DNA of 64,000 bases, from contig NZ_HG005165.1 of assembly GCF_000455245.1 (NCBI RefSeq), forward strand, positions 404,620 to 468,619, given 5' to 3'. Below are positions 1 through 64,000 of this stretch, one piece after another. The stretch comes from Nesterenkonia massiliensis. Lineage in GTDB: Bacteria > Actinomycetota > Actinomycetes > Actinomycetales > Micrococcaceae. The notes under the pieces were generated by a model that made no database searches, was not told the DNA's origin, and worked only from the letters and a program-made list of their open reading frames with translations. The position numbers and the translations under genes are program-made. Every line of letters starts with the position of its first letter. Within the stretch, counting starts at the first letter, position 1.

Positions 1-918
1 CTGGGGCTCATTGCTGCCGAAGGTTCCGCAGCAGGGATGTCGCTGATGATCTGCGGCGGCAGGGAACTAGCAGTCGGAAAACTAGTGGGACGGATACCGC
101 GGCGGGTGTACTTGCCTTTCGGCTCGTCCCAGGACATCACGTATCTGTGGCCCAAGCTGCGTTCCAGTGACTCCCAACCGGGCAGAGGCGTGCTTCTCGA
201 CCCCACCGTCGCTCCACCTGGGCTGCAAGTACAGCTCATCACTGCCGCGCAGCCCCCGACTGTGACTAAAGAGCCTAGCCCGCGACCCCCACTGTGGATT
301 CGGCCTTTACCCCAGCGACTTCCGCATTCGCAGCTGAGGGATGCCCTCGCGAGGCATCCCGAAGACCAGGGACCCTCCGACTCATTCGTGGTCGGGATTG
401 AACAGTTCACCTGGCGTCCGGTGAGGTTGAAGGTAGCGCCGGTGACCCTCATTGTGGGTTCCCCTGGTACTGGCAAGACCAGCTGTCTGCGACTTTTTCA
501 GCAGCTTTCCTCCCATTTCTTGTGCCTGTCAGGCGGCAACGACTGGGGTTTGCACCTCCCGGACCAGATTGCTGAAGGATCAGCAGCTGGACTGTCCCTG
601 ATCCTGGTCGACGACGCCGAGCGGTGCAGCTCCGCCCAGCATCAACAGCTCCAGGAATGGGCCTCGCGAGGGGCCGCTATTGTGGCGACCGCATCCCCCT
701 CAGCAACACTCTTCAGCCAGCTTCCGTGGGCCCACCCGGCTCGCTACTCGGGAGGGGTGGTTTTCCTCTCACCAGTAAGCCGGAGTGAGACGGATGCAGT
801 ACCCGCCATGATGCCGTTGCTGGAACAGACCATCCCGGGCAGGGCGGTTCAGCTGCGGCCCGAAGGGCCACGGATTTTCCAGTGGGCGTTCGCGGAACCG
901 GAAGGAGCAGCCACATGA
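1..918 (+). CDS. FtsK/SpoIIIE-type ATPase, C-terminal fragment (EccC-like)
   Basis: The reading frame is open from the first base, so only the C-terminal part (about 305 residues) of a larger protein is present. It carries a clean Walker A (VGSPGTGKTS, near nt 454-483) followed by a Walker B strand (LSLILVDDAE, near nt 592-621), as in the last ATPase domain of multidomain FtsK/SpoIIIE proteins that drive type VII (ESX/Yuk-like) secretion. The family assignment rests on this domain arrangement. No WXG100 gene is visible because the upstream side is cut off. It could also be an orphan FtsK-like protein. No downstream secretion partner follows it. Confidence 0.6.
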   Translation: MGLIAAEGSAAGMSLMICGGRELAVGKLVGRIPRRVYLPFGSSQDITYLWPKLRSSDSQPGRGVLLDPTVAPPGLQVQLITAAQPPTVTKEPSPRPPLWIRPLPQRLPHSQLRDALARHPEDQGPSDSFVVGIEQFTWRPVRLKVAPVTLIVGSPGTGKTSCLRLFQQLSSHFLCLSGGNDWGLHLPDQIAEGSAAGLSLILVDDAERCSSAQHQQLQEWASRGAAIVATASPSATLFSQLPWAHPARYSGGVVFLSPVSRSETDAVPAMMPLLEQTIPGRAVQLRPEGPRIFQWAFAEPEGAAT

Positions 919-942
919 GGGTGCAGCCCTATGAGGGTGCAG
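915..942. repeat. Short direct repeat at the 3' end of the FtsK-like gene
   Basis: The 12-mer ATGAGGGTGCAG occurs at 915-926 and again at 931-942. The first copy overlaps the stop codon of the upstream gene. The second places an ATG in frame with the following lipoprotein gene, which may create an artificial upstream start. Confidence 0.6.
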
Positions 943-990
943 GCACATGGAGGAACCTTCCAGCTTGCTATTAGCTCCTGTGAAGAGACA

Positions 991-1644
991 GTGCGTAGAC
1001 ATATTCCCATGGCTGATCTTTCATCAAACCCGCTGGGAATCCTCTCCGTTACTGCTGCTGCCGCTCTGGCTTTGGCAGCTTGCGCCCCAGATGACACCGA
1101 GCAGACCACAGACGACGGCGCCGCCGAAGTCCAGGACTCCCCCACTCCGGAGGAGTCCCCCGCAGTTGAAGAATCCCCCACCGACGCGGCCACTGAAGAC
1201 ACCGCGACAGACGAAGCCACCGATGACGCTGCAACGGGTGCTACTGGGGATCACCCGGTCTATCAGGCGATCGACGCAGCTCTCGAGGAGTACCCCGACG
1301 GTGTAGTGACCGAGTTCGAGGACAATACCGATGACGATGGCTACGTTGAGGTATTCGTCTACGACGGCCAGACCGAGTGGGAGCTCGAGATCGATTCGCA
1401 GTCCTTCGAGATCATCGACAGCGAAGATGACGGCATCGACGGAGATGACCGCGATGAGGCCGAAGCCGTAGAGATCGAGATCGCTGAGGCTATTCAGACC
1501 GCCGAGTCCGAAGGCGGCGCCGAGCCCTATCAGGGCGAACTCGACACTGAAGACGGCACCGTCGTGTGGGAGATCGAACTGACCAACGGCACCGAGATCT
1601 ATGTGGATGTAGCCACCGGAGATGTGGTGCGCACCAGCGACTGA
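991..1644 (+). CDS. PepSY-domain lipoprotein
   Basis: A secreted, very acidic protein of about 217 residues. A hydrophobic signal ends in a lipobox (LALAAC), so the protein is probably lipid-anchored outside the membrane. A Thr/Pro/Glu/Asp-rich linker follows, then two PepSY-like modules (first around 'HPVYQAIDAALEEYPDG', second around the C-terminal 'EIYVDVATGDVV'). PepSY domains are thought to bind or inhibit extracytoplasmic proteins; the target here is unknown. The start is uncertain: GTG 991 gives a positively charged n-region (VRRHIP) but a short GAAGAG spacing, ATG 1009 also leaves a signal, and ATG 931 lies in a repeat and would give an overlong n-region. Confidence 0.75.
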   Translation: MRRHIPMADLSSNPLGILSVTAAAALALAACAPDDTEQTTDDGAAEVQDSPTPEESPAVEESPTDAATEDTATDEATDDAATGATGDHPVYQAIDAALEEYPDGVVTEFEDNTDDDGYVEVFVYDGQTEWELEIDSQSFEIIDSEDDGIDGDDRDEAEAVEIEIAEAIQTAESEGGAEPYQGELDTEDGTVVWEIELTNGTEIYVDVATGDVVRTSD

Positions 1645-1750
1645 TCTGGAGTGATCTCCACCTAACTCAATACGGCCTGTGGGCCCTGCCGGTAGACTAA
1701 TTCAACTGCCAGTAGGGCCCACAGCCGTTGTCTAAGAAAGAGGTGTTTCC

Positions 1751-2266
1751 GTGAGCATCGAACAGAGCGGCCACCCCGCCGAACCGCAGCCAGAGCGCCG
1801 CGACCTCACCGGATACACCCCCAAAGCGCGCGCCTGGCGAGCCTTCTTCGAAACAAGCGCCATCATCAGCGACCGGATGGAAAAGCGACTGCACGCCACC
1901 ACAGGCCTGAAGCTCACCGATTACAACCTACTGCTGCTGCTCTCAGAAGCCCCAGGCCAGCAGCTGCGGATGGGCGAGCTCGCCGAGAAGATGGTGTTCT
2001 CTCCATCCCGGCTCTCCTACCAGGTGAAGTCGCTGACCTCCCGTGGGCTCATCGAGCGCTGCGCAGACCCACAGGACAAGCGCGGAATGACCGCCCGGCT
2101 CACCGACGAGGGACGTAGCGTCTTCGCCACGGCATCCAAGCTCCACGCCCAGCACATCAAGCAGCTGTTCCACCCGGCACTGGACAACACAGAAGCCGAA
2201 GAACTCAAACGGATCTGCGACCAGATCCTGCAGACCGTAGCTTCAGCTGAAGCGGACCCCTGCTGA
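1751..2266 (+). CDS. MarR-family transcriptional regulator
   Basis: A 171-residue winged-helix protein. The DNA-binding region (MRMGELAEKMVFSPSRLSYQ, except that the first residue here is L) is followed by the wing with the conserved DPQDKRG element typical of MarR proteins. Such dimers usually repress a neighbouring gene and respond to small ligands. The GTG start at 1751 is chosen because AGAGG lies just upstream (about 1737-1742). It stands alone: the upstream lipoprotein ends over 100 bases away and the downstream his cluster is convergent, so the target cannot be read from context. Confidence 0.85.
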   Translation: MSIEQSGHPAEPQPERRDLTGYTPKARAWRAFFETSAIISDRMEKRLHATTGLKLTDYNLLLLLSEAPGQQLRMGELAEKMVFSPSRLSYQVKSLTSRGLIERCADPQDKRGMTARLTDEGRSVFATASKLHAQHIKQLFHPALDNTEAEELKRICDQILQTVASAEADPC

Positions 2267-2307
2267 CCCGGACCCCTGCTGATCCAGGCCTCGGTTGAAG
2301 AACGAGA

Positions 2308-3180
2308 TTACTGCCGCCGCGCAGACAGAATCTGCAATGAGTCAGCACGGCGACGCAGGATCTCCACATCCTCCAGCGCTGCCTGAACCGCGGCCAGGGC
2401 TAGCCGCTCATCCACCGCATCGGCCCCCGGTGAGCAGATCACCCCAATGCTCAGCTCCGGACCGGCTCCGCCGCCTACCACTTGGGTACCGCTTGCTGTG
2501 GTCGTGACAATGCCGGCATTAGGTTGCAGCACCAGAGACTCCACGCCGGGGCAGAGGTCGGGGACCTCGGACAGCGCCTGGGCCAGCTCGGCGTCAGCAT
2601 AACTGGGCACCCAGGTGCCGCCCTGAGCCAGAGCCTCAAGCGCTGGACGGCGAATCACAAAAGTCAGCTCCGCGCCCGGATCCAGGACAACCAGCTCCGC
2701 GCCCTCTGCCAGCGCGGCCAGCATAATGCGTTCGGCTTCAGCGGCCACCGGACGGGCCTCGGAGTGCCAGTCCGTCAACGCCTGCACAGAGGTGAATACC
2801 GGCATCGCCTGGCGTCCATCTGGAGCTGTCAGAGTCACCAGCGCAATATCGGCCTGCTTATCCCCCACCGGACCGCCAGCTTCCAAGGCCTCGCCTTCTT
2901 CTGCCACGGTGGCGATCACCGGCGCGAAAAGCCGCTGCCCGACCAGGGCGTTCACAAAACCAGCCTCGTCCCCGGTGCCGGAGATAAGCGCCTGCCCGGC
3001 AGTCAGCACCTGCGGGGTAGCTAGCCCGTCGTCGCCGTCGAAGGTGTGTAACGGATTGCCTTCACCGGCCAGATCGCGCCCCTCCCAGGGCACCCCTGCC
3101 GAATCAGCAGCGCGCCCATCAGGGCTGCGCTGCTGACGCTGCAGCAGATTCGCGATATGCGCCGGTAGCTCTTTGGACAT
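2308..3180 (-). CDS. SseB-family protein
   Basis: A 290-residue protein with the SseB domain (core 'MPVFTSVQALTDWH', and 'LVVLDPGAELTFVIRRPALEAL' split by variable residues). SseB-like proteins of actinobacteria have no established biochemical role. The gene begins 7 bases after the stop of priA on the same strand, and an sseB gene next to priA is a recurring arrangement in Micrococcales, so it is probably the last gene of the his operon. No signal peptide or membrane segment is visible. Confident as to family, not as to function. Confidence 0.8.
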   Translation of the reverse strand: MSKELPAHIANLLQRQQRSPDGRAADSAGVPWEGRDLAGEGNPLHTFDGDDGLATPQVLTAGQALISGTGDEAGFVNALVGQRLFAPVIATVAEEGEALEAGGPVGDKQADIALVTLTAPDGRQAMPVFTSVQALTDWHSEARPVAAEAERIMLAALAEGAELVVLDPGAELTFVIRRPALEALAQGGTWVPSYADAELAQALSEVPDLCPGVESLVLQPNAGIVTTTASGTQVVGGGAGPELSIGVICSPGADAVDERLALAAVQAALEDVEILRRRADSLQILSARRQ

Positions 3181-3187
3181 GTTGTGC

Positions 3188-3952
3188 TTAGGCCGAGGCG
3201 GCGGCAGCCTTCAAAGCTTGCGGCAACGTGAACTTCCCTGCGTAGAGCGCCTTGCCCACTATGGCGCCCTCAACACCGAGGCTCACCATCTTGGCCAATG
3301 CCTGGATATCCTCCAGGGAAGAGATACCACCGGAAGCCACAACAGGCTTATCAGTCTTAGAGCAGACCTGCGCCAGAAGGTCGGTGTTGGGACCGCGCAG
3401 GGTGCCGTCCTTGGTCACGTCAGTCACCACGTACCGGGGGCAGCCAGCGTCCTCCAGGCGCGCCAGCACCTCCCAGAGGTTCCCGCCTTCCTGCGTCCAG
3501 CCTCGGGCTGCCAACGTCTCCCCACGAACATCGAGACCCACCGCGATCGCATCGCCATGGCGGGCGATGGCACGGGCGGTCCATTCCGGATCCTCCAGCG
3601 CCGCGGTGCCGAGGTTGACTCGGGTAGCGCCGAATTCCAGTGCGCGATCCAGGGACTCGTCGTCGCGAATTCCTCCGGAGAGTTCGATCTTGATGCCGAC
3701 CTCCTTGACTACCCGTGCCAGCACCTCGCGGTTATGTCCGCGACCGAATGCGGCGTCGAGGTCCACCAGGTGAATCCACTCAGCCCCCTGCTCCTGGAAG
3801 GTCAAAGCCGCCTCGAGCGGATCCCCGTAGCTGGTCTCAGACCCAGCCTCACCCTGGACCAGGCGCACGGCCTGACCTCCGGCGACATCCACTGCAGGCA
3901 GCAGCTCGAGTGCGGGTGTTGCTGCAGCGGGCACGGTGGCAGTCTCAGTCAT
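3188..3952 (-). CDS. priA: Bifunctional phosphoribosyl isomerase PriA (HisA/TrpF)
   Basis: A 254-residue (beta/alpha)8 barrel that isomerises ProFAR in histidine biosynthesis and, in actinobacteria lacking trpF, PRA in tryptophan biosynthesis. The N-terminal catalytic Asp lies in [15 protein letters not shown], the second in [16 protein letters not shown]. The Arg in ARGWTQEGG, used by PriA for the tryptophan substrate, is present, which favours the bifunctional form over a plain HisA. Phosphate-binding glycine motifs ([18 protein letters not shown]) are intact. It lies between hisH (upstream, about 60 bases) and sseB. The dual role is inferred from residues and lineage. Confidence 0.93.
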
Positions 3953-4014
3953 GATGGCGGTGTCTCTTTCTCTTACCCGTTATGGTTCGTCTCAGCCTGC
4001 GTCCGTGTGGGCGC

Positions 4015-4656
4015 TCAGAGGCTCTTGATCCAGTTGCGCAGCAGCGCCATACCGGCATCCCCGGACTTCTCCGGGTGGAACTGCGTGGCCGCTAGCGGAC
4101 CGTTCTCCACTGCGGCGATGAAGTCGGTGCCGTGATGTGCCCAGGTGACCTGGGGCGGATGCATCGCTTCCACGCTCTGATCAAAATCCCAGCGTTGCAC
4201 TGCGTAGGAATGCACAAAGTAGAAACGCTCATCCTGCAGCCCTTCGAAGAGCACGCTGTCCTCCGGAGCACGTACGGTGTTCCACCCCATATGGGGAACG
4301 ACGACGTCATCGGGCAGCGCGGTGACCTCGCCTGGCCACTCCCCCATGCCGTCTGCGGCAATACCGTGCTCTACCCCGCGTTCGAAAAGGATCTGGTGTC
4401 CTACACAGATGCCCAGCACCGGCCGACCCCCGGCAACGCGGCGACCGATCCAGCGTGGTGCATCAATAGCTTTAAGAGCGTCCATCACCGCAGCGAAGGC
4501 TCCGACGCCGGGAACTACCAGACCCTCGGCGTTGAGGATCTTCTCAGTGTCCTGGGTCAATTCAACCTCGGCACCGGCGCGTGCCAGGGCGCGCACTGCC
4601 GAGTGCACGTTCCCGGAGCCGTAGTCCAGCACCGCGACGGTGGGCCTAGCACTCAC
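4015..4656 (-). CDS. hisH: Imidazole glycerol phosphate synthase, glutaminase subunit HisH
   Basis: A 213-residue class I glutamine amidotransferase that supplies ammonia to HisF for ring closure in histidine biosynthesis. The nucleophilic Cys sits in [11 protein letters not shown] and the His-Glu pair in TQFHPEKSG. The oxyanion region ([14 protein letters not shown]) is present. The gene overlaps the end of hisB by 4 bases (ATGA-type junction), showing translational coupling. The HisF partner is not in the window. Length is normal for the family. Confidence 0.95.
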
Positions 4657-5270
4657 AGTGCCCCCTTGGTGGATGGAATGTCATCTGTGCGCGGATCTGA
4701 TTCCACGGCCTCACGCAGCGCGCGGGCGAAGGCCTTGAACTGGGCTTCGACGATGTGGTGGGGATCGCGACCACCCAGGACCCGCATATGCAGGCAGATA
4801 CCAGCGTGGTAGGTGACCGCCTCAAAGACATGGCGTGTCATGGAGCCGGTGAAGTGCCCGCCGATCAGGTGATACTGCTGGCCTTCCGGTTCACCGGAGT
4901 GCACGAGGTAGGGGCGCCCGGAGACATCAACGACGGCGTGGGCCAGGGCCTCATCTAAGGGGACGGTCGCTTCACCGAAACGTCGGATGCCGCGCTTGTC
5001 CCCAAGTGCGGTGCGCAGCACTTCACCAAGCACGATGGCGGTGTCCTCAACCGTGTGGTGAACATCGATATGAGTATCGCCTTCAGCTTCAATGTCCAGG
5101 TCGATCAGGGAGTGCTTGGCCAGAGCGGTCAGCATATGGTCGTAGAAGGGCACAGTGGTGTTGATATTTGACGTGCCTGTGCCGTCAAGGTTCATCCGCA
5201 CACGTACCTGCGATTCGCTGGTGGTGCGTTCCATCTGCGCGATGCGCCCGCTCATCAGTTCAGCTGCCAT
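4653..5270 (-). CDS. hisB: Imidazoleglycerol-phosphate dehydratase HisB
   Basis: A 205-residue single-function IGP dehydratase, the sixth step of histidine biosynthesis, cytoplasmic and metal-dependent. The two metal-binding repeats are visible: [14 protein letters not shown] then [14 protein letters not shown], and in the second half the [12 protein letters not shown] and [17 protein letters not shown] segments. The ATG at 5270 has a GGAG five bases upstream and is preferred to the internal ATG at 5255. It starts 12 bases after hisC and overlaps hisH, so hisC-hisB-hisH-priA are one transcript. Confidence 0.95.
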
Positions 5271-5282
5271 AAGAGCTCCAGT

Positions 5283-6461
5283 CTATCTTTCCGCTGTGAC
5301 GCCGGCTGTGGAGTTCTCTGCGAGCCGTGCAAGGGATGTCAGAAACGCCGTGGTTTCCTCTTCGGTGCCAGCCGTGACGCGCAGATGCCCCGGAATACCA
5401 ACGTCCCTGACGAGCACGCCGTCGTCGAGCAGGTGCTGCCAAGCGTCCTTCTCATTCAACAAACCCCCGAAGAACACAAAATTAGAGTCCGAGGGGTATG
5501 GGTCAAGGCCCATCCCCCGAAGTTCGACGACGATCCGGTCGCGCTGGGCTTTGATCCGCTCAACGTTGGCCATGAGGTCAGCCGCATGATCCAGGGCAGC
5601 ACAGGCGGCAGCCTGGGTGATGGCCGAGAGATGATAAGGCAGACGAACCAGGCGCAGGGCGTCGGTGACTTCTGGGGCTGCGGCAAGATAACCGAGTCTG
5701 CCGCCGGCAAGGGCGAAGGCCTTACTCATGGTGCGGGTGACGATCAACTGTGGGCGTCCGGGAAGCAGCGTCAGGGCTGAGGGCCTGCCGGGCTGACGGA
5801 ACTCTCCATAAGCCTCGTCAACGATGACCATGGTCTCTGTGTCCAGCGCGGCCTCGTAGGCGGCCTCCACCACAGCCAGGTCCAGTGCCGTACCGGTCGG
5901 ATTATTCGGTGAGCACAGAATGACCACATGGGGACGGTGCGCACGGATTTGGGCCGCGACATCGTCAGGTGTCTGGGTGTAGCCGGGACCGCGGGTGCCT
6001 GCAATGTAGTCGCTGTATACACCACGGGCGTAGAGCGGGTACATCGAATATGTCGGCGGGAAGGACATCACGCTACGACCCGGGCCGGCGAAGGCCTGCA
6101 GGATATGCTGCATCACCTCATTGGAGCCGTTGCCCGCCCATATGTGTTCACCAGTGAGCTGGAGCGCCGCAGCTCCAAAGTCAGAGGCGTCGCGAGCAAG
6201 TTCACGGTTGAGGTACTCCGCGAGCTTCTGGCGCAGCAGGCTGAACTCACGGTCTGGATAGCGATTGAGGCTCTCTGCAGCCCTGCGGACCTCTTTCGCG
6301 ATGGCATCAACGACATCTGACGGGACGTCATAGGTGGTTTCGTTGACATTCAGCATTGCTGGAACTGCTAGCTGAGGTGCGCCGTAGGGCGCCTGACCGC
6401 GGAGCTCATCACGCAGCGGTAGGGCTGCCAGTCGGGAAGTGCGGGTCTGCTGTTCGCTCAC
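5283..6461 (-). CDS. hisC: Histidinol-phosphate aminotransferase HisC
   Basis: A 392-residue PLP-dependent class I/II aminotransferase converting imidazole acetol phosphate to histidinol phosphate. The PLP lysine lies in TRTMSKAFALAGGRLGY. The cofactor Asp/Tyr strand (VIVDEAYGEF) and the CSPNNPTG motif are intact. It is the first gene of the minus-strand his cluster as seen here; hisD is not in the window. The stretch 6462-6531 separates it from the LysM gene and probably holds its promoter. Confidence 0.94.
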   Translation of the reverse strand: MSEQQTRTSRLAALPLRDELRGQAPYGAPQLAVPAMLNVNETTYDVPSDVVDAIAKEVRRAAESLNRYPDREFSLLRQKLAEYLNRELARDASDFGAAALQLTGEHIWAGNGSNEVMQHILQAFAGPGRSVMSFPPTYSMYPLYARGVYSDYIAGTRGPGYTQTPDDVAAQIRAHRPHVVILCSPNNPTGTALDLAVVEAAYEAALDTETMVIVDEAYGEFRQPGRPSALTLLPGRPQLIVTRTMSKAFALAGGRLGYLAAAPEVTDALRLVRLPYHLSAITQAAACAALDHAADLMANVERIKAQRDRIVVELRGMGLDPYPSDSNFVFFGGLLNEKDAWQHLLDDGVLVRDVGIPGHLRVTAGTEEETTAFLTSLARLAENSTAGVTAER

Positions 6462-6531
6462 CCGACTATCCTAGTCCTCGCCTGAATTGGAGGTATACGA
6501 CCCCGGGGCGAAGACCACAGAGTGAAATGAC

Positions 6532-6966
6532 TCAGTTCTGCGGCCCCGAGGTGGGGACATAAATGACCTCGCCTGGCTGAAGCTCTGACGAATCCAAGCT
6601 ATTGAGTTCCGCAATTTGCAGGATCACCGTCTGGACGTCTTCGTTGGTGTCAGCACGAGAGGCGATCGACCAGAGAGTGTCCCCGGCATTGACCTTCATT
6701 TCTTCGGCATGGACACCAGCGGCTTCTGTCGATCCGGCCTGGACCTGATTAAAGAAGGAAGCGGAGACGAAGAGGGCACCCGCCACGACTGTTGCGGCAA
6801 GCAGCAGTGCAGGCAGGCCAAGGAACATCAAGCGGCCCCGGCGGGTCAGGCGCAAAGCGACCCCAGAGAGGTGTCCTTTGGCGCGGGCTGTATTTGTCCG
6901 ATCCTTATCGGTGCGAGCCGTATGAGAGCGAAGCATATTGGTGGGGACCTGAGATGAGGTGGTCAT
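6532..6966 (-). CDS. LysM-domain membrane protein, probable SOS-induced division inhibitor (DivS/ChiZ-like)
   Basis: A 144-residue protein with a basic cytoplasmic N-terminus, one membrane span (MFLGLPALLLAATVVAGAL, about residues 46-70) and an extracellular C-terminal LysM (AGDTLWSIASRADTNED to GEVIYVP), which binds peptidoglycan. It is divergent from lexA, the position held by Mycobacterium Rv2719c (ChiZ) and Corynebacterium divS, both SOS-induced cell-division suppressors. A near-consensus LexA box lies 18 bases upstream of the start. ATG 6966 is chosen; a longer frame from 7041 would run through the operator. The role in division arrest is inferred from position, topology and the operator, not from sequence identity. 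Confidence 0.78.
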   Translation of the reverse strand: MTTSSQVPTNMLRSHTARTDKDRTNTARAKGHLSGVALRLTRRGRLMFLGLPALLLAATVVAGALFVSASFFNQVQAGSTEAAGVHAEEMKVNAGDTLWSIASRADTNEDVQTVILQIAELNSLDSSELQPGEVIYVPTSGPQN

Positions 6967-6984
6967 GGGGAAAAACCTCCTGTT

Positions 6985-7000
6985 TCGAACCTGTGTTCTA
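6985..7000. promoter_or_regulatory. LexA (SOS) box upstream of the LysM gene
   Basis: TCGAAC-CTGT-GTTCTA matches the Gram-positive/mycobacterial SOS box TCGAAC-N4-GTTCGA at 11 of 12 defined positions. It lies between the divergent LysM gene and lexA, 18 bases from the former's start, so it should repress at least that gene and possibly lexA. Confidence 0.85.
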
Positions 7001-7088
7001 TTTCTAGCACATATCTTCGACTCGTGGCCAGACACTCGCATATATCTATGGAATCTTTCTGCGATTTCGAGTAGCCTGACCGTAATGT

Positions 7089-7104
7089 TCGAAGTGACTT
7101 TCGA
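7089..7104. promoter_or_regulatory. Possible second, weaker LexA box in front of lexA
   Basis: TCGAAG-TGAC-TTTCGA is symmetric and fits the SOS box at 10 of 12 positions, differing at the two inner contact positions. It lies about 63 bases before the lexA start and may give autoregulation independent of the box at 6985. The inner mismatches lower confidence. Confidence 0.4.
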
Positions 7105-7166
7105 TGACGTTCCCTATTCAACGGGGAGGGTCTGACACGAAAGTCCGTCACAGGGAGGACCGGCAC

Positions 7167-7901
7167 ATGGCGGCACCGGAGACCGATGAAGCACCAGCAC
7201 TGACTGAGCGTCAGCGCCAGATCGTCAATGTCATCCAGAAGTCTCTGGCTGAGCGCAGCTATCCGCCGTCTATGCGGGAGATTGGAGATGCCTGCGGTCT
7301 TGCCTCGCTCTCATCGGTGACGCACCAGCTGGCTCGACTTCAGCAGCTCGGTTACCTGCGACGCGTCCCGGGTAAACCTCGCGCCATGGAGGTCATTCGT
7401 GACTCGTCTGGACGTCTGCTGGCCACCGAGAACAGCAGCAGCGATTCAGCACAGTCTCGCGGCCAGGGCGCCGAGGACGAGACCGTGATCCAGCTGGACG
7501 CCTACCGCACTGATAGCGATAGCCGTGTCTCAGAGGTGCCTTTGGTAGGACGCATTGCCGCTGGTGGTCCCATCCTTGCCGAACAGAACGTGGAAGAAGT
7601 CATGCCGCTGCCTCGCCAGATCACTGGTGAGGGCGAGCTCTTCATGCTTCAGGTGCGCGGCGATTCCATGATTGAAGCTGGAATCTTCGAAGACGACTGG
7701 GTTGTGGTCCGCCGTCAGCAGGATGCTGATAACGGGGACATTGTGGCCGCTCTCCTCGAGGACGAGGCCACTGTCAAGACCCTCAAGCGTCGTGATGGTC
7801 ATCAGTGGTTGCTGCCGCAGAACCGCATGTACGAGCCAATTCTGGGCGACGACGCCACGATTATGGGCAAGGTCGTCACCGTACTGCGGAGTCTGAGCTA
7901 G
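7167..7901 (+). CDS. lexA: SOS repressor LexA
   Basis: A 244-residue repressor-protease. The N-terminal winged helix ([16 protein letters not shown] ... [15 protein letters not shown]) binds the SOS box. The autocleavage site Ala-Gly is in GRIAAGGPI, the catalytic Ser in [10 protein letters not shown] and the Lys in EATVKTLKR. The ATG at 7167 is preferred over the in-frame 7104 start because GGGAGG stands about 10 bases upstream and the extension falls in the operator region. It is divergent from the LysM gene and its last 4 bases overlap the end of the convergent dinG-like gene. RecA filaments trigger its cleavage. Confidence 0.95.
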
Positions 7902-9967
7902 CCCTCGCGGAGTCGGGCTAGGGCACCGCGAGCGACCTTTTGGTCAGTAGTGGCCCAGAAGTCCGGCATGGACTTCTTCAAGAATCCGCCGTAACGCGCA
8001 GTTGCTAACCGCGAATCCAATACTGCGAGTACGCCTCGGTCCTCTGCGGTGCGGATCAATCGCCCTGCGCCCTGGGCCAATCGGATGGCTGCATGGGTGG
8101 CAGAGACCTGCATGAATCCATTGCCGCCAGCTCGGGCCGTCTCCTGACTGCGGGCGTTGGTCAGCGGATCATCGGGCCGCGGGAACGGAATCCGGTCAAT
8201 AACTACCAGCCGGCAGGACCGACCTGGAACATCAACGCCCTGCCACAGGCTCATAGTGCCGAAAAGGCAGGTCTCTTCATCCTCTGCGAACTGCCGCACT
8301 AGGGCAGACATGGTCGCGTCCCCCTGGCAGAGGATCGGGACATCCATCTTGGTGCGCAGTTCCTCTGCGGCTCCTTCGGCAGCTCGCCGCGAGGAGAACA
8401 GCGCAAGAGTTGCGCCTCCTGAGGCTTCGATCAGCCCTGCCAGCTCCTCGCGCTGGACATCCTGGGTTTTCAGTGACGGCGCCGGGAGGTGCTTCGCCAC
8501 ATACAACATTCCCTGGCGCGGATAGTCGAATGGGCTGCCGACATCAATGCCCTCCCACGCCGGGGCTGATTCGCCCTTCAGGCCAAGCTGGCCGGCTACC
8601 GGATCGAAACTGTCACCGATAGTCAGTGTCGCCGACGTGAGCACTACGGTGCGTTCCCCGAAGAGTCCCTCCCGGAGACGGCCGGCCACCGAGGTCGGTG
8701 CCACATAGATGATGGGCGGCTCGGAAATATCAGCCTCCCGATACCCCTGCCCCGGTGTGAATGTTCCAGGGCGGGACAACCAGATCACATCCGGGGTCTC
8801 CCCCGCATCCAGCATCCGGTTGGCAGTATCCATCACCGCCTGCAGACGTGAACGCGCCGTAGTGCGGCCAATATCTGCTTCACCGTCACCCGAGGGCTTG
8901 GAATCAGAGAGCGCAGTCCGGGCAGCATTTCTAGCCAGCTCAACGGCCTGGAGCTGTTGTTCGTTCATTCCGGTCGGTCGCCGCGGGGTGCTCACCAACA
9001 GACCGGACTCGGCAGCGCCGAAAGCCGTCTCCACGGCCGATGCGGCGGCCTGCAGAGCATCGACGCTGATGGCGGTATGCCTTCGCGCGGAACTGGCGGC
9101 AGCCTGGATCATCTGCGCCGAGAGCTGTGCAGTCACCGCAGAGGTGACCCGCTCGGCCATCTCATGAGCCTCATCGATGATGACCGCATCATGCTCAGGC
9201 AAGACCTCCAACCCCTCGAAGGCATCAATAGCGAGCATCGCGTGGTTGGTAACCACCAAGTCCGCGTCAGCGGCGTCGCGTCGCGCCAGCTCCGAGAAAC
9301 ACTCCTCGGCCATCGGGCATTTACGTGGGCCGATGCAGTCCACCGCGTTGACCGACACCTGACGCCAGGCTTGATCTGTGACACCGTCGGGCAGGTCGTC
9401 GCGATCTCCGGTGTCTGTGGTCTCAGCCCATTCGCGCAGCATGACCACCTCTTTGCCCAGCCGTGAGGTGGGTTCGAAGGTGGTCACACCGTCGGTAGGC
9501 TCCACGGCCGCGGCGAAAAGGGCTTCCTGATCGTCGTCGCCCTCGGGGAATCCGCCGGCCAGTTTCTGCTTACACAGGTAGTTGGCCCTGCCCTTGATCA
9601 GGGCGACCTCCACAGGGCGCGGCAGCTCAGGCTCAATGCTCTCCAGCAGACGCGGCAGGTCCCGACCCATGATCTGGGCCTGCAGGGCAAGAGTCGCGGT
9701 GGAGACCACAACGGGTTTGTCAGCCTCCACCGCATGGGCCACTGCAGGCACCAGATAGGCCATGGATTTACCAGTACCGGTACCGGCCTGAACCAGCAGA
9801 TGCTTTCGACGACGCAACGCAGTTGCCACTCGTCGCGTCATCTCCACCTGCCCCTCACGCCGACTGCCGTCGAAGGCGTCTACTGCTGTGGTGAGCAGTT
9901 CTTCAGCTCGGTCAGCAGCGGGGCTGATCTCAGCAGGGCGCGCGGTAGAAGTGGAAGCCGAAGTCAC
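7898..9967 (-). CDS. dinG: DinG/XPD-type ATP-dependent DNA helicase
   Basis: A 689-residue superfamily 2 helicase. Walker A (AGTGTGKS) is at residues 61-68 and DEAH at 265-268. Between them four cysteines (about 132, 211, 217, 223) are spaced as in the 4Fe-4S cluster of XPD/DinG helicases, so it is probably an iron-sulfur 5'-3' helicase resolving damaged or R-loop structures. C-terminal motifs include [15 protein letters not shown] and QGAGRLIR. It ends inside the last codon of convergent lexA. No LexA box is seen at its start. The DinG name reflects the family; actinobacterial members are often only called 'ATP-dependent DNA helicase'. Confidence 0.88.
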
Positions 9968-9971
9968 GCTC

Positions 9972-11564
9972 CTAGTCTTTCACCTGGTACTGACTCAGTT
10001 CCGCGGCAAGGCTCGGACGCACCAGTACATGAATCCTGGTGCCCTCCTCCTGGTAATCCGTGGAGAGAATCTCGGCGTCCTCAGCGTGCAGGCGCGAGAC
10101 AACCTCGCCGTCGGCATAAGGCACCAACAGCTGCAAAGGCACTGTGGGACGTGGGATGGAGTCACTGATCAGTTGCTTCAGCTCGTCAATACCCTGACCC
10201 GTATGGGCGGAGACCACAATGGCATGCGGCTCGCGACGCCGGATCCGATCGATCACATGCGACTCGGCGGCGTCAGCCTTATTCAGCACGATAATCTCAT
10301 CGACTTCGTGGGCGTCCACCTCGGCCAGCACTTTGCGCACGGCAGTTATCTGGCTTTCGGGCTCCGGGTGGGAGGCGTCAACAACATGCAGGATCAGATC
10401 CGCGTCGGCGACTTCTTCCAGGGTGGAGCGGAATGCCTCCACGAGCTGCGTGGGCAGCTGCCGAACGAACCCGACCGTGTCAGAGAGCGTGTATCCGATG
10501 CCATCAGGGGTCACGGCTTTACGCGTGGTGGGATCCAGGGTGGCGAACAACGCGTTCTCCACCAGCACCCCGGCGTCGGTGAGGCGGTTCAGCAGGGAGG
10601 ACTTGCCCGCGTTGGTGTACCCGGCAATGGCCACCGACGGCACAGCGTTGCGCTTACGGTTAGCCCGCTTGGCATCACGGGCTGGCTTCATACCAGCAAT
10701 CTCGCGGCGCAGTTTGGCCATGCGCTGGTTGATGCGCCGACGGTCCAGCTCGATCTTCGTCTCACCGGGGCCGCGGGAACCAATGCCGCCGCCGGCAGCG
10801 CCGACTCGACCACCGGCCTGACGGGACAGTGACTCACCCCAGCCACGGAGGCGAGGCAGCATGTACTCCATCTGGGCCAGCTCCACCTGGGCTTTACCCT
10901 CACGGGACTTCGCGTGCTGGGCAAAGATATCCAGGATCAGGCCGGTGCGGTCGATAACCTTGACCTTCACGATGTCTTCAAGACCTCGGCGCTGGGAGGG
11001 GGCCAGCTCGGAGTCGACAATGACAGTGTCGGCGCCGAGTTCAGCGACCGCTTCTTTGATCTCTACCGCTTTGCCGGAGCCGAAGAAGGTGCCCGGGTCG
11101 GGCTTGCCGCGACGCTGGATGAACCCGTCAAGCACTGTGGAACCGGCAGTCTCGGCCAGTGCCGCGAGCTCGCGCAGCGAATACTCGGCTTCGGTGATGG
11201 TTCCTTCAGTCCACAGCCCGGCCAGGACCACCCGTTCTAGGCGCAGCTGCCGGTACTCGACCTCGGTGACGTCTTCAAGTTCTGTGGAGAGGCCCTCCAC
11301 GCGGCGCAGTGAGCGGCGCTCGAAGAGGTCGTACTGCTCGCCGTCGTGTTCGGTGTGGGCATCGGAGTCAGCAAGTTCGCGGGCTCGATCACCCAGGATC
11401 GAAAGACGACGCTGCCTGGCGTCCTCATTGAGGTGTTCTTGATCAGCGACGAAGCGGGTCGCCTTGCCGTCGGTGTTGGCCTCATCTGCCGCGAGGATGC
11501 GGGCGATAGTGGCATCAATGCTCGACTGAGCGTTGTCTTTTTCTGAGTTCTTATATTCAGTCAT
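9972..11564 (-). CDS. hflX: Ribosome-associated GTPase HflX
   Basis: A 530-residue HflX-type GTPase that binds ribosomes and can split or rescue stalled ones. The N-terminal HflX domain (LERVVLAGLWTEG, FFGSGKAVEIKE) and the glycine-rich linker (GIGSRGPGETKIELDRRRI) precede the G domain with G1 GYTNAGKSSLLNRL, G3 DTVGFVRQLP and G4 NKAD. The N-terminal arm is longer and more acidic than in enterobacteria. ATG 11564 is preferred over TTG 11594 because GAGGA precedes it. It lies 4 bases before the dinG-like gene on the same strand, so the two are probably co-transcribed. Confidence 0.92.
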   Translation of the reverse strand: MTEYKNSEKDNAQSSIDATIARILAADEANTDGKATRFVADQEHLNEDARQRRLSILGDRARELADSDAHTEHDGEQYDLFERRSLRRVEGLSTELEDVTEVEYRQLRLERVVLAGLWTEGTITEAEYSLRELAALAETAGSTVLDGFIQRRGKPDPGTFFGSGKAVEIKEAVAELGADTVIVDSELAPSQRRGLEDIVKVKVIDRTGLILDIFAQHAKSREGKAQVELAQMEYMLPRLRGWGESLSRQAGGRVGAAGGGIGSRGPGETKIELDRRRINQRMAKLRREIAGMKPARDAKRANRKRNAVPSVAIAGYTNAGKSSLLNRLTDAGVLVENALFATLDPTTRKAVTPDGIGYTLSDTVGFVRQLPTQLVEAFRSTLEEVADADLILHVVDASHPEPESQITAVRKVLAEVDAHEVDEIIVLNKADAAESHVIDRIRRREPHAIVVSAHTGQGIDELKQLISDSIPRPTVPLQLLVPYADGEVVSRLHAEDAEILSTDYQEEGTRIHVLVRPSLAAELSQYQVKD

Positions 11565-11790
11565 AAATCCTCGGGGACCCGGATCGGGGTCCAAATAGTT
11601 AAAGGGATTCGGACAAGCTCAACCGGCGGCTTACTTCAGAGCCCGGGAGCAATTTCCAGTGAGGTGTTTCAGCCGCGGGGGCGGGCAAACACGGTGTGAC
11701 GAATCCACATGTATTCTAGTATCGCACATCAAGCCAGTATTGGACAGGGGGAATCCGCATCGAACAGGTGCGGAGGATACGATCTCTTAG

Positions 11791-12417
11791 GTGAGCTCCT
11801 CGCACTATTTCTCCCCAGATCCAGCCGCTCCGATGCAGCGCCGCACTATCCCGGTCACCCTTGAGGGTCGGGACGTTCACGTCACCACCGCCGGCAGCAT
11901 CTTCTCCCCTGACGGCCTGGATAAGGGCACCGCGGTGCTACTGCACCACGTTCCGGACCCTGCAGCCGGAGGCAATCTGCTTGATATCGGCTGCGGGTGG
12001 GGCCCGATCGCCTTGAGCATGGCAATGCGCTCCCCCGAGGCCGAGGTGTGGGCGGTGGATGTCAATGACCGGGCGCGCACCCTCTGTGCCGAGAACGCCG
12101 CAGCGCTGGATCTGCCTCAGGTCAGAGTCCACGCCCCAGAGGATGTTCCCGACGACGTCCGGTTCAGCACGATCTGGTCCAATCCTCCTATCCGGGTGGG
12201 CAAAGCGGTGCTGCATGAACTGCTTCAGACATGGCTCCCCCGATTGGAACCTGGTGGCACCGCGTGGCTGGTGGTGCAGAAGAATCTAGGAGCAGACTCA
12301 CTTCAAAAGTGGATGAGCAGCATGCTCGCCGATATTGATAGCGAATTCCTTGTCGACCGACCAGAGACGGATAAAGGATTCCGGCTGCTGCGAGTCCGCC
12401 GGGGCCACCCACAGTGA
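11791..12417 (+). CDS. Class I SAM-dependent methyltransferase (RsmC/MTS family)
   Basis: A 208-residue protein. The SAM-binding motif I (NLLDIGCGWGPIAL), the acidic motif II (EVWAVDVN) and the catalytic NPP motif (SNPPIRVGKAVLHEL) are those of the 'methyltransferase small' family, whose members such as RsmC methylate guanine N2 in 16S rRNA. The substrate here is likely rRNA but is not proven. The GTG start overlaps nothing upstream; a GGAGG lies about 14 bases away. Its last 4 bases overlap the start of the FolC-like gene, indicating translational coupling. Confidence 0.85.
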   Translation: MSSSHYFSPDPAAPMQRRTIPVTLEGRDVHVTTAGSIFSPDGLDKGTAVLLHHVPDPAAGGNLLDIGCGWGPIALSMAMRSPEAEVWAVDVNDRARTLCAENAAALDLPQVRVHAPEDVPDDVRFSTIWSNPPIRVGKAVLHELLQTWLPRLEPGGTAWLVVQKNLGADSLQKWMSSMLADIDSEFLVDRPETDKGFRLLRVRRGHPQ

Positions 12418-13673
12418 CACTGGAACAGCTGGCCGAGCTTCCCATCGCCGAGCTTGAAGAGGCGGTGATCTTCTCCGAGTGGCGCGAGCTGCGCCGGGCG
12501 TCCACACGATCGCTGACGCGCACAGCTGCGCTGATGACGGCACTGAATTACGAGCCCACGCAGCCGCCCCATCAGGTGATCGGCGTCGTGGGCTCCAAAG
12601 GTAAGGGAACGGCAGCCGCCTATGCCTCGGCGGCACTGGCCGGTCTCGGCTACCGGGTGGGGACAGTCATGAGTCCCGGAGCGGTGTCCAATGCGGACCG
12701 AATCCGGATTGCCGGGCGGGTCGTTGAGGAGCCAGTACGCCGTCGGGTGCTGCTGCAGATCGAATCAGCGCGCAGGCAGCTACCGCCCGCGACAGCCGAG
12801 TCCGGGTATTTGGCACCGACTGGACTGTTCCTGCTGATGGGGATGCTGATCTTCGCCCAGGAGGGCATCGACGTGGCCGTGGCAGAAGCTGGAATCGGTG
12901 GTGCCTCCGATGATCTCTCGCACTGGCCTCTCAAGGGTGTGGTCGCCACCGGGATCTTTGCGGAGCACCTGGAGATCCTTGGCCCCACGGTGGCCGACGT
13001 CGCCCGTGATAAGGCCTCGGTGGTCACCTCCAGCACGCGATTCTGCGTGAGTTTCCCGCAATCTGCAGAAGTCGCACAGATTCTCATCCAGCGGTGCAGC
13101 AGCCGTGAGGCCGTGCTTCTGGAGTCCGGTCCCTGGGAGTACCGAATGGTCGAGCACCTGCCGGCCGGCTTTGGCCGCACCAATGCGGCTCTCGGTGTGG
13201 CCGCAGCGCGCGCCCTCCACGGGGTGGTCGGGGCTGAGCAGGAGGCCGACCTGTTGGCGGCGCTGCGCTCCGTGCAGTATCCGGGCAGGCTGTCTTTGCA
13301 TCGATTCGGTGAGCAGGAGTGCGTGGTGGACTCAGCTGTTTCAGCTGCGGGCTTGGATGCGGCGCTGGATTATTGCCGGCAGACCTGGGGGCATCAGGAC
13401 CACCAGGTGCTGGTGTGCCTGCCGCCGTCGAAGGACCTTGCTGGTTTCATTCAGCGACTGCGGCAGTTCCCGGGCCGCAAGGTCTTCGTGGAGATTCCGG
13501 GGGCTTATACCGGCATGCCTGAGCGCGATGCCTGGCCCTGGGAGTGGGTCACCGATGACCAGCTGGATTCACTGCTGCGCCAGGGTCATACTTTGGCGGC
13601 GGGGACCGTACTGTTCACCTCGCTGGTGCTGCGCACCCTTCGCGTCGACGCCGAGCGGCTCTTCCTGGCCTGA
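12414..13673 (+). CDS. FolC-like Mur ligase family protein, degenerate motifs
   Basis: A 419-residue protein that resembles folylpolyglutamate/dihydrofolate synthase in outline: a P-loop GVVGSKGKGTAAAY (FolC has NGKGS), an ADRIRIAGRVVEEP segment matching FolC's ERI-x-NG region, VAVAEAGIGGASDDLS where FolC has a GGRLDATN-like element, and GRLSLH followed by DSAVSAAG where FolC has DGAHNP. The ATP-binding loop is kept, but the substrate and adenine-site motifs are altered, so normal folate chemistry is doubtful. It overlaps the methyltransferase by 4 bases, suggesting a shared job. It might be a specialised amide ligase or a non-catalytic relative. No frameshift is seen. Confidence 0.65.
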   Translation: MTLEQLAELPIAELEEAVIFSEWRELRRASTRSLTRTAALMTALNYEPTQPPHQVIGVVGSKGKGTAAAYASAALAGLGYRVGTVMSPGAVSNADRIRIAGRVVEEPVRRRVLLQIESARRQLPPATAESGYLAPTGLFLLMGMLIFAQEGIDVAVAEAGIGGASDDLSHWPLKGVVATGIFAEHLEILGPTVADVARDKASVVTSSTRFCVSFPQSAEVAQILIQRCSSREAVLLESGPWEYRMVEHLPAGFGRTNAALGVAAARALHGVVGAEQEADLLAALRSVQYPGRLSLHRFGEQECVVDSAVSAAGLDAALDYCRQTWGHQDHQVLVCLPPSKDLAGFIQRLRQFPGRKVFVEIPGAYTGMPERDAWPWEWVTDDQLDSLLRQGHTLAAGTVLFTSLVLRTLRVDAERLFLA

Positions 13674-13678
13674 GGTCC

Positions 13679-14599
13679 TCAGTGCATTGTGCCGGTGTAG
13701 ACCAGCTCAGCTGGACCGGCGAGTTCCACTTCCTCGGCGCCGTCAGGCCGGGCACGGAAACGGACCGTCACTTCCCCGCCGGGCACGCCCACCTTCCACG
13801 TATCGACGCCGTCGCCGGCCGCCCACACGCGGACAGCCGCTGCGGCGGCACACGCGCCGGTGCCGCAGGACAGGGTCTCCCCCACGCCTCGTTCGTGGAC
13901 TCGCATACTGACGCGTCCCACTCCGGTCTCCACCAGAGGTTCGGCAGGTACCACGAACTCCACATTGGTGCCGTGAGGCGGAACAGGCTCCACCTTCGGG
14001 GCCTGGTGCAGGTCGAGCCGCTGCAGGGACGCCGTATCTGGCAATGCGACCACAGTGTGCGGGTTCCCCATAGAGATGCTGAGGGCAGGTCGCGGGTCCT
14101 CCAGGCCGGCTGCCTGGACCAGTGAATCGCTGGCCCGTTCCGCCGCCATTTCCGGGTCGATGAAGGACCAGATGCCCATGCCGATGGCATAGCCTTCCGG
14201 CACTTTCTGCACAGTCTTGAGCCCACCGCGGGTCAGCACCGGGAGGCTTCCGCCGTCCTCCAACTCCGCGTAGCCATTGCTGAGCAGGAAATGAGCGAAA
14301 GCCCGCACACCATTGCCGCACATCTCGGCGATGGACCCGTCGCCGTTGCGGTAGTCCATGAACCACAGCGGCGCCTGCTCGGTGCTGGTCAGCCCGACGG
14401 CCTCCAGCGCGTCGCGACCTTCATCAAAGGCATGAGCGGGTACCGCACGGATGAGCCCATCTGCACCAACGCCGAGGTGGCGGTCGCACAGTTGCGCCAC
14501 ACGTTCGGGGCTAAGTGTGATGCCCCCTGCGGGGTCGGCGATCATGACGAAGTCATTGCCGGTGGCGTGGGCTTTGGTGAACTCCATAGTCATAGTCAA
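13679..14599 (-). CDS. dapF: Diaminopimelate epimerase DapF
   Basis: A 306-residue cofactor-free epimerase that converts LL-DAP to meso-DAP for lysine and peptidoglycan. The two catalytic cysteines are in [12 protein letters not shown] and [14 protein letters not shown]. The N-terminal [11 protein letters not shown] and PHGTNVEFV segments are standard. The start is one of three close ATGs (14599, 14593, 14587). It overlaps miaA by 4 bases. It ends 5 bases from the convergent FolC-like gene, so no terminator fits between them. Confidence 0.95.
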
Positions 14600-15525
14600 C
14601 CACCTGCTGTCTCAATAGCTTCCAGGGCTGAATCCAGGAGATCCTCGGCCGGGGCCTGCAACCATGTGATGCGCGGGTCGGCACGGAACCAGGTTTCCTG
14701 ACGGCGGGCGAACTTTCGGGTCGCCACGATGGTCTCTTCCACTGCCTGTTCCAGGCTCAATGCCCCATCGAGGACACGGAGGCACTGCTGGTACCCGATG
14801 GCCTGACCTGCGGTGCGTCCCTCGCGCAGTCCGGCCTGCTCAAGGCGCTTGACCTCATCGAGGAGCCCCTGTTCGCGCATCAGGTGAACCCGCTCAGCGA
14901 TCCGCTGATGCAGCAGTCCCCGCTCCACATTGAGCCCCAACTGCACCACCGGCGTCATCTCCGGGTGATAGACCCGCTGCGGCATGAATGAGGTAAAGCT
15001 GCGTCCACTGATTTCGGCGACTTCAAGGGCACGCACTAGTCGGCGGTCGTCTCGAATCACACTGGCCGATTCTGGATCGGTGCGGCGTAGTTCATCGCGC
15101 AGCACCGCAGCCCCCTCCTGCTCCAGCCGGTCTTGTAAGCGTTGACGCACCGCAGGGTCTGTGGGTGGGAATTCAATGTCATCGATGGCAGCGCGGATGT
15201 AGAGACCGGAACCTCCGACAAGGATCGGAGTCTTATCGCGTGAGCGGACCTCAGTGATCTTTTCGCGGGCCTGTTGCTGGAAAGTGGCCACTGAGGCCTC
15301 TTCACTCAGGTCTAGTGTGTCGAGAAGGTGGTGCGGCACCGATCGACGTTCCTGGTCGGTGACTTTTGCGGTGCCGATATCCATGCCGCGATAGAACTGC
15401 ATGGAATCGGCATTGATGACTTCGCCGTGGAGGCGGTCCGCGAGATCAATCGCCAGCCCGGACTTGCCGGAGGCAGTGGGACCTACGACGACGAGAAGCG
15501 GTGGTGTCCCTACAGCTGAGTCCAT
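14596..15525 (-). CDS. miaA: tRNA dimethylallyltransferase MiaA
   Basis: A 309-residue enzyme that prenylates A37 of tRNAs reading UNN codons. The P-loop [18 protein letters not shown] is followed by [18 protein letters not shown] with the catalytic Asp. The ATG at 15525 is chosen because its A is also the last base of the miaB stop codon (TGATG), a coupled junction; an upstream frame start at 15621 would lie wholly inside miaB. MiaB, encoded just upstream, adds the methylthio group to the same base, so the two act in sequence. Confidence 0.95.
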
Positions 15526-17057
15526 CACCGGCTGATGCCGACTGCCGGGCGCAGGGCGGGCATCCCCAAAGAGACGGCACCGGGCTTGGCTCCTTCGACC
15601 TGGGTTGTTCCCACTCCACAAGAATCAGCCTGCCAGCGGTCCCAGGCGTCACCGGCACGGGAGCGGCGCAATGAATACTGCTCGAGCTGGGGGTCTGAGA
15701 CCAGGTGGAATCCTGCTGCTTCAGTGATCGGCACGGAGACAAAATCACCCGGCCGGGGCGTGGCAGCACCGTCTGGGACGGAGAAGTGGACCAGTCGGTT
15801 ATCTGCTGCCCGGCCGGAGAGCCGACCCGTGCTGGCCCCCTTGGATCCGGAATCGGCAGTGACCAGCAGTTCCTGTGTGGTACCGATAAGGGCGGCGTTT
15901 TCTTCTGCGGAAATCCTGTCCTGAAGGGCTACGAGGCGTTCGAATCGTTCTTGGACGATCTTCTTCGGGATCTGTTCATCCATCGTGGCCGCTGGGGTGC
16001 CCGGACGCGGTGAGTACTGGAAGGTGAAGGCACTGGAGAAGCGGGACTGCTCAACCACGCGCATGGTGTCTTCGAAGTCTTCCTCGGTCTCGCCGGGGAA
16101 GCCCACGATGATGTCCGTAGTCACTGCCGCATGCGGGATACGTTCGCGAACTTTCTCCAGGATGCCCAGGAACTTCTTCCCGCGGTAAGAGCGTCGCATG
16201 ACTTTCAGGATTCGGTCCGAGCCAGACTGCAGGGGCATGTGCAGCTGCGGCATGACGTTTGGCGTCTCAGCCATCGCGTCGATGACGTCATCGGTGAAGC
16301 TGGCCGGATGCGGGCTGGTGAATCGCACGCGTTCCAAACCTTCGATGTCACCGCAGGCTCGCAGCAGCTTCGCGAATGCTTGGCGGTCGCCGAATTCCAC
16401 ACCGTAAGTGTTGACGTTCTGCCCCAGCAGGGTGACTTCAACCACGCCGTCGTCGACCAGCGCTTGCACCTCTGCCAGGATCTCCCCGGGGCGGCGGTCG
16501 CGCTCTTTGCCTCGCAGGGAGGGAACGATGCAGAACGTGCACGTGTTGTTGCAGCCCACGGAGATCGACACCCAGCCCGAATGCACGGACTCGCGCTTGG
16601 TTGGCAGGGTGGAGGGAAAGGTCTCAAGAGATTCAAGAATCTCGATGGAAGCTTCAGCATTGTGCCGAGAACGCTGCAGCAAAGTAGGGAGTGAACCGAT
16701 GTTATGGGTGCCGAAGACCACATCGACCCAGGGTGCTTTTTCCAGGACCGCGTTCTGGTCCTTCTGCGCGAGGCAACCGCCGACGGCGATCTGCATTCCC
16801 TGGTGCTTGGCCTTGATCGGCTTCAGCTGCCCGAGGTTCCCGTAGAGGCGGTTATCGGCGTTCTCCCGGACAGCGCAGGTGTTGAAGACGACAAGGTCTG
16901 CCTGTTGTCCCTGCTCGGCCGGTACATAGCCGGCATCTTCAAGCAGCCCCGAGATCCGCTCCGAGTCGTGGACATTCATCTGGCACCCAAAAGTGCGCAC
17001 CTCGTAGGTGCGTTCAGTGTGCTGTGTGTCAGGGCGTTCCAGAAGGGTCTCAGTCAT
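15525..17057 (-). CDS. miaB: tRNA-2-methylthio-N6-dimethylallyladenosine synthase MiaB
   Basis: A 510-residue radical-SAM methylthiotransferase. The N-terminal UPF0004 domain contributes three cysteines ([27 protein letters not shown]) for one 4Fe-4S cluster, and the radical SAM CxxxCxxC is [10 protein letters not shown]-terminal TRAM domain ([15 protein letters not shown] onward) follows, then an extra tail of about 70 residues beyond TRAM. It sits 44 bases after recX and overlaps miaA by one base. The long C-terminal extension is common in actinobacterial MiaB. Confidence 0.95.
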
Positions 17058-17101
17058 GGCTCAACTCAATGCGGGTTCGGGTGCTTCAGTGCTCGGCAAT
17101 T

Positions 17102-17905
17102 CTACCGGCTTCGCGCGTCGAGCTCTTCGCGCACCAGGCTGAACGCGGCGCCCGGGCTGTGCCCCCTGCGGGCGAGCATGCCCACCAGTCGGCGCGTGAG
17201 CTTGTCACGCTCCTTGCGGTCTTCAACACTGTGCGCCGGAGGGACAACCACGCCGCGGAGCTTAGCGGCGATGAGTTCCCGCGCTGCTGCTGTCTCATCA
17301 TCGGCGCTGAGCTGCTCAAGGGCCTCCCCGGCATCTGCTTCGCTGATGCCTTTATCGCGCAGTTCGCGCTTCAGGGCCGCACTGCCAAGGCCTTTGGTCT
17401 CATGCCGCGTGCGTACCCACATCCGGGCAAACTCGCGGTCATTGACGAGGTGGACTTCTTCCATACGGTCTAGCACAGCGGTGAGTGTCTCCTCGCTGAA
17501 CTCACGTTCCCGTAATGCCTGCGCCAGCTGGTGGCGGGATTTAGGCGAGCCTGTGAGCTTACGCAGAACCACTGCCCGAGCCTTGGCGTACTGATCCTCC
17601 CGAGAGGCACTGGATGCCTTGTTGAAGTCAGGTTCGGCTGCCGGTGCAGCAGAGCCAGACCCGGCCGGTTCGGCGTCGGCGGTACTGCCCTGTGGTGCAG
17701 CGTCGACGGTCCCCTGCGGTTCAGTGTCGGCTGTGATCCCCTGCGGTTCGGTATCCGCTGGGCTGCCCTGTGGTTGCGTGGCGCTGTCCTGTGGTGCGGG
17801 GTCAAAGAGATCCGAGGACAACTCTCCCGCCTCGAGCTTGGCCAGAGTCTCGCGGAGGGCATCCAGCTTCTGCTGCTGCCCTCCGCGGTCATCCTGCATA
17901 CTCAT
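17102..17905 (-). CDS. recX: RecA regulator RecX with a repetitive N-terminal extension
   Basis: A 267-residue protein. The C-terminal 150 residues form the RecX domain (KARAVVLRKLTGSPKSRHQL, then RHETKGLGSAALKRELRDK), a three-helix-repeat regulator that caps or destabilises RecA filaments. The first 110 residues are acidic and Pro/Gln/Thr-rich with degenerate PQGS-TADTE repeats, not part of the usual domain. It begins 10 bases after recA and is certainly co-transcribed with it. A downstream start near the RecX domain cannot be excluded, but the frame is open and GC-typical throughout. Confidence 0.92.
   Translation of the reverse strand: MSMQDDRGGQQQKLDALRETLAKLEAGELSSDLFDPAPQDSATQPQGSPADTEPQGITADTEPQGTVDAAPQGSTADAEPAGSGSAAPAAEPDFNKASSASREDQYAKARAVVLRKLTGSPKSRHQLAQALREREFSEETLTAVLDRMEEVHLVNDREFARMWVRTRHETKGLGSAALKRELRDKGISEADAGEALEQLSADDETAAARELIAAKLRGVVVPPAHSVEDRKERDKLTRRLVGMLARRGHSPGAAFSLVREELDARSR
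17650..17810 (-). repeat. Degenerate in-frame repeats in the recX N-terminal region
   Basis: About five imperfect 30-36-base units encode variants of PQGSPADTE / PQGITADTE / PQGTVDAAPQGSTADAE. The repeats keep the reading frame, so copy number could change without breaking recX. The encoded segment is likely disordered. Confidence 0.7.
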
Positions 17906-17915
17906 GACTCCGACC

Positions 17916-18974
17916 CTAGGCGTCTACGGCCTTCAGAGCCGGGCCATCGGTATCCTCGGCAGGCTTGATGATGCCGAGCTTTTCCTTGATCCGGCGTTCG
18001 ATCTCATCAGCCAAGTCCGGATTGTCCTTGAGGAACTGCCGAGCTTTCTCTTTGCCCTGACCGAGCTGGTCACCGTCATAGGTGAACCAGGCACCGGATT
18101 TCTTCACCATTCCGTGCTCTACGCCCATATCGATCAGTCCACCTTCTCGGGAGATGCCCTCGCCGTAGAGGATGTCGAACTCAGCCTGCTTAAACGGCGG
18201 CGCCATCTTGTTCTTCACGATCTTGGCGCGAGTACGGTTGCCCACAGCATTAGTGCCCTCTTTGAGGGTTTCGATACGCCGAACATCAACACGCACAGAT
18301 GCATAGAACTTCAAGGCCTTACCGCCGGAGGTGGTCTCCGGTGAGCCGAAGAAGACACCGACCTTCTCACGCAGCTGGTTGATGAAGATCGCGGTAGTCT
18401 TGGTCTGGGCCAGGCGTCCGGTGATCTTTCGCAGCGCCTGGGACATCAGCCGAGCCTGCAGGCCCACATGGCTATCACCCATCTCACCCTCGATCTCAGC
18501 GCGCGGCACAAGAGCTGCCACCGAGTCGATCACCACAATGTCCAGCGAGCCTGAAGAGACCAGCATGTCCATGATCTCCAGCGCCTGCTCGCCGGTATCC
18601 GGCTGCGAGACCAGCAGCGCATCAGTGTCCACACCAAGCTTCTCGGCATAGGAAGGGTCAAGGGCGTGCTCAGCATCGATGAATGCTGCAATACCGCCAT
18701 TGCGCTGGGCATTAGCCACCGCATGGAGAGCCACGGTGGTCTTACCGGAGGACTCAGGACCGTAGATCTCCACCACGCGACCGCGTGGGAAACCCCCAAT
18801 GCCCAGTGCCACGTCCATGGCAATCGAAGAGGTAGGGATTGCTTCGATCGGCGCGCGGGTCTCATCCCCGAGGCGCATCACCGAACCCTTGCCGTATTGC
18901 TTGTCGATCTGCGACAGTGCAGCTTCCAGCGCCTTCTGCCGGTCGCCGCTCTGCTTATTCGGATTGACTGCCAT
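17916..18974 (-). CDS. recA: Recombinase RecA
   Basis: A 352-residue recombinase and SOS coprotease. Walker A is [12 protein letters not shown], Walker B is [16 protein letters not shown], and the L2 loop region ends in [17 protein letters not shown]. The acidic C-terminal tail is present. No intein is inserted. It is 10 bases upstream of recX. A LexA box at 19137-19152, 163 bases upstream of the ATG, fits DNA-damage induction. Length and motifs are normal. Confidence 0.97.
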
Positions 18975-19136
18975 GTTTCACCTCACGGGTCTTGAGTGAT
19001 GCGACCTGCGCACCGATGCTCGATACATGTTTAAGGCTACTGAGAGCCTCGGACATGTTGATGGGCCACTGTCCTACTGTGGAGAGAAACACCATCGGGC
19101 CACGTATTACTGCTCTGGGGAAAACTGTACCCTTGA

Positions 19137-19152
19137 TCGAACACAGTTTCGA
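19137..19152. promoter_or_regulatory. LexA (SOS) box upstream of recA
   Basis: TCGAAC-ACAG-TTTCGA fits the TCGAAC-N4-GTTCGA consensus at 11 of 12 positions. It lies 163 bases before the recA ATG and 24 bases after the end of the DUF3046 gene, so recA has its own damage-inducible promoter region with a long 5' leader. Confidence 0.85.
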
Positions 19153-19175
19153 TAGTGTGCTGCGCGTGTCTCGAA

Positions 19176-19397
19176 TCAGTCTCGCTTGGGAGGCCGATCT
19201 TTGCCGAACCGGCGCTCCTCAGGAATGTCCTGCTGGATGCACAGCGCCTCCCATACCTCGCGCGGAGACACTCCCGCAGCCAGGGCCTGCTTGGCAGTGA
19301 GCTGGTACCGGGAGATCACCAGCTCCCCGGCCAGCACGTGAGCATAGGATGCGCCGAATTCGTCCTCCATCAGCGTCCAGAACCGCGACTCCCTCAC
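19176..19397 (-). CDS. DUF3046 protein
   Basis: A 73-residue protein of the DUF3046 family, recognised by the RFWTLMEDEFGASYA opening, the LTAKQALAAGVSPREVW middle and the C-terminal RFGKDRPPKR. It occurs next to recA in many actinobacteria and has no known function. It overlaps the preceding MarR gene by 4 bases, so the two are translationally coupled. Confidence 0.88.
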   Translation of the reverse strand: MRESRFWTLMEDEFGASYAHVLAGELVISRYQLTAKQALAAGVSPREVWEALCIQQDIPEERRFGKDRPPKRD

Positions 19398-19900
19398 TGA
19401 GCTGCTCCATCGGCCTCAGCCCGCCCGGGCGTTGGGCTGCGCGGGGCGTCGTCGTACTCTGCGTAGGTCCGGTTGAGCTTGGACAACAGTCCCGAGAGGG
19501 TCTGAATCTCCTCCAACGTCCAGGGACTCAGCATGTCCAGGTAACGCTCCGAGCGCTCCTTCTGGGCCGCTTCTAGGCGCTCGCGCCCTTCCTCAGTCAA
19601 GGAGATGACCAGCGCGCGCCCGTCGTCGGGATCTGCTTTCTTGGTGATGAAACCGCGCTCAGCCAAAGTGCTCAGCTGACGGGAAAGAGTCGGCTTGCCG
19701 ATGCCCAGATGCCGCGAGATAGTCGTCATTCGCTGCGGACCGTTAGTCTGCAGGGTCGAGAGCACCGAATAGGATGCAGGCTCAATCTCCGGATCGATCC
19801 GTTGCGCCAGCTGAATAGCATTATGGCGGCGGCGGACGAACAGCCTGTAGAACTCCTCCTGGAGCTCCTTGACTTTGGCACGGCGGTCGGTCGATGTCAT
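19394..19900 (-). CDS. MarR-family transcriptional regulator
   Basis: A 168-residue winged-helix regulator with the typical recognition region (MTTISRHLGIGKPTLSRQ) and wing (KKADPDDGRALVISLT), flanked by dimerisation helices. Its C-terminal 20 residues are charged and likely disordered. It overlaps DUF3046 by 4 bases and follows clgR at a 62-base distance on the same strand. It is a different MarR lineage from the one at 1.75 kb. Its ligand and targets cannot be told from the sequence. Confidence 0.87.
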   Translation of the reverse strand: MTSTDRRAKVKELQEEFYRLFVRRRHNAIQLAQRIDPEIEPASYSVLSTLQTNGPQRMTTISRHLGIGKPTLSRQLSTLAERGFITKKADPDDGRALVISLTEEGRERLEAAQKERSERYLDMLSPWTLEEIQTLSGLLSKLNRTYAEYDDAPRSPTPGRAEADGAAQ

Positions 19901-19962
19901 GCGTGCCAGTCTAAGCGGAAGTGAAACGGCCGCCCGCTTTCACGGACGGCCGCCTTCGAACA

Positions 19963-20364
19963 TCAGTAGGAGACGAGCTCCTCGTGACCGAACTCGCGCT
20001 GGAATTCGGTGGGCACTGTATCCGGCACTGTCAGGCCCTCGGCTGTAGCGATGCGCTCAGCAACCTGGAAGAGCATGACCGCAAGCGGCACATTCAGCGC
20101 CGTGCAGATAGATGCCAACAGTTCAGAGGAGGCTTCCTTCTGTCCGCGCTCCACTTCTGAAAGGTAGCCCAGAGATACTCGGGCATCGTGGGACACATCA
20201 CGCAGGGTGCGACCTTCGGACTGACGAATGCTTCGCAGCACGTCACCAATCTCTTGACGCAGGACCACTCCCTTGGACTCTCGGGTGTCCGCTCCGGCGG
20301 CACCATCAACGTCCATGTCCTTCCAACGGGTGACTCCGTTGACGGTGACTGGCTGTCGAACCAT
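19963..20364 (-). CDS. clgR: XRE-family regulator ClgR
   Basis: A 133-residue activator of clp protease and stress genes in actinobacteria. The Cro/CI-type helix-turn-helix ([20 protein letters not shown] followed by [20 protein letters not shown]) matches ClgR closely. ATG 20364 is chosen because GGAG lies 8 bases upstream; 20388 would lack this. The N-terminus (about 30 residues before LRQEIGDVL) is longer than in Corynebacterium. It lies just downstream of cinA, the usual ClgR location. ClgR proteins are themselves ClpP substrates. Confidence 0.88.
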
Positions 20365-20441
20365 GGAAATCGCTCCTTTAAGATTCATGCGTCTCGCCTA
20401 AGAAACAACTGACCTGCCCGCCGTTTTGTTCCCCACTCTAG

Positions 20442-21083
20442 CTAAGAACCGGCGCTGGCGGGCAGTCCCGCCGGTTCGGTCAGCAGAAAATCCTCCACTA
20501 GTTTCAACGCTCCCTGCACTGAAGCCTTTCGGATCTCGACCCGCATCTGGTCAGGATCAGCCGAAGGGTCCAGATGCAGCAGCAGTGCACCGGCCAGCCA
20601 CTGCTGCGATATGTCCTGGTCAATCCGGTCACAGCCCTGCGGAAGGCTCAGGCCCAGCCGCTGAACAGCATCCTCACGGCAGGCAATGCCCAGATAGACG
20701 GTGCCGACGTCCTTACCTTGGTGCGGCGCAGGCCCGGCCACCCCGGTGGTTGAAATGCCGATATCAGTTCCGCAACGTTCTGCTGCTCCCTGAGCCATCG
20801 AAGCCGCCACAATGGGATCAACGGCGCCACGGGTCTCCAGAAGATCCGCCGAGACCTTCAGCACGTGCTCCTTAACCTGGTTGCTGTAAGCGATCACCCC
20901 GCCTAGCAGCGCCTGGCTTGCACCAGGCACATCCGCAATACGGGCAGCCAGGGAACCGGCTGTCAGAGATTCGGCGGTGGCCAGAGTCAGACCGCGGTGG
21001 GCGCAGCGCTGGACGATCTCTACCGGGTCGGTACTGGATTCGGCCTCCTCGGCCACCTTCTGCGCGTCTCCTTCAACAGGCAT
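20442..21083 (-). CDS. pncC: CinA-family nicotinamide-nucleotide amidohydrolase (C-terminal domain only)
   Basis: A 213-residue protein with only the CinA C-terminal deamidase domain: TLATAESLTAGSLAARIAD with the catalytic Ser/Lys neighbourhood, LLGGVIAYSNQVKEHVL and GISTTGVAGPAPHQGK. It deamidates NMN to nicotinate mononucleotide in pyridine nucleotide recycling. The molybdopterin-like N-terminal domain of full CinA is absent, as is common in actinobacteria. It lies between pgsA (63 bases upstream) and clgR (77 bases downstream) in an ftsK-pgsA-cinA-clgR series conserved in the phylum. Confidence 0.9.
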   Translation of the reverse strand: MPVEGDAQKVAEEAESSTDPVEIVQRCAHRGLTLATAESLTAGSLAARIADVPGASQALLGGVIAYSNQVKEHVLKVSADLLETRGAVDPIVAASMAQGAAERCGTDIGISTTGVAGPAPHQGKDVGTVYLGIACREDAVQRLGLSLPQGCDRIDQDISQQWLAGALLLHLDPSADPDQMRVEIRKASVQGALKLVEDFLLTEPAGLPASAGS

Positions 21084-21146
21084 GGACCCAAGCCTAGACC
21101 CGAAGTCCGCACAGTTGCTGAGAACGTCAGCGACGTCGACGCGGAG

Positions 21147-21761
21147 TCAGTCGCCACGGGAACGTAGCGCAGCCGCCCGCATCCGCAGCGCCGAGATCAG
21201 ATAGTCAACGCCGGTCACCACGGTCACCACAGCGGCCAGATCCATGATCCAGAACGCAATATCGGCCAGCCAGGGGGCAATAACCACAAGCGGCAGCAAC
21301 ATCAGCTGCAGGCCTGCAGACTGCAGCACTGTCTTCAGCTTCCCGCCCCGTGATGCCGGCATGACCCCGTAACGAATAACGGCCATCCGCAGCACCGTCA
21401 CACTGATTTCGCGTACCAAGATCACGATGGTGACCCACCAGTGCAGCTCACCCAAGAGCGAGAGCATCACCAAACCTGCACCGATCAGCAGCTTATCGGC
21501 GATGGGATCAGCGATTTTGCCGAAGTCGGTGACCAGATTTCTCGCCCGCGCTAAGTCGCCGTCGATCTTGTCGGTGATCATCGCCGCAGCGAAGACACCG
21601 GCTGCAGCCCAGCGCCACGGGCCGTTCTCCGCGGCGAAGGCTTCTTCAGTACCGGCAGTGTCAAGGAGCAGGAACCAGATAAAAACCGGTACCAGCGCGA
21701 TGCGCACCATGGTGAGAATATTGGCGATGTTCCACAGGGGAGCTTGCTGAGGTGTGGTCAC
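21147..21761 (-). CDS. pgsA: CDP-diacylglycerol-glycerol-3-phosphate 3-phosphatidyltransferase
   Basis: A 204-residue integral membrane CDP-alcohol phosphotransferase that makes phosphatidylglycerophosphate. The family signature D-x2-DG-x2-AR-x8-G-x3-D-x3-D is complete (DKIDGDLARARNLVTDFG followed by KIADPIAD). Five to six hydrophobic segments surround it. It follows ftsK by 16 bases and is probably co-transcribed with it. The substrate is assigned from family and context; related enzymes use inositol phosphate, but the ftsK-pgsA-cinA context favours PgsA. Confidence 0.9.
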   Translation of the reverse strand: MTTPQQAPLWNIANILTMVRIALVPVFIWFLLLDTAGTEEAFAAENGPWRWAAAGVFAAAMITDKIDGDLARARNLVTDFGKIADPIADKLLIGAGLVMLSLLGELHWWVTIVILVREISVTVLRMAVIRYGVMPASRGGKLKTVLQSAGLQLMLLPLVVIAPWLADIAFWIMDLAAVVTVVTGVDYLISALRMRAAALRSRGD

Positions 21762-21777
21762 GTGGGAGTCAATGTCC

Positions 21778-24700
21778 TTATCGTCCGGTCAGCTGCCAGG
21801 CATCTTCAGAGCTGGTGTTCTCGTGACCGTCATAGTACTCCTGCGCCTGGGGCAGCCCAGCAGTCCGAGCGGCCATATCCCTGGCGATGAGGTCCTCCCC
21901 CCAGTCCTGCTGCGGGTTCTGCGCAGTGCTGTACTCCGCTCCGGACTCGGCGTCGGGTTCGGCTGCTGACGGGCTGCTGCTCTGCGCCGGGCTGTAGTCC
22001 TGGCTGTACTCCTGGTCAGCCTGCGCGGGCTTCTCGGCAGGCACCGAGCGGCCGGGTTCGCGTTTGACCACATCATGCTCATAGGGGGCTTCGGCATCAT
22101 CCTCGGCGGACGATGGCCCCTCCCCCTTGATAGTGGCAAGCACCTCCGGCAGCTCCTCCGGGGTGACCAGCACGTCGCGGGCCTTGGATCCTTCGGAGGG
22201 GCCGACCACGCCGCGGGACTCCATGAGGTCCATGAGGCGACCAGCCTTGGCGAAACCAACGCGCAGTTTGCGCTGCAGCATGGAGGTTGAGCCGAACTGG
22301 GTGGTGACCACCAGTTCGGTGGCCGCCAGCAACAGCTCGAGATCATCGCCGATATCCTCGTCGATCTCCTTCTTGCGCGCAGTCTCCTTGGGCACCACAT
22401 CCTCGCGGTACTGGGCCTTGAGCTGGGACTTCACATGGTCGACGACGGCGTGCACTTCCGACTCATTGACCCAGGCGCCCTGGACGCGCATCGGCTTGGA
22501 CATGCCCATGGGCAGGAAGAGCGCGTCGCCCTGGCCGAGCAGCTTCTCCGCACCCACGGAGTCCAGCACCACGCGCGAATCAGTTGCCGATGAGGTGGCG
22601 AAGGCCATCCGGGAGGGCACATTGGCCTTAATCAGGCCGGTGACCACATTGACGGAGGGGCGCTGGGTAGCCAGCACCAGGTGGATGCCGGCAGCGCGGG
22701 CCAGCTGAGTGATGCGGACGATCGAATCCTCGACGTCGCGCGGGGCCACCATCATCAGATCTGCCAGCTCATCCACGATCACCAGCAGGTAGGGGTAGGG
22801 GCGCAGCACCCGCTTGGAGTCCGGGGGCAGCTGAATCTTGCCTGCTCGCACCGCCTTGTTGAAGTCATCGACGTGCTTATAGCCGAAGTGGGCCAGATCG
22901 TCGTAGCGGTTGTCCATCTCTTTGACCACCCACTCCAGGGCCTCTGCGGCCTTCTTGGGGTTGGTGATGATGGGGGTGATCAGGTGAGGGATGCCCTCAT
23001 AGGCGGTCAGTTCCACACGTTTGGGGTCCACCATGACCATGCGGACCTCATCCGGGGTGGCCCGCATCAGCACCGAGGTCACCATGGAGTTGATGAACGC
23101 AGACTTACCAGCACCGGTGGCGCCGGCAACCAGCAGATGCGGCATCTTGGCGAGGTTGGCCACTACGTAGCCGCCCTCGACGTCCTTGCCCACACCCATC
23201 ACCATGGGGTGCTCGGTCTTGCGCGCAGCGTTGGAACGCAGCACATCCCCTAGGGATACCACCTCTTTGTCCCGGTTGGGGATCTCGATGCCGATGGCGG
23301 ATTTGCCCGGAATAGGGCTGAGAATACGAACCTCGGGGCTCTTCACCGCATAGGAGATGTTCTTCTCCAGGTTAGTAACTTTCTCCACCTTGGTGCCCGG
23401 TGCCACCTCGATCTCGTACCGGGTCACAGTGGGTCCACGGGAGAATCCGGTGACCTCGGCATCGACCTTGAACTGCTGGAAGGTGTTGTCCAGCGCTTCG
23501 ACGATCTCCGCATTGGCCTCGGAATGCTCCTTAGGCGGCGGGCCTGCCGGCAGCATGGACTGATCCGGCAGGGTGTAGGTGACGTCCCCGGAGAGCTCCA
23601 GCTGTTCGCTGCGGGCGGGGAAATCCGTAGGTGCTGCCGGTGCCTCCGGCGTGGAAACCGGCTTGGGTGTAGAAACAGGCGCAGCAGCAGAGCGCTCCGG
23701 TTCTTCCTCCGGCTCAGCGACACCTGCGGCGCGCTTGATCTCGGCGATCTCCTGTTCCTGCTTCGTGGGGCGCTTCACACCCGGGCGCAGTCGCGGTGCC
23801 GCCTTGGTCTCGGCGGTTTCTGCCGCAGGCTCGGTGAGCACCGAACTTTCATACGCGCCCTCGGCGGCAGCATCGGCTTCACCTTCACCGGATCCACTGG
23901 CGTGGGTGTCGATATCAAAGACCTCGGTGGGCTGGGTGGCGGCCCGGGCGTCGTCGTTCTTCTTCCCGGCCAGGCCACCAGTGGCGATCTTGGCCAGCAG
24001 CGAAGTTCCGGACTCTTCCGGCTCAACGGCAGCTTTCTTGGCCCGACGCGGGCGCGGGGCAGGTTCATCCTCAGCCTGACGCTGCTGGGATTCCCCACCG
24101 GAGGGCAGGTCTTCGTAGTCCCGGTACTGCGGTTGGCTGGCCTCGCCGATGACGTAATTGCGGGCCACGGCAATCCGCTCCGGGATGCGTCGCACAGGGG
24201 TGTCGGTGAGCACCAGCAGACCAGCTGCCAGGGTCAGGCTCAAGAAGATCCACACCGGATACTGAGTGATGAGCGAGGCGATGGGGGCCGCGACCAGGTA
24301 GCCCAGGATCCCGCCGGAGGTCAGCAGGTTAGCGAAGCCCCCGGTGTCTCCGGCCTCGAACATTTCGTTAATAGTGGGCATCCCGCCGGCAAGGTGGGAC
24401 AGACCAGCAGCAGAAGCCAGGACGATGCTCAGGCCGATGGCGACGCGGCCGTTGGCTTCGTGCTCCTGCGGGGTTCGAAAGTAGCGCACAGCGGTGATCA
24501 GCAGCACCAGCGGCAGGATGACCGAGGCCCAGCCGAAGGTCCCGGCCGTGGCGCGGTGCACCACCGCAGAGATCCAGTGGTCCCAGTTGGCGGCACCCCA
24601 CCAGTCGACCACAGCGGTCAGACCTGCCAGCAGGAAGAAGACCAGTCCCGCGCCGTCGCGCCGGTCATCAGGGTGGATCTTCACCTGCCGCCCGACGCTG

Positions 24701-24879
24701 CGCACTGAACTGCCCACCGGGGTAGCCAGGGCCAGCCAGATGCCGCGCAGGGCTGCAAAGAGCAGGTTGCCGCGCTCCTCGGGCTGTGCTGAGGAGTTTT
24801 TCGACGTCGTCGCGCGAGCCTTGGAAGAGGAGCTCTTCTTCGATCCGACGGCTCGCGAGGGGGAAGTACGTGTCGCCAT
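21778..24879 (-). CDS. ftsK: DNA translocase FtsK
   Basis: A 1033-residue septal DNA pump that clears the chromosome terminus and activates dif recombination. Four to five N-terminal membrane spans (about residues 60-240) are followed by an acidic, Pro/Ala-rich linker of roughly 250 residues, the motor domain with Walker [18 protein letters not shown] and Walker [15 protein letters not shown], and a C-terminal gamma domain ([19 protein letters not shown]). About 130 acidic residues extend beyond gamma. The ATG at 24879 (MATRTSPSR) is preferred to the 29-residue upstream extension. It leads the pgsA-cinA-clgR series. Confidence 0.96.
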
Positions 24880-24996
24880 GGTCCCCAACTTAGCCGCTGA
24901 CACCCCCGATGTGTAGGACTCCACGCCGCAGCGGTCCGCATATCTGCGCCCCGTACGATAGCGCACAGGACCCTATCACCCACGCAGAAGGATCCC

Positions 24997-26220
24997 ATGG
25001 CACTGCCGCGCGAATTCGAGATGACTGATCAGGAGCGCATTCGTCTCCACGACTTCTACCGGACACTGCACGCCCATCCAGAGCTCAGCATGCAGGAGCA
25101 TCAGACGGCCGCACGGATAGAGACGGTCTTGAGCGAACTCGATGTTGAGCACTTTCGCTGCGCTGACACCGGCGTGGTGGCAGTGGTGCACAACGGAGAA
25201 GGCCCAGTGGTGGCGATGCGAGCGGATATGGACGGGCTGCCCATTGAGGAGAAGACTGGCCTGGAGTATGCCTCCCAGCAGCACGGGGTGCTGCCCAACG
25301 GGACACCCACCGCAGTCATGCACGGCTGCGGGCACGATACCCATGTGGCTTCCCTGCTAGGTGCCCTGCGGGTGCTGCTGCGCTGCCGAAGCAGCTGGAG
25401 CGGAACGCTGGTGCTGGTCTTTCAGCCCGGAGAAGAGACCGGGCAGGGCGCTCAGGCGATGATCGATGACCGGCTCTGGGACCGTGTTCCGCAGCCGCAG
25501 GTAGTCCTGGGACAGCACGTCTCCCCTGGTGAGGCCGGCACGGTGACCATGGCGATGGGCCCAGCGATGGCGGCTCTGGATTCGCTGAAGGTCACCGTCT
25601 ACGGCAAACAGGCCCATGGCTCGCGGCCTCATCTGGGCATTGACCCCATTGTGCTCGGGGCAGCTATGGTGCTGCGCCTGCAGACCATCGTCTCCCGGGA
25701 GGTGGATGCCCATGATGCGGCGGTGGTCACCGTCGGTGTCTTCCAGGGCGGTGTGAAGGAGAACATCATCCCAGAGCAGGCGGAGTTCCAGGTGAATGTG
25801 CGCACCCTGACCGAATCAGTGCGCGAGCAGGTGCTGGCCGCCATCCACCGGATTATCCGAGCAGAGGCTCAGGCCTCAGGTGCGCCGGAGCCGGAGATTG
25901 AGCATTACGCTCAGCTTCCGGCCACTGTCAACGACGCCGAGGCCGCCGCCGAAGTCTTCGCCAGCCTGGGAGAAGCCCTGGGCGAGGAGAACGTGACTGT
26001 GGAGCGCCCGCGGATGGGTTCAGAGGACTTCGGACTGCTGGGCCGCGCCGCTGGTGTGCCCAGTGTGCTGTGGTTCTTCGGCAGCTCTGCGCCGGATGTG
26101 GTGAATCCACCGGGGAACCACTCACCGTATTTCGCACCGCTTCTGGAGCCTACGCTCAGCGCAGGGACTTACGCCATGACAGCGGCAGCCCTGCGCTGGT
26201 TAGCGTCTCATCGAGCCTGA
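24997..26220 (+). CDS. M20-family amidohydrolase
   Basis: A 407-residue metallo-amidohydrolase of the IAA-amino-acid hydrolase/hippurate hydrolase type (M20D). Metal ligands are visible in MHGCGHDTHVASLLGA and in the QPGEETGQGAQAM segment; VAMRADMDGLPIEE precedes them and the dimerisation lid (YGKQAHGSRPHLGIDPI) follows. It cleaves N-acyl amino acids or related amides; the physiological substrate is unknown. It is divergent from ftsK and ends 5 bases from the convergent RNase J gene. Confidence 0.88.
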   Translation: MALPREFEMTDQERIRLHDFYRTLHAHPELSMQEHQTAARIETVLSELDVEHFRCADTGVVAVVHNGEGPVVAMRADMDGLPIEEKTGLEYASQQHGVLPNGTPTAVMHGCGHDTHVASLLGALRVLLRCRSSWSGTLVLVFQPGEETGQGAQAMIDDRLWDRVPQPQVVLGQHVSPGEAGTVTMAMGPAMAALDSLKVTVYGKQAHGSRPHLGIDPIVLGAAMVLRLQTIVSREVDAHDAAVVTVGVFQGGVKENIIPEQAEFQVNVRTLTESVREQVLAAIHRIIRAEAQASGAPEPEIEHYAQLPATVNDAEAAAEVFASLGEALGEENVTVERPRMGSEDFGLLGRAAGVPSVLWFFGSSAPDVVNPPGNHSPYFAPLLEPTLSAGTYAMTAAALRWLASHRA

Positions 26221-26225
26221 GGTGC

Positions 26226-27908
26226 TCAGGTCTCGACTACCACCGGGACAATCATGGGCTTGCGCCGCAGCTTGCGGCTGACCCATGCCCCGATAGTGCG
26301 GCGAACCACCTGCTGGAGCTGGTGGGTGGTGTGTTCTTTGTTCTCCTGGATCGCCTCAGTGAGAGCCTGGGCAATCTTGGGCTTGATGCCCTTGAAGACC
26401 TCATCCTCCTCGGCGACACCACGTGCGTGGATATCCGGTCCGGCCACGATCTTGCCGGTCTGCCGGTTCACCACGGTCACCACGGAGATGAAGCCTTCTT
26501 CGCCCAACACACGCCGATCCTTAAGATCGGTGTCGGTGATCTCACCGATGGAGGATCCGTCCACATAGACGTAGCCGGCCTCGATCTGCCCCACCACCCG
26601 GGCGGTGCCGGCACGAAGGTCCACCACCGATCCGTCCTCGCACAGCAGCACGTTCTGTGCCGGCACACCGGTCTGTTCGGCCAGTTTGCCGTTGGCGATC
26701 AGGTGCCGGGTTTCACCGTGGACGGGCATGGCGTTCTTCGGCTTGAGGATGTTGTAGCTGTAAAGCAGCTCGCCCGCGGAGGCGTGTCCGGAGACGTGCA
26801 CCTTGGCATTGTCCTTGTGAATGACGTCGGCGCCGAGCTTCATCAGTCCGTTGATCACCCGGTAGACCGAGTTCTCGTTACCAGGGATCAGTGAGGAGGC
26901 CAGGATGATGGTGTCCCCCTCCCCCACCTGGACCTGGTGATCGCCATTGGCCATCCGGGACAGGGCGGCCATCGGCTCACCCTGGGATCCGGTGGACATC
27001 AGCACCACCTTGTGATCGGGCAGCTGGTCCACCTTCTTGATGTCCACCAGGATGTTCTCCGGCACATTGAGGTAGCCCAGCTTGGCGGCAATGGACATAT
27101 TGCGCACCATAGAGCGGCCGACAAAGGCGACCTTGCGATCATGGGCCACAGCGGCGTCGAGCACCTGCTGGACGCGGTGGATATGGCTGGCAAAGCTGGC
27201 CACGATGATGCGGCGCTGAGCGCGGCCGAAGACCTGCTCGATCACCGGTCCGATCTCCTTCTCAGGAGTGGTGAACCCGGGGATATGGGCATTGGTGGAG
27301 TCGGACATGTAGAGGTCCACGCCCTCTTCGCCGAGCCGGGCGAAATGCCGCAGATCGGTGATCCGCCCATCCAGCGGCAGCTGGTCCATCTTGAAGTCAC
27401 CGGTGTGCAGCACTGTGCCTGCCTCGGTGCGGATGAAGACTGCCAGGGCATCTGGGATGGAGTGGTTGACCGCCACGAACTCACGCTCGAAGGGGCCGAA
27501 TCGCTCCACTTCCCCCTCGGCCACCGTCAGCGTATAGGCGTTGATCCGGTGCTCGGCCAGTTTGGCCTCCACCAGCGCCAGGGTCAGTTTGGAACCGATC
27601 ACCGGAATATCCGGCTTCTTGCGCAGCAGATAGGGCACTGCGCCGATATGGTCCTCGTGGCCGTGGGTGAGTACGACGCCGACGACGTCGTCCAGCCGGT
27701 CTTCGATGTAACTGAAGTCAGGCAGGATGAGGTCGACGCCGGGCTGCTCTTCCTCGGGGAAGAGCACGCCGCAGTCAACGATGAGGATTTTGCCGTCGAT
27801 CTCGAAGATGGCCATATTCCGGCCCACCTCCCCGAGACCGCCCAGCGGCACGATCCTCAGCGTGCCGTTCTTGAGCTTGGGCGGGGTCTGAAGTGTTTCA
27901 GGTGCCAC
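26226..27908 (-). CDS. rnj: Ribonuclease J
   Basis: A 560-residue metallo-beta-lactamase/beta-CASP ribonuclease with 5'-exo and endonuclease activity in mRNA decay and rRNA maturation. The metal motif is LTHGHEDHIGAVPYLL; the beta-CASP region includes SDSTNAHIPG, STGSQGEPMAAL and the SGHAS motif. The C-terminal domain ends in the KLRRKPMIVPVV region. It begins 18 bases after dapA stops, in the dapA-rnj order common in actinobacteria, so the two are probably co-transcribed. Confidence 0.95.
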   Translation of the reverse strand: MAPETLQTPPKLKNGTLRIVPLGGLGEVGRNMAIFEIDGKILIVDCGVLFPEEEQPGVDLILPDFSYIEDRLDDVVGVVLTHGHEDHIGAVPYLLRKKPDIPVIGSKLTLALVEAKLAEHRINAYTLTVAEGEVERFGPFEREFVAVNHSIPDALAVFIRTEAGTVLHTGDFKMDQLPLDGRITDLRHFARLGEEGVDLYMSDSTNAHIPGFTTPEKEIGPVIEQVFGRAQRRIIVASFASHIHRVQQVLDAAVAHDRKVAFVGRSMVRNMSIAAKLGYLNVPENILVDIKKVDQLPDHKVVLMSTGSQGEPMAALSRMANGDHQVQVGEGDTIILASSLIPGNENSVYRVINGLMKLGADVIHKDNAKVHVSGHASAGELLYSYNILKPKNAMPVHGETRHLIANGKLAEQTGVPAQNVLLCEDGSVVDLRAGTARVVGQIEAGYVYVDGSSIGEITDTDLKDRRVLGEEGFISVVTVVNRQTGKIVAGPDIHARGVAEEDEVFKGIKPKIAQALTEAIQENKEHTTHQLQQVVRRTIGAWVSRKLRRKPMIVPVVVET

Positions 27909-27926
27909 TATGTGACGGGTTCCTTT

Positions 27927-28913
27927 CTAGAGCTTCCAGCCTGCCTCTCGCAGGTCGGCAAGGACGAGCTGCTGCTCGGCCTCATTGGCCTGCACCAGGG
28001 GCAGGCGAACGTCTGTGTTGATGGGGAAGCCCATCCAGTTCAGGACCAATTTGGAGGACACCGCACCCTGCACCCGGGTCATCAGTGCACGGATCACCGG
28101 CCCCAGCTCGCTATGGGCGATGCGGGCCTCCTTCAGGTCATAGCCGAGCACGGCGTCGATCATCCGCCGGAAGGTGGGGCTGGCCACGTGAGAGGTCACG
28201 GAAACCACACCGGCAGCGCCCATGGCCATCCAGGCCAGCACGTTCTGGTCATCACCGGAGTAGACCTCGAGGTCAGTCTTGGTGAGGACCTCTGTGGTGG
28301 CGGTGATGTCGTTCTTGGCGTCCTTCAGCGACATGATCCGCGGGTGCTCAGCGAGCTTCAGGATGGTCTCGGTAGCGATCGGGATGCCAGTACGACCGGG
28401 GATGTCGTAGATCATCAGCGGCAGGTCAGCAGCATCTGCCACTGCCCGGTAGTGGGCCAGCACGCCGTCCTGGGAGGGCTTGTTGTAATAGGGGGTGACC
28501 ACCAGCTGGCCATCGGCACCGGCCCGTTCGGCTTTGGCTGCCATCTCCAGATCGTGGCTGGTGTGATTGGTGGAGGTGCCGGCGATGATCTTGGCCCGGT
28601 CCCCTACTGCGGATTTCGCCGCACGGACCAGATCGGCCTTCTCATAGTCCTCCAATGTGGAGGTCTCACCGGTGGTTCCGGAGACCACAAGGGCGTCATT
28701 GCCCTCGTCTACCAGCTTCGCGGCCAGCGCTTCGAAGGCCTTGAAGTCCACGCGGTCGTCTTTAGTGAATGGGGTCACCATGGCGGTGATGAGGTGACCG
28801 AAATGCGGGTCGGTCTGGTCAGGGTGCTGAACCTGCCCCTCTGCCAGGTAGGGGTCGAATTCGCGGGGTGCCTCGTGGACGTCGTCGCGCGCCACCTCAT
28901 TCTCTGCTGCCAT
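27927..28913 (-). CDS. dapA: 4-hydroxy-tetrahydrodipicolinate synthase DapA
   Basis: A 328-residue (beta/alpha)8 aldolase that condenses pyruvate with aspartate semialdehyde, the committing step to lysine and DAP. The Tyr-containing motif is VVTPYYNKPSQDG, the YDIPGRTG segment is intact, and the Schiff-base lysine lies in RIMSLKDAKND. The N-terminus has about 20 extra residues. ATG 28913 is preferred to GTG 28946, which would overlap the divergent gene's start. Only 19 bases separate it from that gene, so the promoters must overlap. Confidence 0.94.
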   Translation of the reverse strand: MAAENEVARDDVHEAPREFDPYLAEGQVQHPDQTDPHFGHLITAMVTPFTKDDRVDFKAFEALAAKLVDEGNDALVVSGTTGETSTLEDYEKADLVRAAKSAVGDRAKIIAGTSTNHTSHDLEMAAKAERAGADGQLVVTPYYNKPSQDGVLAHYRAVADAADLPLMIYDIPGRTGIPIATETILKLAEHPRIMSLKDAKNDITATTEVLTKTDLEVYSGDDQNVLAWMAMGAAGVVSVTSHVASPTFRRMIDAVLGYDLKEARIAHSELGPVIRALMTRVQGAVSSKLVLNWMGFPINTDVRLPLVQANEAEQQLVLADLREAGWKL

Positions 28914-28932
28914 AGGACGTAGCCTACCGTTT

Positions 28933-30150
28933 GTGAGCTCTCGCACCCGAACTTCTTCCGCCCGCCGTCGTTCCGCTGCAGGACGCTTGTGGGGCGTTGA
29001 TGCCGCCCGTGGACTGGCCCTGCTGGGGATGATGACGGTTCACGTGATTCCCACCACCGGTTTTTCCGGGGAGGCGACATGGGCCGGACTGCTCTTTTCC
29101 GGACGCTCCGCAGCGCTTTTCGCCGTGCTGGCCGGCGTCGGCCTAGCGCTGCTGACCGGCGGGTCCGCCGGTGAGCGCTCCAGTGACCGGCTGAACTGGG
29201 ATCGCAAAGTGGTGGCGGTGCGGGCGGTGCTGATCATCCTGATAGGCCTGGTTCTCTCGCTGCTGACCTCAGGCGTGGCGATCATTCTGGTGCACTACGG
29301 CGTGATGTTCGTTCTGGCGCTGCCGTTTCTGCGCCTGGGAGCCCGCTCGTTGGCTGCAATTGCCGCAGCTTGGGTGGCGATCGGACCGCTGCTCTACTGG
29401 TACTGGCAGAACGCGCTGCGTGAGACGCTGGCTCCGCTGGACCATCCGGCCCGGTTGTGGAGTTCCCCGAGCCCGTTGGATCTGACCGATCCTGCACTGC
29501 TTGGCATGGACCTACTGGTCACCGGCTATTATCCGCTGTTGATCTGGCCTGCGTATTTCTTCGCCGGGATGGCCATCGGCCGGCTGAACCTCAAAAGTGT
29601 CACGACGGCGGTCTGGCTCACCGTGGCAGGCGCAGCCACCGCCTGGGTGATGCTGCTGATTGGCCGGCTGATCATGTGGCAGTCGGACATCGTGGTCAAT
29701 ATGGCAGCAGTCTCCGGCTACAGCCAGGACCGGGTTCGGGGTGCGTTGACCGCCGGGGATCATGTGCTTCCCTTGGTAACTGATCCCCGGTGGTTCCTGC
29801 TGTCCACACCGCATCAGGGGACCCCGGTGGAGCTGCTGCACAGTATTGGGGTGGCTTCCGCTGTGCTCGGGCTCTGCCTGCTGCTGGCCCGGCCGTTCAA
29901 ACTGCTGCTGAGCCCCCTGGCCGGAGCCGGATCCATGCCGCTGAGTCTCTATGCAGGGCATCTGGTCATCCTGCATCTGTGGCGTCCCGACGGCGCGGTG
30001 CTGAATGATCTCAGCGCGGAGACTCTGCTGCTGATCCTGGTAGTGGCGGCGTTGGCGCTGGGTCTGCTGAAGACCGCGCTGGGACGCCGCGGACCGCTGG
30101 AGGCCGCCACATATGCCGCCGGTACCGCAGTGGCTGGTCCGCGGCCATAG
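28933..30150 (+). CDS. Heparan-alpha-glucosaminide N-acetyltransferase-like membrane protein
   Basis: A 405-residue multispan protein (about ten hydrophobic segments). Its N-terminal VDAARGLALLGMMTVHV is the signature of the HGSNAT_cat/DUF1624-DUF418 family, membrane acyltransferase relatives. The later PLSLYAGHLVILHLWRPDG segment carries a membrane His typical of the family. The acceptor in bacteria is not known; a cell-envelope sugar is plausible. It lies between dapA (divergent, 19 bases) and dapB (25 bases downstream, same strand), so it may share regulation with DAP synthesis. The GTG start has no clear Shine-Dalgarno sequence. Confidence 0.75.
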   Translation: MSSRTRTSSARRRSAAGRLWGVDAARGLALLGMMTVHVIPTTGFSGEATWAGLLFSGRSAALFAVLAGVGLALLTGGSAGERSSDRLNWDRKVVAVRAVLIILIGLVLSLLTSGVAIILVHYGVMFVLALPFLRLGARSLAAIAAAWVAIGPLLYWYWQNALRETLAPLDHPARLWSSPSPLDLTDPALLGMDLLVTGYYPLLIWPAYFFAGMAIGRLNLKSVTTAVWLTVAGAATAWVMLLIGRLIMWQSDIVVNMAAVSGYSQDRVRGALTAGDHVLPLVTDPRWFLLSTPHQGTPVELLHSIGVASAVLGLCLLLARPFKLLLSPLAGAGSMPLSLYAGHLVILHLWRPDGAVLNDLSAETLLLILVVAALALGLLKTALGRRGPLEAATYAAGTAVAGPRP

Positions 30151-30175
30151 ACAACTCACCGATAGGCTGGTGGCT

Positions 30176-30937
30176 ATGAGTGCGCAGCAGATTTCAGTAG
30201 CGGTCCTGGGAGCCGGGGGCCGGATGGGTTCAGAGGCGGTCAAGGCCGTTGAGGCGGCCTCGGATATGCAGCTTGTTGCAGCCCTGGGCCGCGGAGATTC
30301 ACTTGATCAGGTAGTGGAAGCCGGCGCTACCCACATCGTTGATCTGACGGTGCCTGATTCCACAGAGGCCAATGTGCATTTCGCCGTGGAGAACGGGCTG
30401 CATGCGGTGGTGGGGACCACCGGCTGGGACGCCCAGCGTTTGCAGCGGTTGGAACAGAAGCTCACCGAGCACGCCGGGGTGGCAGTGCTCATCGCCCCGA
30501 ACTTTGCACTGGGTTCAGTGCTGGCATCGGCCTTCGCGGCCAAAGCTGCCCAGTACTTCGAGTCCGCGGAGATCATTGAGCTGCACCATCCGAATAAGGT
30601 CGATGCCCCTTCTGGCACTGCGGTGCGCACTGCCGAGTTGATGGCTGCCGCTCGCCGCGAGCTTCACGTGCCGCCTTCTCCCGATGCCACCGAGTCCCAG
30701 CTGGATGGTGCCCGCGGGGCGGTGGTGGAGGATATCCATGTTCATTCGGTGCGGCTGCGCGGGCTTGTAGCGCATCAGGAGGTACTGCTGGGGTCTGCCG
30801 GGGAACAGCTGAGCATCCGGCACGATTCCTTCGACCGCGCCAGTTTCATGCCCGGTGTCCTGTTGGGGCTGCGCACCGCGGCCTCCCGGCCGGGGCTGAC
30901 CTACGGTCTTGATGGCTACTTGGATTTGGGGCTGTAG
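30176..30937 (+). CDS. dapB: 4-hydroxy-tetrahydrodipicolinate reductase DapB
   Basis: A 253-residue NAD(P)H-dependent reductase that follows DapA in the lysine/DAP pathway. The Rossmann motif is VLGAGGRMGSEAVKAV, and the substrate/catalytic motif ELHHPNKVDAPSGTA contains the conserved His-His and Lys. The ATG at 30176 fits the family length; the frame upstream belongs to the end of the acyltransferase gene. A small TPR-like gene starts 2 bases after its stop, so these are coupled. Confidence 0.95.
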   Translation: MSAQQISVAVLGAGGRMGSEAVKAVEAASDMQLVAALGRGDSLDQVVEAGATHIVDLTVPDSTEANVHFAVENGLHAVVGTTGWDAQRLQRLEQKLTEHAGVAVLIAPNFALGSVLASAFAAKAAQYFESAEIIELHHPNKVDAPSGTAVRTAELMAAARRELHVPPSPDATESQLDGARGAVVEDIHVHSVRLRGLVAHQEVLLGSAGEQLSIRHDSFDRASFMPGVLLGLRTAASRPGLTYGLDGYLDLGL

Positions 30938-30939
30938 CG

Positions 30940-31383
30940 GTGCGGGATAAGTTCTGGACCTGGGTCATGATCGTGCTGGTGGGCATCGTCATGACCGGCG
31001 CGGTCATCAGTGCGTGGCGTTTCCTCAGAGTCGACGACGCCGCTGCCCGCGCGCTGGGCATCGGCACTCTGCTGCTGGTGGCCATTGGCGTCTGGTTCCT
31101 GTATCACGCCATTGCCTTCGGCTTCCGTACCGAGCGGTTGGGACGGATTCTTCAGGCCGAGGATGCGCTGCCGGAAGACACTGTGGAGCGCTCACCGGGC
31201 GGACGGCCCAACCGCGAACAGGCCGACGCGCAGTTCCAGCGCTATAAGGCTGAGGTCGAGGCAGCTCCGCAGGACTGGCGGTCCTGGTACCGGCTGGCGG
31301 TGGCCTATGACGTAGCCGGTGACCGGTCACGGGCACGCAAATCGATGAGCAGGGCCATCGCGATGGAGCGCTCCGCTCGCTGA
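30940..31383 (+). CDS. Membrane protein with TPR-like C-terminus
   Basis: A 147-residue protein of unknown function. Two hydrophobic helices (WVMIVLVGIVMTGAVISAW and GIGTLLLVAIGVWFLYHAI) lie in the first 60 residues. After a charged linker, the C-terminus has one TPR-like helical pair (DWRSWYRLAVAYDVAGDRSR, then ARKSMSRAIAME). It starts with GTG 2 bases after dapB and is probably translated with it. Similar small proteins follow dapB in related genomes, but I know no assigned role. Confidence 0.75.
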   Translation: MRDKFWTWVMIVLVGIVMTGAVISAWRFLRVDDAAARALGIGTLLLVAIGVWFLYHAIAFGFRTERLGRILQAEDALPEDTVERSPGGRPNREQADAQFQRYKAEVEAAPQDWRSWYRLAVAYDVAGDRSRARKSMSRAIAMERSAR

Positions 31384-31426
31384 GCCCCGGACCTGACCCC
31401 CGGGCCTGCGCGTCGGCCCGATGTTT

Positions 31427-31464
31427 CAGTGCAGTCCGAGTCAGTGCAGTCCGAGTCAGTGCAG
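31427..31464. repeat. 15-bp tandem repeat at the 3' end of lysG
   Basis: The unit CAGTGCAGTCCGAGT is present twice in tandem (31427-31441, 31442-31456) followed by 8 bases of a third copy. The stop codon of the lysG gene (minus strand, 31456-31458) falls at the junction of the second and third copies. Copy-number change could move the C-terminus or the downstream spacer only. Confidence 0.75.
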
Positions 31465-32322
31465 GTCAGCTGCGGCTTCGCGGATGGCCTGAGTGACTCG
31501 CGTCAGCCGCGCGGATTCAAGATTCCAGGTCTGCCAGTACAGGGCGACGTCGCGGTGAAGTCCCTCCTCCAGCAGCACCAGCGAGCCATCGCTGATCAAG
31601 GTACCCAGCTGCATCTGAGGCAACATGCCCCAGCCCAGGCCGGCGCGCACCGCATCCAGAAATCCCTCCGAGGAGGGAATCACGTGCGCCGGCGCTGATG
31701 CGGTGATCCCTTTGCTGCGCAGCAGGTCATGCTGTAAGTCATCTTTGCTGTTGAACCGCAGCGCCGGTATCGACTCCCAGTCCACTCCTGCGGCTGTGGT
31801 GTGCCGCTTAGCCAGCAGCGGGTCCGCCACCGGCAGGTAGCGCATATCCCCCAGGTGTTCAACTGTGCAGCCGTTGATGGGTTGCGGTTCTGCGGTGATC
31901 GCTCCGAGGACCTCGCCGGTGCGCAGCAGTGCGCTGCTGTGATCCTGATCTTCCACGTGCAGATCAAGCGTGATGTCGCTCCACCCGGCTGCTGACCGCA
32001 GGACTGGATAGAGCCATGTGGCAAGAGAATCAGCGTTGACGGCCAGTGGCGTGATAGTGCGGGCGGCAGGTCCTGGGCTCAGCTCCTGCCAGGTCTCTTC
32101 CTGTAGTAGCTGCACTTGACGTGCCAGGCGGAGCATTGCCGATCCCGCAGCAGTCACTGAGCACGGTGATTCGCGGCGCACCAGAAGCTGCCCGACGTGC
32201 GCCTCTAGGGCTTTGACTCGCTGGCTGACCGCAGACTGGGTGATCCGCAACTGATATGCAGCGCCCTCAAAGGAACCCTCGTCGATGATGGCGGCCAGAG
32301 TTCGCAACTGGTCCAGGTTCAT
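31456..32322 (-). CDS. lysG: LysR-family regulator LysG (ArgP-like)
   Basis: A 288-residue LysR-type regulator. The N-terminal helix-turn-helix (SFEGAAYQLRITQSAVSQR, then VKALE) and effector domain match the LysG/ArgP/IciA branch, which activates lysine or arginine export when these amino acids accumulate. It is divergent from lysE with 69 bases between starts, the textbook LysG-LysE arrangement of Corynebacterium. The lysE activation role is inferred from that arrangement and family. Confidence 0.9.
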   Translation of the reverse strand: MNLDQLRTLAAIIDEGSFEGAAYQLRITQSAVSQRVKALEAHVGQLLVRRESPCSVTAAGSAMLRLARQVQLLQEETWQELSPGPAARTITPLAVNADSLATWLYPVLRSAAGWSDITLDLHVEDQDHSSALLRTGEVLGAITAEPQPINGCTVEHLGDMRYLPVADPLLAKRHTTAAGVDWESIPALRFNSKDDLQHDLLRSKGITASAPAHVIPSSEGFLDAVRAGLGWGMLPQMQLGTLISDGSLVLLEEGLHRDVALYWQTWNLESARLTRVTQAIREAAADLH

Positions 32323-32356
32323 GAAGCAATGCTAATCCAGCAGCAGTCGCATTCAT

Positions 32357-32385
32357 TTGTCTGATAGCCCCGGTCTGCCTAGCGT
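32357..32385 (+). promoter_or_regulatory. Predicted lysE promoter, possibly leaderless
   Basis: TTGTCT (32357-32362) and TAGCGT (32380-32385) are spaced by 17 bases. A start of transcription about 7 bases further would fall on the lysE ATG at 32392, and GAGG is only 2 bases from the ATG, so a leaderless transcript is plausible. A LysG operator should lie between this promoter and 32323. Confidence 0.45.
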
Positions 32386-32391
32386 GAGGCT

Positions 32392-33000
32392 ATGAGCATT
32401 TTTGGGATGGGGACACTGACTGGATTGGCCCTGATCGTCGCCATCGGGGCGCAGAACGCCTTCATCCTTCGGCAAGGGCTGCGCCGGGAGCATGTCGGCG
32501 CCGTCGTGGCCCTGTGCATCCTCAGCGATGTGCTGCTCATCTTCGCAGGTACTGCCGGTATCGGTGCGCTTGTCGCAACCTTCCCTGCGGTTCTAGAGAT
32601 TCTGCGCTGGGCGGGCGCGGGATATCTGCTGTGGTGGGCGGTGCGCTCATTCCGTGCGGCATGGAAACCCACTGCGTTGCAGGAGCAGACGCCCCGCTCC
32701 CGCGGCTCGGTGGTCCTCACTGCTGCGGCGCTGACGTATTTGAACCCCCACGTGTATCTGGACACCGTGGTGCTGCTGGGCAGCCTTGCCAATCAGCACG
32801 GCGTGCAGGGCCGGTGGATCTTCGCCTCCGGTGCCGCGGCGGGCTCTGTACTGTGGTTTACCGCCTTGGGTTTCGGCGCGAGGGCACTCTCGGCAGTGCT
32901 CAACCGACCTGGCGTCTGGCGGGTGATCGATATCTGCATCGGCGTGATGATGGCGGCTCTGGCAGTCTCGCTCATCCTCGGCTCAGCACTGCTGACCTGA
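32392..33000 (+). CDS. lysE: Lysine/arginine exporter LysE
   Basis: A 202-residue membrane protein with five to six spans. The N-terminal LIVAIGAQNAFILRQGL is the hallmark of the LysE/ArgO family, and TAAALTYLNPHVYLDTVVL (the conserved NPH-YLDT motif) is present. It exports excess basic amino acids. With dapF, dapA and dapB within 20 kb it completes a lysine production-export set. Divergent from its presumed activator lysG. Confidence 0.93.
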   Translation: MSIFGMGTLTGLALIVAIGAQNAFILRQGLRREHVGAVVALCILSDVLLIFAGTAGIGALVATFPAVLEILRWAGAGYLLWWAVRSFRAAWKPTALQEQTPRSRGSVVLTAAALTYLNPHVYLDTVVLLGSLANQHGVQGRWIFASGAAAGSVLWFTALGFGARALSAVLNRPGVWRVIDICIGVMMAALAVSLILGSALLT

Positions 33001-33014
33001 GGCGGTGAGTGAAT

Positions 33015-33566
33015 TCAGCCCCAGCTGTCGGAGGAACGGATGTCAGCGACCTGATCACAGAGCTCGGGCAGCAGCTCAACGAGCACTTCCATGCCATAGC
33101 GCACGGCAGTGGGGGAACCCGGCAGGTTCACAATGACTGTGCCTTCCTTGACTCCGGCCACACCCCGGTTCAGCGCAGCAAGCGGAGTGCGGTCTCGGCC
33201 GTGTGCCCGGACGGCCTCCACAATGCCGGGGATCTCCTTATCCAGCATCGGTTTGGTGAACTCAGGAGTCAGGTCATCCGGAGTCAGCCCGGTGCCGCCA
33301 GAGGTGATGATGACCGCCGGGGCCACCTGCACCAGCAGCTCCGAGAGCGCGGCGAGCACACCTTCGCCATCGGGGATGATCACTGGAGGGCGGCATATGA
33401 AGCCGATCTCGTGAGCGAACTCTTCGATGATCGGCGCCGAGAGGTCCTCGCGCTCGCCGGTGGCGGCTCGAGTAGAAACAATCACCGGGGCAATCACCCG
33501 GGCGTCAGCGTCGTAATGCTGCTGCACCTGCTGCGCTGTGTCATCCTGCGCTGTGTCATCGCTCAT
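33015..33566 (-). CDS. MogA/MoaB-family molybdopterin adenylyltransferase
   Basis: A 183-residue protein with the MoCF-binding fold: IITSGGTGLTPDDLTPE (the GGTG-x-D motif) and VNLPGSPTAVRYGMEVL. It adenylates molybdopterin before metal insertion. No other molybdenum cofactor gene lies in the window, so it is an orphan here. The N-terminus has a doubled DDTAQ motif. It ends 14 bases from convergent lysE. Sequence alone does not separate MogA from MoaB. Confidence 0.88.
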   Translation of the reverse strand: MSDDTAQDDTAQQVQQHYDADARVIAPVIVSTRAATGEREDLSAPIIEEFAHEIGFICRPPVIIPDGEGVLAALSELLVQVAPAVIITSGGTGLTPDDLTPEFTKPMLDKEIPGIVEAVRAHGRDRTPLAALNRGVAGVKEGTVIVNLPGSPTAVRYGMEVLVELLPELCDQVADIRSSDSWG

Positions 33567-33626
33567 AGCCCAAGCCTAAACCCCGTAACGGAATCCTCTG
33601 CGCCGAACAGAGAGCCTTGGTAAGCA

Positions 33627-33665
33627 CAACGCCCCCGGACTCTTAAGAGGAGACCGGGGGCGTTG
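33627..33665 (-). terminator. Strong hairpin after icd
   Basis: Arms CAACGCCCCCGG (33627-33638) and CCGGGGGCGTTG (33654-33665) are a perfect 12-bp inverted repeat with a 15-base loop, 26 bases beyond the icd stop. There is no long U tract after it, so it may act as a non-canonical actinobacterial terminator or 3' stabiliser. Confidence 0.75.
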
Positions 33666-33690
33666 AAGCTCACCGCGAGCGGAGGAAGGG

Positions 33691-35964
<2,274 letters not shown>

Positions 35965-36020
35965 CTAAACCTATCAACGACGACGGCCGCCGGTGGCCCC
36001 GCCGTCGGGCTTCAGGGCGA

Positions 36021-37370
36021 TCACAGCCCCAGCACCGCCCGGGCGATCATGAAGTAGACGATCAGGCCGGTGGCATCCACGAAAGTGGAGATGAACGGAT
36101 TGGCGAAGACTGCCGGGTCTGCGCCGAGCTTCTTACCCAGGATCGGCATCATCCCGCCGGCGGAGGCCGCCAGGGTGCACATGGAGACCAGAGTCAGGCA
36201 GATGACTGCGGCAATGGCCCACGGGTTGCCATCGCCCGGCCCCCACAGGCCCACCAGTACGAACCCCAGTGCTCCCAGCACCGACCCCAGAGTCAGACCG
36301 ACGCGGACTTCACGCCAGAGCACCTTGAAGACGTCCCTGGTGGTGATATCGCCCAGCGCCAATGCACGAGTGACCGTTGTAGCCGCCTGGTTTCCGGTAT
36401 TTCCGCCGGTGCCGATCAGCAGCGGCACAAACAGCGCCAGAGCTACGACCTGCTCCAGGGTTGATTCGAAGATGTCCAGCACCTGCACGGTCAGCGTAGC
36501 TCCGACGGCGAGCACCAGCAGCCACACCACTCGGGAGCGCATAATCGTCAGCACCGGTGTGGAGAGGTATGGCCGGTGCAGCGGTTCGGCACCACCATGG
36601 CGAGCAGCATCCTCAGACTCGGCTCGCTCCAGGATGTCCAGCGCGTCATCCACGGTGAAGATCCCGACCACACGGTGCTCTTTGTCCGTGACCGGCATGG
36701 CCAGATGCTTGCGGTCTGCACAGCGGCGTGCCGCATCCTCGGCGTCATGATCGGCATCTACTGAGTCTGCCTCGGTCATCAGCGCTTCGACGATCTGCTC
36801 ATCATCATTAGTCAGCAGATCCCGCAGTGACACCACGCCCTTGAGCAGCCGCTGACGGTCCACTACGGGAAGGGTGTAGATGGTTTCCGCGTCGGTTCCG
36901 GCGCGGCGGACCTTCTCCATCGCCTGCCTTACAGTCCAGTGCTCGGGGATGGCGACGAACTCCGGACTCATCTGACGCCCAATAGTGCCGGAGGGGTAGC
37001 CCAGCACGATATTGGTCAGCGACCGCTCGCGCGGATCCAGATGACGCAGCATCTTCCGTGCCACCGAAGCTGGCATTTCGTCCATCAGACGCACACGATC
37101 ATCGGGTTCTAGAGACTCGAAGAAGTGCGCGACCTCTCCGTCTTTGAGGCCTTCGATGATCTCGTGCTGCAGTGCCTGATCCAGCATGTCAAAGACTTCC
37201 ACGGCGGTGTCCTTGGGCAGCAGCCGGAAAGTCACCGCCCGGTCTTTGACGCCTAGACGCTCGAGGAAGTCGACGACGTCGCCAATGTGGAGCTCATCCA
37301 GTGCCACGCGCAGTTCACGCAGCCGCTCATCGCGGATCAGATCTGCAAGTTCGTCCAGCTGTTCAGTCAT
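36021..37370 (-). CDS. mgtE: Magnesium transporter MgtE
   Basis: A 449-residue channel. The cytosolic N-terminal superhelical domain (LVEL-type repeats, residues 1-130) is followed by a tandem CBS pair that senses Mg2+ and by five C-terminal membrane spans with the GTGGNTGNQAATTVTRAL pore motif. ATG 37370 is chosen because AGGGGTGG stands 5 bases upstream; 37400 has none. It is downstream of purH on the same strand, with a hairpin in the leader. Mg2+ control is intrinsic to the CBS gate; leader control is possible but unproven. Confidence 0.94.
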   Translation of the reverse strand: MTEQLDELADLIRDERLRELRVALDELHIGDVVDFLERLGVKDRAVTFRLLPKDTAVEVFDMLDQALQHEIIEGLKDGEVAHFFESLEPDDRVRLMDEMPASVARKMLRHLDPRERSLTNIVLGYPSGTIGRQMSPEFVAIPEHWTVRQAMEKVRRAGTDAETIYTLPVVDRQRLLKGVVSLRDLLTNDDEQIVEALMTEADSVDADHDAEDAARRCADRKHLAMPVTDKEHRVVGIFTVDDALDILERAESEDAARHGGAEPLHRPYLSTPVLTIMRSRVVWLLVLAVGATLTVQVLDIFESTLEQVVALALFVPLLIGTGGNTGNQAATTVTRALALGDITTRDVFKVLWREVRVGLTLGSVLGALGFVLVGLWGPGDGNPWAIAAVICLTLVSMCTLAASAGGMMPILGKKLGADPAVFANPFISTFVDATGLIVYFMIARAVLGL

Positions 37371-37402
37371 CAATACCACCCCTGTGGTGAAGTAGGTCAA
37401 GG

Positions 37403-37446
37403 CCTGTGGTCACGGCGTGCCCCTGCGGCAGCGTGACCTTCACAGG
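37403..37446 (-). other. Hairpin between purH and mgtE
   Basis: Arms CCTGTGGTCACG (37403-37414) and CGTGAC-ctt-CACAGG (37432-37446) form a 12-bp stem with one 3-base bulge. It lies 56 bases after the purH stop and 33 bases before the mgtE start. It is either the purH terminator or part of an mgtE leader. I could not recognise a full M-box riboswitch, and only about 130 bases are available. Confidence 0.45.
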
Positions 37447-37501
37447 TCTGCGCCGCGGGGCTAGGTACTTGATCGACTCATAAGCATCAGACTACCCGCC
37501 C

Positions 37502-39163
<1,662 letters not shown>

Positions 39164-39241
39164 GGGCGCTCCTTAGTGCTGAACCGTCAAGACCGGGAAC
39201 CAGTCTAGCCGCCGGTCTCCTGCGCTGATCGACGTGGACGA

Positions 39242-39922
39242 TCAGGCATCGAATTTATAGCCCAGGCCACGGACGGTCACGAGCAGCCGCGGCTTGGCGG
39301 GGTCGGCCTCGATCTTGGATCGAAGCCGCTTGACATGAACATCGAGAGTTTTGGTGTCTCCCACATAGTCCGAGCCCCACACCCGGTCGATGATCTGTCC
39401 GCGAGTCAGCACTCGCCCGGCGTTGCGGATGAGAATCTCCAGCAGCTCGAATTCCTTCAGCGGAAGATTCACCATTCGGCCTGCCACCTCTACGATATGG
39501 CGTTCAATATCCATCCGGACAGGACCGGCCACAATGGTGGAGGAGTCATCAAACTCCGGTTCGGTGTGCCGACGCAGCACTGCGCGCACCCGGGCCAGCA
39601 GCTCGCGTGAGGAGTAGGGCTTGGTGACATAGTCATCGGCGCCAAGCTCCAAGCCCACCACCTTGTCGATCTCTGAATCCTTGGCGGTGAGCATAATCAC
39701 CGGCACCTTGGAGCGCAGCCTGATCTGCCGACAGACCTCTGTACCCGGCTGACCAGGCAGCATGAGGTCTAGCAGCACGAGGTCGGCGCCCTCTTTGTCA
39801 AAGACCTCTACCGCCTCGAAGCCATCCTCGGCGACCGCTACGTCGTACCCCTCCTTCTGCAGGGTGTACGAGAGCGCCTCCGAGAATGAAGCCTCGTCTT
39901 CGACGATGAGAATCCTGGTCAC
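39242..39922 (-). CDS. regX3: Phosphate-type response regulator RegX3
   Basis: A 226-residue OmpR/PhoB-type regulator. The receiver has ILIVEDEASF and the phosphoacceptor Asp in LVLLDLMLPGQPG; the C-terminal winged helix ends in GLGYKFDA. It overlaps senX3 by 4 bases, so the pair is co-translated. In mycobacteria SenX3-RegX3 responds to phosphate starvation, and PhoU is encoded divergently here, as expected for that role. A PHO-box-like repeat lies in front of senX3/phoU. Confidence 0.93.
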   Translation of the reverse strand: MTRILIVEDEASFSEALSYTLQKEGYDVAVAEDGFEAVEVFDKEGADLVLLDLMLPGQPGTEVCRQIRLRSKVPVIMLTAKDSEIDKVVGLELGADDYVTKPYSSRELLARVRAVLRRHTEPEFDDSSTIVAGPVRMDIERHIVEVAGRMVNLPLKEFELLEILIRNAGRVLTRGQIIDRVWGSDYVGDTKTLDVHVKRLRSKIEADPAKPRLLVTVRGLGYKFDA

Positions 39923-41208
39923 GCGTTTCCTCCTTCACCCGCGCTGCGGCGAGCGGACTGGGTGTCTTCTGTCAGGTCATCGGTATTCAGATGGGCGGTG
40001 AGATCCACGGGGTCTTCGCCGAGGCCGGTGAGGCTGTCCAGCCCCTCTTCCAGCTCAGGCAGGCGCACCGTGAAGGTCGAACCGCGCCCGGGCTGAGACC
40101 ACAGGGCTACTTCACCGCCGTGGTTGGTGATCACGTGTTTCACGATGCTCAACCCCAGGCCGGTGCCACCGGTCTGGCGGGAGCGGGCGGCGTCGACCCG
40201 GTAGAAGCGTTCAAAGATGCGCTCCTGATTCTCCGGGGCGATGCCGATGCCCTGGTCCGTAATGGTGACCTGGGCGATACCGTCCCGGCTGGTCAGCCCG
40301 ATGCCCACCCGGGTGTTGTCCGGGGAGTAGCGCACGGCGTTATCAATCAAGTTCCGGAAGGCCATGGTCAGCTGATCGGAGTCCCCGTGAACTCGGCGCG
40401 GTAGCTTCCCGCCCACGCGGAGCTCTATCCCCTTCGACTCGGCTGGCAGTCGGGAACGGTCCACAGCTTCAGCGATGACGTAGTTGAGGTTCACCGGCTT
40501 TCCTGCGTGGACCACGTTCTTGCCCTGGACTCGGGAAAGCTCAATGATGTCCTGGACAAGCGCAGCCAGCCGGTTGGCTTCCTTGTGCAGGCGCTGGGAG
40601 AACCGGGCCACGGCGTCGGGATCATCTGCGGCGTCTTCGATAGTCTCTGCCAGCAGAGAGATCGCTCCGACGGGAGTTTTTAGCTCATGGGAGACGTTAG
40701 CGACAAAATCATTGCGCACCGCTTCGGTGCGAGAGACTTCGGTGCGGTCATCAGCAAGCACAAGAATGTACTCGTCCCCCAGTGGGGCCACTCGCAGGTG
40801 CACCACCATCGTGGTCTCGCCCTGCAGTCCGCGTGTCAGCTCCAGCTGCTGGTCAATGATGACTCCGTCGCTGCGGACCCGTGCAGTAAGCCCCAGCACT
40901 TCCTGATGGACCACGGTATGGCCACGCACCAGGCCGAAGGCGTAGGCGGCAGGGTTGGCGCGCACCACGCCGTCGACGGTGTCAACCACGATATAGGCCA
41001 GCCCCAGAGAGGCAAGAACCTCGGTGGCGCCTTCGGGCATGGTGGGTTCATCGACGTCGATACCGGCGGCACGCTGTCGTTCGCTGACTCTGAAGGCATG
41101 CATGCCCACCACGCCGATGGCGAGTCCGACGGCGCCGGAGAGGGCAGCAATGAGCAGGGGGTCCACGATCCTCCAGCTTATGCTCTTGCTCACCCTCGTG
41201 TTGCCCAC
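39919..41208 (-). CDS. senX3: Sensor histidine kinase SenX3
   Basis: A 429-residue membrane kinase. An N-terminal span (LLIAALSGAVGLAIGVVGMH) is followed by a PAS-like region (LASLGLAYIVVDTVDGVVRA), the H box ANVSHELKTPVGAISLLAET, the N box NLIDNAVRYSPDNT and the G boxes GIGIAPENQERIFERF / GGTGLGLSIVKHV. It phosphorylates RegX3, probably under control of PhoU and the Pst transporter (not in the window). Start is GTG 41208. It is divergent from phoU. Confidence 0.92.
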   Translation of the reverse strand: MGNTRVSKSISWRIVDPLLIAALSGAVGLAIGVVGMHAFRVSERQRAAGIDVDEPTMPEGATEVLASLGLAYIVVDTVDGVVRANPAAYAFGLVRGHTVVHQEVLGLTARVRSDGVIIDQQLELTRGLQGETTMVVHLRVAPLGDEYILVLADDRTEVSRTEAVRNDFVANVSHELKTPVGAISLLAETIEDAADDPDAVARFSQRLHKEANRLAALVQDIIELSRVQGKNVVHAGKPVNLNYVIAEAVDRSRLPAESKGIELRVGGKLPRRVHGDSDQLTMAFRNLIDNAVRYSPDNTRVGIGLTSRDGIAQVTITDQGIGIAPENQERIFERFYRVDAARSRQTGGTGLGLSIVKHVITNHGGEVALWSQPGRGSTFTVRLPELEEGLDSLTGLGEDPVDLTAHLNTDDLTEDTQSARRSAGEGGNA

Positions 41209-41228
41209 ATGACGGCCCGGCGTTAATC

Positions 41229-41261
41229 GTTCACGTTCTGTTCATCTTCTGGTTGCCTAGA
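41229..41261. promoter_or_regulatory. PHO-box-like direct repeats between senX3 and phoU
   Basis: Three 11-base units in phase: GTTCACGTTCT (41229-41239), GTTCATCTTCT (41240-41250) and a weaker GGTTGCCTAGA (41251-41261). The GTTCA core at 11-base spacing matches the PhoP/RegX3 direct-repeat operator of actinobacteria. Position between senX3 and phoU suggests RegX3 autoregulation. Confidence 0.65.
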
Positions 41262-41358
41262 ACCTCAGAGCGCGTTTACCCAAGTACCTGAAGATATTGG
41301 GTGCATACTGCGTCCCAGGAGCCAACACAGGGCCCGTCGAGGAAAGGAACCGCGTAAC

Positions 41359-42015
41359 GTGCGCAAACTCTTCCAGGAGGATCTCCATAAGCTCGGAGAC
41401 CAACTGACCGATATCTCCGTGCTTGTCTCCGAGGCAATGGAGAAAGCCTACCGGGCCTACGAGACTGCTGATGTGCAGCTGGCCGAGGAAGTCATCGCTG
41501 CTGACACCCGGATCGACACGCTGCAGAACGACCTCGATGAGAAAGCCATCGAACTGCTGGCACTCCAGGGTCCGGTAGCTGGAGACCTGCGCCTGATCGT
41601 TGGTGCGCTCCGGATGTCCGCCTCGCTGGAGCGCATGGGAGATCTGGCCCGACACATCGCTCAGCTGGTGCGGCTGCGCTATCCGGATCCGGTTGCTCCT
41701 CAGCAGCTGGTGGATGTGTACCGGCAGATGGCCGAGAAGGACATCCAGATCGCTAAGAAGCTGGTGGAGCTGCTGGTCACCCGCCAGGTAGACCTGGTGG
41801 CTGAAATCGCTGCGCTGAATGAGCAGATCAACGAGCTGCACGCCGGAATCTTCACCGCTATCGCGGCTGATAACTGGGACGCTTCGCCCTCGGCCACCGT
41901 GGACTCGGCCCTGACCAGCCGGTACTTCGAGCGCTTCGGCGACCACGGTGTCTCGGTGGCGAAGAAGGTGCTCTACCTGGTCACAGGCCAGTGGGAAGCT
42001 GAGCCCACCGCCTGA
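41359..42015 (+). CDS. phoU: Phosphate signalling protein PhoU
   Basis: A 218-residue all-helical protein with two PhoU repeats: the metal-binding-type helices around DVQLAEEVIAADTRIDTLQN and again RYFERFGDHGVSVAKKV. It links the Pst phosphate transporter to the sensor kinase and dampens SenX3-RegX3 signalling. GTG 41359 has AAAGGAA about 11 bases upstream. It is divergent from senX3 and its transcript ends at the large palindrome at 42054-42110. Confidence 0.93.
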   Translation: MRKLFQEDLHKLGDQLTDISVLVSEAMEKAYRAYETADVQLAEEVIAADTRIDTLQNDLDEKAIELLALQGPVAGDLRLIVGALRMSASLERMGDLARHIAQLVRLRYPDPVAPQQLVDVYRQMAEKDIQIAKKLVELLVTRQVDLVAEIAALNEQINELHAGIFTAIAADNWDASPSATVDSALTSRYFERFGDHGVSVAKKVLYLVTGQWEAEPTA

Positions 42016-42053
42016 GCGCCTAGACGCAACCACCCGCCGTCGTTGCGAATAAT

Positions 42054-42110
42054 GTAAAGAAACTGCCGGAACTCCCTGCCAATCAGGGTCAGTTCCGGCA
42101 GTTTCTTTAC
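42054..42110. terminator. Large palindrome A after phoU (bidirectional terminator-like)
   Basis: Perfect 20-bp arms at 42054-42073 and 42091-42110 (each containing CTGCCGGAACT or its complement), with an inner CCCTG/CAGGG stem around CCAAT. Both strands end the stem in TTTCTTTAC. It lies 39 bases after phoU, and the stop codon of the convergent nuclease-like gene (42107-42109) is inside its right arm. A close copy is at 43151-43217. Confidence 0.9.
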
Positions 42111-43090
42111 GTAAGTTCCGGCCCATTGCCCAGCAGCACCCTCAGCCGCCTCAGCATCGAAGAGAAGTTCTCCGCCAGATCCACGCGATTGACTTGAATG
42201 ACCGTCCATCCTGCGTGAGCGAACTCTGCGTTGCGACGCTGGTCTCGGGCCTGCTGTTCGGCGCTGAAATGATGTTCCCCTTCGTATTGCAGAACAATCC
42301 GCCGATCTCGGTAGCCGGCGTCGCCCTCAGCCGAATAGGGGTCCTGCGGGTCGCGCTTGATCTGCAGCTCAGGCTCCGGCAGCCCGGCCCGGCCAATCCC
42401 AAGACGCATAGCCGTCTCCGGCGGCGAGTCCGCGCCGACTCGGACCAGCTCGACGGCTTCCCGCGCCCGAATGATGCCATGCCGTCCCTTGCCCAGCTTC
42501 ACGGCCTCATTCAGATCGGCGATGCTGCACCAAGGGTGGCTGCGCCCTTCCAGACGGGGACGCGGGAGACGCACCAGTTGATCCCCAAAGCTGATCAGCT
42601 CATCGCGTGTCAGGTACCGAGCCAACTCAACGAACAGTTCAGCGGGTTCAGTCACGGGCACACCTTGAATCCATCGCCTGCGCACCGGTGCCGCAGCCAC
42701 CCTGTGGATGACCACTAACGGATCGACGTCGGACTGATGAGTTCTCCCTTGAGCTGTCAGAGTCACCCGAGAATCCTGCTCCCATCGCGCAGGAAGGCGG
42801 AGTCGGTAGAGCTTGGCGGCGCTGAGATGACTCACCCGCACTGCCGCCGACCTGCGACACAGCGCCGCCAGCAGCGCAGCATGCTCCGCCGGCTCCGGAG
42901 AAGAGGTCTGCGACGGCGCCCCTGATACGGCCACTTGATCGGCCAGCGGAAGATGCCGATAGGTGCCTCTGCCAAGCCGCTCAATATCGCGGGCGCCCAG
43001 GCGCCGGTCCCGAATCCCGAGAGCGAACGCCTCGGCTCGCGTGAAGACGCGGCCGATCAGCTGGCTCGGCAGAGGCGTTGGCGGTCGCAT
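42107..43090 (-). CDS. DUF559/PD-(D/E)XK nuclease-like protein flanked by twin palindromes
   Basis: A 327-residue protein. The N-terminal half resembles AbiEi-type antitoxin/winged-helix domains (FTRAEAFALGIRDRRLGARD, LGRGTYRHLP, VSHLSAAKLYRLRLP). The C-terminal 100 residues have the DUF559 Vsr-like core: a GYRDRRIVLQYEGEHHF strand with acidic and His residues, then RDQRRNAEFAHAGWTVIQV. This combination is frequent in actinobacteria; function (defence, mobile cargo or housekeeping) is not established. ATG 43090 is chosen; the frame upstream reads through palindrome B. It has no cognate toxin next to it and splits phoU from gpm. Confidence 0.72.
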   Translation of the reverse strand: MRPPTPLPSQLIGRVFTRAEAFALGIRDRRLGARDIERLGRGTYRHLPLADQVAVSGAPSQTSSPEPAEHAALLAALCRRSAAVRVSHLSAAKLYRLRLPARWEQDSRVTLTAQGRTHQSDVDPLVVIHRVAAAPVRRRWIQGVPVTEPAELFVELARYLTRDELISFGDQLVRLPRPRLEGRSHPWCSIADLNEAVKLGKGRHGIIRAREAVELVRVGADSPPETAMRLGIGRAGLPEPELQIKRDPQDPYSAEGDAGYRDRRIVLQYEGEHHFSAEQQARDQRRNAEFAHAGWTVIQVNRVDLAENFSSMLRRLRVLLGNGPELT

Positions 43091-43150
43091 AGTGCCAGCC
43101 TGGCCCAAACCCGGCAGCGGCGGGACGCCCGTCGTCGAGCTGTGGAAAAG

Positions 43151-43217
43151 AAAACGTAAAGAAACTGCCGGAACTCCCTGCAAATCAGCAGGAGTTCCGG
43201 CAGTTTCTTTACGTTTT
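43151..43217. terminator. Large palindrome B after gpm, near copy of palindrome A
   Basis: Perfect 27-bp arms at 43151-43177 and 43191-43217 with the 13-base loop CTGCAAATCAGCA. The inner 57 bases differ from palindrome A at only a handful of positions, mainly in the loop. It lies 31 bases after the gpm stop (minus strand) and 61 bases upstream of the nuclease-like gene's start, and ends in TTTCTTTAC/GTTTT on both strands. Confidence 0.92.
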
Positions 43218-43247
43218 GCGCCCGAGGGACGTTGTTGGGTGTTAGCG

Positions 43248-43994
43248 CTACTTCTTCCCCTGGTTGGCCACAGCCTCAATGGCGGCCTTGGCTGCCTCGG
43301 GGTCCAGGTAGGTTCCGCCGGGGGTCACCGGCTTGAAGTTCTCATCCAGCTTGTAATGCAGCGGGATACCGGTGGGGATGTTCAGCCCCGCGATGTCTTC
43401 ATCGCTGATGCCGTCCAGGTGCTTGACCAGTGCGCGCAACGAGTTGCCGTGAGCAGCCAGCAGCACAGTCTTCCCGGACTTCAGATCGTCCTGCACCTCA
43501 GTCTCGAAATAGGGCACAAAACGGTCGACGACGTCCTTGAGGCACTCGGTCTGAGGGGCGGCATCGCCAAGATCCGCATAGCGGGGATCGCCAACCTGGG
43601 AGTACTCGTCGTCGGCGTCGATGGCCGGCGGCGGAGTGTCGTAGGAGCGCCGCCAGGTCATGAACTGCTCATCACCGTAGGTCTCCCGGATCTGGGTCTT
43701 GTCTTTGCCCTGCAGAGCACCATAGTGGCGCTCGTTCAGGCGCCAGTCGCGCTTCACCGGGATCCACAGTCGGCCAGCAGTCTCCAGAGCCAGGTGTGCG
43801 GTGGTAATGGCTCGCTGCAGCAGGGAGGTGTGGACCACATCGGGGAGCAGATCATGCTCGGCCAGCAGCTCGCCGCCGCGGGCAGCTTCTGCACGCCCCT
43901 GCTCGGTCAGCTGGACGTCCACCCAGCCGGTGAAGAGGTTCTTCTGGTTCCAGTCGCTCTGTCCATGGCGGAGCAGAATCAGGTCGTATGCCAT
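43248..43994 (-). CDS. gpmA: 2,3-bisphosphoglycerate-dependent phosphoglycerate mutase
   Basis: A 248-residue glycolytic mutase. The phospho-His motif is [12 protein letters not shown], the second His is in [14 protein letters not shown], and [13 protein letters not shown] and [10 protein letters not shown] complete the active site. It interconverts 3- and 2-phosphoglycerate. In actinobacteria this gene often sits beside phoU/senX3-regX3; here the nuclease cassette intervenes. Its transcript is bounded by palindrome B. Confidence 0.95.
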
Positions 43995-44027
43995 AAGCGG
44001 TTGCTGATCCTCACATTGAGAAGGGTC

Positions 44028-44330
44028 TTAGGAAACTTCGGGGTCGACGTCGGTGAGGTACACCGCGGCGATGCAGGCAGCGGCTACCGGGAAGAGCATC
44101 CCGAAGGGCCCTGCCCCCAGCAGGCCGATAAGCGCCAAGAGGCAGGCGCCACCGGTCATGAGCATCCAGAAGCCCTTGGTGCGCTTAAACGCGATGTCGA
44201 AGCGCTGGGCGTTCTTCGGCAGACACTTGATGAGCGCCACCACGGCCAGCACAAGGCAACCGATGGTGAAAGCCAGATGGAGGTAGAACTCCATAGTGAC
44301 GGCCAGCTGCCAGATGGAAGGTAACTGCAT
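44028..44330 (-). CDS. DUF2516-family membrane protein
   Basis: A 100-residue protein with three hydrophobic segments (FYLHLAFTIGCLVLAVVALI, FWMLMTGGACLLALIGLLG and MLFPVAAACIAAVYLTDVDP) and the K-rich KRTKGFWMLM motif of DUF2516. It is found beside gpm in other actinobacteria. Function is unknown. It lies 33 bases upstream of gpm on the same strand and is probably co-transcribed with it and with the trans-sulfuration gene 9 bases further upstream. Confidence 0.85.
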   Translation of the reverse strand: MQLPSIWQLAVTMEFYLHLAFTIGCLVLAVVALIKCLPKNAQRFDIAFKRTKGFWMLMTGGACLLALIGLLGAGPFGMLFPVAAACIAAVYLTDVDPEVS

Positions 44331-44339
44331 ACCTCGATG

Positions 44340-45695
44340 CTAGCCGATGCTCCGCTGATCCTCAGCGGCGGTTCGCAGCGCGTTGAGCAGGTCAGCGAAG
44401 AGATCTTCAATATGTTCGATGCCGGTCGAGAGCCGAATCAGCCCGTCCGGGACGGACTCGGGTTCCCCGGGATGACGACGCCGCCGCTCGGCCAGTGACT
44501 CCACGCCCCCGAGGCTGGTGGCCGGGGTCCACAAGGTCAGAGCGGCCAGAACATCATCAGCTACCTGCGCGGGAGTTCTTTCACCGTCGCCGTCGAGCTC
44601 AATGGTAAGGATCGCGCCGAATCCGCCGAGTTGCTGCGCTGCCCGCTCGTGCTGCGGGTGACTGGGCAGACCCGGATAGTTCACTGCTTTGAGGTGCAGG
44701 GGCCGCTCGCCGGCAGCTGAGCCTCCGGTGAGCTCCTGCAGCCGGTGAGCCAGCTGCGCAGCGTTGGACTCTGCGGCGTCCAACCGCACGGCCAGGGTAC
44801 GCACCCCGCGCAGCGCCAAATAGACCTCCATCGGGCCAGGGATGGCGCCGTGGAGAGTGCGGTGCAGGTGAAGCTTCTGGTGCAGCTGCGGGTTGCCGGT
44901 GATCGCCACACCCATGATGAGGTCAGAATGGCCGGAGATGAACTTGGTCACCGAGTGAACCACCACATCCGCGCCGTACTTCAGCGGGCGCTGCCGCAGC
45001 GGAGTGGCAAAGGTGTTGTCCACCGCAGTGAGCACCCCGCGCTTCTTCGCCGCCGCCAGCAACGCCGGAAGATCCGCGACCTCCAGCATGGGATTGGTGG
45101 GCGACTCCACCCAGAGCATGACGGGAGCATCCTGGGCCTGCGCCAAGGTGGAGATGTCCTGGATGGTGCTGATGACATGGTCGGTATCAGCGATGTCCAC
45201 CGGATGCAGGGTCAGCAGACCTTGATCAGCCAGCTGCTGGGCTAGCGTGGTGAAACCCATATAGCTGTGCCGCGGCAGGATGAGATGACCTCCCGGCGGC
45301 AGCAGATGCAGCACAGCGGAGATCGCCGCCATTCCGGATGAGAACAGCAGACCCGGAAGCACCGGCACGGGGTGGTCCTCAGCAGTGGTGATGAATCCCT
45401 GGGCCTGATAGGTGGAGCGGGTCCCGGCCTCCAGCTGCGCCAGCAGTTCCTCCAAGGGCTGCCAGGAGGGCATCCCCTCTCGGGCGTAGGCCCAGTGCTG
45501 GCCGCCGGGAGTCTCCTCCGCTGGCTGCGCGCCCGGGACATAGCTGTAGGTGGACGTGAAGTCCACCGGCTGGTTCACCGGTGCGTGCCCTTGGTGGGAC
45601 CCGCGCCCGGCGGAGACCACATAGGTGCGTTCGTGCTGGCTGCCCTGGGGGTGACTGCCCTGGGGCTGGCTGATATTCGAGGACTCCGTGCTCAC
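44340..45695 (-). CDS. metB: Trans-sulfuration PLP enzyme (cystathionine gamma-synthase-like)
   Basis: A 451-residue Cys/Met-metabolism PLP enzyme. The PLP lysine is in VVHSVTKFISGHSDLIMG, with YAREGMP, LLFSSGMAAISAV (cofactor phosphate region) and LVLW-type VESPTNPMLEV also present. It makes or cleaves cystathionine; MetB is a reasonable guess, but gamma-lyase or O-succinylhomoserine sulfhydrylase cannot be excluded. The first 45 residues (His/Gln/Ser-rich, with repeated PQGSHPQGSQ) are unusual. GTG 45695 was chosen over 45728 on length; evidence for the start is weak. Confidence 0.8.
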   Translation of the reverse strand: MSTESSNISQPQGSHPQGSQHERTYVVSAGRGSHQGHAPVNQPVDFTSTYSYVPGAQPAEETPGGQHWAYAREGMPSWQPLEELLAQLEAGTRSTYQAQGFITTAEDHPVPVLPGLLFSSGMAAISAVLHLLPPGGHLILPRHSYMGFTTLAQQLADQGLLTLHPVDIADTDHVISTIQDISTLAQAQDAPVMLWVESPTNPMLEVADLPALLAAAKKRGVLTAVDNTFATPLRQRPLKYGADVVVHSVTKFISGHSDLIMGVAITGNPQLHQKLHLHRTLHGAIPGPMEVYLALRGVRTLAVRLDAAESNAAQLAHRLQELTGGSAAGERPLHLKAVNYPGLPSHPQHERAAQQLGGFGAILTIELDGDGERTPAQVADDVLAALTLWTPATSLGGVESLAERRRRHPGEPESVPDGLIRLSTGIEHIEDLFADLLNALRTAAEDQRSIG

Positions 45696-45805
45696 AAGGT
45701 CACGGTATCCCAGTCCGGCCTCCTGCACCGGTGTGGCAGGCCACTCAGTTCAGATACCGGACTTCATAAGTCGGTGATGTCAGGACCGGTCGATAGGCTT
45801 AAGCC

Positions 45806-46462
45806 GTGACTGATCAGAATCGTGGGCTCTTCATAGTGCTGGAAGGCGGCGACGGCGCGGGCAAGACCACCCAGCTTTCGCTGCTTGAACAGTGGCTGAC
45901 CCAGCGCGGTGTGACAGTGGAGCGCACCCGGGAGCCCGGGGGCACACCCATCGGGGAGCGCATCCGAGCGCTGGTGCTCGAACATGGTCACGGCGAGGTG
46001 GATCCGCGCACTGAGGCACTGCTGTTCGCCGCGTCCCGTGCCGCACATGTTCAGCAGCGAATCCTGCCGGCCCTGCGGCGTGGGGCGCTGGTGCTCTGCG
46101 ACCGCTACGTGGATTCTTCGGTGGCCTATCAGGGCGTAGGCCGCGGGCTGGGAGCCGCTGCTATCGCAGAGCTCAATGACTGGGCCACGTCGGGCCTGAC
46201 ACCTGATCTTACGGTGGTCCTGGATATCGACCCCGCCGTCTCCCGAGCTCGCCAGGCACAGCGCGACGGCGGAGCAGCGGACCGCATGGAATCAGCTGAT
46301 GACACTTTCCGCGCCAGTCTCCGCGCCGCATTCTTGGACCGAGCCGCTGCTGAGCCGCAGCGCTACCTGGTGGTTGATGCCGCCGCGGAACCTGCGCAGA
46401 TCCACCAGCAGATCCAGGTCAGACTGCAGCCGATGCTGAAGAATTCAGCGGTGGCACTATGA
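45806..46462 (+). CDS. tmk: Thymidylate kinase Tmk
   Basis: A 218-residue nucleotide kinase that makes dTDP. The P-loop is LEGGDGAGKTTQLSLLEQ, the DR(Y/H) motif is LCDRYVDSSVAYQG, and the lid region follows (RQAQRDGGAADRMES). Start GTG at 45806. It overlaps holB by 4 bases, the standard tmk-holB pair. Divergent from the trans-sulfuration gene. Confidence 0.95.
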   Translation: MTDQNRGLFIVLEGGDGAGKTTQLSLLEQWLTQRGVTVERTREPGGTPIGERIRALVLEHGHGEVDPRTEALLFAASRAAHVQQRILPALRRGALVLCDRYVDSSVAYQGVGRGLGAAAIAELNDWATSGLTPDLTVVLDIDPAVSRARQAQRDGGAADRMESADDTFRASLRAAFLDRAAAEPQRYLVVDAAAEPAQIHQQIQVRLQPMLKNSAVAL

Positions 46463-47619
46463 GTGTCTTTGATGAGTTGGTGGGCCAGGCGCCGGTGGTG
46501 GAGCAGCTGGTAGCCGCTGCGTCCTCCGGTGCGCCCACCCACGCCTGGTTGTTTACCGGACCGCCGGGCTCAGGCCGGTCCAATGCCGCGCGGGCCTTCG
46601 CTGCTGCACTGAACTGCGAGGCAACCGCGCCTGGTGCCACGCCGGGATGTGGTCAGTGCAAGTCCTGTCAGTTGATCGCAGCAGGCGGTCACCCCTCGGT
46701 GTCTATGGTCTCCACAGAGAATGTGACGTACCGGATCGAGGATGTCCGCGAGCTGGTGACCACCGCTCAGGACCGGCCGCAGGGTGCCCGCTGGCGAGTC
46801 ATCGTCGTCGAGGATGCTGACCGCATGACCGAACGGGCCACGAATGTGCTGCTCAAAGCCATCGAGGAGCCTCCCCCGCAGACTATCTGGGTGCTGTGCG
46901 CGCCCAGCCCGGCTGATGTGCTGGTGACCATCCGTTCGCGCTGCCGGCAGGTGAGTCTGCGCATCCCACCCACCGATGAGGTGGCCCGGCTGCTCATTGA
47001 ACGTGACGGGCTCAGCCCTGATCAGGCCGCATTTGCCGCGCGCATTTCGCAGAACCATATTGGGGTGGCGCGCCGGCTGGCGGCAGATCCCGAGGCGCGT
47101 CGTCGTCGTGAACAGGTGGTGTCTCTGCCGTTGCGGGTGCGCACGGCGTCCCAGGCGGTGCTGGCAGCCGCGGAGCTGGTCAAGACTGCGCAGGACGACG
47201 CCGCTGCCGAATCAGAGGTTCGCCTGGCCAAGGACCAGGAGCAGCTGCGCCGCTCTTTGGGTCTTGAACCGGAGGAGAAGATTCCGGCCAAGTTGCGCAG
47301 CCAGTTCAAACGGCTCGAAGAGGAGAACACCCGGCGGGCTAAGCGCGCGGTGGCTGATGCGCTGGATCGCACGCTGATCGACTTAGCTGCGGTGTACCGG
47401 GATGTCCTGAGTCTGAAGCTCGGCGCCGGCGTAGAGCTGATCAATGAACAGCTGCGCCGGGAACTGACCGACTATGCCGGGCAGATCAGCGCTGAGCAGG
47501 CGCTGCAGTGCCTGGATGCGCTGAATGCCGCTCGGCTGCGGATCACACAGAATGTTCCGCCGGCGCTGGCGATGGAGGCCCTGATGATGCAGGTGATACC
47601 CCGCCGGATTCGGGGATAG
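46459..47619 (+). CDS. holB: DNA polymerase III delta' subunit HolB
   Basis: A 386-residue clamp-loader subunit. The zinc-binding cysteines (CEATAPGATPGCGQCKSC) are present. The P-loop is degenerate, TGPPGSGRSNAA with Arg instead of Lys, as expected for delta', which does not bind ATP. The SRC motif appears as RSRCRQVSLR. It is coupled to tmk by a 4-base overlap. It is sometimes annotated as DnaX-like, but the lost P-loop lysine and the tmk context favour delta'. Confidence 0.92.
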   Translation: MSVFDELVGQAPVVEQLVAAASSGAPTHAWLFTGPPGSGRSNAARAFAAALNCEATAPGATPGCGQCKSCQLIAAGGHPSVSMVSTENVTYRIEDVRELVTTAQDRPQGARWRVIVVEDADRMTERATNVLLKAIEEPPPQTIWVLCAPSPADVLVTIRSRCRQVSLRIPPTDEVARLLIERDGLSPDQAAFAARISQNHIGVARRLAADPEARRRREQVVSLPLRVRTASQAVLAAAELVKTAQDDAAAESEVRLAKDQEQLRRSLGLEPEEKIPAKLRSQFKRLEEENTRRAKRAVADALDRTLIDLAAVYRDVLSLKLGAGVELINEQLRRELTDYAGQISAEQALQCLDALNAARLRITQNVPPALAMEALMMQVIPRRIRG

Positions 47620-47648
47620 GGGAAAACACCGTGGAGAGGACCTCGCCT

Positions 47649-49214
47649 GTGACCAGCCGCCGTCGATCAGTCTTGACGTCACTGGCCGCCGTCGTGCTTG
47701 TGGTCAGTGCCTGCAGCAGCCCAGGGGGCGGACCCTCGCCAGGGCCTGAACCGGATGCAACCGGCGGAACTGGTGTCTCTGAGGCCCAGGACCGGGCTGC
47801 TCCCCCAGCTGAACTGGAGGAGTTCTACCAGCAGCAGCTGAACTGGGAGGACTGCGAAACCGGGGTGGATGAGCATATGCGCTGTTCCAGCCTCGCGGTC
47901 CCCCTCGATTATGAGGATCCCCAGGGGACCCAGATTGAGCTCGCCCTGATCACCAGTTCCCTCGAGGATCGTCCCTACCTGCTGACCAATCCCGGAGGGC
48001 CGGGGCAATCGGGTGTTGACGCCGTTGCCCATAATCTCAGCGCTACGGTGACACCTCAGGTGCTGGATGAATTCAACATCGTCGGTTTTGATCCCCGCGG
48101 CGTGCACCGTTCCACTCCGGTGGTGTGCATGGATGATACGCAGATGGATGCCTATCGTCAGCAGGTCGGGGACACGGATCTCGACGACGACGCCGCCTAC
48201 GCCGCGGCCTTCGCCGACGCTGAACGGATCGCTCAGCAATGCCACGAACACAGTGGTGAGCTGCTGGGTTATGTGGACACTTTCTCCGCAGCCAAGGACA
48301 TGGACATTATGCGGGCGGTGCTTGACCAGGATGAGCTGCACTATGTGGGGTTCTCCTATGGCAGCAAGCTCGGCCTGGCCTATGCGGAGTTGTTCCCGGA
48401 GTACGTCGGCCGGTTCGTGCTGGACTCGGTCATGGATGTCTCCTTGGATGCACACGAGCTTGCTGTGACCCAGACGGCCGGCTTTGAATCGGCTCTGGAG
48501 AGCTTCGCCGCCTGGTGTGCTGAGTCCGACCAGTGCCCGGTGGAAGGCGAGGCAGAGGACGTGGTGGCCGGTGTGCAGGAGGTTTTCACCGATGTCCAGC
48601 AGAACCCCCGGACGATGCCCGATGGCCGCCTCCTGAATGCTTCTACATTAGTAAGCGGCTTCATCACCCCGCTCTACCACCCGCAGGGATGGGGTCCCTT
48701 GCGCGATGGCCTCACCGCCGCGGTGACGGAGGATGATTTCTACGCTTTCCAGTACTGGGCGGACCTGCAGGCTGGCCGCGGGCCAGATGGCAGTTATGAG
48801 TGGATCAACACCTGGGCGTTCCGGGCTGTGATGTGCCTGGACTATCCCACCGCGCAGACCCAGGAAGAGATTGAGGCTGAGCAGCAGGAACTCAATGAGC
48901 GCGCTCCGACTTTTGGCCCCTACATGGGTCACGACGGCGTGCTGTGCTCCCAGTGGCCCTACCCGCCAGTGAATGAGCCTTGGGAGCCTGAGCTGCCCGA
49001 GGTGGAGCAGGTCCTGTTGCTCTCCACCACCGGCGATCCTGCGACCCCGGTGGCCTGGGCCGAGGACATGCACCTACAGATTCCGGCATCCTCGCTGTTG
49101 GTGTCCGATGCTGAGGGTCATATCGCCTATCGCCCGGGCAATAGCTGCGTCACTGACGTGGTGGATGAATACTTGACCTCCGGGGAGCTCTTCCAGGGGC
49201 GCCAGGACTGCTAA
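47649..49214 (+). CDS. Secreted tripeptidyl-aminopeptidase-like alpha/beta hydrolase (lipoprotein)
   Basis: A 521-residue exported hydrolase. Signal MTSRRRSVLTSLAAVVLVVS ends in a VSAC lipobox, so it is membrane-anchored outside the cell. The nucleophile elbow is VGFSYGSKLGLAYA, the Asp is near TTGDPATPVAW and the His in DAEGHIAY, with the C-terminal TAP-like domain of SlpD/TAP proteases. It probably trims N-terminal peptides from exported proteins. GTG 47649 has GAGAGGA eight bases upstream; 47631 is an alternative. It is 29 bases after holB. Confidence 0.9.
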   Translation: MTSRRRSVLTSLAAVVLVVSACSSPGGGPSPGPEPDATGGTGVSEAQDRAAPPAELEEFYQQQLNWEDCETGVDEHMRCSSLAVPLDYEDPQGTQIELALITSSLEDRPYLLTNPGGPGQSGVDAVAHNLSATVTPQVLDEFNIVGFDPRGVHRSTPVVCMDDTQMDAYRQQVGDTDLDDDAAYAAAFADAERIAQQCHEHSGELLGYVDTFSAAKDMDIMRAVLDQDELHYVGFSYGSKLGLAYAELFPEYVGRFVLDSVMDVSLDAHELAVTQTAGFESALESFAAWCAESDQCPVEGEAEDVVAGVQEVFTDVQQNPRTMPDGRLLNASTLVSGFITPLYHPQGWGPLRDGLTAAVTEDDFYAFQYWADLQAGRGPDGSYEWINTWAFRAVMCLDYPTAQTQEEIEAEQQELNERAPTFGPYMGHDGVLCSQWPYPPVNEPWEPELPEVEQVLLLSTTGDPATPVAWAEDMHLQIPASSLLVSDAEGHIAYRPGNSCVTDVVDEYLTSGELFQGRQDC

Positions 49215-49268
49215 GTCCAGACCGCAAGACGCCGCCCTGGTCACTCTCCGGGACCGTTCAGCGCGCAG

Positions 49269-49299
49269 TTGGCGCAGCCGCCTGCTCTGCGGGTAAAGT
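49269..49299 (+). promoter_or_regulatory. Predicted tRNA-Thr promoter
   Basis: TTGGCG (49269-49274) and TAAAGT (49294-49299) are separated by 19 bases, with transcription expected to begin about 7 bases further, shortly before the tRNA. The spacer is longer than ideal, so the -35 is tentative. Confidence 0.4.
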
Positions 49300-49317
49300 T
49301 GACTCGCGCGCCCGCGC

Positions 49318-49390
49318 GCCTCCATAGCTCAGCTGGTAGAGCATTCCACTCGTAATGGAAAGGTCACCGGTTCAAATCCGGTTGGAGGCT
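49318..49390 (+). tRNA. tRNA-Thr(CGT)
   Basis: Cloverleaf is complete: acceptor GCCTCCA pairs with TGGAGGC, the D arm is AGCTCAGCTGGTAGAGC, the anticodon loop is CTCGTAA (anticodon CGU, Thr), and the T arm is ACCGGTTCAAATCCGGT. CCA is not encoded. It lies between the peptidase and Nudix genes. Confidence 0.95.
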
Positions 49391-49429
49391 CCGAACTCTC
49401 TTTCTACTCTGCCGTAGGCTGGAACTGCC

Positions 49430-49858
49430 ATGGATATCAGAGTCGCGGCCTATGCCATCATCACCGACGAAAACAACCGCCTATTACTGCCCCACTGGCA
49501 GACCGGACACTACGGCGGATGGACCCTGCCCGGTGGCGGCATCGATCCCGGTGAGGACCCCGCCGATGGAGTCATCCGAGAGATCTACGAGGAAACTGGC
49601 TACACCGCCGAACTCGAGCAGCTGCTGGGAATCGACAGTATGGTGATTCCTGCAGACCGCCGCATCCGCCAGGAGGAACAGGGCACTGCCCTGCAGGCGC
49701 TGCGCATTGTCTACCGCGCCCAGATCACCGGTGGGGAGCTGGCAGTTGAGCAGGAGGGCTCAACGGACGACGTCGGCTGGTTCACTCCCGAAGAGGTCGA
49801 GCAGCTTGAGCGCGTCACTTTAGTGGATATCGGCCGCAGAATGGCCGGGCTCATCTAG
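49430..49858 (+). CDS. Nudix hydrolase
   Basis: A 142-residue protein with the Nudix box GX5EX7REUXEEXGU complete ([20 protein letters not shown] then TGY). It hydrolyses nucleoside diphosphates linked to X; the substrate is unknown. It begins 39 bases after tRNA-Thr and its stop overlaps the stop of the convergent hypothetical gene by 4 bases. A small stand-alone Nudix of normal length. Confidence 0.92.
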
Positions 49859-50277
49859 AGGGCAGCTTCAGCCTGATCCAGACAGGCATGGACCTGTTCG
49901 GCCCGCCTCTGGACGGCCTGAACATCCCCGTGCTGCAGCCTGACCATCGCCGCAGCTTCAGCTGTAGTGGCCACATGATTGGCTGCCCGCGAAAGTGCAG
50001 AATGCAGGGCATTGGCTCCGCCCGGAACGTGCATACCATCAGCGGGGAAATGCTGGTGGGCGCGTTGGCACAGTTCAAAAACAGTGTTCAGCCGCTCTGC
50101 CAAACTATCGCCGATAGGCACCAGCTGGTTATAGACGGCATCATCCTCGATCCCTTCCAGAATCTGGTGATACCGATCCAGGCCGCGCACATAGCGATCA
50201 TGAGCCTGCCTCCAGAGCCCGGTGCCGAGCTCCTTCTCCAGACGCCTTGCGCGACGTCGGCGCGTGAAGATCTTCAT
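49855..50277 (-). CDS. Hypothetical helical protein
   Basis: A protein of about 140 residues that I do not recognise. The N-terminus is very basic ([17 protein letters not shown]); the rest is predicted helical, with Ala/Gln/Glu-rich segments ([20 protein letters not shown]). No signal or membrane span is seen. ATG 50277 follows an AGGCAGG element, and ATG 50292 is an alternative; further upstream the frame enters tRNA-Ser. Lies between a Nudix gene (convergent) and that tRNA (same strand). Confidence 0.6.
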
Positions 50278-50304
50278 GACCTGCCTATGCATCGGGCCCA
50301 ATGG

Positions 50305-50392
50305 CGGAGGGCGTGGGATTCGAACCCACGGTACGGGGTTGCCGCACACTGGTTTTCAAGACCAGCTCCTTCGGCCGCTCGGACAGCCCTCC
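50305..50392 (-). tRNA. tRNA-Ser(TGA)
   Basis: A class II tRNA of 88 bases. The acceptor GGAGGGC pairs with GCCCTCC, the anticodon loop is CTTGAAA (anticodon UGA, Ser), a long variable arm follows, and the T arm is GTGGGTTCGAATCCCAC. CCA is not encoded. A TATAGT -10-like element (50419-50424, minus) lies 27 bases upstream of the 5' end; its -35 is weak. Confidence 0.95.
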
Positions 50393-50517
50393 TTGGACTG
50401 CGAAAAGTCCAGAAAGACACTATACGCGACTCGAGGACTTAGTGCTCGCGCTGTAGCCCGCGTGCCGCTGCAAGAAGCCATCACCACAGCATCCCCGGCG
50501 TACAGGAGTTCTAAGGG

Positions 50518-51345
50518 TTAGCTCTGGTTCTTGAAGACCACCAGGAACCGGTGGGCTTCCTCATGGGTCAGCGGTGAGTTGGCCGCCAACAGGCTTGCGG
50601 CCTGGTCTACCTCGTCGTCACGCAGCAGAGCATAGAGCTGATCATGCACCCAGGGCTGTAAGTCCTCATGGGAGAGCGTGATCTTCTCCTCACCGCGCTG
50701 AACCTCAAGATGGAAACCAGCCTGGTCCTCACCTGCCACATCCCAGTCCTCCGGGATGGTCAGTTCTTTATCCGGGTCGAAGCCGGACTTCTCCAGCAGT
50801 TCACGGGCCCGGGCGTCGACGTCGTCGTCGTTCTTCTCCTCGTCCCACACACTGGGCTGCTCGCCGCCGGGGATATCCGGCACGTTATTGCTGTTCTCTC
50901 CGAGGATTTCACCGGTATTGGGATCTGCCTCTGCAATGGGACCCTCTTCGTTGAGGTCTTCTCGCAGATCATCAATGGCATCTTCCAGGGACTCGTCCTT
51001 GATGTCGTCCTCGGAGTTGAGGTTGAAGTCCTCTTCGAATCGGATGGCCGACGGCGCACTCTGCGGATACCTGTGCAGCGCCTGCACCGCGACGATGGAG
51101 TCCTTGATCGAAGCGCCCGTGGCTTCCTTGAATAGGCCCAGGGCGCGGCGAGCATCCTCCACGCCAATGGCCTGGTAGATGGCCTTGTGCTGCTCGTCAT
51201 TGAGAGCAAGCGCTGCTTCACGTGCCCGCTGCGGAGTGATCTCTTCCTGCAGCCGCTGGTTCATTCGCTGCGCCTGTCGCTGCATGAACATCCGCACACC
51301 CAGGAACAGCAGTACGCCTACCGCAAGCACCACCACGATTTCCAT
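50518..51345 (-). CDS. Membrane-anchored acidic protein of unknown function
   Basis: A 275-residue protein. One N-terminal span (VVVLAVGVLLFLGVRMFMQ) is followed by a basic juxtamembrane region (QRQAQRMNQR) and a strongly acidic central part of about 100 residues (SEDDIKDESLEDAIDDL). The C-terminal 60 residues (LSHEDLQPWVHDQLYALLRD) look globular and helical. Cytoplasmic orientation is likely. I do not know the family and find no catalytic motif. It is divergent from the phosphomannomutase gene. Confidence 0.7.
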   Translation of the reverse strand: MEIVVVLAVGVLLFLGVRMFMQRQAQRMNQRLQEEITPQRAREAALALNDEQHKAIYQAIGVEDARRALGLFKEATGASIKDSIVAVQALHRYPQSAPSAIRFEEDFNLNSEDDIKDESLEDAIDDLREDLNEEGPIAEADPNTGEILGENSNNVPDIPGGEQPSVWDEEKNDDDVDARARELLEKSGFDPDKELTIPEDWDVAGEDQAGFHLEVQRGEEKITLSHEDLQPWVHDQLYALLRDDEVDQAASLLAANSPLTHEEAHRFLVVFKNQS

Positions 51346-51401
51346 GGGCGTAGTCTACGCAACTGAGCTGAATACGAGGCATGCTGGATAGGATGTGCCC
51401 C

Positions 51402-52805
51402 GTGACTACTGATCTTTCTGCCTCTTTCAAGGCCTATGACGTCCGCGGACTCGTAGGCGAGACCATCACCGCCGAATCGGTCCGCGCTGTAGGTGCGGCT
51501 TTTGTGGACGTCCTGGGACTGACCGGCCAGCGCGTGCTGGTGGGCGGAGATATGCGCCCCTCGTCCCCGGAATTCGCTGCCGCGTTCACTGAAGGTGCGG
51601 TGGCGCGCGGGGCGCAGGTCACACAGCTGGGCGTGATCTCCACCGATATGCTCTACTTCGCCTCGGGCCAGCTGCAGGCACCCGGGGTGGTCTTCACCGC
51701 CAGCCACAACCCGGCTGAGTACAACGGCATGAAAATGGCTAAAGCCGGCGCTGTCCCGCTGAGCGCGGACACTGGGCTGGAGGATATCCGCGACGCCGCC
51801 CAGGCCTACCTCAAGGCCGGCCACATCCCCGCAGTAGAAACCACCGGCAGCACCGATACTTCCGAGCTGCTTGCGGATTACTCCGAATATCTGCGTTCGC
51901 TAGTGGACCTCTCCGGCATTCGGCCGCTGAAGGTGGTGGTGGATGCCGCTAACGGTATGGCTGGCATGACCACTCCTGCGGTGCTGGGCGATGCTGTGCT
52001 TCAGGCGCTGCCGCTGGAGATCATCCCGCTGTACTTTGAACTCGACGGAACCTTCCCCAATCACCCTGCTAACCCGCTGGAGAGCGAGAATCTGCGCGAC
52101 CTGCAGAAGGCCGTAGTGGAGCACGGGGCTGATATTGGGCTGGCCTTCGACGGCGACGCCGACCGCTGTTTCGTCATCGATGAGCGTGGTGAGCCGGTTT
52201 CGCCTTCTGCCGTGACCGCGCTTGTGGCCCGGCGTGAGATCGCCCGCGCCAAGGCGGCTGGCGAGGACACTCCGGTCATCATCCATAATCTGATCACCTC
52301 CCGGGCGGTCCCGGAACTGGTGGAGCGCGAGGGCGGCCGCGCCGTCGAGACCCGTGTGGGGCACTCCTTCATCAAGGCCGTGATGGCTCAGGAGCAGGCC
52401 GTCTTCGGCGGTGAGCACTCGGCGCACTACTACTTCCGTGACTTCTTCAACGCCGATACCGGAATGCTTGCCGCGATGCATGTGCTGGCAGCCCTGGGTG
52501 AGCAGCAGTTGGGGCTTCATGAACTGGCTGCCGAGTACAACCCCTACTTCGCCTCCGGGGAGATCAACTCCAAGGTGGAGGACAAGGACGCTGCAGTGGC
52601 TCGAGTGCTGGAAGCCTTCGCAGATCGCGACGTCGCCATCGGACGCATGGATGGAGTCACTGTCAGCGCCGCCGATGGCAGCTGGTGGTTCAACCTGCGG
52701 CCCTCCAATACCGAACCCTTCCTGCGGTTCAACGGTGAGGCCCACACTCAGGAGCAGATGGCCGCGGTGCGGGACGAGGTGCTGCAGCTGGTGCGCAGCG
52801 CCTGA
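51402..52805 (+). CDS. manB: Phosphomannomutase/phosphoglucomutase ManB
   Basis: A 467-residue alpha-D-phosphohexomutase. The phosphoserine loop is VVFTASHNPAEYNGMK, the Mg site is LAFDGDADRCFVID, the sugar-binding loop is GGEHSAHYYFRD and the phosphate site RPSNTEPFLR. It supplies mannose-1-phosphate for GDP-mannose, hence mannosylated envelope glycans; glucose phosphate is an alternative. GTG 51402 is preferred; ATG 51393 and 51381 lie just upstream. Convergent with the siderophore permease, 49 bases away. Confidence 0.93.
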   Translation: MTTDLSASFKAYDVRGLVGETITAESVRAVGAAFVDVLGLTGQRVLVGGDMRPSSPEFAAAFTEGAVARGAQVTQLGVISTDMLYFASGQLQAPGVVFTASHNPAEYNGMKMAKAGAVPLSADTGLEDIRDAAQAYLKAGHIPAVETTGSTDTSELLADYSEYLRSLVDLSGIRPLKVVVDAANGMAGMTTPAVLGDAVLQALPLEIIPLYFELDGTFPNHPANPLESENLRDLQKAVVEHGADIGLAFDGDADRCFVIDERGEPVSPSAVTALVARREIARAKAAGEDTPVIIHNLITSRAVPELVEREGGRAVETRVGHSFIKAVMAQEQAVFGGEHSAHYYFRDFFNADTGMLAAMHVLAALGEQQLGLHELAAEYNPYFASGEINSKVEDKDAAVARVLEAFADRDVAIGRMDGVTVSAADGSWWFNLRPSNTEPFLRFNGEAHTQEQMAAVRDEVLQLVRSA

Positions 52806-52854
52806 GGCTGGCTGCGACGACGCAGGTCTGTTCTGCTGCCGCGCCGGTCACGGC

Positions 52855-54984
52855 TCAGGTCTTGGCTGTGGAGCGCTTCAGCAGCCAGAGCAGGTACGGA
52901 GGGCCGATGACGGCCACCACCAGTCCGGCAGGGAGCTGGTACGGGGCGATGACGCTGCGCCCGAAGGTGTCGGAGATCGAGACCAGTGCCGCTCCCAGGA
53001 GGGCGGAGATCGGGAGGAACCAGCGGTGCTCACGGCCGATGAGCATGCGGGCGGCATGCGGAGCCGCCAACCCGACGAAGCTGATCACTCCCACTGCAGT
53101 GACTGAGGCGGCCGAGAGCACGACCGCCACGGTCAGTGCGGCACCGCGCACAGTGGTCAGGGAGACGCCCAGCACGCGCGGGGTGATGTCATCGATGCTG
53201 ATCAGGTCCAGTTCGCGGCGCAGGAAGATCATCACCGGCAGGCTGGCGACCAGCATCAGAGTCAGCGGCCCCAGGTCCCGCCAGGCGGTGCCGAAGGTGG
53301 AGCCTCCCAGCCAGGAGATCGCCATCGCCTGGCTGTGCGGATGCGCGGTGGCGATCAGCAGCTGAGTGACCGCCTGGGCCGCCGTCATCACCCCGATGCC
53401 GACCAGCACCACTTTTTCCGGGCTCCCTGCCGGGGAGCTGGCCAGCGCGAAGACGATCAGTCCGGCCAGCACTGCGCCGGCGGCCGCACCGGCGGACATC
53501 GTCCAGGCCGATCCGGTGGGAAGCACAATAAGGGCGATGACGGCACCGGCTCCTCCGGAGGCTGCGACCCCGAGGATTCCCGGCTCCGCCAGCGGATTGC
53601 GGGTCACCGTCTGCACCAGAGCCCCGGCCGCTGCCAGGGCAGCGCCGGCCAGCAGAGCCGCGGCCACGCGCGGGGCACGGAAGTCCAGGGTGATCTCGAT
53701 GCTCCGCGGCGCCTCGCCGCCCAGCCACAGCAGTACGTCTCCCAGCCGCAGCCACCAGTCCCCCAGCAGCATGCCGGCCACCACCAGGGCCGCCAGCAGC
53801 GTGCAGCTGACCACCAGCACGGTGACTCGCCGGCTCAGCCGGACCGCGCTGGGCACCCCCACTGCGCTGATCTCCTGGTTTCCGCCTGCGCTGCGCATCC
53901 GGATAGCCAGCACCACCAGGAATCCCGCGCCCAGCAGGGAGGTCACAACGCCGGTGGGGATGCCCACAGCAAGGCTGGGATCGGTGAAGCCGAAGATTCC
54001 GTCGAGGAAGACCGCACGCACCCCCACATCGGCTCCGATGACGATCAGAGCCCCCAGCAGTGCGGAGCCGGCCAGCGCCCAGCCGAAGCGGCCGAAGCGG
54101 ATCACCCGGGTGGAGAGCAGCCGCACAATGGCGGGGGCACAGAGTCCTACGAAGCCCAGCGGGCCCACCATGGTCACTGCGCAGGAGGCCAGCAGCACCG
54201 AGCAGACCAGCAGCCCGGCGCGCACCGCGGTGACCCGGACTCCCATGGACTGAGCGGTGTCGCTGCCCAGGGAGAGCACATCGGTGGAGCGGGCCAGCAG
54301 CACCAGCACGGCCGCCGCGGCCAGCACTACCGGCAGCAGCCGCAGCACACCATTGAGACCAGAGAGGTTAAGCGTGCCGGCGCCCCAGAGGAAGAGGCCC
54401 TGGGTGGACTGGGCATAGATCATCAGCAGTGCTGCGGTTACCGAGGCCAGCCCCATCGCCACCACAGTTCCGGCCAGCACCAGCCGGATGGGCGCGGACT
54501 CGGAGAACCCGGTCAGCGCAAGCACCAGCCCGGCGGCCAGGAAGCCTCCGGTGAAGGCCAGTGCCGCCGAGCTCATCAGCGGCAGGCTGATGCCGAAGGC
54601 CGCGGCCGCGGTCAAAGCCAGATGCGCTCCGGCGTTGACCGCAAGAGTGTCCGGGGAAGCCAGCGGGTTGCGAGTCATGGCCTGCAGCGCGCAGCCGGAA
54701 AGCCCCAGCACGGCCCCCACGGCCACGCCGCCGATCAGTCTGGGTAGCCTGGAGTCCACTGCGATGCCTGCCAGCTGTGAGTCCTCACCGCTGAGCAGGG
54801 CGCCCAGCAGCTGACCGGCGGTGGCCTGGGATGTTCCCTGGGTTAGGTGCACTGCGCTGAGCAGCACCAGCACAGCCGCACCAAGGACCAGCACAGTGAG
54901 CACAGCCGCACGTGCCCGCGCGGGGGTGGTCCGCTCAGCAGCTGCCGTGCGGCCGGCGGCCAGGGCGTCGGGGGTCTGTGTCAC
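52855..54984 (-). CDS. Fused FecCD-type siderophore ABC permease (FhuB-like)
   Basis: A 709-residue permease made of two FecCD units in one chain, each with about ten spans. The first half carries AVLGLSGCALQAMTRNPLASPDTL and the second ALAAAGALVQTVTRNPLAEPGIL (split here by natural variation); GLCAPAIVRLL and GLAAPHAARML are the paired conserved loops before the ATPase contacts. This imports ferric siderophores across the membrane with the binding protein and ATPase encoded just upstream (29- and 33-base gaps). It is the last gene of the operon. Confidence 0.92.
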   Translation of the reverse strand: MTQTPDALAAGRTAAAERTTPARARAAVLTVLVLGAAVLVLLSAVHLTQGTSQATAGQLLGALLSGEDSQLAGIAVDSRLPRLIGGVAVGAVLGLSGCALQAMTRNPLASPDTLAVNAGAHLALTAAAAFGISLPLMSSAALAFTGGFLAAGLVLALTGFSESAPIRLVLAGTVVAMGLASVTAALLMIYAQSTQGLFLWGAGTLNLSGLNGVLRLLPVVLAAAAVLVLLARSTDVLSLGSDTAQSMGVRVTAVRAGLLVCSVLLASCAVTMVGPLGFVGLCAPAIVRLLSTRVIRFGRFGWALAGSALLGALIVIGADVGVRAVFLDGIFGFTDPSLAVGIPTGVVTSLLGAGFLVVLAIRMRSAGGNQEISAVGVPSAVRLSRRVTVLVVSCTLLAALVVAGMLLGDWWLRLGDVLLWLGGEAPRSIEITLDFRAPRVAAALLAGAALAAAGALVQTVTRNPLAEPGILGVAASGGAGAVIALIVLPTGSAWTMSAGAAAGAVLAGLIVFALASSPAGSPEKVVLVGIGVMTAAQAVTQLLIATAHPHSQAMAISWLGGSTFGTAWRDLGPLTLMLVASLPVMIFLRRELDLISIDDITPRVLGVSLTTVRGAALTVAVVLSAASVTAVGVISFVGLAAPHAARMLIGREHRWFLPISALLGAALVSISDTFGRSVIAPYQLPAGLVVAVIGPPYLLWLLKRSTAKT

Positions 54985-55013
54985 GTCAGCGGGTCGATGC
55001 GCGGCGTCTGCGC

Positions 55014-56012
55014 TCAGCTGCCGGCGACAGTCTCAGAGACGTACTCTGCCCATTGCATGGCAGAGCCTGGGCCGCCGTAGATCCAGATGCGCTCGACCGG
55101 GTACATCCGGTCCTGCTCCACAAAGCTCAGGGAGTTCCACGCAGCGGAGTCCTTCAGGGGCGCGAAGGGGTTCTCCGGCTCAGTGGAGGCGGTCCACCAG
55201 AAGATCTCGGTGTCCTCCGGCAGCGCCATCAGCCCTTCGACGTCGGAGGTGCTGATCCCCCATTCGGGGTCTCCCTCATCCTCCCAGGCGGTGCTCAGTC
55301 CCAGCTCCTCGCCCACGGCACTGGCCAACGCCCCAGGTCCGTGCATCCGGAAGGTCGCGGTGTTGCCCTCCACTGAGGGGTAGAGCACCACGAACGGGGT
55401 GTCTTCAGCGCCGGCGTCGGCGATCTGCTGGCCGGCCTCGTCCAGGGTCTGCTCATAGTCGGCCCAGATCTCCTCGGCGCGCTCCTGGGCGCCCAGCAGC
55501 TCGGCGGTCTGGAAGAAGGTGCGCTCCATATGTCCCAGCGGGTCGGAGGCGTCGGCCGGCTCCTGCAGCACTACCGGGGCGATCTCCTCCAGGTCGGCGC
55601 GCAGGCCGTCCGGGACAGACCCCTCCACTCCCAGGATCAGGTCAGGGTTCGCCTGTCCGATGGCTTCCAGGCTGGGCTCGGTGCGCAGCCCGACGTCGAC
55701 GACGTCCTCATCCACCTCCGCGGCCGAGGCCCAGGCCTCGTAGCCCTCCAGATCCGCCATACCCACGTGGTTGCCGCCCAGCAGCTCCACGTTCTCGGTC
55801 TGAGCCCACTCCAGGGTGACCACCCGCTGAGCGGGTCCCTCCAGGGTGACCTCTTCGCCTGCGTAATCGGTGACGGTGATGGACTCCCCGGCCGGATCGG
55901 CGTTCTGGCCACCTCCGTCCACGTCGGTGGTGCCGCAGGAGGTCAGCGCCAAAGTGCTCAGCGTCGCAGCTGCCAGCAGCCAGCGAACCGGAGCAGAGGT
56001 GGTCAGGGTCAT
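55014..56012 (-). CDS. Iron-siderophore ABC transporter substrate-binding lipoprotein
   Basis: A 332-residue exported protein. The signal ends in a lipobox (LALTSC). The mature part has the FecB/FepB-type clamshell: ITVTDYAGEEVTLEGPAQRV at its start and repeated helical-linker segments, with EEIAPVVLQEPADASDPLGH in the middle. It captures a ferric siderophore outside the cell and delivers it to the fused permease. The exact siderophore cannot be told. Middle gene of the iron operon. Confidence 0.92.
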   Translation of the reverse strand: MTLTTSAPVRWLLAAATLSTLALTSCGTTDVDGGGQNADPAGESITVTDYAGEEVTLEGPAQRVVTLEWAQTENVELLGGNHVGMADLEGYEAWASAAEVDEDVVDVGLRTEPSLEAIGQANPDLILGVEGSVPDGLRADLEEIAPVVLQEPADASDPLGHMERTFFQTAELLGAQERAEEIWADYEQTLDEAGQQIADAGAEDTPFVVLYPSVEGNTATFRMHGPGALASAVGEELGLSTAWEDEGDPEWGISTSDVEGLMALPEDTEIFWWTASTEPENPFAPLKDSAAWNSLSFVEQDRMYPVERIWIYGGPGSAMQWAEYVSETVAGS

Positions 56013-56045
56013 GTGATTGTCCTTCCAGTAGGTCGGTGGTAGATA

Positions 56046-56906
56046 TCAGGCGGCTGCCGGTGCTGCGGAGGCGTACTCGGCGCGCTTCTCCTGGTGAACG
56101 CCGCGGCGCCCGGCCCGCTGGGCGCGCACCGCCAGTCCGCCGCCAGGCATGGGCGCCACGTGGATCGGCACCCCGTAGACCTCGCTGAGCAGCTCGGAGG
56201 TCATCACCGTCTCTGGGGTTCCGGCGGCGACGACGCGGCCTTCGTCCAGCAGCACCACGTGGTCAGCGATATCGGCGGCCTGCTCCAAGTCGTGCAGCAC
56301 CACGCCGATGGTCAATCCGTGCAGGTCGGCGAGCTCGCGGATGAGGTCCAGCAGGCTCATCTGGTGCTTCAGATCCAGGAACGTGGTGGGCTCGTCCAGC
56401 AGCAGCACGTCCGTCTGCTGGGCCAGGCAGGCCGCCAACCACACGCGCTGCAGCTGTCCGCCGGAGAGTTCGGAGACCGGGCGGTGCTTCAGCTGCTCCA
56501 GGCCGGTCAGCGCCACGGCGCGCTGCACAGCCTCGGCCCCGCCGGGATCCGTGCGCCCGAATCGGCTTCGGTGGGGATGCCGGCCCAGCTCCACCACTTC
56601 GGCCACCGTCAGACCGGAGAGAGTCGGCCGCTGCTGTGCCAGTATTGTCAGGCGCTTGGCAAAGCTGCGCGGGGAGAAGGAGCTCAGCTCCTCACCGTCG
56701 AGGGCGAGGGCTCCCTCAGCTGCGGTGAGGCGGGACATTCCGCGCAGGAGCGTGGTTTTTCCGCTGCCGTTGGGACCGATCAGGGCAGTGACCGCTCCGG
56801 GGATGAGGTCGACGTCGACCCCGTGAACAATCTGCCGTTCGCCGTAGGAGACGGTGACGTCGCGACCGTGGAAGGTGGCTGCCCGAGTCATCTCAACTTT
56901 TTGCAC
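56046..56906 (-). CDS. Siderophore ABC transporter ATP-binding protein (FepC-like)
   Basis: A 286-residue ATPase. Walker A is ALIGPNGSGKTTLLRG, the signature is ELSGGQLQRVWLA, Walker B is VLLLDEPTTFLD and the H loop IGVVLHDLEQAAD. It powers ferric siderophore import and is first in the operon. Start is uncertain: GTG 56906 would be leaderless, being 7 bases past a TAATAT -10 element, while ATG 56891 has no real Shine-Dalgarno sequence. The C-terminal 30 residues are Arg- and Ala-rich. Controlled by an iron box. Confidence 0.9.
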   Translation of the reverse strand: MQKVEMTRAATFHGRDVTVSYGERQIVHGVDVDLIPGAVTALIGPNGSGKTTLLRGMSRLTAAEGALALDGEELSSFSPRSFAKRLTILAQQRPTLSGLTVAEVVELGRHPHRSRFGRTDPGGAEAVQRAVALTGLEQLKHRPVSELSGGQLQRVWLAACLAQQTDVLLLDEPTTFLDLKHQMSLLDLIRELADLHGLTIGVVLHDLEQAADIADHVVLLDEGRVVAAGTPETVMTSELLSEVYGVPIHVAPMPGGGLAVRAQRAGRRGVHQEKRAEYASAAPAAA

Positions 56907-56912
56907 AGCTGC

Positions 56913-56943
56913 ATATTACCCAATGCAGCATAGGTTCACCTAA
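56913..56943 (-). promoter_or_regulatory. DtxR/IdeR-type iron box and -10 element before the siderophore operon
   Basis: On the minus strand TTAGGTGAACCTA (56943-56931) begins a 19-base site that fits the iron-box consensus at about 13-14 positions, strongest in the left half. The -35 region (AGGTGA, 56941-56936) lies within it, and TAATAT (56918-56913) is 17 bases further. Fe-loaded DtxR/IdeR would block the promoter when iron is plentiful. Confidence 0.65.
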
Positions 56944-57001
56944 CACTTTTTTAGTCGGGCGCTCTGACGCATCGCTGCAGCGTCTCATGCTGACAGCCGA
57001 A

Positions 57002-57042
57002 AGGGCCGGGAGGGGTGCCGAAGCACCGCGCTTCCCGGCCCT
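57002..57042 (-). terminator. Hairpin after pckG
   Basis: Arms AGGGCCGGGA (57002-57011) and TCCCGGCCCT (57033-57042) enclose a second stem GGTGC-CGAA-GCACC (57014-57027). It lies 13 bases beyond the pckG stop. The U tract is short, so it is a GC-rich, possibly weak terminator. Confidence 0.65.
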
Positions 57043-57054
57043 CTGCTCGGACTG

Positions 57055-58912
57055 TCAGGCGGGCTGAACCCGGCTGCGCAGCTCCTCGAGCTCCTCGCGG
57101 ATAGAGGCCGGCAGGGATTCGCCGAAGCAGGCGAACCACTGCTCGATGTCGGCCAGCTCCTCGGTCCACTCCTGCGGGTCGACCTTCAGGGCGTCCTCAA
57201 TATCGGTCTCCGCCACGTCCAGGCCGCTCAGATCCAAGGCCTCAGGCATCGGGGTGTAGCCGATGGCGGTCTCCACGGCCTCTCCGCGCCCTTCGATCCG
57301 CTCGACGATCCACTTCAGCACGCGGGTGTTCTCAGCGAATCCGGGCCAGGCGAAGCCGCCGTCGCGGTTGCGGCGGAACCAGTTGACCAGGAAGATCTTC
57401 GGCAGCTTGTCCGGGTCAGCCTTGCCTGAGACCTCCACCCAGTGGTTGAGGTAGTCGCCGGCGTCGTAGCCGATGAACGGCAGCATCGCCATGGGGTCCC
57501 GCCGCACTGTTCCGACCTGCCCCTCGGCGGCGGCTGTGGTCTCCGAGCTCAGCGTTGCTCCGAAGAAGATGCCGTGGTTCCAATCCCGGGACTCGGTGAC
57601 CAGCGGCACGGTGGTCTTGCGCCGCCCGCCGAAGAGGATGGCGTCCAGCTTCACGCCGTTGGGTTCGAAGTACTCATCGGCCAGCATGTCGGTCTGGTCG
57701 ATGGGCGTGCAGAAGCGGGCGTTGGGGTGCGCGGCCGGCCGCCCGGAATCAGGAGTCCAGTCGTTGCCCTGCCAGTCCGTCAGGTGGGCCGGCGGCTCCT
57801 CGGTCATCCCCTCCCACCAGACGCCGCCGTCGTCGGTGAGCGCGCAGTTGGTGAAGATGGAGTTGCCCTTGGCGATGGCGCGCATCGCATTGGCGTTGGT
57901 GTGCCAGCCGGTGCCCGGAGCCACACCGAAGTAGCCGGCCTCGGGGTTGACTACGCGGAACTCGCCGTCGGGGCCGGGGCGGATCCAGGTGATGTCATCG
58001 CCGAGGGTTTCGGCCTTCCAGCCCTCCAGAGTGGGGTCGATGAGCGCAAGGTTGGTCTTGCCGCAGGCCGAGGGGAAGGCCCCGGAGACGTGGTAGCTGC
58101 GCCCCTCCGGGCTGGTGAGCTTGAGAATGAGCATGTGCTCGGCGAGCCAGCCCTCATCGCGGGCCATCACTGAGGCGATCCGCAGGGCATAGCACTTCTT
58201 GCCCAGCAGCGCGTTGCCGCCGTATCCGGAGCCGTAGGACCAGATCTCCCGCTCTGAAGGGAAGTGGACGATGTACTTCTCCTCATTGCAGGGCCAGGGC
58301 ACGTCCTGCTGGCCGGGCTCCAGCGGTGCGCCCACTGAGTGCACGGCGGGTACAAAAAAACGCGTCGAGCTCTTCGATCTTGCGCAGAACATCGGTGCCG
58401 ATGCGGGCCATGATCCGCATGCTGGCCACCACGTAGGCGGAATCAGTGATCTCGACACCGAACTTCGGGTCATCGGCCTCAAGGTGCCCCATAACGAAGG
58501 GTATGACGTACATCGTGCGTCCACGCATGGCGCCGTCGAAGACGCCGTTGAGGGTCTGTCGCATTTCTGTTGGGTCCACCCAGTTATTGGTGAAGCCAGC
58601 ATCGCGCTCACGCTCGGAGCAGATGAACGTTCGAGACTCCACCCGCGCGACGTCGGCGGGATCCGAAAACGCCGCGAAGGAGTTTGGGAAATCCGGGCTG
58701 GTCAGTCGGGTCAGGGTTCCCGCTTCCACTAGCTCATCGGTGAGCTTGGTGTATTCGGCTTCGGAGCCATCCACCCAGTGGATATTCTCCGGCCGAGTCA
58801 GCTGGGCGATCTGGGCGACGAAATTGATAAGTGGCTGGTGAGTGGTTGGAGCATCTGCAGCGATGTTCTGGGCCAGCTTGTCAGCACCGGGCGCCGTTGC
58901 AACGGTGGTCAC
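57055..58912 (-). pseudogene. pckG: Phosphoenolpyruvate carboxykinase (GTP), single-base frameshift
   Basis: The sequence encodes GTP-dependent PEPCK (about 618 residues if the frame is corrected), the first step of gluconeogenesis. The upstream 550 bases encode the N-terminus (INFVAQIAQLTRPENIHWVD ... [19 protein letters not shown]); the frame then shifts at a run of seven T (58354-58360) into a different frame carrying [34 protein letters not shown] and the P-loop [13 protein letters not shown]. With six T the two halves join in one frame. All catalytic motifs are otherwise intact, so this looks like one extra base (recent mutation, slippage-prone tract or sequencing error). GTG 58912 has a strong GGAGGG seven bases upstream. 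Confidence 0.88.
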
Positions 58913-59214
58913 TGTTTTTCCCTCCATTGGGTACAGGTTCTGATTGCCGCCTCTTCCCCACGTGCCGGAATATCGAAGGGTTTCAGCACCGGCTGAAGCC
59001 GAAGTACGGACCGCACTGTCCGCACCCGCCCTTCTGTATTCCGCTGTGCACAGCAGAAGAAGCAGTTGTTCCAACTGTAACGGCAGAAGATCACACTCTT
59101 GTGAATGCGCAGAGAAATGTGGCTGGATTCACACTAGGGCAGCGAGGGCTATGCACCCGCGAAACGCTGCAATCCCCCGCTACTGACCGCGCTAGAGGCT
59201 TCTAAGCCGGCGAT
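58913..59214. other. Gene-free stretch upstream of pckG
   Basis: About 300 bases without a supportable gene. It holds the pckG ribosome site next to 58912 and, at 59091-59133, TCACA-ctct-TGTGAAT followed 20 bases later by ATTCACA. These are CRP/GlxR-type half-sites (TGTGA and TCACA), though the spacing is not the standard N6. A small GGTTTCAG...CTGAAGCC inverted repeat lies near 58978-59002. No other structure seen. Confidence 0.35.
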
Positions 59215-59244
59215 TTGGCAGAGGGGAGAAAACCCGTGTATAGT
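59215..59244 (+). promoter_or_regulatory. Predicted tRNA-Arg promoter
   Basis: TTGGCA (59215-59220) and TATAGT (59239-59244) with an 18-base spacer resemble a housekeeping sigma-70 promoter. The tRNA starts 43 bases after the -10. Confidence 0.7.
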
Positions 59245-59286
59245 CTTCTAGGTCCGGGGCGCGGAAACGCGAACCACACAGGACAT

Positions 59287-59363
<77 letters not shown>

Positions 59364-59366
59364 CTA

Positions 59367-59411
59367 AAGAAAGCCTCGCAACTCCCATGACATGGGGCGC
59401 GAGGCTTTCTT
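59367..59411 (+). terminator. Terminator after tRNA-Arg
   Basis: A 13-bp perfect inverted repeat, AAGAAAGCCTCGC (59367-59379) with GCGAGGCTTTCTT (59399-59411), directly follows the tRNA. The T-rich end fits an intrinsic terminator for the tRNA; the A-rich start on the other strand could also serve the convergent sixA gene. Confidence 0.8.
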
Positions 59412-59457
59412 GCTATTTCCTCACTTTGCCTGGCAGATACGGGCGGCCTGCAGCAGC

Positions 59458-59964
59458 TCAGCTGCGGAACTGTGTCAACACAGCGTCCCGGCCGTCGAGC
59501 TCTGCCCAGGGCTTGTGCACCTCAAGAAGAGCCATCCCGGCCGTAGGCCAGTGCTGGGCCATATCCAGCACGGCGCGCTCATCGGATTCCACGCTGGCCA
59601 GCTCCATGGTCAGCTCTTGCACCCCCGGCATATGCGCGATGATCAAGAGCGTCTCCACTGTTTCCGGAGTCTCGTTGATCACCGAGAGCATGCGGCGCGG
59701 CGCCGCCAGGTACAGCCGAGAGTCCAGGTAGGCGGTGGCGGCCTTCACCCCCAGCTCATGCCCGATCCAGATGCAGGTCTGCCGGGTGCGCATCGCATCG
59801 GAGACCACCGTGGACTCAGGCCAATGGCCGCTATCGAGCAGCCAGCGCCCCACTTGACGCGCCTGAGCCTGGCCATGCTGGGTCAGAGTCCGGGAACGGT
59901 CATCCCCGGTGAAACTGTGCCCGGCTTCTGCATGACGGAGGATGAGCAGTCGTTTAGGCGCCAC
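59458..59964 (-). CDS. SixA-like histidine phosphatase
   Basis: A 168-residue histidine-phosphatase-superfamily protein. The RHG-type motif is LLILRHAEAGHS (RHA, as in SixA) and the second His lies in ETLLIIAHMPGVQEL. SixA proteins remove phosphate from phosphohistidine of signalling or PTS proteins; the partner here is unknown. Start ATG 59964 is 16 bases after the winged-helix gene stops on the same strand. Small size and the RHA motif separate it from phosphoglycerate mutases. Confidence 0.87.
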   Translation of the reverse strand: MAPKRLLILRHAEAGHSFTGDDRSRTLTQHGQAQARQVGRWLLDSGHWPESTVVSDAMRTRQTCIWIGHELGVKAATAYLDSRLYLAAPRRMLSVINETPETVETLLIIAHMPGVQELTMELASVESDERAVLDMAQHWPTAGMALLEVHKPWAELDGRDAVLTQFRS

Positions 59965-59980
59965 GAATCTGTTGCCTGGA

Positions 59981-60760
59981 TCAGATGGAGTATTCCGGGG
60001 CGGCCCACACGGTGACCTCGGGATGCTCGTAGAACCGGTATCCCTGACCGCGTACGGTGCGCACAGTGTTCGCTAACCGCCCCAGCTTGGACCGCAGCCG
60101 CCGAATATGCACGTCAATCGTGCGCTCATTGGGCATCTGCGCCTGATCCACATTGCGCCACAGCGTCTTCAGCAGTTCAGTGCGGCCCACGGTGCGTGAA
60201 GCATTGTCCACTAAGTAATTGAGCAGCTCGAACTCTTTATAGGTGAGGTTGAGGTTCTCGCCGTCGAGCTTGACCTCTCGTCGCGCCAAATCGATGAGCA
60301 CCCCAGAGCTCGACGGCGCCGGAGAACTGTGCACCGGCGATTCAGATACGCGGTGGGTCACTGTGGGATCACCCAGCGCCTGGCGCACCACCTCGAGATC
60401 AGAACCCTCGGCTGCTGCTGAGGCCATCGCCATTGCAATATGGACCTGGGACTCCGGAGCAATGTGCTCCACATAGTCACGCAGCTCAGTGGCGATCTTG
60501 TGCAGCGAGGTGCCCGCGGCACTGGCAGTGTCTTCATCCAGTCCCACATAGATGACGAACCCACGGGCCACCACATCAGGGGGCACTACCTGGGTGCCGC
60601 CGGAGGGCGCAATCACCGGCACCGGAGCGGTGCGCGGATAGCCGGCGGCGGCCCCTGTCCCGTTTCGCATGCGCCGCGCGATCTCGGCTCGACGGGCTGC
60701 GTTTCTCACGGAGACGTGGACGTAGCCTGGATTATGGGCCGGATTAAGCGGTGCGGACAT
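59981..60760 (-). CDS. Winged-helix (OmpR-type) regulator with an atypical N-terminal domain
   Basis: A 259-residue protein. Residues about 160-250 are an OmpR/PhoB DNA-binding domain (NLTYKEFELLNYLVDNASRT, then VHIRRLRSKLG and RTVRGQGYRFYE). A classical receiver is absent: the N-terminal part (GFVIYVGLDEDTASAAG, LHKIATELRDYVEHIAPESQ) has no phosphoacceptor Asp in the expected DxxxP context. It may be a receiver-less regulator of a type conserved in Micrococcaceae, responding to something other than a kinase. No kinase gene lies next to it. Target unknown. Confidence 0.8.
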   Translation of the reverse strand: MSAPLNPAHNPGYVHVSVRNAARRAEIARRMRNGTGAAAGYPRTAPVPVIAPSGGTQVVPPDVVARGFVIYVGLDEDTASAAGTSLHKIATELRDYVEHIAPESQVHIAMAMASAAAEGSDLEVVRQALGDPTVTHRVSESPVHSSPAPSSSGVLIDLARREVKLDGENLNLTYKEFELLNYLVDNASRTVGRTELLKTLWRNVDQAQMPNERTIDVHIRRLRSKLGRLANTVRTVRGQGYRFYEHPEVTVWAAPEYSI

Positions 60761-60900
60761 CGGGATCGTTACTCTTCCTGGCTTGCGGCCGGACGATTGG
60801 CCCTCTCATCGTCCCCGTAATATTTCAGAAACGCAAGTAACAAAACCCGAAAAATTCCACTATTTGAGACCTGGACCCCCAATAGTGACGCAACACACGT

Positions 60901-61536
60901 TTATTCGGCGAGACCGTAGAGTCGGTCGCCTGCATCCCCGAGTCCCGGGACGATGTAGGACTTCTCGTTGAGCTTCTCGTCGATGGCTGCCAAGTAGAGC
61001 TCGATGTCCAGATCGCCCACCTCGCCGCGCAGCCTCTCGATACCTTCCGGTGCAGCCAGCAGACAGATACAGGTCACCTTCGCTGCGTCCGCCTTCTTCA
61101 GGAACCGAACGGCTTCGGCGAGGGTTCCGCCGGTGGCCAGCATCGGGTCCAGAACAAAGACATGGCGTCCAGTGAGGTCATCTGGGAGCCGTTCAGCGTA
61201 GGTGACGATGTCCAGAGTTTCCTCATTGCGCGCCATGCCTAGGAATCCGACTTCCGCGGTGGGAATCATCGCGGTCATGCCATCGAGCATTCCCAGTCCG
61301 GCACGGAGAATCGGCACCACAAGAGGCTTGGGGCCGGCCAGCCGAGTCCCGGTCATCTGAGCCACCGGGGTCTGGATCTCCACCGGCTCGGTGGCGATGG
61401 AGCCGCTGGCTTCGTAGGAGAGCAGGGTCACCAGTTCTTTGGTCAGCTCACGGAAGACGTTAGATGTGGTCTCGACCCGCCGCAGGTGGGTGAGTTTGTG
61501 GGCAATAAGCGGGTGTTCGACAACCTGTACGCGCAT
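60901..61536 (-). CDS. upp: Uracil phosphoribosyltransferase Upp
   Basis: A 211-residue salvage enzyme that joins uracil and PRPP to UMP. The PRPP loop is VFVLDPMLATGGTLAEAVR, the uracil pocket is YIVPGLGDAGDRLYG, and the start is MRVQVVEHPLIAHKLTHLR. All usual residues are present. Divergent from tadA with 45 bases between them. Confidence 0.96.
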   Translation of the reverse strand: MRVQVVEHPLIAHKLTHLRRVETTSNVFRELTKELVTLLSYEASGSIATEPVEIQTPVAQMTGTRLAGPKPLVVPILRAGLGMLDGMTAMIPTAEVGFLGMARNEETLDIVTYAERLPDDLTGRHVFVLDPMLATGGTLAEAVRFLKKADAAKVTCICLLAAPEGIERLRGEVGDLDIELYLAAIDEKLNEKSYIVPGLGDAGDRLYGLAE

Positions 61537-61581
61537 GGACTCAAGGTATCAGCACGATCCGCCCCCACGTAGGCTGTAGGC

Positions 61582-62061
61582 GTGTCATTTTCCCCACGTG
61601 ATCCGCAGATTCAGCGCAATCTGATGGAACAGTGTCTGCAGTTGGCCGCGCGAGCTCCGCTTTCCGGAGACGTGCCGGTGGGCGCCGTCGTCCTCTCCCC
61701 CACCGGAGAGGTTCTGGGCGAAGGCTTCAACACCCGGGAGCGCGACGACGACCCAGCAGGTCATGCAGAGATGAACGCCCTGGGCGCCGCGGCGGCACAG
61801 CTGGGCAGCTGGCGTTTGGATGGCTGCGTGTTGGCGGTGACCATGGAGCCGTGCCCGATGTGCGCTGGGGCGATCAGCCAGACCCGCATCGGTCAACTGA
61901 TCTTCGGCGCCTGGGATGAGAAGGCTGGTGCTGCTGGCAGTGTGTTTGACGTGCTGCGCGAGCCGCGCCTGAACCACTGGGTGGAAGTTCATGCTGGAGT
62001 GCGCGCGGATGAATGCGCCGCTGTGCTGCGAGAATTCTTCGAGCAGTTCCGCGGGTCATAA
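61582..62061 (+). CDS. tadA: tRNA-specific adenosine deaminase TadA
   Basis: A 159-residue zinc deaminase that converts A34 to inosine in tRNA-Arg(ACG), which is encoded 2.3 kb upstream in this window. Zinc and proton-shuttle motifs are GHAEMNAL and MEPCPMCAGAISQT. Start is GTG 61582. It is followed directly by the promoter of tRNA-Ser(CGA). General nucleoside deaminases are related, but the context and motif spacing favour TadA. Confidence 0.92.
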   Translation: MSFSPRDPQIQRNLMEQCLQLAARAPLSGDVPVGAVVLSPTGEVLGEGFNTRERDDDPAGHAEMNALGAAAAQLGSWRLDGCVLAVTMEPCPMCAGAISQTRIGQLIFGAWDEKAGAAGSVFDVLREPRLNHWVEVHAGVRADECAAVLREFFEQFRGS

Positions 62062-62070
62062 TGACGCGCT

Positions 62071-62100
62071 TTGAGCCCAGCGCTGTCTCTCCCGTATAGT
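62071..62100 (+). promoter_or_regulatory. Predicted tRNA-Ser(CGA) promoter
   Basis: TTGAGC (62071-62076) and TATAGT (62095-62100) with an 18-base spacer, 10 bases before the mature tRNA. The -10 is identical to that before tRNA-Arg. Confidence 0.7.
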
Positions 62101-62110
62101 GGTCAGGCCT

Positions 62111-62201
62111 GGTGACGTGTCCGAGCGGCCGAAGGTGCAGCACTCGAAATGCTGTGTACGGTAACCCCGTACCGTGGGTTCAAATCCCACCGTCACCGCC
62201 A
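62111..62201 (+). tRNA. tRNA-Ser(CGA)
   Basis: A class II tRNA of 91 bases with CCA. Acceptor GGTGACG pairs with CGTCACC, anticodon loop CTCGAAA (anticodon CGA, Ser), long variable arm TGTACGGTAACCCCGTACC, T arm GTGGGTTCAAATCCCAC. Confidence 0.95.
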
Positions 62202-62206
62202 GAGCA

Positions 62207-62250
62207 GTAAGGGGCGCCCCGCATGATTGCGGTGGCGCCCCTTACTTTTT
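62207..62250 (+). terminator. Rho-independent terminator after tRNA-Ser(CGA)
   Basis: Arms GTAAGGGGCGCC (62207-62218) and GGCGCCCCTTAC (62234-62245) with an inner CCGCA/TGCGG extension around TGAT, followed by TTTTT (62246-62250). A textbook intrinsic terminator. Confidence 0.92.
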
Positions 62251-62280
62251 GCTCGTGCTACTACCTGGCTGCGGACCGGT

Positions 62281-62715
62281 TCAGCCCTCCTCAGCAGGGA
62301 CGTAGTCGCTCTCCCCCATCAGGCGCAGCGCCACCCGCAGTTTCTCAGCGGCTTCTTCCATCTGCTCCTGATCCGGGTTGTCCATGGTCTTCGCGAAATC
62401 GAAGTCGGCCATGGAGTTCGAGGGCCAGACGTGAATATGCATATGCGGCACCTCATAGCCGGCGATCGCCACTCCAGCACGCTGGGAGCCGAAAGCCTCC
62501 ACCTGGGCTTTGCCGATGCGCTGGGCCACATTGCTCATATGCGCCAGCAGCTCGCCGTCGGCGTCGGTCCACTTATCCACCTCGGTGCGCGGAACTACCA
62601 GCGTGTGTCCGTAGGCCAGCGGGGCAATCGAGAGGAATGCCACACAGGTCTCGTCCTGCCAGATGAATCGGTCCGGGAGTTCGCCGTTGATGATCTTGGT
62701 GAAGACGGTGCTCAT
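62281..62715 (-). CDS. HIT-family hydrolase
   Basis: A 144-residue histidine-triad protein. The triad is PHMHIHVWP (H-x-H-x-H), with IINGELPDRFIWQDE and PLAYGHTLVVPRTE typical of the Hint/HinT branch, which cleaves nucleoside phosphoramidates or dinucleotides. Substrate unknown. ATG 62715 has GGTGG a few bases upstream and is preferred over 62724. Divergent from the zur gene, 49 bases apart. Confidence 0.9.
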   Translation of the reverse strand: MSTVFTKIINGELPDRFIWQDETCVAFLSIAPLAYGHTLVVPRTEVDKWTDADGELLAHMSNVAQRIGKAQVEAFGSQRAGVAIAGYEVPHMHIHVWPSNSMADFDFAKTMDNPDQEQMEEAAEKLRVALRLMGESDYVPAEEG

Positions 62716-62764
62716 GGCCACCACTCTAACCCCTGAAATCCGGCGGTGTTAGGCTTGAGCAAGC

Positions 62765-63187
62765 ATGAATGAGACCCCTTCCGCCCCCGTTATCCGCGGC
62801 CGCTCCACACGACAGAAGCGCGCTGTGTGGTCTGCGCTGAATTCACTGGACGACTTCGTCTCGGCCCAGGACCTGCATCGGCTGCTTTCTGACCGCGGCG
62901 AGAAAGTCTCTTTGGCCACGGTGTACCGCGTGCTGCAGGCTCACCAGGAGGACGGCCTGGTGGATGTGCTGCGTCCCGACGACGGTGAAGCGATCTTCCG
63001 GCTCTGTGCCCGCGAGGAGCACCACCATCACTTGGTGTGCCGCTCCTGCGGCCTGACGGTGGAGTTCGAGGCCCCGGACATCGAGTCCTGGGCAGGCGAG
63101 CTGGCTTCCAAGAACGGCTTTACCGAGGTACGCCACACCCTCGAGATCTTCGGGCTCTGCGCTTCCTGCTCGGCCGCGGCAGACTAA
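62765..63187 (+). CDS. zur: Fur-family zinc regulator (Zur)
   Basis: A 140-residue Fur-type repressor. The DNA-binding helix is VSLATVYRVLQAHQEDGLVD and the metal site is EEHHHHLVCRSCG with a second pair CASCSA. Fur-family repressors sense Fe, Zn or peroxide; the convergent high-affinity zinc permease directly downstream indicates Zur. The gene ends 19 bases from that permease. Its own operator is not recognised in the 49-base upstream gap. Confidence 0.85.
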   Translation: MNETPSAPVIRGRSTRQKRAVWSALNSLDDFVSAQDLHRLLSDRGEKVSLATVYRVLQAHQEDGLVDVLRPDDGEAIFRLCAREEHHHHLVCRSCGLTVEFEAPDIESWAGELASKNGFTEVRHTLEIFGLCASCSAAAD

Positions 63188-63206
63188 CTCCTGCCCCCGG
63201 GCCGCT

Positions 63207-64000
63207 CTAGGAGACAGTCATCACCTGGGCTGCTTCAGCACGACGACGGCGCCTCCGCCTGCGCCCGATCAGCAAGCAGATCAGGTAGATCAGGAAGCTG
63301 ATAGTGGTGATGTAGGGACTGATCGGCACAGTGCCGGTAATGGCCAACATGATCCCACCCACCGCAGCAATCAGCGCGAAGGACATCGACAGCAGCACCA
63401 CGCTCAGCGGGCTGACGCTGACTTTCAGCGCAGCCGCGGAGGGGACCACCAGCAGCGAGAGGACCAGCAGCGCACCCACTACCTGCACGGACATGGCCAC
63501 GGCCACACCCAGCAAGATCATGAACACGATAGCGAGCGTCCCGACGCGCACACCACGGGCCGCCGCTAGCTGGGGATCCACTGAAGCGAACATCAGCGGG
63601 CGCCAGATCAGCACCAGCACGATGGTGATCAGCACGGCACCGGTGACCAGGGTGCGGGTCTGCATGTCATCAACGCCCACGATCTGACCGGTCAGCAGGC
63701 CGAATCGGTTGGCGCTGCGCCCCTGATAGAGCGAGAGAAACAGGATGCCCAGGCCCAGGCCGAAGGGCATGAGCACGGCGGTCACCCCGCCGACATCCTT
63801 ATCCTTCAGTGAGAGCACGCCAATCAGCAGTGCGGCTGCCACCGCTCCCAGCGCCGAGCCAGCCACCACATCCACACCGGCCAGCAGCGCCAGGGCCGCT
63901 CCCGCAAAGGAGATTTCGGCGATGCCGTGGACCACCAGTGCGGTGCGTCGCAGCATGATGAACACGCCGATGACACCGCCCATCAGCCCAAGCACCGCGG
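63207..64000 (-). CDS. znuB: Zinc/manganese ABC transporter permease (ZnuB-type), partial
   Basis: At least 264 residues of a metal ABC-3 permease; the gene is still open at the right edge, so the N-terminus is missing. The conserved GVFIMLRRTALVVHGIAEIS and WRPLMFASVDPQLAAARGV (separated spans) are diagnostic. Seven to eight spans remain. The C-terminus has an unusual Arg-rich tail (GRRRRRRRRAEAAQ), probably cytoplasmic. With Zur convergent, zinc import is likely; ATPase and binding-protein genes would lie to the right. Confidence 0.9.
   Translation of the reverse strand, partial: AVLGLMGGVIGVFIMLRRTALVVHGIAEISFAGAALALLAGVDVVAGSALGAVAAALLIGVLSLKDKDVGGVTAVLMPFGLGLGILFLSLYQGRSANRFGLLTGQIVGVDDMQTRTLVTGAVLITIVLVLIWRPLMFASVDPQLAAARGVRVGTLAIVFMILLGVAVAMSVQVVGALLVLSLLVVPSAAALKVSVSPLSVVLLSMSFALIAAVGGIMLAITGTVPISPYITTISFLIYLICLLIGRRRRRRRRAEAAQVMTVS

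Follow-up and report, generated by a model that had tools for sequence, protein, structure and literature searches.

Organization of the locus

The window analyzed here, a 64,000-nucleotide stretch of the genome of Nesterenkonia massiliensis (this genome is called G000 below), carries a gene for a nuclease-like protein that is placed between two large palindromes and, further outward, between phoU and gpm. The features of the locus are as follows:

41359..42015, plus strand: phoU, left neighbor (PF01895 match)
42054..42110, no strand: palindrome A, on the 3' side of the nuclease-like gene, with 20-bp perfect arms and a 17-nt center
42107..43090, minus strand: AbiEi-like/DUF559-like two-domain gene, 327 aa, intact, between palindromes A and B
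43151..43217, no strand: palindrome B, on the 5' side of the nuclease-like gene, with 27-bp perfect arms and a 13-nt center
43248..43994, minus strand: gpm (phosphoglycerate mutase type), right neighbor (PF00300 match)

A preliminary description, made from the window alone, had noted two near-identical perfect palindromes around exactly one gene that separates phoU from gpm, and all of this was borne out: A and B share 90% identity across 62 bp, the nuclease-like gene is the sole gene flanked by the two, and both neighbors match their Pfam profiles. The start codon is the ATG at 43090, corresponding to the first residue of the aligned homologues, with palindrome B 60 bp upstream of it, and the stop codon (42107-42109) falls within the outer edge of palindrome A. 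As plus-strand RNA, A and B are predicted to fold at -43.6 kcal/mol (z -11.8) and -51.6 kcal/mol (z -13.2), respectively, and none of 200 shuffled sequences folded as well as either. The sequence of the outer arms is T-rich in both directions. Neither palindrome was called by a terminator consensus scan, which has a loop limit of 8 and could miss both, and a search against known RNA families produced a single weak hit, to a microRNA (29.6 bits, with the cut-off at 98). DNA uptake sequences were also considered and rejected, because the core 11-mer (with at most one mismatch) occurs too few times, 61 times on one strand and 69 on the other against 48 and 33 for the reversed control. In a collection of named genomes, close homologues of the window protein were found in N. 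salmonea and N. cremea.

An AbiEi-like domain joined to a nuclease-like domain

The label DUF559 that had been given to the protein fits the family but is weak for the window protein alone; namely, the Pfam profile (PF04480) scores the window protein at 15.8 bits (E 0.013), below the cut-off of 20.6, and matches 31 of 41 homologues at E<=0.01. The AbiEi-like N-terminus was confirmed by a PADLOC match of the window protein (E 3.6e-5) and by one AbiEi model that matches 35 of the 41 homologues at E<=0.01. At the same threshold, the only profiles matching these homologues were DUF559, MTES_1575, AbiEi_4, AbiEi_1, and DUF2726, and no profile of an HUH tyrosine (Y1) transposase was matched by any of them. 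Five residues (E225, D257, Y269, G271, and H274) are invariant in all 41 homologues; position 270 is either Glu (21) or Asp (20), and position 268 is Gln in 36, Glu in 4, and Lys in one. Judged by sequence, the conserved residues are those that a catalytically active Vsr/DUF559-type PD-(D/E)XK nuclease should have, and the AbiEi-like N-terminus is probably DNA-binding. The predicted structure is too weak for use (pLDDT 43.8), with a C-terminal secondary structure compatible with the PD-(D/E)XK fold, and a search of solved structures with the window protein gave a best E of 0.46.

Of 197 genomes sampled across the class Actinomycetes, 132 contain members of this family. Among phage and plasmid records, matches were found in 1 of 50,697 and 6 of 72,556, respectively, all below 60% identity, and a pattern scan of viral contigs, sensitive to close relatives alone, gave no match. 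Cargo of phages or plasmids was rejected on the grounds that such relatives are too few and all below 60% identity. The earlier suggestion of a defense or homing cargo likewise gained no support, given that no AbiEii toxin gene adjoins the nuclease-like gene (its neighbors being phoU and gpm), that phage and plasmid relatives are few, and that copies of the palindromes also occur outside the cassette, as described below.

Matched repeats on both flanks of most homologues

The 250 bp upstream of each gene were compared with the 250 bp downstream, and a local score of 36 was used as the threshold. In the genus, 70 of the 92 places listed were sampled, and 45 of the 69 with a usable stop reached the score. 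Class-wide, 24 of 30 loci among the matches listed did so (23 of 29 after removal of a duplicate of a genus gene), as did 14 of 19 in a further 20 chosen class-wide, from which one was dropped for a short flank. Matching repeats thus lie on both flanks of 82 of the 117 homologues from Nesterenkonia and other Actinomycetes, and a detectable pair is absent in 35; the 117 loci are partly non-independent (e.g., L228 and L231 encode 99% identical proteins), and L052 (contig end), L352 (short flank), and L256 (the same gene as L217) are left out of the counts. When both windows were slid by 500-900 bp, 4 of 596 comparisons matched, and no matched flanks were found around phoU (0/28), gpm (0/28), or the other genes of the window (0/57), 0/113 in total. 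Pairing the flanks of different genes gave 1.7-3.9% matches, with orthologues and same-genome relatives included.

The repeats are close to the gene: the 5' repeat is separated from the start by a median of 82 bp, and the 3' repeat from the stop by a median of 4 bp. The median match length is 75 bp. The relative orientation of the two copies is variable (42 direct and 40 inverted). A clear hairpin was recognized in 114 of 166 flank segments (83 loci, L352 included); some pairs match without a good hairpin (e.g., L226 and L234), and many palindromes of the family have no T tract. In the 114 hairpin centers, AAATC occurs in 15 against 2.0 expected and CCGAA in 23 against 5.1 expected, orthologues being included in both counts. 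An AATC/CGAAATC-type motif in the centers of otherwise unrelated palindromes may be a common recognition mark.

At the level of the phylum, the Pfam DUF559 profile matched 59 of 149 genomes, and 30 loci among the matches listed were compared; this comparison used a longer 5' region and is more permissive, so that its scores are not comparable with those of the 250-bp test. The score was reached by 9 of 19 loci with frames of at least 254 aa (L370, L371, L381-L384, L386, L388, and L389) and by 2 of 9 with frames below 200 aa (L369 with a short palindrome and L378 with low complexity), neither of these two being a convincing pair; L379 and L392 have short flanks, and L389 repeats L277. Pairing thus seems tied to the longer kind of DUF559 gene in this small and permissive comparison, which sorted the genes by frame length. 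The palindrome on both sides of the short DUF559 gene L369 (G356:C1:2293730) resembles parS, the site of ParB. Among the named plasmid records, matched flanks were found in five of six: two in Arthrobacter sp. StoSoilB13, one in Arthrobacter sp. ERGS1:01, and two in Tsukamurella tyrosinosolvens, while the Nonomuraea record scored below the threshold. As a separate observation, the homologue on the ERGS1:01 plasmid (L394) again lies among phosphate genes (a DUF47 family protein, a phosphate transporter, and pstB).

The phoU-gpm interval in Nesterenkonia

The nuclease, phoU, and gpm served as queries against 30 genomes of the genus. In 28 of them phoU and gpm share one contig, and in 27 of these 28 (the exception being G002) they are within about 3.1 kb, in agreement with the earlier remark that the two genes are often close to each other. 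The nuclease gene adjoins phoU or gpm in nine genomes (G000, G003, G005, G006, G007, G011, G017, G025, and G027), and in G025 the match contains an internal stop and meets the end of a contig. The phoU-side position common to these nine looks old. A matched pair was found at the phoU locus in seven of the eight species with both flanks testable, G011 being the exception, and the pair in G006 was the weakest (score 39). In this G006 locus (L203; G006:C33:82071-83088), phoU and the nuclease gene are separated by an extra gene that looks by eye like an aldo/keto reductase. The palindrome at the phoU locus often differs between species and yet agrees within each species: it is GTAAAGAAACTGCCGG in G000, GCGTCTCAGAACTGC in G017, and GTCTCGGGATGTGGG in G007, and the palindromes of G003 and G027 are similar to the G000 and G007 types, respectively.

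An empty site with a single palindrome, proposed earlier as a sign of insertion, does exist: G014 has no gene between phoU and gpm and one palindrome with 28-bp arms. In a tree of phoU and gpm (28 of 29 genomes, with G015 dropped), however, G014 is placed inside a clade whose other five members carry the gene (support 0.90 for the clade and 0.50 for the exact place). Given that G014 is nested among gene-bearing species, loss of the gene leaving one palindrome is a simpler reading of this site than a state before insertion. In G020 and G016, which are gene-less and within or near the gene-bearing clade, no such palindrome was found in the phoU-gpm interval, and the same interval of gene-less G001, G021, and G029 has large hairpins of unrelated sequence.

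Specificity of the palindrome to its gene

Among 33 genus genes selected because their pairs are strong, the two repeats of a gene have a mean similarity of 0.56, a value that is high in part by this choice, while repeats that belong to different DUF559 genes of the same genome have a similarity of 0.13 (25 pairs), which equals the background of unrelated genes. Similarity of at least 0.4 between the palindromes of different genes was reached only above 60% protein identity, in 2 of 7 pairs at 60-80% and in 3 of 3 above 80%. The overall rank correlation between palindrome and protein similarity is weak (0.11, a value reached in 31 of 1000 permutations), which would fit palindromes that quickly diverge beyond recognition. 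DUF559 homologues elsewhere, whose flanks the preliminary description had proposed to check for the same repeats, are often flanked by matched palindromes, but by palindromes specific to each gene and not by the same repeat.

Dispersed copies of the palindromes

A covariance model (R1) was built from nine copies of the palindrome, and copies were counted by place, since each palindrome matches both strands. In the nine copies, 92.4% of the cells are paired, with some changes on both sides, against 31-49% with a slid partner; the consensus structure was derived from the same nine sequences, and this control hence leans in its favor. With R1, at least 13 places were found in G000, namely A, B, and at least 11 others, and at least 12 extra copies were found in G003. 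Even G014, despite the loss of the phoU-linked gene, keeps at least five palindromes. Among the candidates scored, R1 matches at least 12 of the 30 genus genomes and only the flanking pair in G017; among 150 candidates scored per genome, no match was found in 18 of the 30. One G000 copy (L046; G000:C2:26364) runs into an N stretch of the assembly. Further copies in the genome, for which a search had been proposed, do exist, but the extra copies in G000 are at gene ends and none is beside the genome's other DUF559 genes, a distribution that taken alone would speak for ordinary terminators and against a cassette. The gene context was examined with a crude gene caller for 39 dispersed copies (11 of 11 in G000, 10 of 12 in G003, 4 of 4 in G014, and 14 of 14 in G011): 15 lie between convergent genes, 18 between tandem genes, one between divergent genes, and five inside a called ORF, as raw counts with no null.

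Other types of palindrome are also dispersed. The type shared by G011 and G005 has 14 dispersed copies in G011 and 6 in G005, with no copies in G029 and G013, and all six G005 sites match G011 sites, pointing to slow turnover. At a site found only in G011 (position 283128), the aligned G005 site is without the palindrome, and a separate hairpin beside it is present in both genomes; the alignment of this one filled and empty pair is affected by intergenic drift, which hides any short target-site duplication. At a second site (150715), G005 retains just part of one arm amid other sequence. Of the G007 type, G007 itself has about seven additional copies that are full or nearly so, G027 has three full and two partial copies, and G017 has four full and one partial; none was found in G014, G003, or G000. 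As the phoU-linked gene of G017 bears another type, its G007-type copies are perhaps an orphan repeat population. The palindrome type of a second G000 gene has one extra copy.

Outside Nesterenkonia, in family f23, counts of the pattern GTTGATCWTGGAG per strand are 4-148 across ten genomes assigned to genus g46 and 0-1 in two from g71, while its reversed control is 0 in all twelve; these counts pool two types, ATGG and TTGG. Both types border homologues in G142: TTGG-type arms flank the one at C133 on both sides, and the one at C82 adjoins a full ATGG palindrome, with one exact arm on its opposite flank. Eleven distinct full f23 palindromes at the listed loci comprise five in tandem, three in convergent, and one in divergent contexts, one in a called ORF, and one left unresolved.

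Discussion

The proteins described here belong to a widespread actinobacterial family, most genes of which make up a unit together with a palindromic repeat of their own. We consider it fairly probable (roughly 0.6) that the AbiEi/DUF559 proteins are the cognate partners of these palindromic repeats, in a layout resembling that of REPtrons but with an unrelated enzyme of the PD-(D/E)XK type. Matched flanks, their gene specificity, the dispersal of several types, their presence and absence among species, and residues of the catalytic type are all directly observed, and beyond these we infer a role of the enzyme in moving or maintaining the palindromes. In such a unit, one palindrome is placed about 60-115 bp before the start codon and a second at or just past the stop codon, with further single copies often scattered at gene ends. 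The AbiEi-like domain and the nuclease would jointly recognize the cognate palindrome, which could be extruded as a cruciform or form a hairpin in single-stranded DNA at replication, and the protein might then cut or nick the extruded palindrome. Repair or replication would in turn copy the short palindrome to new sites and/or keep the palindrome family alike, and the gene between the two copies would be losable, with one palindrome remaining.

An alternative, which we regard as unlikely, is a mobile cassette, in which the palindrome-nuclease-palindrome unit inserts as a whole, recombination between the two palindromes later deletes the gene, and solo palindromes are scars like solo LTRs and not elements that move separately. 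The unit is indeed compact, as the medians of 82 and 4 bp indicate, and in G014 a lone palindrome stands at the place that the complete unit occupies in its closest relatives. The palindromes, however, are far more numerous than the genes: G173 has up to 148 arm copies per strand against 6 gene matches and G000 has at least 11 extra copies against 4; furthermore, the phoU-side place common to nine genomes looks old, and no target duplications were found in the one filled and empty pair, where drift would hide short ones. What stands of the cassette idea in the preliminary description is therefore a changed form: matched palindromes do recur around homologues, but they are specific to each gene, and the single palindrome of G014 is most simply read as a loss. 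Recombination between members of a palindrome family, also raised there, may explain such losses but not the matched pairs around this gene family in particular.

The palindromes might instead be ordinary bidirectional terminators that end transcription of the neighbors, insulate a harmful gene from read-through, and are alike through gene conversion between nearby copies, with the nuclease uninvolved; we consider this rather improbable. Copies at gene ends, often between convergent genes, are what terminators would give, as are the T-rich outer arms of the G000 palindrome in both directions, its very stable fold, and the unrelated large hairpins in the same interval of G001, G021, and G029, which are without the gene. 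Many palindromes of the family, on the other hand, have no T tract, A and B were not called by the consensus scan (albeit one whose loop limit could miss them), and the separate hairpin beside the inserted palindrome is also present in the relative without the palindrome. Other genes do not have matched flanks (0/113 genes and 4/596 shifted windows), and terminators alone are thus rejected as a full account.

An operator or addiction role, in which the AbiEi-like domain binds the palindrome for self-regulation and the dispersed copies titrate the protein and act as an antidote or as marks of 'self' against the nuclease, similar to a toxin-antitoxin or restriction system made of one gene, is very improbable: AbiEi antitoxins bind to inverted repeats within the promoter of their own gene, and the AbiEi-like N-terminus and a palindrome 60 bp upstream of the start codon would suit such a role, but it leaves unexplained the second copy at the stop codon and its match to the first in 82 of 117 loci, no AbiEii gene is next door, and G014 keeps at least five palindromes without the phoU-linked gene.

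The reading as a nuclease with its own palindromes can be compared with several known systems. Two papers on RAYT/REP elements (PMC3733652, PMC3116915) describe a gene flanked by palindromic repeats, genes that are repeat-specific where one genome carries multiple kinds of repeat, a dispersal of the repeats chiefly to intervals between tandem or converging genes, and a gene that is sometimes deleted. Like RAYT/REP/REPIN systems (REPtrons; TIRtrons), the nuclease gene lies between private palindromes with more copies at gene ends, and the flanking palindromes are also dispersed in the genome for several types here. Unlike RAYTs, the enzyme is a Vsr/DUF559-type nuclease and not an HUH tyrosine transposase, and unlike REPs, the palindromes are long (median match 75 bp), single, and found here in Actinomycetota. 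By its layout alone, the system could be counted among the REPtrons, but its enzyme is unrelated to RAYTs. CGTC-tagged REPs, for which a dedicated transposase is reported to be apparently absent (PMC3733652), are similar to the nuclease-linked palindromes in being palindromic, intergenic, and dispersed. Caulobacter has both CGTC-type REPs and a DUF559 match.

In its C-terminal domain and conserved residues, the protein is like the PD-(D/E)XK nucleases of Vsr/DUF559/MTES_1575, from which it differs by the extra AbiEi-like domain. In the most pertinent paper found, a DUF559 protein of Caulobacter, VsrA, is reported to drive a DNA damage response in methylase-less cells (PMC12907096). With AbiE (type IV) toxin-antitoxin systems, the protein shares the resemblance of its N-terminus to AbiEi, but a nuclease-like domain is fused instead and the AbiEii toxin is absent next door. 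A homing endonuclease gene interrupts its own target, and the empty site is the allele that is cleaved; compared with such a cassette, the palindromes here are intact on both sides of the gene, and the single-palindrome site of G014 is read as a loss. Insertion sequences of the IS200/IS605 type and MITEs have a compact gene, hairpin-forming ends, and short non-autonomous copies elsewhere; the present unit is alike in its compact gene, hairpin-forming ends, and short copies elsewhere, whereas its enzyme is unrelated to that of IS200/IS605 and both of its ends are whole palindromes in either relative orientation. We know of no function for proteins of this kind. A search restricted to open-access full text gave no paper that links DUF559 to palindromes, and the novelty of this link is thus uncertain.

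In a broader sense, two-domain AbiEi-DUF559 nucleases may constitute a phylum-wide, non-HUH class that mobilizes repeats, in which each nuclease would be specific to its own palindromes and would both spread and preserve them, in convergence with RAYT/REPIN; we see the chances of this wider proposal as evenly balanced. The gene-specific palindromes on both sides of the gene point to its likely substrate, which makes the function directly testable. If the proposal is true, an unrelated class of enzyme would join the gene-linked palindrome families that are best known from RAYT/REP, and a source would be given for dispersed actinobacterial palindromes that could otherwise be mistaken for terminators. 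The class would then explain a large share of the palindromic repeats in some actinobacterial genomes and, beyond actinobacteria, perhaps also the CGTC-type REPs without a known enzyme.
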